From Candidatus Omnitrophota bacterium (lineage in GTDB: Bacteria; Omnitrophota; Gorgyraeia; Zapsychrales; Zapsychraceae): a DNA stretch of 32,707 nt. Made by a program: the position numbers and the translations under genes. The notes under the pieces were generated by a model. That model was not told the DNA's origin, did not search any database, and saw only the letters and a program-made list of their open reading frames with translations. Shown one piece after another: positions 1 through 32,707 of the stretch. The DNA lies in NCBI GenBank assembly GCA_029568545.1, contig JAKQAH010000195.1:1-32707 (forward strand), read 5' to 3'. Every line of letters begins with the position of its first letter. Position 1 is the first letter of the stretch.

Positions 1-1458
1 GCCATGGCGGACCCCTTGAACGTTTTCGTGGCCGATAACATCAAAGTTCTGACCGGATACATCATTAATCCGATTGTCGGGCGCCCGAACGATGTTGCCC
101 AAACCATCGAGAAATACTATCCCGGCGAAGACAAGCTCAAAGAAGAAGCCAAGGACCCCACCGAAACTTTCGATGAGATCATCAAGGATATTCAGGATAC
201 GGGCGATTTGGAGCTCATCAAGGACGCGCAGGAAGAAGGGAAGGGCGCCGTCGAGGAATTGACCGATGAGGCGCCCATCATCAAGCTCACGGACACGATT
301 ATCCAGCAGGCGGTTCTGTCCAAAGCCAGCGACGTTTTTATCGAACCGCTGGAAAAAACCATGCGCGTGCGTTATCGCATCGATGGCGTGGTCCGCGAAA
401 TCGACCGCATGACGAAAGTTCTGCATTTTCCCATCATTTCCCGCATTAAAGTCATTTCTAGTCTGGATATTTCTGAGCATCGCCTGCCTCAGGACGGACG
501 GTTCAAAACCATTATTTCCGGCGACCATGCGGTTGATTTCCGCGTCAACGTTTTGCCGACCGCTTATGGGGAAAAGATCGTTCTGAGAATCTTGGATCAG
601 GACGCGTCTTTCTTGAATATCGACCGGCTGGGATTCGAGCCGAAGTCTCTTGAGCGCCTGAAGGAATGCGCCCGCCAGCCTCACGGGATGATCCTGGCGT
701 GCGGGCCGACGGGAAGCGGGAAAACAACCACGCTGTATTCCATTCTAAAGCATGTCGATTCTCCGGAAAAGAATATTGTTACCGTTGAAGATCCCGTGGA
801 ATATCAGATGAAGGGGATGAGCCAGGTCAATATCAAGCCGGCAATGGGCCTCACATTTCCCGTGAGCCTTCGGTCCATTCTCCGTCAGGACCCGGACATT
901 ATCATGATCGGCGAGATCCGCGATTCTGAGACTCTGGACATCGCTGTGAAAGCGGCGTTGACCGGCCACCTGGTTCTAAGTTCGCTTCACACGACCACGG
1001 CGGCAGGATCGGTCGTCCGCATGGTGAACATGGGCGTGGAGCCGTTTCTCATTTGTTCTTCGGTCCTCGCTATTGTCGCCCAAAGGCTTCTCCGACGGAT
1101 TTGCACGTTCTGCAAAGAACCCTATGAAGCGACTCCGACCATTGTCGAGAAGTTCAATTTAAGGAAAGCGGCTCCCAAAGACGCGAAAAAGATCGAGTTG
1201 TTCCGCGGAAAAGGATGCAAAAAATGCCTTGGGTCAGGGTACAAAGGGCGGGTGGGCATAACCGAAATCCTCATTTTGTCCCCGAAGATCCGCGAGTTGA
1301 TCTTGGCCAGGGCCGGCGAATTCAAGCTGAAGGAGGCTGCCCGCGCGGAAGGGATGCAGACGATGCGGGAAGACGGGATCGCGAAAGTTATCGAGGGGTT
1401 GACGACCCTGGAAGAAGTCATGAGGATCACGGCGGCGGATGAAAGCAGGCCCGAATAA
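1..1458 (+). CDS. pilB: GspE/PilB-family type IV pilus assembly ATPase, 5' end outside window
   Basis: Hexameric AAA-type secretion ATPase that would power pilin extraction and polymerisation at the cytoplasmic face of the inner membrane. Reading from base 1, the frame is open and already inside an N-terminal MshEN-like domain (residues reading AMADPLNVF are typical interior sequence). The ATG at base 4 is therefore probably internal and the gene starts upstream. Counting from that Met, the Walker A motif GPTGSGKT lies at about 234-241, followed by the Asp box ITVEDPVEY, a Walker B region ending in IMIGEIRD, and the His box SSLHTTTAAG. A four-cysteine zinc site (CTFC ... CKKC) precedes the C-terminus. 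The stop lies 24 bases before a second ATPase of the same family, so the two are likely co-transcribed. The family is certain. Whether this copy is the extension motor, or part of a type II-like secretion system, cannot be told from sequence. Confidence 0.93.
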   Translation, partial: AMADPLNVFVADNIKVLTGYIINPIVGRPNDVAQTIEKYYPGEDKLKEEAKDPTETFDEIIKDIQDTGDLELIKDAQEEGKGAVEELTDEAPIIKLTDTIIQQAVLSKASDVFIEPLEKTMRVRYRIDGVVREIDRMTKVLHFPIISRIKVISSLDISEHRLPQDGRFKTIISGDHAVDFRVNVLPTAYGEKIVLRILDQDASFLNIDRLGFEPKSLERLKECARQPHGMILACGPTGSGKTTTLYSILKHVDSPEKNIVTVEDPVEYQMKGMSQVNIKPAMGLTFPVSLRSILRQDPDIIMIGEIRDSETLDIAVKAALTGHLVLSSLHTTTAAGSVVRMVNMGVEPFLICSSVLAIVAQRLLRRICTFCKEPYEATPTIVEKFNLRKAAPKDAKKIELFRGKGCKKCLGSGYKGRVGITEILILSPKIRELILARAGEFKLKEAARAEGMQTMREDGIAKVIEGLTTLEEVMRITAADESRPE

Positions 1459-1482
1459 CCCTTAAAACAGTGAAGACGATTT

Positions 1483-3192
1483 ATGGCAAAAGCGATCAAA
1501 GACAAAATTCTTAAAATGCTCATCGATGCGCAGAAGCTCACGAAAAAAGAGATGAGCGACGCCCTCGAATTGCAAAAAAAGAAAAAGATCGGGCTCGACA
1601 AGGCGCTTATCGAGACGGGGCATATCAAGGAGCAGGACCTGATGGCGATCCTTGTCCGTGAGCTGAACATCCCGTTCATCAATCTGAGCAAATACAAGAT
1701 CGATCCAGCGCTCCAGGAAGTCATCAATGAGCGCACGGCCCGGCAGTATAAGATTGTTCCTCTTTCGATGCTCGATTATACATTGACGATCGCCCTGTCC
1801 GATCCGTTCAATATTTTCCTGATCGATGATCTCAAGAATATTACCGGCAAAGAGATCGACGTGGTCATGAGCACCAATACCGAGATCGCGAAAGCCATCG
1901 ACGCGTTCTATGGCATCAAGACGGAAATGAACGTCAATGAGATCACCAAAGACATTCAGCTTGAGGACTTTGAAATAGTTGCCGATACCTCGCAGCAGGA
2001 AAGCGATGACGGATCCGTTGATGACAGTGAAAAAGCTCCGATCATCCGGATGATCAATTTGATCGTGAAAGAGGCGCTGCGCCGGCGCGCGTCGGATATC
2101 CATATCGAGCCCGAGATCGACGGCATGCGCGTGCGCTACCGCATCGACGGCATTTTGCATGATATTCTGAATATTCCCAAAGAGAACCAGAATGCGGTCA
2201 TTGTCCGCATCAAGATCATGTCCCGTCTGGATATCACGACGAACCAGGTTCCCCAAGACGGGCGATTCAAGCTGAAGATCGACAATAAGGAGGTCGATTT
2301 CCGCGTTTCGATTCTGCCGACCACGTTCGGCCAGAAAACGGTCATGCGCGTTCTCGATAAAAGCAAACTGGCTGTTGGGCTCAACGGGCTTGGATTCGAG
2401 GACAAAGCGCTCAAGACCATCAAAGAGGCGATCAAAAAACCGTTCGGCATGATTTTGGTCACGGGCCCGACCGGAAGCGGGAAGTCAACGACCCTATATT
2501 CGATTATCAATGAGCTCAATACGGTTGAACGCAACATCATTACCGTCGAGGATCCTGTGGAGTACTTGATCGAGGGCCTGACACAGATCCAAGCGCATCC
2601 GGAGATCGGGCTGACCTTTGCCGAAGGCTTGCGGGCGATCCTGCGCCAGAGCCCCGATATCGTCATGGTCGGGGAGATCCGCGATAATGAAACGGCTGAC
2701 ATTGCGATCAAAGCGTCCTTGACGGGGCAGCTGGTTTTTTCAACGCTTCACACCAACGATGCGGCGGGAACATTGACCCGGCTGGTCGATATGGGCGTCG
2801 AGCCGTTTTTGGTGGCATCGAGCCTTGTCCTTGTGAGCGCGCAGCGGCTTTGCCGGAAGATATGCTCCAAATGCAAGGAAGAGATCAGCGTTCCCGATGA
2901 TCTGCGCAAGCGGTTGTCCGAGAGGCTCCCGAAAGGGGCAAAATTTTATCATGGAAAAGGATGCGACGCCTGCAATCAGACGGGTTACCATGGGCGCGTC
3001 GGGTTGACGGAGCTTCTGGAAGTGGACGATGTGATGCGCGATATGCTGATCCAGGGGAAATCCTCCGACGATATCAAGAATTATGCGCGCAAGGAAAAAG
3101 GCATGATCACGCTTTGGGATGATGCGATCAATAAGAGCGCTGCCGGGATCACTTCTCTTGAGGAGGTTTTAAGGATCACGACCAGCGAGTAG
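1483..3192 (+). CDS. pilB: GspE/PilB-family type IV pilus assembly ATPase, full length
   Basis: Second assembly ATPase, 569 residues, the usual length for PilB/GspE. Residues 1-150 form an MshEN-type N-terminal domain, a fold that in MshE and some PilB proteins binds cyclic di-GMP. Residues from about 185 carry the N2 and ATPase domains: Walker A GPTGSGKS at 328-335, Asp box ITVEDPVEY, Walker B IVMVGEIRD, His box STLHTNDAAG, and a four-cysteine zinc site (CSKC and CDAC). It resembles the preceding protein along its length but is clearly diverged, so the pair is an old duplication, not a recent one. The ATG was chosen because it follows the upstream stop by 24 bases and gives a complete N-terminal domain. 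No PilT-like retraction ATPase was found in the window. Confidence 0.95.
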   Translation: MAKAIKDKILKMLIDAQKLTKKEMSDALELQKKKKIGLDKALIETGHIKEQDLMAILVRELNIPFINLSKYKIDPALQEVINERTARQYKIVPLSMLDYTLTIALSDPFNIFLIDDLKNITGKEIDVVMSTNTEIAKAIDAFYGIKTEMNVNEITKDIQLEDFEIVADTSQQESDDGSVDDSEKAPIIRMINLIVKEALRRRASDIHIEPEIDGMRVRYRIDGILHDILNIPKENQNAVIVRIKIMSRLDITTNQVPQDGRFKLKIDNKEVDFRVSILPTTFGQKTVMRVLDKSKLAVGLNGLGFEDKALKTIKEAIKKPFGMILVTGPTGSGKSTTLYSIINELNTVERNIITVEDPVEYLIEGLTQIQAHPEIGLTFAEGLRAILRQSPDIVMVGEIRDNETADIAIKASLTGQLVFSTLHTNDAAGTLTRLVDMGVEPFLVASSLVLVSAQRLCRKICSKCKEEISVPDDLRKRLSERLPKGAKFYHGKGCDACNQTGYHGRVGLTELLEVDDVMRDMLIQGKSSDDIKNYARKEKGMITLWDDAINKSAAGITSLEEVLRITTSE

Positions 3193-3236
3193 GAATGGGC
3201 AGGCCGAGGATGCTTTTATGCCCGCGATCCCAAGAA

Positions 3237-3253
3237 GGCGGCGGTTCGCCGCC
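3237..3253 (+). other. GC-rich hairpin between ATPase gene and pilC
   Basis: A perfect 7-bp inverted repeat (GGCGGCG / CGCCGCC, 3-base loop) sits in the 119-base gap before pilC. No T-tract follows, so it is not a normal intrinsic terminator. It could stabilise an mRNA end or simply be a small palindromic element. Confidence 0.4.
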
Positions 3254-3311
3254 GGGAGGATGATGACACAAAATCACTTCAACCATAACACATAACCGGA
3301 CGGTACCCATT

Positions 3312-4517
3312 ATGCCAACATTCAAGTATATCGCGAAAAATCGGGAATCCCGCACAGTCACGGGAAAGATTTCGACGGATAACAAAGCCAATGTGATCGA
3401 GGAGTTGCGCAAGCGCAAACTTACGATCATCTCCGTGATCGAAGTCAAAGATGTTGTTGAGAGAAAATCTTCTTTCCAGAGCAAAAAAGTCAAAGGGGAG
3501 GAGATTGTGATCTTTGCCCGGCAGTTGGCGACGATGGTTGATGCCGGCATTCCCATTATCCAGGGGCTCGATGCGTTGGGTGAGCAGGTGACCCACCCGA
3601 TGTTTAAAAAAGTTTTGGGAACCGTCCAGGAAGATATTGAGCATGGAACGAGTCTTTCGGCGGCTTTTTCAAAGCATCCCCAAGTTTTTGACAACCTGTT
3701 CACAAACATGGTCAAGGTCGGGGAAACGGGCGGGGCTTTAAGCGTGGTCTTGGACCGCATTGCGACCTATATGGAAAAAACGCTGAGGCTGAAGCGCAAG
3801 GTGAAATCCGCGCTGATTTACCCGAGCGTTGTTATCTCCATGGCGACTCTGATAACGGTCGTTCTGCTGGTGAAAGTTGTGCCGACATTTACGGAGATTT
3901 ATTCTTCTTTTGACCAAGAACTTCCCGCGATGACGCAGATCCTTGTCAATATCAGTAATGCTTTAAGGCATCAGCTGATTTTTTATATTGCCGGGCTGGC
4001 CGCGGTTTTTTTCGGAATGCGGCAATGGCATAAGACGGACAAAGGAGCCCTTGTTTTGGACGGCATGACCTTGAAGCTGCCTATTTTTGGCGATCTTTTG
4101 CGAAAGGTTGCTATCAGCCGTTTCAGCCGTACGCTGGCGACGCTTGTCCAAAGCGGGGTCCCCATTCTGGAATCTTTAGATATCGTCGAGAAAACGATCG
4201 GCAACCGCGTCCTGGAGACGGTTGTGCGCGACGTCAAGGGCAATGTCCGCGAAGGGGAAAGCCTCGCTGCCCCGCTGGTCAAAAGCGGCGTGTTCCCTCC
4301 GATGGTCACGCGCATGATCGGCGTCGGCGAGAAATCGGGAAAAATGGAAACGATGCTTTTGAAGATTTCGGAATTCTATGATGATCAGGTCGATACTGCG
4401 GTGGAAGGGCTCACCAGCGTTATCGAGCCTTTGATCATTGGGGTCTTGGGGATCGTGATCGGCTTTATTGTTGTGGCGCTGTTCTTGCCGATCATCAATA
4501 TTACGCAGATCATCTGA
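3312..4517 (+). CDS. pilC: Type IV pilus inner-membrane platform protein PilC/GspF
   Basis: Integral membrane platform that couples the cytoplasmic ATPase to the growing pilus. The 401-residue length is typical. The N-terminus MPTFKYIAKNRESR matches the family start. Two T2SSF domains are visible, at about 70-193 (FARQLATMVDAGIPIIQGLDAL, here split as FARQLATMVDAG and IPIIQGL) and about 270-395 (FSRTLATLVQSGVPILESLDI, similarly conserved). Each domain ends in a hydrophobic segment, and a third helix lies near residue 215. The paired ATMVDAG / ATLVQSG motifs and the VGETGG / VGEKSG motifs are the family's internal repeat. It lies directly after the two ATPases, the usual pilB-pilC order. No strong ribosome binding site is seen before the ATG. 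Confidence 0.95.
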   Translation: MPTFKYIAKNRESRTVTGKISTDNKANVIEELRKRKLTIISVIEVKDVVERKSSFQSKKVKGEEIVIFARQLATMVDAGIPIIQGLDALGEQVTHPMFKKVLGTVQEDIEHGTSLSAAFSKHPQVFDNLFTNMVKVGETGGALSVVLDRIATYMEKTLRLKRKVKSALIYPSVVISMATLITVVLLVKVVPTFTEIYSSFDQELPAMTQILVNISNALRHQLIFYIAGLAAVFFGMRQWHKTDKGALVLDGMTLKLPIFGDLLRKVAISRFSRTLATLVQSGVPILESLDIVEKTIGNRVLETVVRDVKGNVREGESLAAPLVKSGVFPPMVTRMIGVGEKSGKMETMLLKISEFYDDQVDTAVEGLTSVIEPLIIGVLGIVIGFIVVALFLPIINITQII

Positions 4518-4523
4518 TCGCTT

Positions 4524-5159
4524 ATGAGAATCTTGATCGGTTTCTTCCTTCTTTTCTCTCTGGGCTGCTGTTTGAGCGCGCCGTCTCCGGCAGCAGCCGC
4601 AGGGGAGGAGCGCCTCCAGCACTTGCCTACGGGAAAAATCCTCGAGTTCAGTTTGTCAAGTTTGAAGGAAAGCCTTGAAAAAATAAACCAGAAAAATGAA
4701 CGGCTCGCTTTCGAAAATGAGATGCTGCGCAAAAGCATTCATGATCTTCAACGGGAGAAAGAATTCCTTTTAGGAAAAAAAGATTCGCTTTCCGGAACAG
4801 CATCGGGATTCGAGCGCGACCGGAAGATTTTACGGCCCTTAAAGATCGCTGATCTGATGGCCCGCGAGAAAAGAACCAGCGAATTGATTGATATTTTTCA
4901 ACGCGATATCGAGAGATTAAAGGACGAAATCCGGGTTTTGGAAGGCAGTTTGAGCGGGGAGGGTTTTCACGCCCGGCAACAGATGCTTTTTGATGAAATA
5001 AGGAAAACGGAAAAAGATTTAATCCGGGTTGGGAAAAAACTCAAGCTCCTGGAGCAAAAAAACGAGGCGCCGAAGAAAAAGATAGAAGTTCTGCAAAAGG
5101 AGCAGAGGGATCTGGTCCAAGAAATTAAAAGGCTTGAACAGCACAGACCCGGGTTTTAG
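4524..5159 (+). CDS. Exported coiled-coil protein of unknown function
   Basis: No family recognised. The 211-residue product begins with a signal peptide (MRILIGFFLLFSLGCC, then an Ala-Pro-rich stretch ending near AAAAG). The LGCC could alternatively be a weak lipobox, but Ser at -3 is atypical. From about residue 45 to the end it is nearly all charged heptad-like sequence (runs such as LKESLEKINQKNERL and KTEKDLIRVGKKLKLLEQK), predicting one or two long periplasmic coiled coils broken around residues 85-95. It starts 6 bases after pilC and is probably translated with it, which suggests a periplasmic accessory of the pilus. That is inference from position only. It ends just before the first riboswitch region and probably closes the pilBC transcript. 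Confidence 0.8.
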   Translation: MRILIGFFLLFSLGCCLSAPSPAAAAGEERLQHLPTGKILEFSLSSLKESLEKINQKNERLAFENEMLRKSIHDLQREKEFLLGKKDSLSGTASGFERDRKILRPLKIADLMAREKRTSELIDIFQRDIERLKDEIRVLEGSLSGEGFHARQQMLFDEIRKTEKDLIRVGKKLKLLEQKNEAPKKKIEVLQKEQRDLVQEIKRLEQHRPGF

Positions 5160-5225
5160 CTGAATGCGCAGGAGAGGCTCTCTTTATGGTTTCTTGTCCC
5201 ATACATGGAACCATTGCGGTAAATA

Positions 5226-5234
5226 TGGCATACT
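5226..5234 (+). promoter_or_regulatory. Candidate extended -10 promoter before the first riboswitch
   Basis: TGGCATACT matches the extended -10 form (TG-N-TATAAT-like). It would start transcription near 5241, just before the conserved riboswitch core. No good -35 is visible at standard spacing, as expected of extended -10 promoters. An imperfect inverted repeat (ATGGTTTC 5186-5193 with GGAACCAT 5207-5214, one G-T wobble) lies just upstream and could be an operator or a weak hairpin. Promoter identity is inferred only. Confidence 0.4.
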
Positions 5235-5246
5235 TGTAGTGATAAA

Positions 5247-5392
5247 GGCAAACCTGCTGCGAAGCAGGGACTCCGGTGAGGATGGGGAAATGATATTGCC
5301 GATCCGGACCTTGGAAATTCAAGCTTGAGATGCTTGTCGGAACAAGGGCAAAGCCACGGATCAAGGGTCCCGCTCTTGATGGCCGGGTTACC
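5247..5392 (+). ncRNA. Candidate GEMM-I (cyclic di-GMP-I) riboswitch with enlarged linker
   Basis: The 5' half is GGCAAA, then a P2 hairpin CCTGCT-GCGA-AGCAGG with a GNRA tetraloop (5253-5268), then GAC. The 3' half is GCAAAGCC (5348-5355), a P3 arm with stem ATCAAG/CTTGAT (5360-5380), then GGC and GGGTTACCG. GGCAA (5247-5251) faces TTACC (5388-5392) as P1, the same arrangement as I recall for the Vibrio cholerae Vc2 aptamer. The G just before CAA (5248) corresponds to the ligand-contacting G20, pointing to cyclic di-GMP rather than the A20 cGAMP variants. Between GAC and GCAAAGCC lies an insertion of about 75 bases that can fold into two hairpins (TCCGG/CCGGA and CCTTG/CAAGG with inner CAAGC/GCTTG). 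It leads the cysteine-rich pilin-like gene. The insertion makes the call less than certain. Confidence 0.72.
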
Positions 5393-5396
5393 GTCT

Positions 5397-5460
5397 GGGC
5401 CAAACGTCCATTGGCGCTGGTAGCACGGCCTTTGTTTTTTAGGCCGAAAGGTTTTTGACA
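5397..5460 (+). promoter_or_regulatory. Probable riboswitch expression platform (T-rich hairpins)
   Basis: Downstream of the aptamer, GGCC (5398-5401) can pair with GGCC (5427-5430), which is followed directly by TTTGTTTTTT, a terminator-like arrangement. The same 3' GGCC is also part of a mutually exclusive hairpin CGGCCT (5426-5431) / AGGCCG (5441-5446). Two competing structures around a T-tract are what a transcriptional switch needs, but which is the ligand-bound state is not derivable here. Confidence 0.4.
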
Positions 5461-5479
5461 GAGAAGGTGGAAGCCTATC

Positions 5480-7669
5480 ATGGTTCGGAAAATCAAAAAA
5501 TGCCGGTTGAAACTCTCTTCTAACGGCCAAAACATGATCGAATATGTTATTGTCCTTGCCGGGATTATTGTTGTTTTAATCGCTATAACAAGGCCTGAGG
5601 GGATTTTTTCGCGGAAAATTGAGGAATCCTTGGATCTGGCTGTTGATGGAACGAAATGCGCGGCTTTGAAAGTCTGTTATGATCCTAATGGGTGTCCGAC
5701 GGTTTGCGGGAATGATTGTTGTGAAGCGGGCGAAACAATAACGAACTGTCCAGCAGATTGCAGCATCTGTACGAGCGATGCGGAATGCAACGACGGGATA
5801 TTTTGCAACGGAGTTGAAACATGCGATCCGGAGCTCGGGTGTCAGGTGGGGGATCCAGCTTGCGCAACGTGCGGGGATCTTGACCATGGCGAAAGCGATG
5901 TCTTTTATGAGTCGGCGACTGTGCCGTTCGGAGAAGAATGCGAAGAGGTTGTGAGAACTTGCGATAACGGCGAATTGACAGGGTCGCCTACGGCGACATA
6001 TGAAAGCTGTGCTCCCTTAGGGCCGGCTCCTTGCAGTTTGGCAGATGGAACAACAGCCCCTCATTTGACGGTTGGAACGTTTTATCCGTCCGCAACCGTG
6101 CCATGTGGTACCAGTTGTGCATCTACTGCTGTGCAGCAGCAATGCGTTGATGGCGATTGGACTCCAACACAATATACAGCGAGGACCTGTTCGGAGGATT
6201 GCGGGAATTGTCCGATGCCTGACGGAACAGTAATTCTCAATGGAGATAAAAAGACATATTATCAGCGTCCGGCCGTGGAGTGCTGGAATCAATGTTTTTC
6301 CGAACAACAGGTTATCACGTGTGTGGACGGCGACCTGGTTGTTGAAGGAGGTGCGCCAGGGGAAGAGCCGACAGCCACATTTGAAACATGTATTCGGACT
6401 GTTTGCGCGAATGATAATGTAAGCTGCACGGATACGGAATGCGATCCTAATTTGTTCACGAATATGGGATGTATCCACATTCCTAACGATGCTTTGTGCA
6501 ATGATGGGGCGGCTTGCACAGGAATTGAAGATGCTTCAACGTTGCCTGAGCCGAGGTACAATCGCGCTGAAGACGGGGAAGATTGGTGCGATGTGAGTTT
6601 AGGCTGTCGATTTCTCACGCATGATGAATGGTGCGATGATGGCATCATGTGTACCAGCGAAAGATGCTATCCGTACACGGATTGCCGGATCACGGTTGTT
6701 CATTCGCGTTGCGAAGATAATATATATTGCACTCTTAACAGATGCGATCCGGCCCGGGGTACGGAGGACGGCTGTTTTTATCCTCCTGATAATCGCAGAT
6801 GTTTAGGGATGGGGCCATGTGCCAGGGGCACGTGTGTTCCGGATCCTGCAACAGAGGACGGGTGCATTTATGAACCGGTTGATCTGCGATGCAACGATGG
6901 GATAAGCTGTACAGTGGATACCTGTGTTCTTGAAGAGGATCTCTACGTGTGTTCGCGTGTGGCCGATGATGCTTTGTGTACACCTGACACCTTGGATTGT
7001 ACGATCGATATGTGCGATGCGACAAGAGGGTGTGTTCATGACTCCACATGCGATGATGGGCTGGCCTGTACGATCGATGCTTGTACGGCCGCAGGTTGTG
7101 TCGCAACGGCCAATTGTGATGACGGGATCGCCTGTACTACTGATATTTGTCGTTCGACAGGGTGTGAACATCAGCCGAACAATGCGCTATGCGATGACGG
7201 TGATGGATGCACGACAGACACCTGTAATCCTATAGGTGGTGGCTGCATTAACACGCCGATAAATTGTGATGATGGATTGTCCTGCACCACGGATACATGC
7301 GATGCAGTTCTCGGCTGTCAAAACATCAGCACGTGTAACGATGGCAATCTTTGCACGCTGGATAGTTGTCGTCCGCTAGGTGTAGGCGGGCGTTGTGTGT
7401 ATCTACCAATAGCTTGCCTGAATGTAGATAATAATTTATGCACTGTAGAGGTTTGTAATCCTGCTACAGGGGCCTGTGACAGTTCTGTGCCTCTCGATTG
7501 CAGCGATAGTGACCCCTGCACCAGAACGTATGGCTGCGATCCGGTCAGCGGCTGCGAAACCATGAGAATTGGGTGCTCTCCGGACTGCCATTGCGTTGAT
7601 GCTCCGATGCCCTATTGCGCGCCAAATGATCCGCGTATACCGACTATTTGTGAACAACAAATAATATAA
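5480..7669 (+). CDS. Large cysteine-rich surface protein with Flp/type IVb-pilin-like N-terminus
   Basis: A 729-residue protein of unknown function. Residues 1-16 are a basic leader ending in Gly. Next comes QNMIEY and a hydrophobic helix to about 37, which fits the class III prepilin signal of Flp/TadE-type pilins (cleavage after G16, Glu at mature 5 and Tyr at 6). The rest is extracellular in character with about 90 cysteines by hand count. Residues 136-304 hold three related modules (pattern Y..A.VP.G..C....C.DG....T...C). From about 305 to 697 there are roughly a dozen tandem modules of about 20-45 residues built on C-[ND]-D-G-x-x-C-T-x-D-x-C, for example at 471-482, 524-535, 546-557, 571-582, 596-607 and 619-630. 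A small module of the same type occurs at 103-115. A ribosome binding site (AAGGTGG, 5464-5470) lies 9 bases before the ATG. A pilus-associated adhesin or giant pseudopilin is a reasonable inference. Function is unproven. Confidence 0.9.
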   Translation: MVRKIKKCRLKLSSNGQNMIEYVIVLAGIIVVLIAITRPEGIFSRKIEESLDLAVDGTKCAALKVCYDPNGCPTVCGNDCCEAGETITNCPADCSICTSDAECNDGIFCNGVETCDPELGCQVGDPACATCGDLDHGESDVFYESATVPFGEECEEVVRTCDNGELTGSPTATYESCAPLGPAPCSLADGTTAPHLTVGTFYPSATVPCGTSCASTAVQQQCVDGDWTPTQYTARTCSEDCGNCPMPDGTVILNGDKKTYYQRPAVECWNQCFSEQQVITCVDGDLVVEGGAPGEEPTATFETCIRTVCANDNVSCTDTECDPNLFTNMGCIHIPNDALCNDGAACTGIEDASTLPEPRYNRAEDGEDWCDVSLGCRFLTHDEWCDDGIMCTSERCYPYTDCRITVVHSRCEDNIYCTLNRCDPARGTEDGCFYPPDNRRCLGMGPCARGTCVPDPATEDGCIYEPVDLRCNDGISCTVDTCVLEEDLYVCSRVADDALCTPDTLDCTIDMCDATRGCVHDSTCDDGLACTIDACTAAGCVATANCDDGIACTTDICRSTGCEHQPNNALCDDGDGCTTDTCNPIGGGCINTPINCDDGLSCTTDTCDAVLGCQNISTCNDGNLCTLDSCRPLGVGGRCVYLPIACLNVDNNLCTVEVCNPATGACDSSVPLDCSDSDPCTRTYGCDPVSGCETMRIGCSPDCHCVDAPMPYCAPNDPRIPTICEQQII

Positions 7670-7709
7670 GATCTCTGCCCGGTCATCTTTAGCAGATATT
7701 GTTGGTTTA

Positions 7710-7718
7710 TGCTATACT
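7710..7718 (+). promoter_or_regulatory. Candidate extended -10 promoter before the second riboswitch
   Basis: TGCTATACT is a close extended -10 match and would start transcription near 7725, about 20 bases before the second aptamer core. It resembles the element before the first riboswitch (TGGCATACT). No clear -35 is seen. Confidence 0.45.
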
Positions 7719-7745
7719 TTAAGCGACAGATAATGTAAGGAAAAA

Positions 7746-7859
7746 GGTAAACCATCCGTAAGGATGGGACTACTTGAATCCTCTGATTCAAGTACGGTGT
7801 ATATCTGATATATGCCGACAAAGCTAAAGGGTCCTGAGCATCCAGGACAGCCAGTTGCC
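7746..7859 (+). ncRNA. Candidate GEMM-I (cyclic di-GMP-I) riboswitch upstream of the pilin gene
   Basis: The 5' half is GGTAAA, then a P2 hairpin CCATCC-GTAA-GGATGG with a GNRA loop (7752-7767), then GAC. The 3' half is ACAAAGCTAAAGG (7818-7830), P3 stem GTCCTG/CAGGAC (7831-7848), then AGCCAGTTGCC. GGTAA (7746-7750) pairs with TTGCC (7855-7859) to close P1. These are the signature blocks of the GEMM-I family, with G (7747) at the position equivalent to G20. As in the first copy, extra structure is inserted between GAC and CAAAGC: a perfect 10-bp hairpin TACTTGAATC/GATTCAAGTA (7771-7794) and a second hairpin CGG...CCG (7795-7817). An intrinsic terminator follows 25 bases downstream, giving a plausible transcription-termination switch for the pilin gene. 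Confidence 0.82.
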
Positions 7860-7884
7860 ATGAGAACAAAAAGTGAGATATAGC

Positions 7885-7925
7885 AGACCGCTCCTCTTAT
7901 TTTAAGGGAGCGGTCTTTATTTTTG
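7885..7925 (+). terminator. Intrinsic terminator serving the second riboswitch
   Basis: A perfect 10-bp stem AGACCGCTCC (7885-7894) / GGAGCGGTCT (7907-7916) with a 12-base loop is followed by TTATTTTT. This is a textbook Rho-independent terminator. Its position between aptamer and pilin gene makes it the likely expression platform. It may also end transcription from the upstream cysteine-rich gene. Confidence 0.85.
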
Positions 7926-7951
7926 GCTCTATGAATAATATTTAGAAACAT

Positions 7952-7980
7952 TTGCATTTAAAGAAAGGGGGTGTTATAAT
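7952..7980 (+). promoter_or_regulatory. Candidate sigma-70-type promoter of the pilin gene
   Basis: TTGCAT (7952-7957), a 17-base spacer and a perfect TATAAT (7975-7980) make a strong housekeeping promoter with a start near 7987. It lies after the riboswitch terminator, so transcripts from it would escape riboswitch control. Confidence 0.6.
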
Positions 7981-8123
7981 TCTTGCTAATTAAGGGTAGG
8001 AAGTTGCTTGGGGATTTTGAAGAAGGGAATAGGTAACGGCATTATACTTGTTTTTTCTCTCTTCCTTCTTCGGAAAGCCAAGGCAGTTTCCGGCTCAATG
8101 ACGAAGAAAGGAGGATCAAACAC
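7981..8123 (+). promoter_or_regulatory. Long 5' leader of the pilin gene
   Basis: This 143-base untranslated stretch holds another -10-like element (TATACT, 8043-8048) inside GGTAA-N7-ATACTTG, a spaced motif also present at 5218-5236. It also holds a hairpin CGGAAA/TTTCCG (8071-8092) and a very strong ribosome binding site AAGGAGG (8108-8114) 9 bases before the ATG. No open reading frame of note is seen. Confidence 0.4.
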
Positions 8124-8519
8124 ATGAGAAGAGGACAAAAAGGTTTTACGTTGGTCGAAATCATGATCGTTGTCGCCATCATCGCATTGTTGGCCGCGAT
8201 CGCCATCCCGAACCTGCTCAGAGCTAAAATATCTGCAAACGATGCTTTAGCCCAAAGCACGCTCAGGACCCTGTCAACGGCAGCTGAGACATATGGAACC
8301 GCCAATAATGGCGTGTATCCTAGTGATATAACTTCGTTGACAAATGCTACACCGCCGTATGTTAATATGGATTATTGTGGTCAGACGATTGCTGGATTCT
8401 TGTACAGCTGTACGATGAATACTGGTGGGTACACGTTCACAGCCGGTGTTACAAACATCAATGTTACAGGAACCACAACGTACACCATGACTACGGGTGG
8501 TATTTTAGACGAAATATAA
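8124..8519 (+). CDS. pilA: Type IV major pilin (type IVa-like prepilin)
   Basis: Structural subunit of the pilus. The 131-residue prepilin has a short basic leader (MRRGQKG), prepilin peptidase cleavage after G7, mature Phe1 and Glu5 (FTLVE), and a hydrophobic helix to about residue 32 (IMIVVAIIALLAAIAIPNLL). The globular domain is small and rich in Thr, Asn and Gly, with Cys85 and Cys96 able to form a disulfide loop. The FTLVEIMIVVAIIALL signature is diagnostic. It is a single-gene unit with strong translation signals, a leader riboswitch upstream and a strong terminator behind it. This suits a highly expressed and regulated subunit. It could equally be a GspG-like major pseudopilin, but the pilMNOP operon downstream favours a pilus. 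Confidence 0.93.
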   Translation: MRRGQKGFTLVEIMIVVAIIALLAAIAIPNLLRAKISANDALAQSTLRTLSTAAETYGTANNGVYPSDITSLTNATPPYVNMDYCGQTIAGFLYSCTMNTGGYTFTAGVTNINVTGTTTYTMTTGGILDEI

Positions 8520-8552
8520 TCCAATCTTAATTGGATCGTTTTGTGTTTTGAA

Positions 8553-8582
8553 ATGGGGAGCCTAATGGCTCCCCATTTTTTT
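8553..8582 (+). terminator. Intrinsic terminator after the pilin gene
   Basis: Perfect 10-bp stem ATGGGGAGCC (8553-8562) / GGCTCCCCAT (8567-8576) with loop TAAT, followed by TTTTTT. It separates the pilin transcript from the pilMNOPQ operon. Confidence 0.93.
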
Positions 8583-8670
8583 GGCGTTTATTTTGCGGGA
8601 ATCTTATAATACTACTCTTAATATGAATAACAAATTAATGCTTGATAATCCTCCCCGAATACCATAAAAT
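8581..8670 (+). promoter_or_regulatory. Promoter region of the pilMNOPQ operon
   Basis: Three candidates overlap here. TTGGCG (8581-8586) with TATAAT (8605-8610) has an 18-base spacer. TTGATA (8642-8647) with TAAAAT (8665-8670) has a 17-base spacer. The same TTGGC also fits a sigma-54 site, with GG (8583-8584) and GC (8595-8596) exactly 10 bases apart in a TTGGCG...TTTGCG context. Which is used cannot be decided from sequence. Confidence 0.45.
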
Positions 8671-8727
8671 ACACCCACATAGCTGTTAACCCTTTACTAA
8701 TACGCATATTACGGCTCTATCAGGCAT

Positions 8728-9801
8728 ATGGATATCCAGGTTTTGCTGAAAAAGTATTTCAGCACAATAAAGCAATTTCTTCCCAGCGAGCAAAAAACTT
8801 CCGCTGTCGGTTTGGATATCGGCACAGGAGAATGCAAGCTCATCGAGCTGGCGAAATCCGACAAAGATTATGAACTTGTCAGTTGGGCGATTGAGCCGAT
8901 CAAGAACGGTGATGCTAATGCCGCTATCAAAAAGATCCTCGCAGAATTGACCACCCCCTGCAAGTCTCTTTATACCTCGGTTTTTGGGAAAGGGACCCTT
9001 ATCCGCTATATCGATATGCCGAAGATGTCTCTGGAAGACCTGAAAAGCTCTTTTGATATTGAAGCCGATAAATATTTTCCTTTTGCTCAAGACCAGATTT
9101 ATACCGACTGCTACATCTTAGATGTCCGTGAAAAAGAGAAAATGATGTCTGTCATGGCGGCGGCGGCGAAAAAAGAACTTGTTGACCGTCGGGTGAAGTT
9201 GCTTGAGGAATGCGGGGTCGGCGCGGAGTTCATCGGTCTTAACCCTGTCGCTTTAGCGAATATCCTTAATGTTTTTGGCGTTGAAGATGAGGCGACAGAA
9301 AAAGGGAAAGAGGACCTTACGCTTGCCCTCCTGGACATGGGAGAATCTGTCAGCAGTTTGACGATCCTGGTCAATAAACTGCCCCGCTTTACCCGGGATA
9401 TTTTCATCGGAGGCAGGGACTTTACGAAAGGTATCAGCGTCGGCTTGGGGGTCAGTTTTGAGGAGGCAGAAAAGCTGAAACGCGAACCGGGAGAACGGCT
9501 GGAAGAGGTTAACCGGGCGTGTGATTCCGTCGTTGCCAACGTAATCCAGGAGTTGCGCTTGTCGATCGATTATTTTGCAACCGAAAAAAATCACGATACG
9601 GATTTATTGCTTTTAACGGGAGGCGCCTCGATGCTGGAAGGCGTTGCCGAAAGTTTCGAAAAAAGTCTTGAGGTCAATGTGAAGCAATGGGATCCCGTGG
9701 CAGCTTTAAAAACTGCTTCGGAATTTTCTTCCAGGGAGATGGGCAAGAAATCCTTAAAGCTGGGGGTTGCTCTGGGATTGGCGCTCTATCAATATGATTA
9801 A
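8728..9801 (+). CDS. pilM: Type IV pilus assembly protein PilM
   Basis: Actin-like cytoplasmic ATPase-fold protein that links the pilus ATPase to the inner-membrane PilN/PilO complex. The 357-residue length is usual. VGLDIGTG at 27-34 is the phosphate-1 loop of the FtsA/actin superfamily. LALLDMGESVSSLTIL is the phosphate-2 region, and LLLTGGASMLEGV near residue 292 is the adenosine motif. The segment KSSFDIEADKYFPF is the typical PilM 1C-like region. It is first in an operon with pilN, pilO, pilP and pilQ, whose reading frames overlap or nearly touch. The ATG lacks a strong ribosome binding site. Confidence 0.95.
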   Translation: MDIQVLLKKYFSTIKQFLPSEQKTSAVGLDIGTGECKLIELAKSDKDYELVSWAIEPIKNGDANAAIKKILAELTTPCKSLYTSVFGKGTLIRYIDMPKMSLEDLKSSFDIEADKYFPFAQDQIYTDCYILDVREKEKMMSVMAAAAKKELVDRRVKLLEECGVGAEFIGLNPVALANILNVFGVEDEATEKGKEDLTLALLDMGESVSSLTILVNKLPRFTRDIFIGGRDFTKGISVGLGVSFEEAEKLKREPGERLEEVNRACDSVVANVIQELRLSIDYFATEKNHDTDLLLLTGGASMLEGVAESFEKSLEVNVKQWDPVAALKTASEFSSREMGKKSLKLGVALGLALYQYD

Positions 9802-10375
9802 CATTAATCTTATCCCTCCTCATCTGAGAAAGAAACCGAAAAGCAAGCTCATCGGAAAGATGAACATTCCTTTAGAGATCATCATCGGTTCCGGCGGAGG
9901 ATTGCTGGTTTTGCTGGGAGTTATCCACGTGTTGCTGTTGTTCATCAACATTGGTAAGCTCGCGCAGCATAAAAGCCTTCAAAGCCAATGGGAAGCCATG
10001 CGCCCCGGAAAGGAAAATGTTGACTCGGTGGTCAACGAAATGCGGATATTCCAGGGGAAGTACAATGTGATCGAGGAAATTGCCGGGAAAGCCACGCTAT
10101 CCTGGGCGCAAAAGCTGAATATCTTAAGCGACAGTTTGCCGCGCGGGATATGGCTCAAGAAAATCTCTTTGGATGACGGCATGCTTTTTATTGAAGGAAG
10201 CGCTATTCCCAAGGAAACGACAGAAATTATCAGCATTCACCGCTTGACATCAAATTTGAAAGCGGATCCGAAGTTTTCGGAACATTTCACGGACCTGGAG
10301 CTTGGATCGATTCAAAGGCGCAAGATTAAAACTGTTGAAATTGCTGATTTTGTGATTACAATGAAGGTAAAATGA
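9794..10375 (+). CDS. pilN: Type IV pilus inner-membrane protein PilN
   Basis: Bitopic inner-membrane protein forming a heterodimer with PilO. Its short cytoplasmic N-terminus, MININLIPP, carries the conserved INLIP motif that docks into PilM, which fixes the start at 9794, an 8-base overlap with the end of pilM. A single transmembrane helix follows at about 28-52 (IIIGSGGGLLVLLGVIHVLL). The rest is periplasmic, with a short coiled coil and a ferredoxin-like fold region (WLKKISLDDGMLFIEGSAI). An in-frame upstream ATG at 9767 would add nine residues before the motif and is less likely. Confidence 0.93.
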   Translation: MININLIPPHLRKKPKSKLIGKMNIPLEIIIGSGGGLLVLLGVIHVLLLFINIGKLAQHKSLQSQWEAMRPGKENVDSVVNEMRIFQGKYNVIEEIAGKATLSWAQKLNILSDSLPRGIWLKKISLDDGMLFIEGSAIPKETTEIISIHRLTSNLKADPKFSEHFTDLELGSIQRRKIKTVEIADFVITMKVK

Positions 10376-10974
10376 CCATCAAAATACCTGAAAAAATCTC
10401 GTCGATTTTTGCCAAGGTTGAAGGGAACAACCGTTATTATGCTTTTGTCGGCGTTCTTTTCGTTTTTCTTCTCCTAGATTATTTTTTCTTGATGGGCCCG
10501 CAGCTGGGCGCATTGCGGAAAATAAGACCGGAGATCAAGGTCCTTTCGGATAATATCAAGAAGGCAAAAGAGGACATCAAAAAGCTGAACACCTATAAGG
10601 CGGATCTTGAAAATGCCAGCAAGAAATTTGCTGAGGCTAATCTGAAAATTAAATCGAAAGAAGAAATATCGGTTGTCTTGGAATATATCGCCAATGTTGC
10701 CAACGAAACGGGAGTCAAGATCGACCAAATTACGCCCGATATGCTAGGCCAGGAGCTGCTGACCGAGAATAATCAGCGGAAATATTTTGATTTGCCCATT
10801 TATATGGAGGCCCGGAGTGGCTATCATGATTTCGGGCGTTTTTTGAACAAGATAGAACAAAACGATATTTCTTTAAGGGTTGGGACATTTGCCGTCGTGG
10901 TCACGAACGATACGAGGCTCCATTCCATCAAGATGACGTTCAAGGCAACGATTTTTGAAGACGCAAAGTCATAA
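10372..10974 (+). CDS. pilO: Type IV pilus inner-membrane protein PilO
   Basis: Partner of PilN in the alignment complex. The 200-residue product has a cytoplasmic tail of about 20 residues, one transmembrane helix (about 22-42, YAFVGVLFVFLLLDYFFLMG), a charged coiled coil to about 100, and a C-terminal ferredoxin-like domain (FDLPIYMEARSGYHDFGRFL is the characteristic block). It overlaps pilN by ATGA, indicating translational coupling. Confidence 0.93.
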   Translation: MTIKIPEKISSIFAKVEGNNRYYAFVGVLFVFLLLDYFFLMGPQLGALRKIRPEIKVLSDNIKKAKEDIKKLNTYKADLENASKKFAEANLKIKSKEEISVVLEYIANVANETGVKIDQITPDMLGQELLTENNQRKYFDLPIYMEARSGYHDFGRFLNKIEQNDISLRVGTFAVVVTNDTRLHSIKMTFKATIFEDAKS

Positions 10975-10977
10975 TAT

Positions 10978-11331
10978 ATGAAGAGAAAAGCTCTGTCTTT
11001 CGCTTTGATTTTGATCATGGCCGGCGCGGTTGCGGCGCAGGAGCAAACGCCTTTTGTCTATGACGACGGCGGCAAACGCGACCCGCTTTGGCCTTTAGTT
11101 AATGCCAATGGCGCTATTCTGAATTACGAGTCGGAGTTTTTGATTACCGATCTGTCTTTGGAAGGCATCATGGCGGGTGCCCAGGGCGAAAATTTTGCGA
11201 TCATCAATGGGCGGATCTTAAAGACAGGGGATGCTGTCGGGCAGTTTGTTGTGGGCGGAATTGCCGAAGATTCGATTATTTTGAAAAAGGGGAAACAGAA
11301 ATTTGAACTTAAACTAAAAAAGGGGGAATGA
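10978..11331 (+). CDS. pilP: PilP-like periplasmic protein of the pilus alignment complex
   Basis: The 117-residue product begins with a signal peptide (MKRKALSFALILIMAG, cleavage likely after AVAA). It continues with DDGGKRDPLWPL and a small beta-rich domain (LSLEGIMAGAQGENFAIINGRILKTGD and on) matching the PilP / GspC homology region that contacts the secretin. There is no lipobox cysteine, whereas PilP of Proteobacteria is a lipoprotein of about 170 residues, so this is a shorter soluble form. Gene order N-O-P-Q supports the name more than sequence identity does. It starts 3 bases after pilO. Confidence 0.82.
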   Translation: MKRKALSFALILIMAGAVAAQEQTPFVYDDGGKRDPLWPLVNANGAILNYESEFLITDLSLEGIMAGAQGENFAIINGRILKTGDAVGQFVVGGIAEDSIILKKGKQKFELKLKKGE

Positions 11332-11332
11332 A

Positions 11333-12670
11333 ATGTTCAAAAAGACGATTGTCATGAGCTTGGTCATCGGGATGATGGCTGTCTGCGCTTATGCGCAGCA
11401 AGCGGCAGCGCCTGCAGCAACGACGGAAGTTCCCGTCACGCAGGAAGGAAATGTCAGTTTTGATTTTCGCGATGCGGACATCCAGAATGTTTTCAGGATT
11501 TTATCCTTCAAAAGCGGCGTGAATATCGTTGCGGGGCCGGAAGTCACGGGGATGGTGACCATCAAATTGGATGATGTGCCGTGGCAACAAGCGTTGGACG
11601 TTATTCTGCAGACCTACGGTTATGCGTATGAAAAGAAAGGCAATATTATCTCCGTGACGACGATCGAGAAATTGAAACAGCGCCGGGAAAATGCAACGCT
11701 TCTTGCTGAGCAAGAAGCCCTGGAGACGCAGATCTTTACCCTGAATTTCGGGAAGGCATCGGAGATTATTGCGTCGATCAGCAAGATGAAATCCGAGCGG
11801 GGAGCCATTGATTTTGATGAGCGGACCAATACGGTTATTGTCACTGATATTAGCAGCAGGCTCAAGACCATCGAAAGTGTTATTGAAACGTTGGATACAA
11901 CAACGCCTCAGGTTTTGATTGAAACAAAGATTGTGGAAACGAATCTGGACGACACGGAAAATCTCGGTGTTGACTGGATGACGAAAGCTTCCGTGACGGG
12001 ATCCGCAAGGCCGATTTCCTATCCGTTTAAACTCGGCAGCACGGAAAACCGGTTTGCTCCTGGGCCCATAGAAGACCTGGATGTTGAAGAAGATTCAAAT
12101 ACTTTCACTTACGGAACGCTCAATTTTACCCAATTTCAGGCTGTTTTGGAATTGCTTAAATCGCGCACAGATACCAATATTCTATCGAATCCTAGAATTG
12201 TGACGCTGGACAATCGGCCGGCAAGAATCGCTGTCGGTACGGAATACCCGATACCGTCTTTTGGCGCCAATGCGGAGACGGGTGAATTGCAGACAACGGG
12301 CATCAATTATGAGAATGTTGGTATTAATTTTGAGGTCACACCTCATGTGAACGTGGCTGGATTTGTGACGCTTGAAATCAGCCCGGAAGTTTCAGAAGTT
12401 TCGGGAACGACGAGTTTTCAAGGCATTAACGTTCCGGTGATCGGGACCGAAAAAGTGAAGACGAACGTTATGGTCAAAGATGGCGATACGCTGGTCATTG
12501 CTGGGTTGCTTACGGACAGGCTGACGGACATAAAAAAGAAAGTCCCATTCTTAGGGGATATCCCGATAGCCGGTCTCATTTTCAGGAAAACGGAAAAAAC
12601 GATTTCCAAGACGGATTTGATTATCTTTTTGACTCCGCATATTATTACTCCGGAAGTTCCGAAGTCGTAA
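11333..12670 (+). CDS. pilQ: Type IV pilus secretin (PilQ/GspD family), short form
   Basis: Outer-membrane secretin through which the pilus exits. The 445-residue product has a signal peptide (MFKKTIVMSLVIGMMAVCAYA), an N0/STN domain (about 42-105, FDFRDADIQNVFRILS), an N1 domain (about 130-190), and the secretin domain from about 195 to 440. Diagnostic blocks are VLIETKIVETN, LSNPRIVTLDNRPARI, VGTEYPIPSF, DGDTLVIAGLL, VPFLGDIPIAGLIFR and TDLIIFLTPHII. The peptidoglycan-binding AMIN domains of classical PilQ are absent, which accounts for the short length. It starts one base after the pilP stop and ends the operon. Confidence 0.94.
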   Translation: MFKKTIVMSLVIGMMAVCAYAQQAAAPAATTEVPVTQEGNVSFDFRDADIQNVFRILSFKSGVNIVAGPEVTGMVTIKLDDVPWQQALDVILQTYGYAYEKKGNIISVTTIEKLKQRRENATLLAEQEALETQIFTLNFGKASEIIASISKMKSERGAIDFDERTNTVIVTDISSRLKTIESVIETLDTTTPQVLIETKIVETNLDDTENLGVDWMTKASVTGSARPISYPFKLGSTENRFAPGPIEDLDVEEDSNTFTYGTLNFTQFQAVLELLKSRTDTNILSNPRIVTLDNRPARIAVGTEYPIPSFGANAETGELQTTGINYENVGINFEVTPHVNVAGFVTLEISPEVSEVSGTTSFQGINVPVIGTEKVKTNVMVKDGDTLVIAGLLTDRLTDIKKKVPFLGDIPIAGLIFRKTEKTISKTDLIIFLTPHIITPEVPKS

Positions 12671-12673
12671 ATG

Positions 12674-12750
12674 GCAAGACGCTGAAGGGCAAAACGTTCC
12701 GTTGGGCGTGGAGCCAGGGGTGTCTTAATAATTTTTTCTCTCATGAGAAA
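12674..12750 (+). terminator. Possible weak terminator after the secretin gene
   Basis: AAGACGC near 12675 can pair with GTGTCTT near 12720 (one G-T pair) and is followed by AATAATTTTTTCTC. A second small hairpin (TTTCTC/GAGAAA) overlaps the T-tract. The stem is short and the loop long, so it may be leaky, allowing read-through into the RNase gene. Confidence 0.3.
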
Positions 12751-12773
12751 GGGGAAAGGTTTAAGGTGTTATT

Positions 12774-14120
12774 TTGTCCAGGGAAATTCTTATTCAAATA
12801 CAAAAAAATGAGCGGCTTGTCGCCATTATCGAGAACGACCGCGTCGATGATTTCTACATTGAGGTTGACCGATATCAATCTCTCCTGGGAAATATCTACA
12901 AGGGAAGGGTGGAATCCATTCTGCCTTCCATTAATGCGGCATTTGTCAATATCGGACAAGGGCGCAACGGGTTCTTATATTTAACGGATGCCGTCAATCC
13001 GTTGGTTGAGGAAGATATTTCCGGACCGCGCAAGTTCATCGATAAAATCTTTGGGAATAAAAAATCAGAGGAGGCGGAAACTCCTGCCGAAGAGCCGCAG
13101 AAGAAACAGCATCGGGGCCGAAGGAATCGAAACAATCCCATTTCTTTGAAAGTCGGGCAAGAAATCCTTGTCCAAGTCGTCAAGGATCCTTTCGGAGAAA
13201 AGGGCGCACGTCTTACCACGCATCTGACCTTGCCGGGGCGGTTTGTTGTGTACATGCCCTGCGACCGCCAGACGGGCATTTCCAAGAAAATCGAGAATTC
13301 CGAAGAGCGTCAACGGTTGCGCGACGTTATGAGAAACTTTACGTTCGCGAAGACCGGCGGGTTCATTGTGCGCACGGCGTCTCTCAAGCAGGGGAAGCGG
13401 GAGCTGATCCGTGATGCGAAATTTCTTTACCATATTTGGCTGAAGATCTATAAAAAAGCGGAGCAGCAAAAGGCTCCGGCCCTGATTTATGAGGAAGGAG
13501 AGCTGACGTGGAAGATCGTTCGCGACTACCTGACGGAAAAAGTCGACAAGCTTATCATTGATTCTGAGGAGGAATACCAGAAGATCCGGAAGTTTGTGCA
13601 GACGCTGATCGGCCGGGAGATGGTGGACAAGATCCATTTCTACAAAGGCAACGTTTCGCTGTTTGATTCCAAGCACGTCTCCAAGGATCTGCAGAGCATT
13701 TATGATACGAATGTGTATTGCCGGTCGGGGGCGTATATTGTGATCAATCCGACGGAAGGAGTAACGGTGGTGGATGTTAATAGCGGCAAGTTCAAGACCC
13801 GGGCTTCTCCGGGCGATGCCGCTTTTATGGTAAACATGGAGGTAATCCCAGAGATCGCGAGGCAATTGCGCCTGCGGGACTTGGGGGGCATTATTATCAT
13901 TGATTTTATCGATATGGTCAAAGACGATCATAAGCGCAAAGTGCTGGACGCTCTGCAGAAGGCCTTGGCCCACGATCATGCCAAGACGGAAGTGAGCAAT
14001 CGGATATCTCCGTTGGGTCTGGTCGAAATGACCCGGGCCCGTACGGGCAAGACGATCGAATCGATCTCATTCGGGAAATGTCCCTTTTGCGATGGCCGCG
14101 GCAGAGTAAAGATCCCTTAA
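12774..14120 (+). CDS. rng: Ribonuclease E/G family endoribonuclease
   Basis: Single-strand-specific endoribonuclease of rRNA and mRNA processing. At 448 residues it is RNase G-sized, without the long RNase E scaffold tail. Residues 35-145 are an S1 domain split by a Lys/Arg/Glu-rich insert (about 95-122). The DNase I-like catalytic domain has Asp334 in VVDVNSG and Asp377 in IIIDFIDM, spaced 43 apart like the E. coli pair 303/346. The zinc-link is CPFC (Cys436, Cys439). The start is TTG at 12774 behind AAGGTG (12763-12768). No ATG fits the conserved N-terminus SREILIQI. Confidence 0.94.
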   Translation: MSREILIQIQKNERLVAIIENDRVDDFYIEVDRYQSLLGNIYKGRVESILPSINAAFVNIGQGRNGFLYLTDAVNPLVEEDISGPRKFIDKIFGNKKSEEAETPAEEPQKKQHRGRRNRNNPISLKVGQEILVQVVKDPFGEKGARLTTHLTLPGRFVVYMPCDRQTGISKKIENSEERQRLRDVMRNFTFAKTGGFIVRTASLKQGKRELIRDAKFLYHIWLKIYKKAEQQKAPALIYEEGELTWKIVRDYLTEKVDKLIIDSEEEYQKIRKFVQTLIGREMVDKIHFYKGNVSLFDSKHVSKDLQSIYDTNVYCRSGAYIVINPTEGVTVVDVNSGKFKTRASPGDAAFMVNMEVIPEIARQLRLRDLGGIIIIDFIDMVKDDHKRKVLDALQKALAHDHAKTEVSNRISPLGLVEMTRARTGKTIESISFGKCPFCDGRGRVKIP

Positions 14121-14158
14121 AGGGGAGTGTATGAAAAGAAACAGTTAGGAGGCTTAAC

Positions 14159-14470
14159 GTGTACGCTATTATTCAAGTGGATTCAACGCAGATAAAAGTT
14201 GCCGAAGGCGACCGGATTGACATCTTTCGCGCGGCAGAAGACATTGGCAAGGAAGTGACATTTGACAAAGTCCTGCTTTTTGCCAAGGGGGCGGACATTC
14301 GCGTCGGCCAGCCGTACCTCAAGGATGTTAAGGTGAGCGCAAAAGTTCTTGAGCATCATGCCAACGACCGGGTGATCGCTTTTAAATACCGACGCCGCAA
14401 GAATTCGGCGCGCAAGACCGGCTATCGTCAAAAGCTCACCGCGCTTAACATCACAAAAATTTCCGCCTAA
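14159..14470 (+). CDS. rplU: 50S ribosomal protein L21, divergent N-terminal motif
   Basis: Large-subunit ribosomal protein, 103 residues, normal length. The start is GTG at 14159 behind a strong TAGGAGG (14146-14152). MYAII, the VLLFAKG block, the FKYRRRKNSARKTGYRQ block and the terminal ITKISA match L21. The usual E-T/S-G-G-K-Q-Y/H signature after MYA is here VDSTQIKV, so the Gly-Gly-Lys is replaced while the Gln is kept. It sits before obgE as usual, but no L27 gene follows. Confidence 0.93.
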   Translation: MYAIIQVDSTQIKVAEGDRIDIFRAAEDIGKEVTFDKVLLFAKGADIRVGQPYLKDVKVSAKVLEHHANDRVIAFKYRRRKNSARKTGYRQKLTALNITKISA

Positions 14471-14515
14471 GGGCAGGACAAGCCATTTTTATAGCTTTCA
14501 AATCGGATATCCGTA

Positions 14516-15499
14516 ATGATATTTGTTGATGAAGCAAGGATTTTTGTTCAGGGCGGCGACGGCGGTCACGGATGCGAGAGTTTTTACAGGGATAAGTTCA
14601 TGCGTTATCCCAGGCCCGATGGCGGCGACGGCGGCAAAGGCGGAGATGTTGTTGTTCAAGCCGACCGAAGCATTCGCACGCTGCTCGATTTTAAGTTTAA
14701 GCAACATCATAAGGCCCATAATGGCGGACACGCCAGCAGCAAGGGAAAGACGGGCAAGACAGGGAAAGATGCTATCCTGCACGTTCCCGTCGGGACGATT
14801 GTCCGCGATGAAGAATCGGGCTTGCTTATCAAGGATCTCAGCGCAGATCAACAATCCGTGATCGTGGCTAAGGGGGGGCAAGGGGGAATCGGCAACGATC
14901 ACTGCAAGATGCCCAAACCGCCGGGAAAAGGCGAACGGCGCGCCGTCAGTTTTGAGCTGAAACTTGTTGCCGACGTCGGCCTTGTCGGTTTTCCCAATGC
15001 CGGAAAATCAACGCTTATTTCCCAAATATCACGGGTCAAATCCAAGATCGCGAGCTATCCTTTTACGACCAAACAGCCGATTTTAGGGATCGTGGAGGAT
15101 GAAGAGGGTTTTAGTTTTGTCGTGGCGGATCTTCCCGGGATCATTGAAGGGGCGCACACAGGCAGAGGGTTGGGGGACCGTTTTCTGCGGCATGCGGAAC
15201 GCACCAAGATCCTGATTCATTTGATCGATATGTCAGCGATCGAAGGGCGCGATCCTCTCGAGGATTTTAAGACGATCAACCGCGAAATCGAGGCTTATGG
15301 GGAAACCCTGGTATTTAAGCAGAAGATAATTGTCGCTAATAAAATGGATATTCCGGCGGCAGAGACCCATCTCAAAAGATTCCAAAAGGAATGCACGGAG
15401 AAAATCCTTCCGGTATCCGCCTTGAGCAAAGATGGGCTTGATGAACTTATTGCCATGATCAAAAAAACATTATGTTCAGAAAATTCCCACGAAAAATAA
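14516..15499 (+). CDS. obgE: GTPase Obg, large-ribosomal-subunit assembly factor
   Basis: Essential ribosome-associated GTPase. Residues 1-155 form the glycine-rich Obg fold (GGDGGHGCESFYRDKF, PDGGDGGKGGDVV, GGQGGIGND). The G domain follows with G1 GFPNAGKST at 158-166, switch I around YPFTTKQP, G3 DLPGIIEGA and G4 NKMD. It ends at residue 327 without a long C-terminal Obg domain. Position after rplU and before proBA is a common bacterial arrangement, minus rpmA. Confidence 0.96.
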   Translation: MIFVDEARIFVQGGDGGHGCESFYRDKFMRYPRPDGGDGGKGGDVVVQADRSIRTLLDFKFKQHHKAHNGGHASSKGKTGKTGKDAILHVPVGTIVRDEESGLLIKDLSADQQSVIVAKGGQGGIGNDHCKMPKPPGKGERRAVSFELKLVADVGLVGFPNAGKSTLISQISRVKSKIASYPFTTKQPILGIVEDEEGFSFVVADLPGIIEGAHTGRGLGDRFLRHAERTKILIHLIDMSAIEGRDPLEDFKTINREIEAYGETLVFKQKIIVANKMDIPAAETHLKRFQKECTEKILPVSALSKDGLDELIAMIKKTLCSENSHEK

Positions 15500-16593
15500 A
15501 GACCGTTGTCGTAAAAGTCGGTTCCAGCGTTATTGCTACGAACCAGATGAAACCGCGCACGGCCCATTTGCAGTCGCTGGTGAGCCAGATTTCGGCTATT
15601 CGCCGTCAAAATATCAATGTCGTTCTTGTCAGTTCCGGGGCCATTGTTTTGGGGATGGGGGAGTTGAATTTAAAGCAGCGCTCTTCCGAGCTTTCATCGT
15701 TGCAGGCTTTGGCCGCTATCGGCCAGACGATTCTCATGAGAAAATATAATGAGCTGTTCGGGAAGAACAAACAAAAATGCGCCCAAGTCCTTCTGACCTG
15801 GGACGATTTTGCCAACCGTTCGCGTCATAATAATGCCCGCAACACGTTTCGCACGATGCTGGACTGGGGGGTGATCCCTGTTGTTAATGAGAACGATACG
15901 ATTTCCACGGATGAGATCAAGTTTGGCGACAACGATAAGCTTTCGGCTCTCGTCGCGAGTCTCGTGCAGGCAGACCTCTTGGTGCTTCTCTCCGATGTGG
16001 AAGGTTTTTATGATATTAAAGGAACAGAAAAGAAGATATTCGAGGAGATTAAGGAAATTACGCGGGAGATGGAGGGGCTTGCATCGGGGGATGCGTCACA
16101 TTTAATCGGGCCGGACGATCAGGCTGCGAAAAAGAACATGTCTCGCGGCGGCATGTCGGCGAAATTAAACGCGATTAAGATCGCTACGCAGGCAAAAATT
16201 CCTTGTATTATTGCCGGTGGAGAGACCAAGGATGTATTATTGCGTATTCTCAAAGGAGAGCGGGTTGGCACGCTTTTTATGGAGAATGAAGAAAAGATAC
16301 TAGCCCGGAAGCATTGGATCTCATTTGGTGCTAAGGCCAAAGGCTTTGTGACCGTTGATCAAGGCGCCAAACAGGCTTTGCTTAAAGGGGGCCGGAGCCT
16401 TCTTTTACCCGGAGTTGTTTCCTGGGAAGGGCATTTCAAGAAGGATGATGTGATCGTTGTCCAGGATGAAAACCGCCAAGAGATCGCCCGCGGGATCACG
16501 AATTATTCAACGACCATGTTGCAGGCGATCCAAGAAAAAAAAGGCCAAAGGGAAATGATTCACTGCGACAACCTGGTTTTGTGCGAACGATAG
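15472..16593 (+). CDS. proB: Glutamate 5-kinase
   Basis: First enzyme of proline synthesis: phosphorylates glutamate with ATP to gamma-glutamyl phosphate. The 373-residue product has an amino acid kinase domain (KTVVVKVGSSVI, VSSGAIVLGMGEL, VVNENDTIS, FGDNDKLSALVA, LLSDVEGFYD, GGMSAKLNAIKIA) and a C-terminal PUA domain from about residue 277. The ATG at 15472 overlaps the end of obgE by 28 bases. It is the first start that keeps the whole kinase core, so the two are probably translationally coupled. Confidence 0.95.
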   Translation: MFRKFPRKIKTVVVKVGSSVIATNQMKPRTAHLQSLVSQISAIRRQNINVVLVSSGAIVLGMGELNLKQRSSELSSLQALAAIGQTILMRKYNELFGKNKQKCAQVLLTWDDFANRSRHNNARNTFRTMLDWGVIPVVNENDTISTDEIKFGDNDKLSALVASLVQADLLVLLSDVEGFYDIKGTEKKIFEEIKEITREMEGLASGDASHLIGPDDQAAKKNMSRGGMSAKLNAIKIATQAKIPCIIAGGETKDVLLRILKGERVGTLFMENEEKILARKHWISFGAKAKGFVTVDQGAKQALLKGGRSLLLPGVVSWEGHFKKDDVIVVQDENRQEIARGITNYSTTMLQAIQEKKGQREMIHCDNLVLCER

Positions 16594-16608
16594 AGGAAAT
16601 CAAAAAAC

Positions 16609-17877
16609 GTGAGAAACAGCAGTTTAGAGAAAGAAATCCTGCAAATGGTCCGGGAAGCAAAAGAGGCTTCTTATGCCATGGGGCTTGTGAAGGCTTCTGC
16701 CAAAAATGCAGTTTTGCGCAAAATGGCTCGGGCCCTGGTCTCTCATGCAGATGAACTGATCAGAGAAAATAAAAAAGATCTTAAGGCCGGGAAAGATCGA
16801 GGCCTTTCAAGTGCCTTGATGGATCGTTTAATGCTGGATAAAAAACGGATCAAAGGGATGGCCCAATGCCTTTTGGATACGGAAAAGATCAAAGATTGCG
16901 TTGGGGAAGTGATGGAGACGATCAAACGCCCCAACGGCCTTGTGATAAAGAAGGTGCGCGTGCCGATGGGCGTTGTGGCGATCATTTACGAATCCCGTCC
17001 TAATGTGACCAGCGATTGTATCGGGTTATGTCTTAAGTCGGGGAATGCGGTTATTCTTAAAGGCGGCAAAGAAGCGATTCATTCGAACCGGGCTATCTTT
17101 AGAATCTTGCGTCAGGCTCTGGAGGGAACGGTGATCCCGAAGGAAGCGGTGCAATTTGTCTCCTCCACGGATCGGGAGGCGGTGGCGGTTCTTTTGCGGC
17201 AGGATCGGTATATCGATATGATTGTGCCCCGCGGCGGGGAAGGGTTGATCCGTTTCATCGCCGGGCATACGAGTATTCCTGTGGTCAAGCATTATAAAGG
17301 GGTCTGCCATACGTACGTGGCTGAAGATGCCGATTTGCAAATGGCCCAAAAGATTTGTTTTAACGCGAAAGTGCAAAGGCCGGGCGTTTGCAATGCGATG
17401 GAAACCATGCTCGTCCACAAGGCTTGCGCGCCACGGTTTTTGCCGAAAATGATCGATGCTTTTCAGAAAGCCGGCGTCGAGATAAGAGGATGTTCTCAGA
17501 CGCGGCGTATTGCCGGAAAAAGCATAAAGACGGCGACAACGCAAGATTGGTATGAAGAATATCTTGATAAGATCCTGTCCGTCAGGGTCGTAAACAGTTT
17601 GAAAGAGGCGATCGAGCATATTAATGCTTACGGCTCGAAGCATTCTGACGCGATTGTGACGCGCAATAAGAAAGAGGCGGAGCAGTTCCTGAAATCTGTT
17701 GATTCCGCCTGCCTGTATGTCAATGCTTCAACGAGATTCACGGATGGTTTTGAGTTCGGCTTTGGCGCCGAAGTGGGGATCAGCACGGATAAATTGCATG
17801 TTCGCGGGCCCATGGCCTTGGAAGGCCTGACGACTTACAAATACGAAATTTACGGCAAGGGGCAAATACGTTCATGA
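16609..17877 (+). CDS. proA: Gamma-glutamyl phosphate reductase
   Basis: Second proline-pathway enzyme: NADPH-dependent reduction of gamma-glutamyl phosphate to glutamate semialdehyde. The 422-residue aldehyde dehydrogenase-fold protein has the normal length. Key blocks are VPMGVVAIIYESRPNVTSD, LKSGNAVILKGGKEA, the catalytic Cys261 in QRPGVCNAMET, and the C-terminal RFTDGFEFGFGAEVGIST and RGPMALEGLTTYK. It starts with GTG behind AGAGGA. The substrate of ProB is passed directly to ProA, consistent with adjacency. Confidence 0.96.
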   Translation: MRNSSLEKEILQMVREAKEASYAMGLVKASAKNAVLRKMARALVSHADELIRENKKDLKAGKDRGLSSALMDRLMLDKKRIKGMAQCLLDTEKIKDCVGEVMETIKRPNGLVIKKVRVPMGVVAIIYESRPNVTSDCIGLCLKSGNAVILKGGKEAIHSNRAIFRILRQALEGTVIPKEAVQFVSSTDREAVAVLLRQDRYIDMIVPRGGEGLIRFIAGHTSIPVVKHYKGVCHTYVAEDADLQMAQKICFNAKVQRPGVCNAMETMLVHKACAPRFLPKMIDAFQKAGVEIRGCSQTRRIAGKSIKTATTQDWYEEYLDKILSVRVVNSLKEAIEHINAYGSKHSDAIVTRNKKEAEQFLKSVDSACLYVNASTRFTDGFEFGFGAEVGISTDKLHVRGPMALEGLTTYKYEIYGKGQIRS

Positions 17878-18464
17878 AGCGCATCGGCATTTTGGGCGGG
17901 ACGTTCAATCCGATTCATGTTGGGCATTTGACAATCGCCCAAATGGCCCATGAGAAGTTGGGTTTAGACAAGGTTATTTTCGTTCCGTCCAATCTCCCTC
18001 CTCATAAAGTCAGCAACTACGTGGCTTCCTCCCAAGATCGTTATCGCATGGTGCGCCTGGCCATTCAGGGCAATCCGCATTTTGAAGTTTCGGATTTCGA
18101 GATCAAGCGCACGGGAAAATCCTTCACGATTGAAACTGTCAGTTATTTCCGCGATCATTTTCCTCCGAGAACAAAATTATACTTTATTATCGGCAATGAC
18201 CTTCTTCCGACGCTCCATACATGGAAGCGCATTGGGGATATCTTGAAGATCGTTTCCTTTGTTTCGGTGAACCGGCCGGGCTTTAAAGAAAAGAAGTCGG
18301 ACATCAAAGTCAAGACCATCAGCGTTCCGGGCCTCCAGACATCTTCTTCGTACGTACGCAATCGCATTACGATGGGCAAGACGGTGAAGTACCTGATTCC
18401 GGATAATGTCATGACCTATATAGAAAGAAACAACTTGTACCGCAAAAATCGTAGAAAGGGATAG
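17874..18464 (+). CDS. nadD: Nicotinate-nucleotide adenylyltransferase
   Basis: Transfers AMP from ATP to nicotinate mononucleotide in NAD synthesis. The 196-residue nucleotidyltransferase has GGTFNPIHVGH at 8-18 (the HxGH-type site), VPSNLPPHK, FIIGNDLLPTLHTWKR and a C-terminal TSSSYVRNRI (ISSTxIR motif). It overlaps proA by ATGA. The ribosome-silencing factor gene that often follows nadD is absent. Confidence 0.95.
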   Translation: MKRIGILGGTFNPIHVGHLTIAQMAHEKLGLDKVIFVPSNLPPHKVSNYVASSQDRYRMVRLAIQGNPHFEVSDFEIKRTGKSFTIETVSYFRDHFPPRTKLYFIIGNDLLPTLHTWKRIGDILKIVSFVSVNRPGFKEKKSDIKVKTISVPGLQTSSSYVRNRITMGKTVKYLIPDNVMTYIERNNLYRKNRRKG

Positions 18465-18467
18465 TCT

Positions 18468-19886
18468 ATGACCATAAGACCAAAAGACGAGATCAAGTTC
18501 GGAACGGACGGATGGCGCGGCGTTATTTCCGATAATTTCACCTTCAAGAATGTCGCGATCGTCGGACAGGCGATCAGCGATTGGATCAAAAAGGACTTGA
18601 AGCCGATTCAAGGGCAAAAGCGGGTCGCTTTAGGCTATGATACGCGTTTTTTGGGAAGGGAATACGCCCAGATCATTGCCTGCATCTTTGCCAAAAACAA
18701 TTTCAAGGTTTATTTCTCGGACGCTCCTATTCCGACGCCGGCATTGAGCTACGGGGTCGTTAACATCAAAGGGGTTTGCGGGATCATGATCACGGCAAGC
18801 CATAATCCGGGGAAGTTTAACGGCATCAAGATCAAAACGAGCCGGGGCGGAGGGGCTCCGACGGATGTGACGAAAAAGGTCGAGGGGTATCTCGAAACAA
18901 CGCCTGTACAAACGATGGATTTTGATGCGGCGATCAAGGCAAAAAAGATCAAGATGCACGATTTTAAAGTCGCTTATCTGCGCTTTATGAAAAGTTACGT
19001 CGATCTTAAACGCATCAAAAGAGCGAAATTCAAAGTTGTTCAGGATGTGATGCATGGCAGCGGCGGACGCCTGCTGGAAGAAGTCCTTAAAGGCGGCAAG
19101 ATCCGTCCGTTTTTGATGCGCGCTGAGATCAATCCCCATTTCAACGGTGGCAAACCTGAGCCGGTTCCCGAATATTTGCAAGGCATTCTCAAGAAGGTCA
19201 AGGATGAAAAATTCGATCTTGGATTAGTTCTGGATGGGGATGCGGATCGCATTGCCGCGGTTGCGCCGGGCGGCGAATTTATTTCGCCCCAGCGCATCTT
19301 GGGCCTGATTACCTTGCATTTGGTGAGGAATCAAGGCCGTCGTGGCGGTGTCGTGAAAACGACTTGCGGGACGATGCTGATCGATCATCTTGCCCGGAAA
19401 CTGGGATTAAAACTTTATGAAACGCCTGTTGGCTTCAAATATATCTCCGATTTGATGGTGTCAGAGCGTATTGTGGCCGGGGGAGAAGAGGCCGGCGGCA
19501 TCGGTGTCCAGGATTATATTCCTGAACGTGATGGAACGCTGGCAGGATTGCTTCTACTGGAAATGATGGTTTATGAAAAGAAAAATATCAAGCAACTCTT
19601 ACATGATATGGAGAAGGAATTCGGCCGCTATTACTATGAGCGGTCTGATCTCGATCTCAAGGGCAGAAAATTTGATCCCCAACGCATGAAAGCAATTAAA
19701 AGCTTGCTGGGCAAACGGGTCATTAAAGTGACGGATTTCGACGGGGTTAAGCTTATTTGCGAAGATGAGAGTTGGCTCATGCTTCGCCCTTCGGGGACCG
19801 AACCGCTTGTCCGCGCTTATTCCGAGGCCAAATCCCTGAAAAAAGCCAAGCAATTGCTTAAAGTTGGCGAAGCCTTGTTGAAATAA
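18468..19886 (+). CDS. Alpha-D-phosphohexomutase (phosphoglucomutase/phosphomannomutase family)
   Basis: Interconverts hexose 1- and 6-phosphates. Substrate (glucose, mannose or glucosamine phosphate) cannot be fixed from motifs. The 472-residue, four-domain protein has FGTDGWRGVI at the start, phosphoserine loop ITASHNPGKFNG (Ser111), metal loop DGDADR (256-261), sugar loop GGEEAGGIG and phosphate loop RPSGTEPLVRAY. All catalytic parts are intact. It starts 3 bases after nadD with an AAAGGG-type ribosome site. Confidence 0.93.
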   Translation: MTIRPKDEIKFGTDGWRGVISDNFTFKNVAIVGQAISDWIKKDLKPIQGQKRVALGYDTRFLGREYAQIIACIFAKNNFKVYFSDAPIPTPALSYGVVNIKGVCGIMITASHNPGKFNGIKIKTSRGGGAPTDVTKKVEGYLETTPVQTMDFDAAIKAKKIKMHDFKVAYLRFMKSYVDLKRIKRAKFKVVQDVMHGSGGRLLEEVLKGGKIRPFLMRAEINPHFNGGKPEPVPEYLQGILKKVKDEKFDLGLVLDGDADRIAAVAPGGEFISPQRILGLITLHLVRNQGRRGGVVKTTCGTMLIDHLARKLGLKLYETPVGFKYISDLMVSERIVAGGEEAGGIGVQDYIPERDGTLAGLLLLEMMVYEKKNIKQLLHDMEKEFGRYYYERSDLDLKGRKFDPQRMKAIKSLLGKRVIKVTDFDGVKLICEDESWLMLRPSGTEPLVRAYSEAKSLKKAKQLLKVGEALLK

Positions 19887-19896
19887 ACAATCTCTC

Positions 19897-20478
19897 ATGA
19901 TTTACTGGATTGCATATTATATTATCAAGCTTATCGGCCAGATTTTTTCTCCGCGCACTATATTAGGGAAGGAAGATCTTCCGCCTAAAGGAGGGTTTAT
20001 TCTTGCCAGTAACCATAAAAGCAATCTGGATCCTTTGCTTATCGGTCTTTGCTTTAACCGCCGCATCAGTTACATGGCCAAAGATTCTCTTTTTCGCCAT
20101 CCAATCTTGCGGTTTTTACTTCATCATGTGGAGGCCTTTCCGGTACGAAGGGATGCATCAGATGTCCGGGCTCTTCGAGAAACATTACGGCGCTTGAAAA
20201 AAGGATTGCCTGTCGTTGTTTTTCCGGAAGGGACACGGCAAGGTTCCGGGCGCGAGCGAAAAATACAACCCGGGATCGGATTTTTAGCTGTTAAAAGCGG
20301 CGTTCCAGTTGTTCCGGTCCACATTAAGGGATCGGAAAATGTCTTGCCTCCGAAAACTAAAATGCCCAAAAGAGGGCGGGTAACTGTGATATTTGGCAAG
20401 CCTTTGACGTTTCCTGCCGGGCAGGATTATTCTGACGTTGTGGCCTCCATTATGAGAGAAATTGAGTCTCTTGCCTGA
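19897..20478 (+). CDS. plsC: 1-acyl-sn-glycerol-3-phosphate acyltransferase family protein
   Basis: Membrane-associated acyltransferase, most likely making phosphatidic acid for phospholipids. At 193 residues it is the short bacterial PlsC size. It has a hydrophobic N-terminus (MIYWIAYYIIKLIGQIF), the catalytic HX4D motif (His40-KSNL-Asp45), FPVRRDA and the substrate-binding FPEGTR at 109-114, then VPVHIKGSE. It lies 10 bases after the mutase and closes this gene string. Confidence 0.92.
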   Translation: MIYWIAYYIIKLIGQIFSPRTILGKEDLPPKGGFILASNHKSNLDPLLIGLCFNRRISYMAKDSLFRHPILRFLLHHVEAFPVRRDASDVRALRETLRRLKKGLPVVVFPEGTRQGSGRERKIQPGIGFLAVKSGVPVVPVHIKGSENVLPPKTKMPKRGRVTVIFGKPLTFPAGQDYSDVVASIMREIESLA

Positions 20479-20523
20479 AACACCCCACAGCTTCTATATT
20501 CATATTAAGACTAAATAATTTTA

Positions 20524-20551
20524 TTGACAAAATGACGAATTTTGCGATAAT
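20524..20551 (+). promoter_or_regulatory. Strong sigma-70-type promoter of the S1 gene
   Basis: Perfect -35 TTGACA (20524-20529), 16-base spacer, -10 GATAAT (20546-20551), in an AT-rich 218-base gap. The leader of about 140 bases holds a small hairpin (GGGC/GCCC around 20641-20660), which may be a site of S1 autoregulation. That role is inference. Confidence 0.8.
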
Positions 20552-20696
20552 TAACAGCTCAGATTTGCCATTACAATGGTTACAATACGTATTTTTAAGA
20601 ACTTTCTAAATAGAATCATATAGAAAGAATACATTCTTCCCGGGCGGCACTCAATGCCCTGGAATGAAAATCCACAAGAAAGAGGGTAATTTTTTT

Positions 20697-22244
20697 ATGA
20701 CCACAGACAAGCAAGCTTCAATGGCGGCCCTTTATCACGAAACGTTCCGTGATATTAAGGAGGGGGAGATCGTTAAAGGAAAAGTCGCCGCTGTTCACGA
20801 GAAGGAGGTCGTCGTCGATATCGGCTTCAAATCCGAAGGGTTTGTGGGGATCGAAGAATTCCGCAATGTTGAGAACCTTCAAGTCGGCAGCGAGATCGAG
20901 ATCCTCATCGAATCGATTGAGGATGATGAAGGCCGCCTCGTTCTATCTCACCAAAAAGCAGAAAAGCTCCAGGGATGGATGAAACTTGGAGATACGATCA
21001 ACGAAGGCGATAATGTCGAGGGCAGGGTTATTAAACCGGTCAAAGGCGGTTTTATCGTTGATGTATACGGCATCGAAGCTTTTCTTCCGATGTCTCTTTC
21101 CGCATTCAGAGGCGTTGCGACTGATGAGATCATGGCAACAAAGTATACGTTTCAGGTCGCCAAACTGAACAAGCTTCGGAGAAACATCATTCTTTCCCGC
21201 AGAGAGGTTGTCCAAAAAGAGCGTGAAGTTGTTCGGGATAAGCTTTGGAATGAACTCCAAAAGAACCAAAGGCGCGTCGGTGTTGTGAAAGGGATCACAG
21301 ATTTCGGCGCTTTCATTGATTTAGGCGGTGTTGACGGTCTTTTGCATATCACCGATATGAGCTGGACCCGCATCAACCATCCTTCCGAAGTGGTTTCTAT
21401 CGGCGATAAGGTCGAAGTCCTGATCCTAGATTTTGACCGGGAAAATTCGAAAGTTTCCCTTGGCCTCAAACAGATCAGCGAAAATCCGTGGACGGATATC
21501 TATGAGAAGTACCCGACGGGAACAAAAACCAAAGGAAAAGTCGTGAATGTCATGCCGTATGGGGTTTTTGTCGAAGTCCAACGGGGCATCGAGGGGCTAC
21601 TTCATTCCTCCGAGATCACCTGGCAGAAGAAGTTGGTCAATCCGCAGGAAATGTTCAAAGTGGGCGATGAGATTGAGGTTCAGATCATCAATGTGGACAA
21701 AGATTCCAAGAGGATTTCCTTAAGCATGAAGCAATTGGAAGACAATCCTTGGTTAGAAGTGGAAAAGCATTATACCGTGAATTCCAAGGTCAAAGGGAAA
21801 GTTCGCGGGTTCACGGATTACGGGGCTTTTGTGGAGCTCGAATCCGGTCTCGAAGGGATGATCCATATTTCGGATATGTCCTGGACCAGGAAGATCAATC
21901 ATCCTCAGGACGTTTTCGAAAAAGGCCAGGAAGTGGAAGTGATTGTTCTTGCCGTCGATGCGGCAAATCGGAAAATAAATTTGGGTTTTAAGCAGCTGCA
22001 GCCGAATCCATGGCCGCAAATTGCCGAGAAATATCCGGTTGACAAGGAATTGGAAGCGGAAGTCGTTCTCAATTCCAATTTCGGTGTTTTTGTGAAACTT
22101 GAAAATGATATTGAAGCTTTGGTCTATTCTTCAGAGATCGATAAGGAGCAAGCCGCGGCTTTGAAGCCGGGCGATAAGCTCAAAGTCAAGATTATAAAAG
22201 TTGATGTCGAGCAAATGAAGATCGGGGTCAGTGCTCGTCCCTGA
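20697..22244 (+). CDS. rpsA: 30S ribosomal protein S1 (six S1 domains)
   Basis: mRNA-binding protein of the small subunit. From the chosen start it is 515 residues with six S1 (OB-fold) repeats, at about 21-90, 105-175, 194-263, 274-350, 361-436 and 448-515. Repeats 3-5 carry the strong RNA-binding pattern (ITDFGAFIDLGG.DGLLHITDMSW, VMPYGVFVEV...LLHSSEITW, FTDYGAFVEL...MIHISDMSWT). The start at 20697 is preferred over the in-frame ATG at 20664 because AGAGGG (20681-20686) lies at proper distance from it and nothing similar precedes the earlier ATG. Confidence 0.95.
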   Translation: MTTDKQASMAALYHETFRDIKEGEIVKGKVAAVHEKEVVVDIGFKSEGFVGIEEFRNVENLQVGSEIEILIESIEDDEGRLVLSHQKAEKLQGWMKLGDTINEGDNVEGRVIKPVKGGFIVDVYGIEAFLPMSLSAFRGVATDEIMATKYTFQVAKLNKLRRNIILSRREVVQKEREVVRDKLWNELQKNQRRVGVVKGITDFGAFIDLGGVDGLLHITDMSWTRINHPSEVVSIGDKVEVLILDFDRENSKVSLGLKQISENPWTDIYEKYPTGTKTKGKVVNVMPYGVFVEVQRGIEGLLHSSEITWQKKLVNPQEMFKVGDEIEVQIINVDKDSKRISLSMKQLEDNPWLEVEKHYTVNSKVKGKVRGFTDYGAFVELESGLEGMIHISDMSWTRKINHPQDVFEKGQEVEVIVLAVDAANRKINLGFKQLQPNPWPQIAEKYPVDKELEAEVVLNSNFGVFVKLENDIEALVYSSEIDKEQAAALKPGDKLKVKIIKVDVEQMKIGVSARP

Positions 22245-22257
22245 TTTCGAAATATTC

Positions 22258-22336
22258 AAATCCGGAACCTGTATAACACCTTTGATGATGCTATCTCCAG
22301 AAGATTAAAGGAGTTTTCGGGTTCCGGATTTTTTTA
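22258..22336 (+). terminator. Intrinsic terminator after the S1 gene, long loop
   Basis: A perfect 12-bp stem AAATCCGGAACC (22258-22269) / GGTTCCGGATTT (22320-22331) continues into a T-tract (TTTTT to 22336). The 50-base loop contains a smaller CTCC/GGAG hairpin. The strength of the outer stem makes termination likely before tyrS. Confidence 0.8.
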
Positions 22337-22389
22337 CGGCCAGTCAAGGGGCTTTCTGTAATAACCAGCCCAAGGGAATCATTCTTCCT

Positions 22390-23559
22390 ATGGATGTCAA
22401 ACAGCTTATCGCTCAGATCGCTCGATCCACGACAGAGATTATCAATGTCGACGGTTTAGAAAAGAAGCTCCTTTCTAGTCAAAAAAGTAAAAAACCTTTA
22501 TGTGTAAAGGCTGGGTTCGATCCCACGGCTCCGGATATCCACTTAGGACATGTCGTTTTGTTGCGGAAGTTGCGGCAGTTCCAGGATCTCGGCCACAAGG
22601 TTTTCTTTCTGATCGGAGATTTTACAGCCCGTATTGGCGACCCGACAGGGCAAACTCAGTTGCGTCCCGTCTTGAGCCCAAAAGCCATAAAAGACAATGC
22701 CAAAACCTATGAAGGGCAAGTCTTTAAAATTCTTGATCCCAATCCTAAAAAATTAAAAATTGTTTTTAATAGCGCTTGGCTGGACAGACTTTCCGCTCAG
22801 GAGGCCTTACAGCTCGCCAAATATTCGACCGTGGCCCAAATGTTGGTTCGGGCAGACTTTAAGAAGCGGTATGAAGATGGGCGGGAGATCAGCATTTTGG
22901 AATTTATTTATCCGCTTTTGCAGGGCTATGATTCTGTTCATTTAAAGGCTGATGTCGAGCTTGGCGGGTCCGACCAGAAGTTCAATCTTCTGATGGGCCG
23001 ACAGATGCAGGAAGCTCATGGCCAGGAGCCCCAAGTGGTTATAATGACCCCCCTTTTAGAGGGGACCGACGGCGTTCAGAAAATGAGCAAATCTTTGGGA
23101 AATTATATTGGAGTCAGCGAGACTCCCGATGAGATTTTCGGAAAGCTCATGTCAATCAACGATACGGTTATGTATAAATATTTTGAATATTTAACGGATT
23201 TTGACCTAAACGAGATCAGGGTTCTCCATCCCAAGGAGGCAAAAATGAGATTGGGGGAGGCGATTGTCGGGCAGTTTTACGGGGAAAAAGAGGCGAAGAG
23301 GGCTAAGGCGAATTTTGAAAAAACATTCAGCCAAGGGCAGACGCCCGAAGTGGTAGAAGAGTATATTTTAGGTAAAAATACGAAATATTTGGCGGAAATC
23401 CTGGCGGAAATGAATCTTGTGTCTTCAACGAGAGAGTTCCTGAGGCTGTTGCAGCAAGGGGCGATTAGCCATGAGGGGGTTAAGCTGAATGATCCGCACT
23501 GGGTGCCCAAACCGGGTATTCTGAAGATCGGGAAACGCCGGTTTTTGAAGCTCGGATGA
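22390..23559 (+). CDS. tyrS: Tyrosyl-tRNA synthetase
   Basis: Class I aminoacyl-tRNA synthetase charging tRNA-Tyr. The 389-residue product has the HIGH-equivalent HLGH at 51-54, [37 protein letters not shown] (tyrosine pocket) and an intact KMSKS at 231-235. The C-terminal third ends in an S4 RNA-binding domain ([22 protein letters not shown]). The motif set fits the TyrZ-like branch rather than the E. coli TyrS branch, from memory of the family. Confidence 0.95.
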
Positions 23560-23629
23560 GCGGGGCCTTTCAGCGCATAACTGCAATAACCTTAGCAAAT
23601 TAGCATTCTAATAAAACCAATAAAACAGC

Positions 23630-23657
23630 TTGACAAAAATAAATTATTGGTTATACT
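23630..23657 (+). promoter_or_regulatory. Promoter of the tRNA-Thr / rpmG / secE-nusG transcript
   Basis: TTGACA (23630-23635), 16-base spacer, TATACT (23652-23657), with a predicted start near 23664, some 13 bases before the mature tRNA-Thr 5' end. Confidence 0.75.
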
Positions 23658-23676
23658 TAACAAATTATTGTGCGCT

Positions 23677-23749
23677 GCCCCTGTAGCTCAGTTGGTAGAG
23701 CACGTCCTTGGTAAGGACGAGGCCACCGGTTCAATTCCGGTCGGGGGCT
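23677..23749 (+). tRNA. tRNA-Thr (anticodon GGT)
   Basis: Complete cloverleaf of 73 bases. The acceptor GCCCCTG pairs with CGGGGGC, the D arm is GCTC/GAGC, the anticodon stem is CGTCC/GGACG with loop TTGGTAA, and the T arm is CCGG-TTCAATT-CCGG. Anticodon GGT reads ACC and ACT threonine codons. The CCA end is not encoded. Confidence 0.96.
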
Positions 23750-23815
23750 TTCCCCGGGCCGGAAACCTCGACGAGACCAGAAGATATTAATATCTAGTTA
23801 ACCAGAGTCTTCATT

Positions 23816-23968
23816 ATGCGCGAATCGATACAATTCCAGTGTTCAGAGTGTAAGCGTATTAATTATAATTCTATGAAGGATAAGAAAAAGCATCCTGAAA
23901 AAATAGAATTAAAAAAATATTGCCGCTTTTGCAAAAAACATGTGATTCATCGCGAGATGAAAAAATAA
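23816..23968 (+). CDS. rpmG: 50S ribosomal protein L33
   Basis: A 50-residue ribosomal protein (MRESIQFQCSECKRINY ... KKHVIHREMKK). It keeps two CxxC pairs, CSEC and CRFC, so it is the zinc-binding (C+) form. It sits between the two tRNAs, a frequent position upstream of secE. The ATG at 23816 gives the standard L33 length. No strong ribosome binding site is seen. Confidence 0.93.
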   Translation: MRESIQFQCSECKRINYNSMKDKKKHPEKIELKKYCRFCKKHVIHREMKK

Positions 23969-23987
23969 TGAACGTAACGGAGATTGA

Positions 23988-24061
23988 AGGCCTGTAGCTC
24001 CAATTGGCAGAGCAACGGTCTCCAAAACCGTGTGTTGTAGGTTCGAATCCTACCAGGCCTG
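23988..24061 (+). tRNA. tRNA-Trp (anticodon CCA)
   Basis: Complete cloverleaf of 74 bases. The acceptor AGGCCTG pairs with CAGGCCT, the anticodon stem is ACGGT/ACCGT with loop CTCCAAA, and the T arm is GTAGG/CCTAC. A discriminator G follows. Anticodon CCA reads TGG. The CCA end is not encoded. Location directly before secE is a widespread bacterial arrangement. Confidence 0.96.
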
Positions 24062-24081
24062 TCTGTAAGGATGAGAAACGG

Positions 24082-24267
24082 ATGATAGCGAAAATCCAAA
24101 AATTTTTTTCTGAAGTGTTTGTCGAGCTTAAGAAAGTGTCCTGGTCAACGCGCAAGGAGTTGATCGACGCCACATGGATCGTTATTTTGAGTTCGGTATT
24201 TCTGGAGATTTTCATTAGCGCGACAGATCTGGCTCTTTCAAAAATATTACAAGTGATTATCGGATAA
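24082..24267 (+). CDS. secE: Preprotein translocase subunit SecE
   Basis: Small essential subunit of the SecYEG channel. The 61-residue single-span form has the amphipathic VELKKVSWSTRKEL segment, the SecE signature, then one transmembrane helix (ATWIVILSSVFLEIFISATD). The start is ATG 24082. The frame is open further upstream to an ATG at 24004, but that would begin inside tRNA-Trp. A GTAAGGA site (24065-24071) precedes the chosen start. Confidence 0.94.
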   Translation: MIAKIQKFFSEVFVELKKVSWSTRKELIDATWIVILSSVFLEIFISATDLALSKILQVIIG

Positions 24268-24271
24268 AGTT

Positions 24272-24805
24272 ATGAGTGAAATGAAGTGGTACGTTGTTCA
24301 TACGCAGACAGGTTCTGAAGAAAAGGCGCGCGCCGGTCTCGAAAGCCGTATGGCTTCGACCGAACTCAAGAATTATGTTAGTGAGATTGTTGTTCCTACC
24401 GAGCAAGTTTCTGAGGTCCGCGGAGGGAAGAAGCGCATAACGGCAAGGAAGTTTTTCCCCGGCTATATCATGATCAAGATGCTGATGAATAAGGAGAGTT
24501 GGTATTTGGTGAAGACGACTCCCGGGATCACAGGTTTTATCGGCCCGGGGAGAAGACCAACGCCCATTTCTGACGAAGAAGTTGCCGCGATCATCAGCCG
24601 CACGGAAGATACTGAGACCAAACCGATGCCGAAAACTGTTTTTGAGATCGGTGAATCTATTCGTATTTCTCAGGGGCCGTTCGCGAATTTTAACGGTTCG
24701 GTCATGGAAGTTTATCCTGACCGGGGGAAACTGAAGGTCAGTGTTTCGATTTTCGGGCGTTCCACCCTGGTCGAATTAGAATACTGGCAAGTTGAAAAAA
24801 TATAA
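24272..24805 (+). CDS. nusG: Transcription termination/antitermination factor NusG
   Basis: RNA polymerase-associated factor. The 177-residue product has an NGN domain ([37 protein letters not shown]) and a C-terminal KOW domain ([19 protein letters not shown] and following). It starts 4 bases after secE, the conserved secE-nusG pair. Confidence 0.97.
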
Positions 24806-24813
24806 GGGGCATT

Positions 24814-25239
24814 ATGGCAAAAGAAGTCGTTGCACAAATTAAGCTTTATGTACCTGCAGGGCAGGCGAATCCTGCGCCGCCCGTCGGCCCGGCCTTAGGA
24901 CAGCATGGTGTCAACATTATGGGGTTCTGCAAGGCTTTTAATGAGCAAACCAAGGGGCGTGAAGGCCTTGTTTTGCCGGCGATCATCAGCGTTTACAAGG
25001 ACAAGACATTTAGTTTTATCATTAAAACTCCGCCCAGCGCTGTTTTGATTAAAAAAGCGGCGAATTTAGCGAAGGCATCGGGGATGGCGGGAAAGGAAAA
25101 AATCGCCCAGATTACAAAAAAGCAGGTTGAAGAAATCGCCAAGATCAAGATGGAAGATTTAAATACAGGGGATCTTGAACGCGCGATTGTTACCATTGAG
25201 GGAACAGCGAGAAGCATGGGAATTGAGGTGGTGGCGTAA
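24814..25239 (+). CDS. rplK: 50S ribosomal protein L11
   Basis: 141 residues. The N-terminal block [37 protein letters not shown] and the C-terminal rRNA-binding domain ([10 protein letters not shown]) are canonical. The proline pair in NPAPPVGP that thiostrepton and RelA signalling depend on is present. It follows nusG by 8 bases. Confidence 0.97.
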
Positions 25240-25919
25240 TGGTCAAAATGAGCAAACGAATGAAGGAAGCGGATAAATTATTCAAACAAGGGGAAACATA
25301 TTCCCTAGAAGAAGCTATCGGGAATATTGAAAAATTCCCGAAAGTAAAATTTGATGAAACCGTTGAACTGCACCTTTTTCTGAATATTGATTCCAAAAGC
25401 TCCGATCAGGTCGTTCGCGGAACAGTGGTTCTTCCTCATGGAACCGGGAAAAATGTGAGGGTAATCGCATTTTGCAAGGGCGAACTAGAACAAAAAGCGA
25501 AGGATGCAGGAGCTGATTTGGTCGGAAATGTTGATTTGATTGATAAGATTTCCAAAGGTTTTTTGGATTTTGATGTTGTTGTGGCGACCCCGGACATGAT
25601 GCGCGATCTTAGTAAATTGGGAAAGGTTTTAGGGCCCCGAGGGCTTATGCCGACTCCCAAGGCCGGAACAGTCACGATCGATATCGAAAAGGCGATCAAA
25701 GAAGTGAAAGCTGGTAAGGTCGAGTTCAAATCCGACAAACAGGCCGGCATTCACATTGGAGTGGGAAAACGGTCTTTCCCGATAGAAAAACTATTAGAAA
25801 ACACAAGACATCTTATTGATGCGATCAATCATGCAAAACCGGCCGCTGTCAAAGGTAATTTTATTAAGACCGCATCGATAACGACCACTATGGGCCCCGG
25901 GCTGAAGGTGCAATTATGA
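25239..25919 (+). CDS. rplA: 50S ribosomal protein L1
   Basis: 226 residues. Conserved blocks are VVLPHGTGKNVRV, DVVVATPDMM, LGPRGLMPTPKAGTV and the C-terminal TTMGPGLKV. In E. coli L1 represses its own operon. The ATG overlaps the rplK stop (TAATG). A second ATG nine bases on (25248) is also possible. Confidence 0.96.
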   Translation: MVKMSKRMKEADKLFKQGETYSLEEAIGNIEKFPKVKFDETVELHLFLNIDSKSSDQVVRGTVVLPHGTGKNVRVIAFCKGELEQKAKDAGADLVGNVDLIDKISKGFLDFDVVVATPDMMRDLSKLGKVLGPRGLMPTPKAGTVTIDIEKAIKEVKAGKVEFKSDKQAGIHIGVGKRSFPIEKLLENTRHLIDAINHAKPAAVKGNFIKTASITTTMGPGLKVQL

Positions 25920-26446
25920 AAAAAGTTGGCCAATCCTATCGAGAGAATTTAGTCAATCAGGTCAAAAAAGGCGTTGCCGAAAGCGATAATATGTTTCTCT
26001 TGAGCTATTCCCGTGTATCGGGATTGCAGATGAACGATCTTCGCAAAGATCTCAAGAAAAAAGGCGCCAGGGTGTGCGTCACAAAAAATTCGGTTGTCCG
26101 TTTGGCGCTCAAGGAAATTCAACAGGAAGGGCTCTCCGAGAAAATCTCTGGTCAGACCGCTCTCATTTGGGGAGGGACGGATTCCGCCGAAGTTTCAAAA
26201 ATACTGATTAATTTTGTCAAAGATTCCGAGCATCTTATCGTTCAAGGAGGGCTTCTGCAGGGCAGAGTTCTCCAGCGGGACGATGTTAAAAAACTATCCG
26301 AATTGCCCTCGAGAGAAGTCTTGCTGGCTATGCTTTTGGGGGTTATCCAGTCGCCGTTAACGCGGCTTGCAGGAGCTCTTAATGCAAAAACGAGAGAGCT
26401 TTTATCCATATTGAAACAGTTAAGTGAAAAAAAGGGAGGGAATTAA
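25916..26446 (+). CDS. rplJ: 50S ribosomal protein L10
   Basis: 176 residues, the stalk base that holds L7/L12 dimers. The N-terminal domain ([26 protein letters not shown]) and the C-terminal helix that binds L7/L12 ([26 protein letters not shown]) are recognisable. It overlaps rplA by ATGA, so the long untranslated L10 leader known from E. coli is absent. Confidence 0.94.
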
Positions 26447-26447
26447 A

Positions 26448-26885
26448 ATGTCTGAAGGGACAGCTGTGGAAAAGAAAGAAAGCGTAACGCTTTCTCCAAA
26501 ACTAGAAGAGGTCGTCAAGACCATCGAGCAATTAACCGCTTTGGAGCTTTCCGAACTGGTTAAAGGACTTGAAGATAAGTTTGGTATTCAGGCCGCTGCT
26601 CCTATGGCTATGGGAGCAATGATGATGCCGGGAGCTGCAGGTGGTGTTGGGGCTGCCGCTCCTGCTGAAGAGAAAACTACCTTTGATGTTGTCCTTGCCG
26701 AGGTGGGTGCCAACAAGATCTCCGTCATCAAGGAAGTCAGAGCCGCCACAAGCTTAGGACTGAAAGAAGCCAAAGACTTAGTTGAAGCTGCGCCGAAAAC
26801 CATCAAAGAGAGCGCCTCTAAGGAAGAAGCCGAAGATCTTAAGAAAAAGCTCGAAGCTGCTGGTGCTAAAGTCGTACTCAAGTAA
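26448..26885 (+). CDS. rplL: 50S ribosomal protein L7/L12
   Basis: Stalk protein recruiting translation GTPases. From ATG 26448 it has 145 residues, longer than E. coli's 121, with an acidic N-terminal extension before the dimerisation domain ([21 protein letters not shown]), an Ala/Met/Gly-rich hinge, and the canonical C-terminal domain ([20 protein letters not shown] and [20 protein letters not shown]). The chosen start follows GGGAGGG (26434-26440). The in-frame ATG at 26424 lies within rplJ and has no such site. Confidence 0.96.
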
Positions 26886-27003
26886 TTTCTCAGGGCATTT
26901 GGTTTCTGGGAAAGAACGGTGAGAGGGGATTCTGTGCAGTTTCTTTTTTTTAGAGAGATCCGCTCTTAAGAATTTCGGTAACCCCCAATTTATCTGGACA
27001 ATT

Positions 27004-30000
27004 ATGGAAAAACTGAAAATCAAGGACTTTAGTAAGTTTAAGGATGATTTCGCTTTACCTAATTTGCTCGATATTCAATTGGTAGCTTATGAGAGTTTTC
27101 TCCAGCATTTTGCCGCTCCAGAAAAGCGCAAAGATCAAGGGCTAGAAGAAGTTTTTCGCGAAGTTTTTCCGCTTGAAAGCTATGACGGGCAGATCAAGCT
27201 GGAATACATGAGCTATACGCTCGGGAAAGAAAAATATTCTGCCGTTGAGTGCAAGCGGCGCGGAATGAATTATGCCGCTGCTCTGAAAGTGAAACTGCGC
27301 TTAATCACTCCCGTTGATATCAAAGAACAAGAAGTATATTTCGGCGATTTCCCGCTTATGACGGATACCGGCACGTTCATCATTAATGGAGATGAACGCG
27401 TTGTTGTTTCCCAGATCCAGCGCCCCCCGGGGGTTTCCTTTGAAGAAGAATTGCATCCCACCGGAAAAAGTTTTTATCACGGACGGATCATCCCTTCCCG
27501 TGGAGCTTGGTTCGAGATCAAGTACGATCTTAACGACGTTCTTTTAGCTTATATTGATCGTCGAAGAAATTTCCCGGCAACCCAGATTTTGAGGATTATG
27601 GGTTTATCCAGCAATGAGGATATCCAAAAGATGCTGGGGGATGATTTTGAAAAGCTGAAACCAACCCTCGAAAAAGACCATACCCATAATAAGGAAGAAG
27701 CCCTTTTAGATTTTTACCGTAAAATGCGTCCGACCGAGCCCGCAACGATTGAAGTGGCGGATGCTCTTTTTTTCCGTTTGTTTTTCGAGGCGAAGCGTTA
27801 TGATCTCAGTAAAGTCGGGCGCCACATCATTAACCGTAAGCTTGGAATGAAGGTTCCCTTGGACAGTCGGGTATTGGATATTGCCACCGTGGTCGAAGTG
27901 ATCCGCTACTTGATTAAGCTGCGCAACGGTCAGGGAGAAACGGATGATATTGACCATTTGGGCAACCGCAGGATTAAGACCGTCGGTGAATTGGTGCAGA
28001 ACCAGGTGCGTATTGGTTTAGCCCGACTTGAACGCTCGATTAAAGAACGTCTGGTTGTTATGAGCTCTTTTGAGAATTTAACGGCGCATCATCTGATCAA
28101 TTCCCGCCTTTTCTCCAATCAAATTCAGGATTTCTTTGCCCGAAGCCAATTGTCCCAATTTATGGATCAAGTTAATCCTTTATCAGAAATGACCCATAAG
28201 AGACGTCTGAGCGCTCTGGGGCCGGGAGGGCTTTCCCGCGAGCGGGCTGGATTTGAGGTGCGCGACGTTCATCCGACGCATTATGGCCGGGTTTGTCCTA
28301 TTGAAACACCGGAAGGGCCGAACATCGGTCTGATCGCGTCTCTGACGACTTGTGCGCGTGTCAATGATTTGGGTTTTATTGAAACTCCTTATAGAAAAGT
28401 CGTTGATGGGAAAGTGACGCGGAAGGTTGAATACCTCACAGCGGATTTAGATCAGAATGAGTACATTGCGCAGGCAAATTCGGCGATTGATAAAGATGGG
28501 AATTTTAAAGGCCCGGATGTTCTGTGCCGATATAAAACTGATTTTCCCAGATCCCGCCCGAAAAATATTGGGTATATGGACGTTTCTCCGTTGCAGATCG
28601 TTTCTGTTGCTGCGTCTTTGATCCCTTTTCTCGAACATGATGACGCAAACCGCGCATTGATGGGATCGAATATGCAGCGCCAGGCCGTGCCGCTTATGGT
28701 TCCGGAAGTGCCGTATGTCGGCACAGGCATGGAAGGAAAAGTTGCCTGCGATTCCGGCGTTGTTGTGATCGCCAAAGAAGATGGCGTTGTCGAAAGGGTC
28801 GATGCCAGCGAGATTGTGATTGGGAAAAAAGAATATCCGTTGAAAAATTATCAGCGCACTAACGCGAACACCTGTATTCATCAGAGACCATTAGTCCAAG
28901 TCGGCGAGAAGATTAAAGCCGGTCAGGTAATTGCCGATGGCGTTGGTACAAGAGATGGCCGTCTGGCTTTGGGGCGCAACGTGCTGGTCGCGTTTATGCC
29001 GTGGCGAGGATACAATTTTGAAGACGCGATCCTAGTCAATGAAAAAATCGTCCGTGAGGATGTTTTCACATCGATTCATATTGAGCGCTTTGAGGTGGAA
29101 TGCCGTGAGACTCGCTTGGGTAACGAAGAGATTACGCGCGATATTCCCAATGTGGGTGAAGAAGCTCTCGTTAATCTTAACGAAGACGGTATTGTACGCG
29201 TCGGGGCGGAAGCGAAAGCGGGGGATATTCTTGTCGGTAAAGTGACCCCAAAGAGCGAAAAAGAACTTTCTCCCGAAGAGCGTTTGTTGCGGGCTATTTT
29301 TGGTGAAAAAGCCGCAGATATCCGTGACACGTCATTGACTCTTCCTCCGGGCATTGAAGGCGTTATTGTGAACACGGAGGTTTTTCAGCGGAGCGAACGC
29401 GGGCGCAAAACGAAGGAAGATAAGACCAAAGAAGGCGATACGATCGAGAAGATCAGGGCTTTCTATAAGCAGGAAATCGAATTTGCCGAAGAAGAGCGGG
29501 ATACGAAGTTAGGCAAGCTTCTCGGCATTCACAAATCGAAATTGAGCAAGATTAAGTTTGATGATTTCGAAGAGGAATCGGAAGAGAGAGAAACGGCCCG
29601 TTTTTATGACGATAAAATTGCCGAATTGATGGAAGAAGAAGAGCAGGAGGTCGAACGCGTGAAACGCGGCGATGAGCTTCCTGCGGGCGTTCTCAAGCGC
29701 GTTGTTGTTTATGTGGCTACCAAACGCAAGCTTGCCGAAGGCGATAAAATGGCCGGGCGTCATGGAAACAAAGGCATTGTGTCTCGCATTCTTCCGGAAT
29801 CCGATATGCCCTTCTTGGCCGACGGAACGCCGGTCGATATTGTTCTAAATCCGCTAGGGGTTCCTTCCCGTATGAATGTCGGCCAGCTTTTGGAAACGCA
29901 TTTAGGTTGGGCCGCAAAAGTTCTTGGCTTTTATGTTGAAACGCCCGTATTTAACGGGGCAATGGAAGAAGAGATCCGTCAGAATCTTATCGAAGCCGGT

Positions 30001-30480
30001 CTACCGGAAGAGGGAAAAGCCGTGCTTTTTGACGGCTATACCGGCCAGCCTTTCGATCAAAAGGTGACTGTTGGCGTTATTTATATGCTGAAGCTCAATC
30101 ATCTGGTCGATGAAAAAATCCATGCAAGATCGATCGGGCCGTATTCGCTGGTTACTCAACAGCCGTTAGGCGGTAAAGCGCATTTTGGGGGTCAAAGATT
30201 CGGAGAAATGGAAGTTTGGGCTTTAGAGGCTTACGGTGCTGCTTATACGCTTCAGGAAATGTTAAGGGTCAAGAGCGACGATGTTACGGGCCGGAGCCGT
30301 ATGTATGAGGCGATTGTCAAAGGCCAACAAAAATTGACGCCGGGAACGCCGGAATCCTTTAACGTTCTTGTAAAGGAGCTTCAGGGGCTTTGTCTTGATA
30401 TCAAGATGGTCCGGGCCGGCGCTGAGGCGGAAGAAAAACTTTCTGAAAAATCAAAAGACAAGAAAAGGTCAAATGATTAA
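27004..30480 (+). CDS. rpoB: RNA polymerase beta subunit
   Basis: Catalytic-core subunit, 1158 residues, a compact form lacking the large insertions of the E. coli protein. The rifampicin pocket starts at Ser381 (SQLSQFMDQ). Asp388, His398 and Ser403 (E. coli 516, 526, 531) are the sensitive-type residues. [12 protein letters not shown] at 913-924 is the active-site lysine/histidine block, and [24 protein letters not shown] marks the C-terminus. A highly charged coiled region of about 100 residues lies around 800-905. The 118-base gap upstream has a T8 run (near 26945) but no convincing stem. The end overlaps rpoC by 8 bases. Confidence 0.97.
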
Positions 30481-32707
30481 AAAAGCCGAAGATATTAAGA
30501 ACCAGGATAGGATAACGATCCAAATCGCGTCAGCCGATGTGATTCGCTCATGGTCTTCCGGCATTGTCAAAAAGGCTGAGACGCTCAATTATCGGACCTT
30601 GAAACCGGAAAAGGATGGCCTTTTCTGTGAAAAGATTTTTGGTCCCGTGCGCGATTGGGAATGCAATTGCGGGAAATATAAGGGGATCAAATTCAAGGGG
30701 ATCACTTGCGACCGTTGCGGCGTTACGGTAACCCGTTCTTCTGTCCGTCGGGAGCGTATGGGGCATATCGAATTGGTTTGCCCGGTCACGCATATATGGT
30801 TCTACAAGGCGGTTCCCAGCCGCCTGTCGGCATTGCTGAAAGTCGGCCTCCGAGATCTTGAAAAACTGATCTACTATGAAGAATACATTGTGATTGATCC
30901 GGGCGATGCCCCTTTCAAGCACAAACAGTTCCTTTCCGAGGATGAATATCAAGATGCGCTGGTGAAATACGGCGGCGCGTTCAAAGCCAAGATCGGAGCT
31001 GAAGCTATACGCGATCTTCTGCGCGACATGGATTTAAATCTGCTTTGCAAAGAACTGCGCCGAGATCTCGAGAAGTCGAATCCCGCGGGAACCAATGCCA
31101 AGAAAATCGCAAAGACATTAAAGATCGTTGAGGATTTCAAGGGCTCAGAAAACAAAGCGGAGTGGATGGTGCTGGAAGTGTTGCCGGTCATCCCTCCGGA
31201 CCTCAGGCCGCTCGTTCCTCTTGAAGGAGGGCGTTTTGCAACTTCAGATTTGAACGATCTCTATCGGCGCGTCATTAACCGCAATAACCGTCTCAAGAAG
31301 CTTATTGATCTCAAGGCGCCCGAGATTATCTGCCGTAATGAAAAACGCATGCTCCAAGAAGCGGTGGATGCTCTTCTGGACAATCGCCGCCACGGCCGGC
31401 CTGTTTTAGGTTCGGGGAACCGACCGCTTAAGTCTCTGTCCGACATGTTAAAAGGGAAGCAAGGCCGTTTCCGCATGAATCTCCTCGGGAAACGCGTCGA
31501 CTATTCCGGCCGTTCGGTTATCGTTGTTGGCCCCACCCTGAAATTGCATCAATGCGGGTTGCCGAAAAAGATGGCGCTGGAGCTCTTCGAGCCGTTTATT
31601 ATACGCAAGCTTCGGGAAAAAGGTTTTGTGCATACGATCAAAGGCGCTAAGCGCATGGTCGAAAAAGCCAAAGCGGAAGTCTGGGATATCCTGGATGAGG
31701 TCATTCAGGACCATCCTGTTATGCTGAACCGCGCTCCGACGTTGCATCGTTTGAGTATCCAGGCTTTCTATCCAATTCTTGTTGAGGGGAAGGCCATTAA
31801 ATTGCATCCTTTGGTGTGCGCAGCGTTTAATGCGGACTTTGACGGCGACCAGATGGCCGTGCATGTTCCTCTTTCTCTCGAAGCTCAGATTGAATGCCGT
31901 CTGGAACTTTTGTCAGTGAATAACCTGTTTTCTCCCGCCGATGGCCGTCCGGTTATTTCTCCGTCTCAGGACGTTGTGTTGGGGCTTTACTATGCCACCA
32001 AAGAAGAGGATACGAATAAGGAAGAAGACAAGGTTTTTGCCTCCATCAAGGAGGTTGTGATTGCTTACAATGACGGCATGCGCAATATTCACAAGCGCAT
32101 CAAGCTTCGCTTGGACCAGCCGGTTTGGGGGGAAGAGAAGCCGTCTTTAGTCATTTCGCAGGAAGAGGCTCTAAAGAATGAGGGAAAAGACGAAGGCGGA
32201 ATGCCCGACAACAAAGGCGGAGTCATTGAAACAACCGTTGGGCGCGTTCTTGTCAATGAACTCCTTCCTGAGGGATTCGGTTTTGTCAACGAACTGCTGA
32301 CAAAGAAAAAAATCGGTGCTGTTATTTCAGATTGCTATAAACGCTTCGGGCAAGCCAAGACTGTTAAACTGCTTGATGATCTAAAAGATTTCGGTTTTGC
32401 CAATGCAACGTTAGCCGGCATTTCCATCGGGATCAATGACATGACAATCCCGAAAGAAAAACCGGATATTATTAAGAATTCCCGCCTGGAGGTCAGCAAG
32501 GTTGAGGATCAATACCGCAAAGGGATCATTACTGGGCGCGAGCGCTCGAATAAGGTTATTGACGTCTGGACGCACACGACGGAAACAATATCAGACCTTG
32601 TCTTTAAGCAAATGGAGCCGTTCAATCCAGTCTTTATCATGGCGGATTCGGGCGCACGCGGTTCGCGCTTGCAGATCCGCCAGCTATCCGGGATGCGCGG
32701 GTTGATG
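30473..32707 (+). CDS. rpoC: RNA polymerase beta' subunit, 3' end outside window
   Basis: Largest polymerase subunit, 745 codons visible with no stop before the right edge. The N-terminal zinc ribbon has Cys64, Cys66, Cys79 and Cys82 (CNCG...CDRCG). [14 protein letters not shown] and [15 protein letters not shown] are canonical. The catalytic loop NADFDGDQM occupies 453-461 with metal-binding Asp455, Asp457 and Asp459. The visible part ends in [22 protein letters not shown], just before the bridge helix. The ATG overlaps the rpoB end, so the two subunits are translationally coupled. Confidence 0.97.

Follow-up and report, generated by a model that had tools for sequence, protein, structure and literature searches.

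A giant cysteine-rich protein with an Flp-like prepilin N-terminus encoded in a type IVa pilus operon of Omnitrophota

Known Flp pilins are shorter than about 100 residues and carry no cysteine-rich extensions. What, then, is a giant cysteine-rich protein that begins like such a pilin, and to which pilus, if any, would it belong? The question is raised by a stretch of 32,707 nucleotides from a Candidatus Omnitrophota bacterium (contig JAKQAH010000195.1; hereafter the window), which belongs to an assembly (G000) of 1.4 Mb in 196 contigs that is 78% complete. All features of the window described below lie on its forward strand.

The open reading frame at 5480-7669 starts with ATG, 9 nt downstream of a Shine-Dalgarno-like AAGGTGG (5464-5470), and encodes 729 residues, 91 of which are cysteines. 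Residues 1-16 (5480-5527; MVRKIKKCRLKLSSNG) form a putative leader peptide with six lysines or arginines and no acidic residue, and a prepilin peptidase is predicted to cut after Gly16. The mature protein would then begin with QNMIEY, with Glu at +5 and Tyr at +6. The Flp-like pilin module (residues 17-59; 5528-5656) consists of the QNMIEY helix, an R-P-E-G break and a second helix, and is the counterpart of the entire free-standing short homologues described below. One cysteine lies within the leader and the other 90 beyond residue 59, in a cysteine-rich part of ~670 residues that follows the single hydrophobic helix and the second helix. Its first region (residues 60-303; 5657-6388) starts with a joint, CYDPNGCPTVCGNDCCEAGE..NCPADC, that is also present in giants at other loci. 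The remainder is dominated by tandem Dicty_CTDC-like repeats (residues 309-700; 6404-7579): PF00526 matches seven stretches (E 2.5e-12), and a pattern scan found C[DN]DG..C..[DE].C at residues 385, 471, 524, 546, 571, 596 and 619. The leader, the QNMIEY start and the roughly 90 cysteines in tandem modules are as the initial annotation had described them.

An AlphaFold model of residues 1-130, computed with 20 homologues, has a mean pLDDT of 72 and contains helices at 14-37 and 42-62 (pLDDT ~80-93); Foldseek found no PDB match to it. The model of all 729 residues is usable for the two N-terminal helices only, as the rest has a pLDDT below 50. Neither phmmer against PDB nor a search of NCBIfam gave a match to the giant, and tblastn against phages returned nothing and hence no indication of phage origin. 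Horizontal acquisition was considered as well, but the overall GC equals that of pilC and the GC3 of 0.45, below pilB and pilC, is near that of pilA, which gives no clear sign of it.

Is the N-terminus a class III prepilin, as first proposed? Taken alone it matched no Pfam model, and PF04964 (Flp_Fap) found no match in the whole genome, the window protein included. The Flp kinship is therefore revealed only by a profile of homologues. Matches to the first 59 residues were obtained in 51 of 55 relatives, and a leave-genus-out N-terminal profile of the class found at the pnp locus (see below) retrieved the window ORF at E 2.3e-16 (Z=100,000); among the 1,162 ORFs scanned, its sole other matches were the orthologue in G004 and a further Flp-like ORF of the same genome. 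A profile of the Tad-cluster class also recognised the window ORF (E 2e-9), although the module scores 39.6 bits with that class vs 61.9 bits with the pnp-locus class. Across an alignment of 28 homologous modules Q+1, E+5 and G33 are invariant, Y+6 and P31 are at least 90% conserved, and position -1 is G or A in all 28. The P-x-G after the helix and the second amphipathic helix are conserved in the homologues, like the whole short protein. The class III signal model PF04021 matches 15 of the 28 modules (best 1e-8) and PF04964 matches 10 at E<=1 (best 3.7e-5); the window module carries the Q-x-x-x-E motif with a score under the PF04021 threshold. The best PDB match of the homologue profile was 8u1k, a chain of an Flp-type PilA, although this match is weak (E 0.12). 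The proposal would have failed if the N-terminus matched plain signal anchors and its homologues lacked the prepilin pattern, or if the helix were not conserved together with the repeats. Instead, G-Q-x-x-x-E-Y is kept across the homologues, and their helix is retained alongside the cysteine-rich part.

Judged from sequence, the protein nevertheless falls outside a strict definition of Flp pilins. The class III signal is there (basic leader, Gly or Ala at -1, Glu+5, Tyr+6), but the model match is lacking, the 729 residues exceed the size limit of 100 that the short homologues respect, and the giant is encoded in a type IVa pilus (T4aP) operon rather than in a tad locus. Likewise, it combines a prepilin N-terminus with a non-pilin module, as modular pilins do, while lacking their N-methylation motif (IPR012902/PF07963) and globular pilin domain. 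PF07963 had no match in the window protein, whose model consists of two helices followed by a cysteine-rich region. TadE/Tad Pfam models matched neither the window protein nor family members, and the C-terminal beta-propeller (PilY1 domain) was absent from the Pfam scan of the window protein.

Homologues of the module occur in Tad clusters, at a locus between pnp and a ParA-like gene, in the T4aP operon of the window's genus, and scattered in other places. Among the 28 aligned homologues are free-standing Flp-like proteins of 50-65 residues without cysteines. The Tad clusters combine a secretin and a TadZ-TadA-like ATPase with 3-6 Flp-like ORFs. Of these ORFs, one is of the present class: it is cysteine-free, measures 50-66 aa and is the nearest paralogue of the window module. 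The ATPase of these loci (L070:11958-14001, with orthologues in G003, G007, G019, G034 and others) is a single protein of ~720-735 aa that looks like a fusion of TadZ (ParA-like) and TadA, and it stands beside the 3-6 tandem Flp-like prepilins.

The second setting is a conserved interval between pnp and a gene for a ParA-like ATPase that has a carbohydrate-binding domain. Here, 12 genomes have a short form (49-77 aa when mature, 0-2 cysteines), and others have a long form, defined as one with at least 10 cysteines: L036 (1425 aa, 160 Cys), L035 (792 aa, 92 Cys), L040 (734 aa, 126 Cys), L042 (286 aa, 43 Cys), L043 (292 aa, 40 Cys) and L034 (990 aa and 181 Cys up to the contig end). Orthologous positions are thus occupied by a short or a long form alternately. 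Two short forms end precisely at the joint (VCYDSDGNPC in L083, ICFDRDGNPC in L071), past which the long forms run on with CxxVCGNxCCExGE. Giants at different loci have the joint motif in common, a pattern that suggests a shared fused ancestor or exchange. In the ParA-like protein itself, a ParA/AAA_31 ATPase is joined with a glycogen-binding domain (AMPK1_CBM); its gene keeps a conserved place beside the Flp-like gene, as at L050:10592-11818, L036:6482-7768 and L040:11183-12424.

A survey of related genomes found the same architecture in 19 genomes, which represent 13 genera and four families of a single order; G034 encodes three long forms and G021 two. Relatives of the N-terminus occur in 140 of the 384 genomes of the phylum survey, and every confirmed cysteine-rich long form lies within that one order. 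A module tree (48 columns) implies at least eight changes between short and long forms, although many of its forks are weak. Two arrangements may be mentioned in passing. In G039 (L241:5380-6878), a long cysteine-rich form (442 aa mature, 62 Cys) and a short cysteine-free one (63 aa) are direct neighbours on one strand, close to pnp, and look like a major/minor pair. The near-complete G034 has three Flp-headed cysteine-rich proteins (L041:7851-11437 and L037:8413-10989), two of them in tandem; one follows a GGDEF gene and is near lptD.

In the window, the giant gene is embedded in a T4aP operon. Upstream are a T2SSE-family (PilB/GspE-like) ATPase cut by the window start (1-1458; PF00437, 1.6e-138), a second, PilB-like T2SSE ATPase with an MshEN domain (1483-3192; PF00437, 2.4e-135), the platform protein PilC (3312-4517; PF00482, 4e-66) and an exported coiled-coil protein (4524-5159) that adjoins the giant gene throughout the genus. 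Downstream follow a PilA-like type IVa pilin with the N_methyl motif (8124-8519; PF07963, 7e-10), PilM (8728-9801; PF11104, 4e-43), PilN (9767-10375; PF05137), PilO (10372-10974; PF04350), a PilP/T2SSB-like protein (10978-11331; PF16537, slightly below the cut-off) and the secretin PilQ (11333-12670; TIGR02515, 2.9e-92, above the cut-off), and then RNase G, L21 and Obg. The two distinct PilB/GspE-type ATPases in tandem 5' of pilC (1-3192) are kept across Omnitrophota T4aP operons, and the PilC relatives that share 91-93% identity all belong to MAGs of Candidatus Omnitrophota.

The position of the giant between pilC and pilA is kept in four species of the window's genus. The order PilC, coiled-coil protein, giant, PilA, PilM is found in the window, G004 and G002, and in G003 as far as the contig end; the orthologues measure 841 aa with 98 Cys in G004 and 126 aa with 14 Cys in G002. 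This backs the suggested link to a type IVa-like machinery. The gaps on either side of the giant gene (320 and 454 nt) make separate transcription possible, and a promoter search around it gave no strong call. About 35 other Omnitrophota T4aP operons have no giant at that position. Other T4aP operons of Omnitrophota (L095:11346-14309, L096:11081-13925) have a minor-pilin set between pilA and pilM, with N_methyl proteins and, by eye, a PilX/GspK-like protein of ~566 aa, a set that is absent from the window's genus. We considered the giant as a stand-in for these PilA-adjacent minor pilins but do not argue for this idea, because some giant-free operons lack them too.

How did the gene arrive there? 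In its own genome and in G001, the pnp/ParA interval contains no Flp-like gene of this class, and the modules of the window's genus cluster with a pnp-locus giant (support 97/87 in the 48-column tree). A move from the pnp locus into the T4aP operon would best explain this distribution, as far as 48 alignment columns can tell.

Our preferred explanation, whose chances we put at about even, is a modular class III (Flp-like) prepilin, cut by PilD and serving as a minor or tip subunit of the T4aP, with an adhesive cysteine-rich chain. A complete miniature Flp-type pilin of ~43 residues (helix with its leader, P-x-G break and second helix) is joined to a long array of small cysteine-rich modules. 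The PilD-type prepilin peptidase of the genome would cut the leader after Gly16, and the helix with Glu5 would then act as inner-membrane anchor and dock into a type IV filament. The exposed cysteine-rich chain may form a stiff stalk of variable length for binding to surfaces or to other cells. Within the window's genus, the place of the gene in its operon suggests the type IVa machinery as partner, with the giant as a minor or tip subunit beside PilA. This explanation draws on the module structure, the kinship with short Flp-like proteins, the synteny with T4aP genes, the recurrence of the fusion and the diversity of its payloads. Against it, the operon link is confined to one genus, and elsewhere the gene stands apart from pilus genes. 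Moreover, an Flp helix inside a T4aP filament would amount to cross-class assembly, and we know of no tested system of that sort.

In another explanation, the protein is a pilin-derived membrane anchor that is exported, perhaps cleaved, and holds the cysteine-rich chain in the inner membrane or periplasm without ever polymerising. Most loci outside the window's genus are indeed not beside pilus genes (the giant gene is next to pnp/parA, metH, smc or lptD), sizes reach 1425 aa, and the invariant positions are no less necessary for recognition and insertion than they are for polymerisation. However, the conserved P-x-G and second amphipathic helix go beyond the needs of an anchor, the T4aP operon position is kept in four species, and the invariant Glu+5 is what subunit docking requires in known pilins. 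We regard a mere anchor as rather unlikely.

If the giant does polymerise, which machine would assemble it? PilM of T4aP is present in 18 of the 19 carriers of long forms, including all 13 near-complete ones. The TadZ-TadA fusion ATPase is found in most other carriers but is absent from G006 and G016 (both 95% complete) and from G287 (94%). Hence, T4aP is the sole pilus machine common to every near-complete carrier, and the operon context concurs. Nearly all carriers also encode an orphan ATPase of ~430 aa that resembles CpaF/TadA (in G000, contig C175, at L248:9017-10306). We rejected it as a second Tad-like system, since its surroundings are housekeeping genes (by eye, proline-tRNA ligase, rseP-like and dxr-like genes) with no pilus genes among them. 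Most genomes, G000 included, have one PilD-type A24 peptidase, which presumably cleaves both N-methylated and Flp-like prepilins; the missing second peptidase is a weak observation in G000, a genome that is just 78% complete.

Alternatively, the giant might belong to the Tad (type IVc) pilus as a minor or tip pilin, comparable to KilN/TadG, and its T4aP neighbourhood would then be incidental. Flp is the pilin class of Tad, most carriers have Tad loci with 3-6 Flp-like prepilins, each Tad cluster has one prepilin that is the nearest paralogue of the module, and Kil tips have shown that Tad pili can bear modular minor pilins (PMC12075869). Yet the three genomes named above encode long forms without the TadZ-TadA ATPase, and both the bit scores and the tree place the window module with the pnp-locus class rather than the Tad-cluster class. 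This makes assembly into a Tad pilus improbable.

The cysteine-rich payload is not the same in all long forms. Dicty_CTDC occurs in the window protein and G004, DUF4215 in G010, G016 and G019, and thrombospondin type 1 in G008 (E 1.7e-15), while other long forms have a payload without a named domain. The thrombospondin domains (TSP1_ADAMTS) belong to a bacterial protein with an Flp-like head, at L038:3398-5851. Such variable arrays are typical of adhesins and suggest an adhesive role.

Disulfides within this chain are plausible, since DsbA-family proteins occur in all 14 genomes tested. They are not assured, because Pfam detected neither DsbB nor VKOR in 13 genomes, eight of them at least 90% complete. 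These 13-14 Omnitrophota genomes with DsbA but without DsbB or VKOR, G000 among them, thus encode proteins of up to 181 cysteines. The same gap would fit cysteines that serve as metal ligands or free thiols, the chain then being a metal-binding or redox surface structure. However, DsbA can function without DsbB and VKOR, as in C. botulinum (PMC12453122). The long forms are also devoid of CxxCH haem motifs. In known proteins, moreover, TSP1 and other such payload families contain disulfide bonds. A metal or thiol function seems very unlikely.

Finally, an ordinary signal-anchored, cysteine-rich secreted protein that resembles a prepilin by chance would suit the N-terminus without a Pfam match and the genome without a Flp_Fap match, but it is already contradicted by the homologue profile (E 2.3e-16), the invariant Q+1 and E+5 in 28 homologues and the short free-standing homologues at orthologous positions, and we give it next to no weight.

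How does our preferred candidate, a modular Flp-like prepilin of the T4aP, compare with known systems? It is like Flp/Fap pilins (PF04964, e.g., Caulobacter PilA) in its G-x4-E-Y class III signal and single hydrophobic helix; these are very short pilins, as are the short homologues, whereas the window protein is giant, cysteine-rich and below PF04964. With the class III signal peptide proteins (PF04021; archaeal Q-x-x-x-E prepilins), which 15 of 28 members match, it shares Q+1 and E+5. Archaeal class III targets are cleaved by EppA-type peptidases, whereas the sole A24 peptidase seen here is PilD-type.

Modular type IV pilins such as PilB and PilC of Streptococcus sanguinis combine a prepilin signal and Glu5 with a non-pilin module that is thought to be displayed at the tip; they occur in many architectures and many bacteria, in a published survey restricted to IPR012902 (PMC8179133, PMC9934059). 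The window protein likewise has an N-terminal pilin part bearing a non-pilin module, but instead of an N-methylation signal and a globular domain it has a tiny Flp/class III module and a cysteine-rich repeat payload. The Tad tip pilins KilN/TadG and KilL are large minor pilins whose variable C-terminal domains adapt the pilus to cell-cell contact (PMC12075869). Our candidate minor pilin is similarly large and variable in its C-terminal domains; in contrast, KilN/TadG and KilL have a pilin-like globular fold and are encoded in Tad loci, while the pilin part of the giant is just an Flp-like helix, encoded among T4aP genes. The T4aP tip adhesins PilY1/PilC and their myxobacterial cysteine-rich variants are also large and extracellular, with a median of up to 41 Cys (PMC13190605), but they are non-pilins with a beta-propeller, and no homology of the giant to them was detected. 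The giant ORFs of Omnitrophota (>20 kb) are proposed adhesins with adhesion modules suggested for cell-cell contact (PMC10066038). They share with our protein the phylum and large extracellular chains; they are far larger and multi-TM, and the text consulted describes no prepilin signal for them.

Was the fusion new, as initially suspected? Flp-headed giants with cysteine-rich arrays in a T4aP operon are not described in the literature searched, and to that extent the suspicion holds. The principle, however, is already established, with modules grafted on N-methylated pilins (PMC8179133) and on Tad tip pilins (PMC12075869).

More tentatively, the whole distribution could mean that an Flp-class subunit repeatedly gained and lost giant cysteine-rich adhesive arrays at one locus and entered a type IVa operon in one genus. 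The result would be a cross-class pilus, a type IVa filament with a giant tip or decoration of type IVc origin, possibly for contact with host or prey; we find this scenario possible but on the whole doubtful.

Omnitrophota are mostly uncultured, and their attachment to host or prey is believed to rest on Tad pili, T4aP and giant adhesin-like ORFs (PMC10066038). As a family with interchangeable payloads, the Flp-headed giants would offer a concrete candidate for the contact molecule of Omnitrophota. They would extend the principle of modular pilins from N-methylated globular pilins to a minimal Flp pilin, and they raise the question whether a subunit of Tad ancestry can be assembled by type IVa machinery that has just one PilD. 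Because short and long forms share a locus in related species, the fusion offers a natural experiment in pilus decoration.
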